The notes beneath the pieces are model-generated. The model made no database searches, was not told the origin of the DNA, and saw nothing but the letters and a program-made list of their open reading frames with translations. Positions 1 through 9,047 of a stretch of DNA of 9,047 nucleotides are shown piece by piece; the first letter of the stretch is position 1; each line of letters starts with the position of its first letter. Source of the DNA: JAUXIQ01 sp030620925 [NCBI: Nitrospinota bacterium] (lineage in GTDB: Bacteria; JAUXIQ01); the NCBI GenBank assembly GCA_030620925.1, contig JAUXIQ010000055.1, positions 1-9,047 on the forward strand, written 5' to 3'. A program made the position numbers and the translations under genes.

Positions 1-395
1 GGAAGATAATCAACATCTCATCCACTTCCGGCGTGGCGGGGAACCCGGGCCAGGTCAACTACTCGGCGGCCAAACTGGGTATCGTGGGTTTGACCAAGAC
101 CATGGCCAAGGAATGGGGCCGCTTCGGCATCAACGTGAACTCCGTGGCTTACGGCTTCATCGAAACCCGCCTCACGCAGGACAAGGAGCAGGAAGAGAGC
201 GCGGACATCGGCGAAGGCAGAGAGGTAGCCATCGGTATCCCCAAGGCCATGAGGGATGCAGGCATCTCCATGATCCCCCTGGGAAGACCCGGAACGCCCA
301 AAGACGCCGCAGGGCCGGTGCTGTTCCTGGCCTCACCGCTTTCAGACTACGTCAGCGGTGTCTGCGTGCTGGTGACCGGCGGCTCCTACTGCTAA
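1..395 (+). CDS. SDR family oxidoreductase, FabG-like (5' partial)
   Basis: This is the C-terminal ~131 residues of a short-chain dehydrogenase/reductase, an NAD(P)-dependent oxidoreductase of the 3-oxoacyl-ACP reductase/3-hydroxyacyl-CoA dehydrogenase type. The reading frame is open from the window edge (first full codon at base 3), so a GTG at 33 is internal and not the start. Visible are the catalytic serine region NISSTSG (bases 12-32) and the YxxxK pair YSAAK (60-74), followed by the usual INVNSVAYGFIETRL cofactor-loop segment and the C-terminal PLGRPGTPKDAAGPVLFLAS and VTGG signatures. The Rossmann nucleotide-binding half lies outside the window. The substrate loop after ETRL is longer than in typical FabG (about 35 residues, acidic, before IPLGRPG). 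The gene converges on the minus-strand GalT-like gene. Family assignment is firm; the substrate is unknown. Confidence 0.93.
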   Translation, partial: KIINISSTSGVAGNPGQVNYSAAKLGIVGLTKTMAKEWGRFGINVNSVAYGFIETRLTQDKEQEESADIGEGREVAIGIPKAMRDAGISMIPLGRPGTPKDAAGPVLFLASPLSDYVSGVCVLVTGGSYC

Positions 396-426
396 ACAAC
401 GACCTAGGATTTTTCTTTTGAATAAG

Positions 427-466
427 AAAAGGGGGGAACCATTTTGAAAAAGTGTTCCCCCCTTTT
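427..466. terminator. Bidirectional Rho-independent terminator between convergent genes
   Basis: A perfect 13-bp inverted repeat (AAAAGGGGGGAAC at 427-439, its reverse complement at 454-466) encloses a 14-nt loop. The stem is GC-rich in its centre, with an A-tract on one flank and a T-tract on the other. On the minus strand the stem is followed by TTTTCTTATT. On the plus strand the T-tract is the last part of the stem. It sits between the stop of the plus-strand SDR (395) and the stop of the minus-strand GalT-like gene (508), the expected place for a shared terminator. A second, weaker A/T hairpin (411-417 with 424-430) abuts it. Confidence 0.85.
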
Positions 467-507
467 AATCCCCCCTCCCAAACCTTTCGCCCTACGATAA
501 ATTGAAT

Positions 508-1533
508 CTAATCCTTTTGAAAAAAAGGTTTGAGTTCTTCGCACAACCGCTCGGGAGTGAAGAGCGTTATCCCTTCGTCGTGCATGATCTTGAAGTAGTT
601 GACGTCGCTTATGTTGAGGGGAGATATTCGCAGGCGGGGGACGACCCTCGCGTGGGTCCAAAAATACTCCTCGCCGGGGCTCTGTGAGTAGAGGGTGAGA
701 TTGGCGCCGGTGACCCTGCGGCTGCCGTAGTAGTTGAACAGTTTGACCAGGCCCAGGGCCAGTTGCTCGATCTCTTCGTGGCGGCAGGCGGTGAAATCCG
801 TGTCGTTGGGCAGAATGGCTATTACGTCGGGCACGAACCCCCTTGGAGCGAAACTGACCAGCCAGGGGATATCTCCGGTGCGCCCCCCGTACCTCACGTC
901 CGCCTCTTCTTCGGCCCGGATGAGGTCTTCCCAGTAGTTGCCGGCATTGGTCTCCATATATTTTCGGCCGGACTCGATGAGTCTGCCCTGCTCCAGCGTG
1001 GGCTGGCGGGATAAGACGATCTGAAGGTGGGGGTGTATCTGGCTGGCGCCGGCGATGGGCGTATAATTCCAGTTTATGGAATAGATCCAGCGGCCCCCCT
1101 CCGCCCTTACCACCGTTTCGATATACTCCCTGGATACCGCCAGGGCGTCGACCAGCTTCTGCGCGGACCACTCTGTGATACCCACTTCGTGCTGCTCTGT
1201 GATGACCACCACCGCGTTGTGCGTATCGTAAGGGAATATATTGGGGAAGACCACCGCCTCCCCCCTCCTGAGCCTGCCCTCTGGAATCAAAGCGGGAGGG
1301 AATTTGGAGGTCATGGTCTCAATGTTTTCTTTGCAGAAGGCGCATACGGGGGGCTGATCCTCATCCGCGGTTTCCGACTGCTGCGGCGGCCTCCTCCTGT
1401 ATGCGAAAACTCTGCTGACGGCGCCGGTGAGAGGGTCCTCCCTGATCTGCACTTCCCTCCTCTTTTCCCGAAATCCATCGAAGGGGTCCAGGAAGGATGA
1501 GCTTCTCGTCTCTTGCCTGAAAACAATGGACAT
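508..1533 (-). CDS. GalT-like nucleotidyltransferase (HIT superfamily)
   Basis: The protein resembles galactose-1-phosphate uridylyltransferase, which moves a UMP (in relatives AMP) group between sugar phosphates through a covalent nucleotidyl-histidine. In the 341-aa product the likely zinc ligands are C64 and C67 (CAFC), H115 (in ITEQHEVGITEWS, like E. coli SPDHSKTLPELS) and H167. H169 of the HPHLQ motif would be the nucleophile. The family usually has HPHGQxW; here it reads HPHLQIV. Length is typical of the family (about 340-350 aa). An ATG start at 1533 is chosen because GGGGGAG lies 8 nt upstream; upstream in-frame ATG (1569) and GTG (1584) codons lack a clear SD. It is the last gene before the convergent terminator. 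No other sugar gene is nearby, so the sugar or nucleotide substrate is not known; an ADP-sugar or Ap4A phosphorylase-like role is possible. Confidence 0.82.
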   Translation of the reverse strand: MSIVFRQETRSSSFLDPFDGFREKRREVQIREDPLTGAVSRVFAYRRRPPQQSETADEDQPPVCAFCKENIETMTSKFPPALIPEGRLRRGEAVVFPNIFPYDTHNAVVVITEQHEVGITEWSAQKLVDALAVSREYIETVVRAEGGRWIYSINWNYTPIAGASQIHPHLQIVLSRQPTLEQGRLIESGRKYMETNAGNYWEDLIRAEEEADVRYGGRTGDIPWLVSFAPRGFVPDVIAILPNDTDFTACRHEEIEQLALGLVKLFNYYGSRRVTGANLTLYSQSPGEEYFWTHARVVPRLRISPLNISDVNYFKIMHDEGITLFTPERLCEELKPFFQKD

Positions 1534-1541
1534 ATGCGCCG

Positions 1542-1548
1542 CTCCCCC
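1542..1548 (-). promoter_or_regulatory. Shine-Dalgarno deciding the GalT-like start
   Basis: GGGGGAG on the minus strand lies 8 nt before ATG 1533. It favours this start over the longer GTG 1584 and ATG 1569 options, which would give a 17- or 12-residue extension (MLIFNMKQALISGGAAH) without a good SD of its own. Confidence 0.6.
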
Positions 1549-1607
1549 GGATATTAGCGCTTGCTTCATATTGAAAATCAGCACGGGGCCGATATCAGAC
1601 GGAAAAC

Positions 1608-1626
1608 TAAATCAAGGATGGATTTA
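1608..1626 (-). terminator. Weak AT-rich hairpin after the 168-aa gene
   Basis: On the minus strand TAAATC and GATTTA form a 6-bp stem with a 7-nt loop 8 nt after the stop of the upstream gene, followed by GTTTT. The stem has little GC, so it would be at best a leaky terminator or an mRNA 3'-end structure between two genes of the same direction. Confidence 0.25.
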
Positions 1627-1634
1627 AAGGGGTT

Positions 1635-2141
1635 TCAGACCTCTGTAACACCATCGAGGGCGTCTATGAATATCTTTATTACCATGAAAATAGTGTTACG
1701 GGTATCATCGTTGAGGAAGTCCTGGTAGCCGTTCCCCCCGCCGCCCTCCTCAAAGATGGCTTCTATCACGTACTTGATGACAAAGAGCTGACGGACGTCA
1801 TCAGAATTTTCCAGCCTTCGCTGGAGAAGCCTTTCATCCATTTTTTGGATGCCCTTGAGCCATTCCTCATTATTTTGAAACGCGCTTTCGATGGCCTTTC
1901 TGCTGAGGGAGGGGATTTCAACCCTGACGCTCTTCTCGAACATTCGATAGACAACATAAGCCATATAAAGAGCCAGGCTGGAGATTTCTTCCCCATACTC
2001 TTCAGTAAAGGCCATGATAAACGGCGCCACACTGGGCTGAACCTTAATAAAGCGCGCCTGTTCATCAGCCATCTTTTCAACGGGATACTGACTGACCTCT
2101 TTCCACGTTTCTTCGACGAGGTCTTTATCGATAAGCTTCAT
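1635..2141 (-). CDS. Hypothetical helical protein, 168 aa
   Basis: I do not recognise this family. The product is soluble, acidic and mostly predicted helix, with no signal peptide and no clear membrane span. The most hydrophobic helix runs from about residue 53 to 69 (SLALYMAYVVYRMF), and another lies near 117-130 (RQLFVIKYVIEAIF). A GGGG turn at 133-136 precedes the last helix. There is no cysteine, no histidine and no obvious catalytic motif, which points to a structural or protein-binding role. The ATG at 2141 is preferred because AAGGAG sits 9 nt upstream; a longer start at 2168 (adding MQVGKECGN) would place that SD inside the gene. It lies between the small ribosomal protein gene and the GalT-like gene, all on the same strand. 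Codon use and frame are consistent with a real gene. Confidence 0.75.
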   Translation of the reverse strand: MKLIDKDLVEETWKEVSQYPVEKMADEQARFIKVQPSVAPFIMAFTEEYGEEISSLALYMAYVVYRMFEKSVRVEIPSLSRKAIESAFQNNEEWLKGIQKMDERLLQRRLENSDDVRQLFVIKYVIEAIFEEGGGGNGYQDFLNDDTRNTIFMVIKIFIDALDGVTEV

Positions 2142-2150
2142 ATTCCCGCA

Positions 2151-2156
2151 CTCCTT
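2151..2156 (-). promoter_or_regulatory. Shine-Dalgarno deciding the start of the 168-aa gene
   Basis: AAGGAG on the minus strand lies 9 nt before ATG 2141. This supports the 168-aa start rather than the 27-nt longer ATG at 2168. Confidence 0.6.
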
Positions 2157-2192
2157 GCCGACCTGCATATACTCATAACAAATGGAACGGAC

Positions 2193-2221
2193 GGGAAAGG
2201 TCCTCGCCCCAGAACCTCCCC
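2193..2221 (-). other. RNA hairpin between bS22-like gene and 168-aa gene
   Basis: On the minus strand an arm starting GGGGAGGTTC (2221-2212) pairs with GGACCTTTCCC (2203-2193) through about ten pairs, two to three of them G-U, with one U-C mismatch and a 7-nt loop. It starts 17 nt after the small gene's stop. Only a weak T-rich stretch follows (GTTCCATTTGTT), so it may be a partial terminator or an RNA-stability element separating expression of the ribosomal protein from the genes downstream. Confidence 0.3.
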
Positions 2222-2238
2222 ATATCAGCAGTTCAGCC

Positions 2239-2331
2239 CTATTTCCTTTTCTTATGGCGCATCTTGTCTTTCAGTTTCTTATGCTTATGCTTGCGCATCT
2301 TAGCTCTTCTTTTCTTTACCACGCTGCCCAT
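2239..2331 (-). CDS. Small ribosomal protein bS22-like (AURKAIP1/COX24 domain), 30 aa
   Basis: This tiny gene encodes a 30-residue, extremely basic peptide that starts MGSVVKKRRAKMRKHKHKK and ends MRHKKRK. The pattern GSVxKKRRxKMxKHKxKKL...RHxxRK matches the bacterial AURKAIP1/COX24-domain proteins of about 30-33 residues; in mycobacteria the member named bS22 is a small-subunit protein that binds 16S rRNA. Known of the family: a short arginine/lysine helix buried in rRNA, related to mitochondrial mS38. The start is fixed: ATG 2331 is preceded in frame by a TAG, and GGGAGGTG (2352-2345) lies 13 nt upstream, a longer than usual spacing. The gene is 96 bp after the acyl-CoA synthetase and 97 bp before the 168-aa gene. 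It is too short for normal ORF thresholds. Family match is by eye, but the signature is distinctive. Confidence 0.8.
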   Translation of the reverse strand: MGSVVKKRRAKMRKHKHKKLKDKMRHKKRK

Positions 2332-2344
2332 AACAGGTCGCTAA

Positions 2345-2352
2345 CACCTCCC
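2345..2352 (-). promoter_or_regulatory. Strong Shine-Dalgarno of the bS22-like gene
   Basis: GGGAGGTG on the minus strand precedes ATG 2331 by 13 nt. The long spacing is unusual, but no other in-frame start exists because a TAG lies between the SD and the ATG in that frame. Confidence 0.55.
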
Positions 2353-2427
2353 TTCAAACATTAATCAACCGCTCCAGCCATCAGGTTTTCTCCACTTCCC
2401 GGTCTGGTTATGCGCCGACACAGGGCG

Positions 2428-3996
2428 TCAATGCACCCGCCGGCCCTGGCCGCCCCAGTATTTTTCCCTGAGCTGTGCCTTGAGGATTTTCCCCGAACCA
2501 CTCTTGGGGAGCTGGTCGTCGGGGTGGAAGTCCACGGAGCGTGGACATTTATAGTGCGTTATCTGCTCCCGACAGTAATCTATTATCTCCTGCTCGGTGG
2601 CCGAATGTCCTTCTCTGAGCACCACCACAGCCTTGATGGCCTCACCCCACTTCTCATCGGGAACGCCGACCACCGCCGCCTCCAGTATGGCGGGGTGTTT
2701 GTAGAGGGCGTTCTCCACCTCGGTGGAGAAAACGTTCTCGCCGCCGGTGATTATCATGTCCTTCTTGCGGTCCACGATGAACAGGAAGCCTTCTTCGTCC
2801 ACGGTGGCCATGTCTCCCGTGTGAAACCACTCCCCGCGCAGCACGGCGGCGGTCTCCTCCGGCTTGCGCCAGTAGCCCTTCATTATGTTAGGTCCCCGGC
2901 AGATAATCTCCCCCACTTCGTCAGGCTTGACATTTTCCCCTTCGTCGTTCACCACCCGTACCTCCACTCCCGCTACCTCCCTGCCGCAGGAGGCCAGCCT
3001 TCGCACACGGTGCTCCGGACCCTCCAGGACGTGCTCGGAAGGGGGAAGCGAGGTGAGCAGCGGCGCCGTCTCGGTGAGGCCGTAGGACTGGCGGAAGAGG
3101 GGGCCTATCTTCTCCATGGCCTTCCTCATCAGCTCCACGGGCATGGGCGAACCGCCGTAGTTTATCAACCGCAGACTGCTCAGGTCGTGTTTGTCGAAAT
3201 CGGGATGGTTGATGAGGAAATTTATCATGGTGGGAATGAACAGGGTGACGGACACCTTTTCGTTCTCGATGATCTCCATGGCCGCCTTGGGGTCGAAGCT
3301 GGGCAAAAAAGTATGCTTGCCGCCCACCATGGTTATGGGGTGGCTCATGGGGCCGTCCGCCAGGTGGAACATGGGGCAGGCGTGCATGTAGACGTCGCCC
3401 TCCCTGTAGCCGAAGGTTATCAGGACGTGATAGGTGTTTGTAACGCAGTTCATGTGGGTGAGGATGACTCCTTTTGGCCCCCCGGTTGTGCCGCTGGTGT
3501 AGAACAGGCCCGCCGGGTCCTCCCTTTCCACGGAGACTTCCCCGTCAAAAGGGCCGGCGTCGGCCAGCGCATCCTCGTAGTCTATCATACCCTCCGGCGT
3601 CCCGTCTTCATCGGCGTAAATAAAACTGTTAACCGTCTTCACGTCGGCCCTGATGCTCTCCAGGATGGGCAGCATGTGCCTGTCCACCGCCAGCAGTGAG
3701 CTCTCCGAATCGTTCAGTATGTAAGTGAGCTCGCCTTCACTAAGGCGCGTGTTGATGGGAACGATAAGTGCCCCCAGCCTCGCCGTGGCGTAATAAAACT
3801 CGAGGTAGCGGTGGCAGTTCATCATGAGCACCGCCACCCGATCCCCCTTGGATGCGCCCTTTTCATGCAGACAACCGGCCAGTCTCAGGACTCTTTCCTG
3901 GAACTCTTCGTAGTTGTATTTATGTCTCCCGCAGGATACAGCCGCAGCCTCCGGGCTCAACTTAGCCGACCGTCTGAGGATATCGTATACGTTCAT
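2428..3996 (-). CDS. AMP-forming acyl-CoA synthetase (fatty-acid--CoA ligase family)
   Basis: The 522-aa product belongs to the ANL adenylate-forming superfamily. It activates a carboxylic acid with ATP to an acyl-adenylate and then to acyl-CoA, in the cytoplasm or at the membrane. All core motifs are present: the phosphate-binding loop YTSGTTGGPKG (166-176), the YGLTET motif (305-310), TGD (393-395), the hinge DRKKDMI (409-415), GGENVFSTEVE (418-428) and the C-terminal PKSGSGKILK (497-506), whose K503 is the expected adenylation lysine. Length is normal for medium/long-chain or aromatic acyl-CoA ligases; the sequence does not fix the acid. The start ATG 3996 has GGGAGA 4 nt upstream, inside the 12-nt gap after the SDR gene, so the two are surely co-transcribed. 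It probably supplies the CoA thioester used by the dehydrogenase and SDRs upstream. Confidence 0.95.
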   Translation of the reverse strand: MNVYDILRRSAKLSPEAAAVSCGRHKYNYEEFQERVLRLAGCLHEKGASKGDRVAVLMMNCHRYLEFYYATARLGALIVPINTRLSEGELTYILNDSESSLLAVDRHMLPILESIRADVKTVNSFIYADEDGTPEGMIDYEDALADAGPFDGEVSVEREDPAGLFYTSGTTGGPKGVILTHMNCVTNTYHVLITFGYREGDVYMHACPMFHLADGPMSHPITMVGGKHTFLPSFDPKAAMEIIENEKVSVTLFIPTMINFLINHPDFDKHDLSSLRLINYGGSPMPVELMRKAMEKIGPLFRQSYGLTETAPLLTSLPPSEHVLEGPEHRVRRLASCGREVAGVEVRVVNDEGENVKPDEVGEIICRGPNIMKGYWRKPEETAAVLRGEWFHTGDMATVDEEGFLFIVDRKKDMIITGGENVFSTEVENALYKHPAILEAAVVGVPDEKWGEAIKAVVVLREGHSATEQEIIDYCREQITHYKCPRSVDFHPDDQLPKSGSGKILKAQLREKYWGGQGRRVH

Positions 3997-4008
3997 CGTT
4001 TCTCCCGC

Positions 4009-4761
4009 TCAATGCATATACAGGCCGCCGCTCACGCAGACCGTCTCACCCACCACGAAGCTGCTCTGGTCCGACACTAGGTAGAGGATGGTTTTTGCTA
4101 TATCGTCCGGCTCCCCGACCCTGCCCAAGGGCGTCTGATCGCTTATCTTGTCCAGCTCTTCCTTGGGGTAGATGCGCGCCAGAAACTCATTGTAGATGAG
4201 GCCGGGGGCGATGGCGTTCACCCTTATGCCTTGCCTGGAGACCTCGTTGGCCAGCGATTTGGTGAAAGCCACGATGCCCGCCTTGGCGGCGCAGTAATGC
4301 GATTCGGTGGCTCCGCCCAGCCAGCCCGCCACCGAGGACAGGTTGACGATGGCGCCGCTCTTCTGGGCGATCATGGTAGGGAGCACGGCGCGGCAGCAGT
4401 AGAAGGTGCCCCTCAGGTTTATGTTTATCACCAGGTCCCAGGTCTCATCATCCATCTCGTGCACCGGCGCCAACTTGTTGATCCCCGCGTTGTTGACCAA
4501 TATGTCTATGCGCCCGAGCTGATCCAGCGTCCGGGCCGCCAGGTCTTCCACCTGCTTCTTATCCCGCACGTCGCAGGGGATAGCCAGTGCCTTGCGGCCG
4601 GTTTCCTTCTGTATCTCCCCGGCAAGCGCCTGCGCGCGCTGTTCGTGGGTATCGCTGACGACGACATCGGCGCCTTCCCTGGCCAACATGCTTACCGTGG
4701 CTCTCCCTATTCCCGCACCCGCAGAAGCGGTAACTATGGCGACTTTCCCCTCGAGTATCAT
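4009..4761 (-). CDS. SDR family oxidoreductase, FabG-type
   Basis: A full-length classical short-chain dehydrogenase/reductase of 250 aa, probably oxidising a hydroxyacyl-CoA or alcohol with NAD(P). The nucleotide-binding turn is TASAGAGIG (11-19), one residue longer than TGxxxGIG and with Ala for the first Gly, a variant seen in some SDRs. The acidic D37 region (VVVSDTHEQR) suggests NAD preference. Further motifs are NNAG (90-93), the catalytic S142/S143 in NLSSVAG, Y156 and K160 (YCAAK), and the C-terminal PLGRVGEPDDIAKTILYLVS and SGG. GAGGAG lies 9 nt before ATG 4761. It is 12 nt from the acyl-CoA synthetase gene and 37 nt after the MaoC-fold gene. Likely role: 3-hydroxyacyl-CoA dehydrogenase or a substrate-specific alcohol dehydrogenase in the same catabolic route; the substrate is inferred from context only. 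Confidence 0.92.
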   Translation of the reverse strand: MILEGKVAIVTASAGAGIGRATVSMLAREGADVVVSDTHEQRAQALAGEIQKETGRKALAIPCDVRDKKQVEDLAARTLDQLGRIDILVNNAGINKLAPVHEMDDETWDLVININLRGTFYCCRAVLPTMIAQKSGAIVNLSSVAGWLGGATESHYCAAKAGIVAFTKSLANEVSRQGIRVNAIAPGLIYNEFLARIYPKEELDKISDQTPLGRVGEPDDIAKTILYLVSDQSSFVVGETVCVSGGLYMH

Positions 4762-4798
4762 TTCAGAATTCTCCTCATTCTAAATCTCAGTGGTCAGG

Positions 4799-5245
4799 TT
4801 ATTTGCGCTTTAACATATAAGTCATGATCATATCCATCACTCTCTCTTCTTTCTGATTGATGGTGGTATGCTTGGCTTTTATGATTCCCCGGTCGGGCTT
4901 GCTGGTTTCCCTGGCCTCAATTATCTCGACCTCGGAGTGGAGTGTATCACCGTGGCGGACCGGAGCGTAGGCCCGCATCTGATCCACCCCCAGGAAGGCC
5001 AGCACGGTGCCCTCGAAGAAGCCCATCCGTATCCACATGCCCACGGTAAAGATGTAGGTCAGTGGGCCGGGGACCACCCTGGTGCCGAAAATGGTGTTCT
5101 TCTTTGCGAATTCCTCGTTCACAAAAAGCGGGTTGAAGATGCCCGCAAGGCCGCAGAAAGTCATGACGTCGGACTCGGTGACCGTCCTGCCACCGGTTAC
5201 GAACGTATCGCCCACCTTGAAGTCTTCGTACAATTTGGCGCTCAT
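4799..5245 (-). CDS. MaoC-like hot-dog protein lacking the usual hydratase dyad
   Basis: The 148-aa product matches the single hot-dog MaoC/(R)-specific enoyl-CoA hydratase family in length and layout: an N-terminal YEDFKVGDTF strand, TVTESDVMTFCGLAG (21-35), NPLFVNEEFAKK (38-49), FGTRVVPGPL (53-62) and a final strand region from about 100, GDTLHSEVEI. In active R-hydratases the segment reads roughly GDxNPxH, with Asp and His as the catalytic pair. Here it reads GIFNPLF, so the Asp position is I36 and the His position is F41. The codons (ATC and TTT) confirm both changes. The protein may therefore be an acyl-CoA binding or thioesterase-like variant, or use other residues. GGGAGGT lies 5 nt before ATG 5245, and the gene begins 13 nt after the acyl-CoA dehydrogenase stop, so it is in the same operon. 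Confidence 0.88.
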   Translation of the reverse strand: MSAKLYEDFKVGDTFVTGGRTVTESDVMTFCGLAGIFNPLFVNEEFAKKNTIFGTRVVPGPLTYIFTVGMWIRMGFFEGTVLAFLGVDQMRAYAPVRHGDTLHSEVEIIEARETSKPDRGIIKAKHTTINQKEERVMDMIMTYMLKRK

Positions 5246-5258
5246 AGACTACCTCCCA

Positions 5259-6401
5259 TCACAGGCCCAGGCCGCGGGCGATGACGCTGCGCTGTATCTG
5301 CGACGTCCCTCCGCCCACCATGGCCTGCTTGCCTTCCCGAAAATAACGTTCCATATCATACTCAGGCATCTGGGCGTAACCGCCCAGAATCTGCATCCCG
5401 TTGGTGGCCGTCTTAAACAACGTCTCCGAAGCGAACAGTTTGGCCATGGAGGCCTCCCTGGCGCAGGGTTTACCCTGACTGACCATCCACGCCGCCCGAT
5501 AGACTATCAGACGGACGGCATCCACCTCCAGCGCCATGTCCGCCAGCATGTGCTTTATTACCTGGAACTGGGCTATGGGCTTTCCGAACTGGACCCTGTC
5601 CTTGGCATAATCCAGAGCGTCGTTGAGAGCCGTCTGTGCGTTGCCCAGGTTCATCCCCGCCACGGCCAGGCGCTCTATCTCCAAGTGGCCGGAGAGATAC
5701 TCCCAGCCGTGATTGAGCTCGCCTAACAGGTTGCTCCTGGGGACCCGCACGTCGGTGAAAAAAATCTCGTTGGTGCCTGTCGCCCGGCGGGCCAGCGTGT
5801 TCAGTCGGCGCAGCTCCAGACCCGGCGTGTTGTTAGGCACCAGGATGAGGCTTATGCCCTTGTGCTTGGGGGCGGTTTTATCGGTGCGAGCAGCCAGGCA
5901 GATGATGTTGTTTTCAGCGTGGGCGGCGGTAGAGAAGACCTTTTGCCCGTTTATTACGAAATCGTCACCGTCCTGTTCCGCCGAGATTTTGAGTGACGCG
6001 GCGTCGGAGCCTGCATCGGGCTCGGTGATGGAGATGGAAAAACGTATCTCTCCCTTGCATACCTTGGGCAGATAATTCTGCTTCTGCTCCTCCGTACCGT
6101 AGCGCACCACGTTGGTGGCGGTAAACGTGGTCAGCGCCACCGGGGTGCCGGTGTCTACCCCATACTTACCAAGACCCTCGTTGAGGATGGTGTACATGAT
6201 TGCGTCAGACCCCATCCCGCCGTACTCCTCAGGCAGCATGATGCCTATCCAGCCCAGTTCAGCCAGCCTCTTGTACAGTTCGTAAGGGTAGCGCCGTTCC
6301 TGATCGCATTGACGGTAGTATTCCCTGCCGAACTCCTTGTCCACGAAATCCTGGACCGTCTTGTGCCATAAGGCCTGTTCCTCGGTGAATTCGAAATACA
6401 T
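5259..6401 (-). CDS. Acyl-CoA dehydrogenase (FAD flavoprotein)
   Basis: The 380-aa product is a full-length acyl-CoA dehydrogenase, which introduces an alpha,beta double bond into an acyl-CoA and passes electrons from FAD to an acceptor such as ETF. Seen in order: N-terminal helical domain (FTEEQALWHKTVQDFV), FSISITEPDAGSDAAS (121-136), the beta-domain INGQKVFSTAA (150-160), DRVQFGKPIAQFQ (268-280), MQILGGYAQMPEYDMERYFRE (336-356) and GGGTSQIQR (363-371). The position that holds the base in MCAD/SCAD (YEGTxxIQR) is G364, but E243 in LEIERLAVAGMNLG aligns with the catalytic Glu of isovaleryl-CoA and long-chain acyl-CoA dehydrogenases. It is therefore likely active, of the IVD/LCAD layout. AGGAGG lies 8 nt before ATG 6401. 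It follows the Fe-S protein gene after 119 bp and precedes the MaoC-like gene by 13 nt. Confidence 0.96.
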   Translation of the reverse strand: MYFEFTEEQALWHKTVQDFVDKEFGREYYRQCDQERRYPYELYKRLAELGWIGIMLPEEYGGMGSDAIMYTILNEGLGKYGVDTGTPVALTTFTATNVVRYGTEEQKQNYLPKVCKGEIRFSISITEPDAGSDAASLKISAEQDGDDFVINGQKVFSTAAHAENNIICLAARTDKTAPKHKGISLILVPNNTPGLELRRLNTLARRATGTNEIFFTDVRVPRSNLLGELNHGWEYLSGHLEIERLAVAGMNLGNAQTALNDALDYAKDRVQFGKPIAQFQVIKHMLADMALEVDAVRLIVYRAAWMVSQGKPCAREASMAKLFASETLFKTATNGMQILGGYAQMPEYDMERYFREGKQAMVGGGTSQIQRSVIARGLGL

Positions 6402-6520
6402 GGTTCAAACCTCCTCATCCAGGGCTTGGCTTTTACTCTAAGGGCGCTATTATTACATAACCTTATGGAAATACAAAATTTAATCGGCTTTCGCTCGCGG
6501 GACGCCCGAAATATCCTGCA
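6402..6520 (-). promoter_or_regulatory. Intergenic leader of the acyl-CoA dehydrogenase with possible internal promoter
   Basis: This is the longest gap among the first six minus-strand genes. On the minus strand an extended -10 candidate TGTAATAAT (6457-6449) lies 16 nt after a poor -35 candidate TTGTAT (6476-6471). Just after the Fe-S gene stop, TTTCG and CGAAA (6511-6507 with 6493-6489) can form an imperfect GC-containing hairpin without a clean T-tract. Together they could allow separate control of the acyl-CoA dehydrogenase onward, but neither signal is strong. Confidence 0.3.
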
Positions 6521-7600
6521 TCATGTGTATAGACCCTGCTCTCGCTCCCTGGCCCGTGCGCCCCACATGTCGTCGAAGGTCTCCGGTATCTCTATCCCCT
6601 CCAATGGTTTCAGCTGGAGGCAATCGACCGGGCAGTGCCTCACGCAGAGGCCGCATCCGATGCAGCGCTCTTCATCTATGGAGGCTACGTTATCCACCAT
6701 GCTGACGGCTTTGACCTGGCACACCTCGACGCATACCTCGCAACCCGTGCAGTCGGCGGCGTCGATTTCGGCCGCAAACCCCGATGAGGCCATGACCCGT
6801 GGTCGCTGAAGCTGGGAGAACCGGCGCATCAAGTGGCAGCAGCATTCACAGCAGTTGCAGATGAAGGTGATGGCTTCCTTCACGTTGTTGGTGGTATGCA
6901 CCAGGCCGTCTTCCTCCGTCTGGTCCAGGACCTTCAGCGCCTCCTCTTTGCTAACCTCGCGTCCCGCACCGCTGCCAACGAAGAATTTGCCCAGCGAGCC
7001 GAAGGCGATGCAGTTGTCCGTGGGCTTATCGCACTTTTTCAGGGCTATCCTGCATGCGCAGGGCAGGAGGGCGATGAAATTCGCCTCTTTTATGATTTCC
7101 GAGACCTTCTGGTAGGGGAGCACTTGAACGTTGGTTGGGATGGTCTGCTCCACCGGCAGAACCTTGAGAAAGGATGTTCTGGGGGCGTGCATATCGTTCC
7201 CCAATGACTTGTCGTAATATCGCTCCCAAAGTTCGCCTAATTTCTGCAGCTCCGGATGCTCCCTGGCCCTGTCGCCCATCTTGTGGAAAGGCATCTGTAT
7301 GTTCACGCCGAAAAACACTATATGAGACCACTTTCTGCCCTTCCTGGTATCGACGAAAAAGACCAGCCCCTTCTCCCGCATGGCGTCCAGCATCTGCTCC
7401 ACAGCCTCCGGCTCCATGCCCGCCCGCTCGGCGATGATTTCCACGCTCTCAGGCACGTAAGTGAGATTGCAGGCCAGGCGAGCCTCCTCCACGGTGTAGC
7501 GCATCTTAAGAATCTCGAAGAGTTCTTCCTCCCTGGGAGCGCCCAGGTCAAACTTGTCAAGTTCCTCAGCCAGCCGCTCGTAAATTTCTTCCTCTTTCAT
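6521..7600 (-). CDS. Winged-helix-like multi-cluster 4Fe-4S protein
   Basis: The 359-aa product is a cytoplasmic iron-sulfur protein, probably for electron transfer. Residues about 35-83 look like a winged-helix (LTYVPESVEIIAERAGMEPE, MLDAMREKGLVFF). Then come a cysteine set CACR-x6-C-x6-C (C181, C183, C190, C197), a very dense patch CNCCECCC (248-255), and a C-terminal bacterial ferredoxin domain with two 4Fe-4S motifs: C284/C287/C290/C294 and C313/C316/C319/C323. There is no signal peptide or membrane span. The ATG at 7600 is chosen because GGAGGAGGG lies just upstream; a longer frame reaching 7684 would overlap the SDR gene. It lies 40 bp after the HSD17B4-type SDR and before the acyl-CoA dehydrogenase, which suggests it accepts electrons from an acyl-CoA oxidation, but no partner is proven. 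I recognise the ferredoxin domain; the N-terminal family has no name I can give. Confidence 0.9.
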   Translation of the reverse strand: MKEEEIYERLAEELDKFDLGAPREEELFEILKMRYTVEEARLACNLTYVPESVEIIAERAGMEPEAVEQMLDAMREKGLVFFVDTRKGRKWSHIVFFGVNIQMPFHKMGDRAREHPELQKLGELWERYYDKSLGNDMHAPRTSFLKVLPVEQTIPTNVQVLPYQKVSEIIKEANFIALLPCACRIALKKCDKPTDNCIAFGSLGKFFVGSGAGREVSKEEALKVLDQTEEDGLVHTTNNVKEAITFICNCCECCCHLMRRFSQLQRPRVMASSGFAAEIDAADCTGCEVCVEVCQVKAVSMVDNVASIDEERCIGCGLCVRHCPVDCLQLKPLEGIEIPETFDDMWGARAREREQGLYT

Positions 7601-7604
7601 GAAA

Positions 7605-7613
7605 CCCTCCTCC
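7605..7613 (-). promoter_or_regulatory. Shine-Dalgarno deciding the Fe-S protein start
   Basis: GGAGGAGGG on the minus strand precedes ATG 7600, with the GGAGG core 8 nt from the start codon. It argues against the in-frame extension to 7684, which would add 28 residues and overlap the end of the SDR gene by 44 nt. Confidence 0.7.
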
Positions 7614-7640
7614 CCGACCGCGCGCAATATTGCGGCCAGA

Positions 7641-8546
7641 CTAAAAATATATGGTTTCGGGCATGAGGTTTTTGCCCGCTCCAAGATTGGTCTTAAAAAG
7701 CTCGTCTATACTCTCCCCGCTCAGGGGAGCGTCATAATAGAAGTAGCGGTCGGGGCCCGGTTGAGCCCAGAGGGAGATTTTGCCTCCCCCTATTCCTATC
7801 ACCTGCCCGGATACTTCCGACGCCCGGTCGCCGGCCAGAAATAGGACCACAGGCGCTATTTCCGAGGGGTCGCTGTATCCGGTGATGACGTTCTTGACCA
7901 GCTTTTTCCCCGCTTTCTTCCTGTCCGCAACCACGTCTTCTGCGAACTGGGCCATGCGGGTGGCGGCCAGTGGTGCGATGGCGTTGCAGGTAACGTTGTA
8001 GCGGACCATGTCTCTGGCCACCGCGTAGGTGAACCCCACGATGCCCGCTTTCGCCGCGCAGTAGTTGGCGCCTCCTATCTCCCCGCGGGCGGCATCGGAG
8101 GCGACGTTGATTATCCGCCCGCTCTTCTGCTGCCGCATGTGGAGGACTGCGAACTTGGTGCAGGCGAAGTGCCCCTTGAGGTGTACGCCGATAACCGTAT
8201 CCCAATCATCCTCGCTCATGTTGAAGATCATGCGGCCCCTGAAATTTCCGGCGTTGTTCACCAGTATGTCTATCTTCCCGTAATTGTCCAGGGCCGCTCC
8301 GATTATTCTTTCCGCACCCTCCATGGCGGCTACCGAATCGTAGCTGGCCACCGCCTCTCCTCCCGCACTCTTTATCTCTTCCACCACTTCATCCGCCGGC
8401 TCCCGGGATGCGCCCTCTCCTGAAACTATGCCCCCCAGATCGTTCACCACAACCCTGGCGCCCGCCCCGGCCAGCAGCAAAGCGACTGCCCTTCCGATCC
8501 CCCTGCCGGCGCCGGTCACCACGGCGACCTTACCTTTAAGATTCAT
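7641..8546 (-). CDS. HSD17B4/MFE-2-type SDR, (3R)-hydroxyacyl-CoA dehydrogenase-like
   Basis: The 301-aa SDR closely follows the dehydrogenase domain of peroxisomal multifunctional enzyme 2 (HSD17B4), which oxidises (3R)-hydroxyacyl-CoA with NAD+. Shared landmarks are TGAGRGIG (11-18), VVVNDLGG with D36 for NAD, the extended loop leading to ADEVVEEIKSAGGEAVASYDSV (51-72), NNAG (97-100), MSEDDWDTVIGVHLKGHF (110-127), the catalytic S150, Y162 and K166 (YCAAK), and NAIAPLAATRM. After the usual SDR end there is a tail of about 48 residues (254-301, KISLWAQPGPDRYFYY onward), where HSD17B4 also has extra sequence. The SD is modest (AAGGGG about 9 nt upstream of ATG 8546). It is the first gene of the minus-strand train and is preceded by a good promoter. 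Pairing with a MaoC-fold protein resembles the R-specific arm of beta-oxidation. Confidence 0.92.
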   Translation of the reverse strand: MNLKGKVAVVTGAGRGIGRAVALLLAGAGARVVVNDLGGIVSGEGASREPADEVVEEIKSAGGEAVASYDSVAAMEGAERIIGAALDNYGKIDILVNNAGNFRGRMIFNMSEDDWDTVIGVHLKGHFACTKFAVLHMRQQKSGRIINVASDAARGEIGGANYCAAKAGIVGFTYAVARDMVRYNVTCNAIAPLAATRMAQFAEDVVADRKKAGKKLVKNVITGYSDPSEIAPVVLFLAGDRASEVSGQVIGIGGGKISLWAQPGPDRYFYYDAPLSGESIDELFKTNLGAGKNLMPETIYF

Positions 8547-8801
8547 CCCGAATACCCCTTCCCATGCTGTTTTTCACAGCGGTTTTTCGCTCCTATCCAG
8601 ACCACATCTTTATTTAAAACACTATTCACGGCAGGCATGATATAATAAAGTGGTAGGTATATCAACACCAGAGATATTCAGAACCCGGCTATATTTTTGT
8701 CGACATTTGAGTAATAAAATAATCAAAAGATTTTTTTAAAAAGGGCGTTAAACCATGGCGGAAATATATAAACAATCCCATTAAAGGAAGAGACACTGAT
8801 A
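8547..8801. promoter_or_regulatory. Divergent intergenic region
   Basis: 255 bp separate the divergent SDR and response-regulator genes. The half nearer the response regulator is AT-rich, with A- and T-tracts at 8716-8745. The minus-strand promoter is described separately. For the plus strand I see only partial matches (TCGACA at 8700-8705, TAAAAT at 8715-8720, wrongly spaced), so no promoter is called. A short GCTGT/ACAGC hairpin (8566-8580) lies in the SDR leader. No further gene is visible. Confidence 0.6.
8637..8665 (-). promoter_or_regulatory. Sigma70-type promoter of the minus-strand operon
   Basis: On the minus strand TTGATA (8665-8660, 5 of 6 to TTGACA) and TATCAT (8642-8637, 5 of 6 to TATAAT) are separated by exactly 17 nt. 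Transcription would start near 8630, giving a leader of about 85 nt before the SDR start at 8546. Placement directly upstream of the first gene supports it. Confidence 0.65.
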
Positions 8802-9047
8802 ATGGAAGAGGTGGTAGCTGTAAAAGTTCTGGTGATGGACGATGAAGAAGATATCAGAGAGCTCCTGATCGAAGCGTTGACCCGCTACGGGTATGAGGTG
8901 GAGACGGCCAGGGACGGCGCACAGGCCGTCGAAATGTATAATAACGCCAGGGAGCAAGGCCAACCTTACAATGTAGTGCTGATGGATTTAATCGTGCTTG
9001 ACGGCATGGGCGGCTATGAGGCGTTACAGAAACTAAAGGAAATGGAC
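8802..9047 (+). CDS. Response regulator receiver domain protein (3' partial)
   Basis: The first 82 residues of a CheY-like receiver protein are visible; the gene runs off the window. Acidic-pocket residues D13 and D14 follow the first beta strand (VKVLVMDDEEDIRELL), and D62 in VVLMDLIVLDGMGG is the phosphoacceptor expected from the family. The DGMGGYEAL segment and the long linker between alpha-2 and beta-3 (MYNNAREQGQPYN) recall receiver domains paired with PAS-type hybrid histidine kinases. The residue after the usual MDLTxP motif is L66 instead of proline. The start ATG 8802 follows AAAGGAAGAG, about 9 nt upstream. Whether an output domain follows cannot be seen. It is divergent from the acyl-CoA operon, so it could regulate it, but this is only positional. 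Confidence 0.93.
   Translation, partial: MEEVVAVKVLVMDDEEDIRELLIEALTRYGYEVETARDGAQAVEMYNNAREQGQPYNVVLMDLIVLDGMGGYEALQKLKEMD

Follow-up and report, generated by a model that had tools for sequence, protein, structure and literature searches.

The gene described here lies in a stretch of 9,047 nucleotides (the window) that covers positions 1 to 9,047 of contig JAUXIQ010000055.1 from the Nitrospinota bacterium JAUXIQ01 sp030620925 (assembly GCA_030620925.1). A run of minus-strand genes codes, in order, for a short-chain dehydrogenase, the iron-sulfur protein considered below, an acyl-CoA dehydrogenase, a MaoC-like enoyl-CoA hydratase, a second short-chain dehydrogenase and an acyl-CoA ligase (Table 1), and this operon suggests a redox step in the activation and beta-oxidation-like breakdown of an acid. 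The ATG assigned as the start of the iron-sulfur protein gene lies just after a Shine-Dalgarno-like run, GGGGAGGAGGG, and the relatives in the alignment start at about the same position; an alternative TTG at 7684 would create an overlap with the upstream gene. A first-pass annotation, made from the DNA letters alone, had seen no ETF genes in the window, and scans of eight window proteins agree with it. The adjoining acyl-CoA dehydrogenase reads GGGT at the place of what we take to be the classical catalytic-Glu motif, YEGT; the Glu of its LEIER motif may replace the catalytic residue, presumably as in isovaleryl-CoA dehydrogenase, and a branched or bulky substrate is possible. Two further ORFs lie in the window, one of 358 codons (508-1584) with weak matches only, to Ap4A phosphorylase- and GalT-like families, and one of 177 codons (1635-2168) with no recognised family at a meaningful score.

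Table 1. Genes of the minus-strand run and features of the iron-sulfur protein, in window coordinates.
Feature	Position	Strand	Basis
Stand-alone IsrA-N-terminal-like iron-sulfur protein gene	6521..7600	-	ATG start at 7600, stop at 6521, 359 aa
Short-chain dehydrogenase, upstream neighbour	7641..8546	-	Pfam adh_short
Acyl-CoA dehydrogenase, downstream neighbour	5259..6401	-	Pfam Acyl-CoA_dh_1/M/N
MaoC-like enoyl-CoA hydratase	4799..5245	-	Pfam MaoC_dehydratas
Short-chain dehydrogenase (FabG-like)	4009..4761	-	Pfam and NCBIfam scans
Acyl-CoA ligase	2428..3996	-	Pfam AMP-binding; NCBIfam PRK06187 over cut-off
Winged-helix domain (MarR/ArsR/Zalpha-like fold), residues 1-105	7286..7600	-	AlphaFold2 model, VIA, TrmB matches
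Ten-cysteine alpha/beta domain, residues 139-275	6776..7186	-	Unmatched in the libraries searched; homologous to the IsrA-type N-terminal cysteine site
Cysteine set 1, C181-x-C183-x6-C190-x6-C197	7010..7060	-	Sequence and alignments A1, A3
Cysteine set 2, C248-N-C250-C251-E-C253-C254-C255	6836..6859	-	Sequence and alignments A1, A3
2x[4Fe-4S] ferredoxin domain, residues 277-330	6611..6772	-	Pfam Fer4_21/Fer4 over cut-offs; Foldseek

An AlphaFold2 model of the protein was computed from a 78-row alignment (pLDDT 93.7, pTM 0.90). The winged-helix-like N-terminus proposed by the annotation is backed by a fold search of this model, in which VIA returned winged-helix chains with a best Z of 10.0 and rows spanning residues 1-105, and by TrmB matches (E <= 0.01) in 20/78 family members. 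Both ferredoxin-type 4Fe-4S motifs that had been proposed are likewise confirmed by sequence and Pfam: two CxxCxxCxxxC motifs (C284/287/290/294 and C313/316/319/323) lie within a ferredoxin fold that Foldseek matched, over some 60 columns, to 5c4i_B and 9bt4_G at an rmsd of 1.1-1.2 and an E of about 0.01. In this C-terminal domain the protein resembles the bacterial 2x[4Fe-4S] ferredoxins (Fer4_21, RnfB- and PorD-like; rmsd about 1.1), but about 300 of its 359 residues fall outside it. Whole members of the family match ferredoxin families and, weakly, winged-helix families in Pfam and NCBIfam.

The middle domain matched no Pfam or NCBIfam family. When residues 139-282 were modelled separately (pLDDT 81.8) and the model was compared with the PDB, the best Foldseek hit had an E of 1.4 and a probability of at most 0.08 among the 50 matches listed, and VIA gave two chains at Z >= 2, one entry being listed at Z 2.1, with nothing convincing. 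At a model pLDDT of 82, such an unmatched fold search does not show that the predicted fold is new. Pentatricopeptide repeats, the only matches given by a PDB sequence search with the middle-domain profile, aligned through a short helix and were judged to be chance, and literature searches for the cysteine pattern listed no relevant paper. Two loci carry a variant that keeps the cysteine domain and the ferredoxin part; the N-terminus of one (L015) gave no alignment to the winged helix, and the other (L016) aligned only from the cysteine domain onward.

Relatives were found at E <= 1e-20 in 34 places in 9 of 59 genomes, the source genome included, and one genome (G024) alone carries 13 family copies. 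From these places, alignment A1 was built with 28 of the 34, leaving out four places without a locus, one partial gene (L003) and one with an internal stop (L030). A scan of the wider collection with a profile made from A2, a closer subset than A1, confirmed at least 425 relatives, the best 80 loci of which were kept; these 80 show 29-41% identity, come mostly from MAGs and include Thermodesulfobacteriota, Bacillota, Chloroflexota, Spirochaetota, Bacteroidota, Asgard lineages, Bathyarchaeota and others. Alignment A3 holds the window protein and 77 of these best 80 of at least 425 relatives, with two partial genes (L091, L101) and one broken frame (L113) left out. In all, 112 sources were analysed, comprising the loci of the best 80 of at least 425 relatives, 31 further stretches and the window, and these hold 126 family genes. 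Gene calls were made by a simple script, which missed the family gene in L038, L044, L048, L105 and L147; it was added by hand in the first four.

The annotation had described two unusual cysteine sets and had made its proposal depend on their conservation; both are conserved in A1 and in A3. The first set, C181-A-C183-R...C190...C197, had been written as CxCR-x6-C-x6-C; it is present as CxC-x6-C-x6-C, and the gap after the arginine is 5, a slip of one residue. The second, the CNCCECCC patch, does hold six cysteines in eight residues, from C248 to C255. In A1, C181, C183, C190, C248, C250, C251, C255 and all eight ferredoxin cysteines are present in 28/28 rows, and C197, C253 and C254 in 27/28 each. 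In A3, where conservation is partly by construction because the search patterns covered motif 2 and the last ferredoxin motif, C181, C183, C190, C248, C250, C255 and the eight ferredoxin cysteines occur in 78/78 rows, followed by C197 (77), C251 (77), C254 (73) and C253 (71); motif 1 was not part of the selection patterns. Common to every row of both alignments are therefore C181, C183, C190, C248, C250 and C255 of the two unusual sets.

The source genome itself encodes five members: the window copy, a 40% identical paralogue, a partial gene at a contig end, a 29% identical copy and a divergent protein of 284 residues that stands outside A1 and A3. The divergent copy lacks C190, C251, C253 and C254 and keeps C181, C183, C197, C248, C250 and C255. 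At its locus (L121, 4893-7813), CNCEMPLC replaces CNCCECCC, a gene of the HpaB family, which we take to be the family of 4-hydroxybutyryl-CoA dehydratase, precedes it, and a small ORF with a CxxCxxxC pattern follows. A paralogue at another locus (L120, 42-5999) is followed by four consecutive acyl-CoA dehydrogenase genes. At a third (L119, 1-3135), three similar-looking tandem ORFs of 316-353 residues follow the truncated paralogue, the outermost being cut by the contig end; an RdhA-like identity considered for them was dropped, as Pfam found no family for the one scanned.

A described counterpart of the cysteine-rich region exists in IsrA, a putative isoprene reductase of 901 residues from Acetobacterium wieringae ISORED-2 that is placed among the clade 9 oxidoreductases (PMC10134865). 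According to that paper, the isoprene-induced isr operon codes for IsrA, two HypA proteins, one HypB and a 350-residue '4Fe-4S ferredoxin', and is devoid of hypCDEF and of [NiFe] hydrogenase genes; the isr ferredoxin aligns with the first ~270 residues of IsrA, a stretch in which no domain was predicted (PMC10134865). For the proposed site V of IsrA, built of six cysteines that include Cys180-x-Cys182 and Cys254-x-Cys256, the authors drew a parallel with the A-cluster of acetyl-CoA synthase or with a P-type cluster, and they suggested it as a nickel site (PMC10134865). The same study found HypA near 73% and HypB near 56% of 988 IsrA homologues, but no HypA/HypB association for the isr operon ferredoxin (PMC10134865).

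IsrA-type proteins were represented in our sequence comparison by one sequence, a 925-aa oxidoreductase with PF14691 and PF07992 from a Subdoligranulum variabile plasmid (L174), whose gene stands in the order HypB, oxidoreductase, HypA, DUF5692. A two-sequence BLASTP matched the window protein to it with an E of 3e-22 over residues 145-326, from the middle domain as far as the first ferredoxin motif, and a further alignment also takes in the winged helix; in a tblastn search of the plasmid collection with the window protein, the same locus was found at E 4e-12. C181/C183, C197, C248/C250 and C255 all have counterparts in the plasmid protein, which reads CNC-x4-C, in contrast to the CNCCECCC of the window protein. 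The six site-V cysteines would thus be the equivalents of the two CxC motifs, C197 and C255, the last two assignments being ones that we infer. In reverse, a tblastn search with the N-terminus of the plasmid protein (E <= 1e-10) gave 112 loci, a count that takes in its own locus and overlapping ones, whereas its flavin part matched, over the same loci and at the same threshold, only itself. Like IsrA as PMC10134865 describes it, then, the window protein combines a winged-helix-like region with a pair of CxC motifs at almost equal residue numbers, further cysteines and a ferredoxin-type motif, and part of the stand-alone family has HypA/HypB neighbours; unlike IsrA, in which PF14691 and an FAD/NAD(P)H module follow, the 359-residue window protein has neither in Pfam and stops after a full 2x[4Fe-4S] ferredoxin domain. 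Judged from these alignments, it is almost certainly a stand-alone member of a family that also forms the N-termini of IsrA-type enzymes. The isr ferredoxin VUZ27135.1 (350 aa), compared here through its description in PMC10134865, falls in the length class of the window protein, and its gene lies between HypB and a HypA, the same order of HypB, family gene and HypA that is seen at L123; it differs in that one [4Fe-4S] cluster is predicted and no HypA/HypB association is reported for it, whereas stand-alone members here do have one. Beyond PMC10134865, searches of mostly open-access literature on isoprene reductase and orphan hypA/hypB genes listed nothing that describes the stand-alone family.

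This stand-alone family of anaerobic iron-sulfur proteins is widespread and uncharacterised. By analogy, the four-cysteine set followed by CxC in the window protein would resemble what we take to be the A-cluster ligand pattern of acetyl-CoA synthase, also a four-cysteine set followed by CxC; the PDB searches listed no sequence or fold match between the middle domain and that enzyme, and the likeness is one of analogy only.

The winged-helix fold and its TrmB matches would also suit a metal- or redox-sensing transcription factor, in which the winged helix would bind DNA and the cysteine sites would respond to nickel or to redox state. Across the family the wing has a positive mean charge, 45 of the 126 family genes stand without a co-directional gene inside 150 bp, and TetR_N (6) and MarR (3) proteins occur among the 140 co-directional neighbours scanned, all in keeping with such a role. 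Against it, the same N-terminal order recurs inside the 925-aa oxidoreductase, the recognition helix carries a net charge of -3 in the window protein and -1 on average in the family, with +2 reached by only 9% of members, the window copy lies within a run of genes that share its direction, and the gene upstream points the same way in 76/114 family cases versus 655/943 in the background, with no clear divergent excess. Because the domain order is common to an oxidoreductase and the mean charge of the recognition helix is negative, it is unlikely, on grounds that are suggestive only, that the winged helix is a plain DNA-binding domain, and the redox-sensing module offered as an option in the annotation is weakened for the same reasons; a transcription factor of this kind appears quite improbable. 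The winged helix may instead be a docking or assembly domain.

Genes for HypA and/or HypB neighbour family genes in 10 of the 112 sources, eight among the loci of the best 80 of at least 425 relatives (L038, L039, L048, L050, L064, L087, L092, L102) and two among the 31 further stretches (L123, L136). Distances from the family gene are 0-361 bp in nine loci and 756 bp in one, and a test of random placement within each locus, counting one Hyp gene per locus, gave a combined p of 3e-13. The arrangements vary: HypA-HypB-gene in L038, L048 and L136, HypB-HypA-gene in L050, HypB-gene-HypA in L123, gene-HypA in L087 and L092, gene-HypB in L102, and a convergent pair in L064; in L039, a hypA-hypB pair precedes a membrane-protein gene and another family gene. 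In L038 and L048 the script had called wrong-strand ORFs over hypA/hypB, and the genes were found by tblastn. The L039 membrane protein had been considered a nickel transporter, an identity that was dropped when Pfam assigned it to DsbD_2, and it is not counted as nickel evidence; in L092, an HpaB-family enzyme follows HypA. A quick tree, in which 34/105 inner branches are weak, needs 10 changes to account for the 10 linked rows, so that linked members are spread across the family; three of the five rows nearest the window protein are linked. The other 102 of the 112 sources showed no HypA/HypB in the stretches searched, some of which are short. Since no IsrA flavin part was found in the family loci at E <= 1e-10, a full IsrA within the DNA searched does not account for the HypA/HypB neighbours. 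In the source genome, which is 89% complete, contig C243 carries a HypB-HypA pair (L166, 7514-8538), and no HypD was found; on the short contigs of this assembly, none of the five family copies shares a contig with the pair.

Co-occurrence across whole genomes was assessed in a set of 231 genomes, chosen because the sets for the phyla of G024 and G039 had only 3 and 2 genomes, with the middle domain scored at E <= 1e-20 and HypB over its curated cut-off. The middle domain was present in 25 of the 231, and HypB was found in 21 of these 25 versus 57 of the 206 family-negative genomes (p 6e-8). HypD, which marks the maturation of [NiFe] hydrogenases, was also enriched (18/25 versus 74/206, p 6e-4), and an anaerobic lifestyle may therefore account for part of the HypB co-occurrence; stratification by HypD serves as a partial control only for this possible confounding. 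Among HypD-less genomes, HypB occurs in 5 of 7 family-positive versus 7 of 132 negative ones (p 4e-5); among HypD-positive genomes, the contrast of 16/18 versus 50/74 is borderline (p 0.06). In 4 of the 25 (G024, G034, G060, G089), no more than 1 kb separates the middle domain from HypB, with about 0.07 domain-HypB pairs within 2 kb expected by chance; G024 and G060 belong to one family and are not independent, and no HypD was found in G060 or G089 at the threshold used. Four of the 25 family-positive genomes (G061, G099, G186 and G221, 86-93% complete) had no HypB found. Taken with the gene neighbourhoods, the link between HypA/HypB and the family is very probably real.

These associations bear on whether the protein is a plain multi-cluster electron carrier, with ordinary [4Fe-4S] clusters shuttling electrons between flavoenzymes and the ferredoxin pool, in which case the HypA/HypB neighbours would be incidental or would serve another nickel enzyme. 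The 140 co-directional neighbours scanned with Pfam are a diverse set with FAD oxidoreductases, old-yellow-enzyme-like proteins, acyl-CoA ligases and others, and several flavoenzyme types do occur among them (DAO 7, FAD_binding_2 6, Oxidored_FMN 5, Acyl-CoA_dh_1 5); the 13 copies in one genome and the positions of own-genome copies beside four acyl-CoA dehydrogenases and beside an HpaB-family enzyme likewise suit a general carrier. Such a carrier leaves unexplained the placement of HypA/HypB, the co-occurrence with HypB and the two CxC motifs held in common with the IsrA site, and we regard it as unlikely, if a reading to be taken seriously.

The annotation had offered as its other option a narrower role, that of a dedicated acceptor taking electrons from the adjoining acyl-CoA dehydrogenase in place of ETF, and this is largely refuted. 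Within 2 kb of the family gene, tblastn found an acyl-CoA dehydrogenase at none of the loci of the best 80 of at least 425 relatives, and anywhere in the locus at 5/80, some of these loci being short. Over all 112 sources, such a dehydrogenase lies no more than 1 kb from 4 of the 126 family genes: the window copy and the own-genome L120, in which the dehydrogenase adjoins, L123, in which it is one gene off with HypB between, and L144, in which it is divergent. Two of the four are thus in the source genome, which has 31 acyl-CoA-dehydrogenase places and also, next to a different acyl-CoA dehydrogenase on contig C387, an ETF pair; the ETF domain PF01012 is not among the Pfam matches of the window protein. 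A dedicated acceptor consequently seems very unlikely, and an electron-moving role for the operon remains reasonable.

The interpretation that we propose, and to which we give about an even chance, is that the window protein is a ferredoxin-fed redox module with an extra site, probably matured by HypA/HypB, that serves a catabolic operon. The ferredoxin clusters would pass electrons into or out of an additional iron-sulfur site formed by the two CxC motifs with C197 and C255 (and here also C190, C251, C253 and C254), and HypA/HypB would mature this extra site. Such maturation would make nickel probable there; weighing what the sequences offer, nickel in the extra cysteine site might equally be present or not. 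In the window operon, the protein would most likely carry out or feed a redox step whose substrate is a CoA ester or a related unsaturated compound, and direct catalysis by the protein itself, as far as its sequence allows a judgement, is possible though doubtful. A more far-reaching version, which we consider improbable, is that of a 'mini-IsrA': the family, found in bacteria as well as in MAGs of Asgard lineages and Bathyarchaeota with as many as 13 copies in a genome, would be a large, undescribed group of Ni-Fe-S reductases that lack flavin and are fed by ferredoxin. Each copy would be tuned to a different unsaturated or CoA-linked substrate belonging to its operon, and a HypA/HypB pair would load nickel into the common CxC/CxC site, also in organisms with no HypD found.

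To our knowledge, few classes of nickel enzyme are known. If a ferredoxin-fed module with a HypA/HypB-matured site is indeed what these genes encode, the stand-alone family would supply small proteins for testing the nickel question, built around a cysteine domain for which Pfam and NCBIfam, as searched, hold no model; it would provide a client for hypA/hypB genes in HypD-less genomes, and would point to uncharted redox reactions by which fatty acids and related acids are degraded anaerobically. The published hint that we found of such a nickel site comes from one putative isoprene reductase (PMC10134865).

Two of the neighbourhoods are of interest in their own right. The plasmid that carries the 925-aa oxidoreductase was typed as mobilizable, and its cluster (L174, 3788-8711) matches the IsrA-homologue neighbourhood given in PMC10134865. 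In G024, an acyl-CoA dehydrogenase, HypB, a family gene and a HypA-like gene follow one another in a single co-directional run (L123, 6024-9389), which joins the dehydrogenase link with the nickel-chaperone link at one locus.
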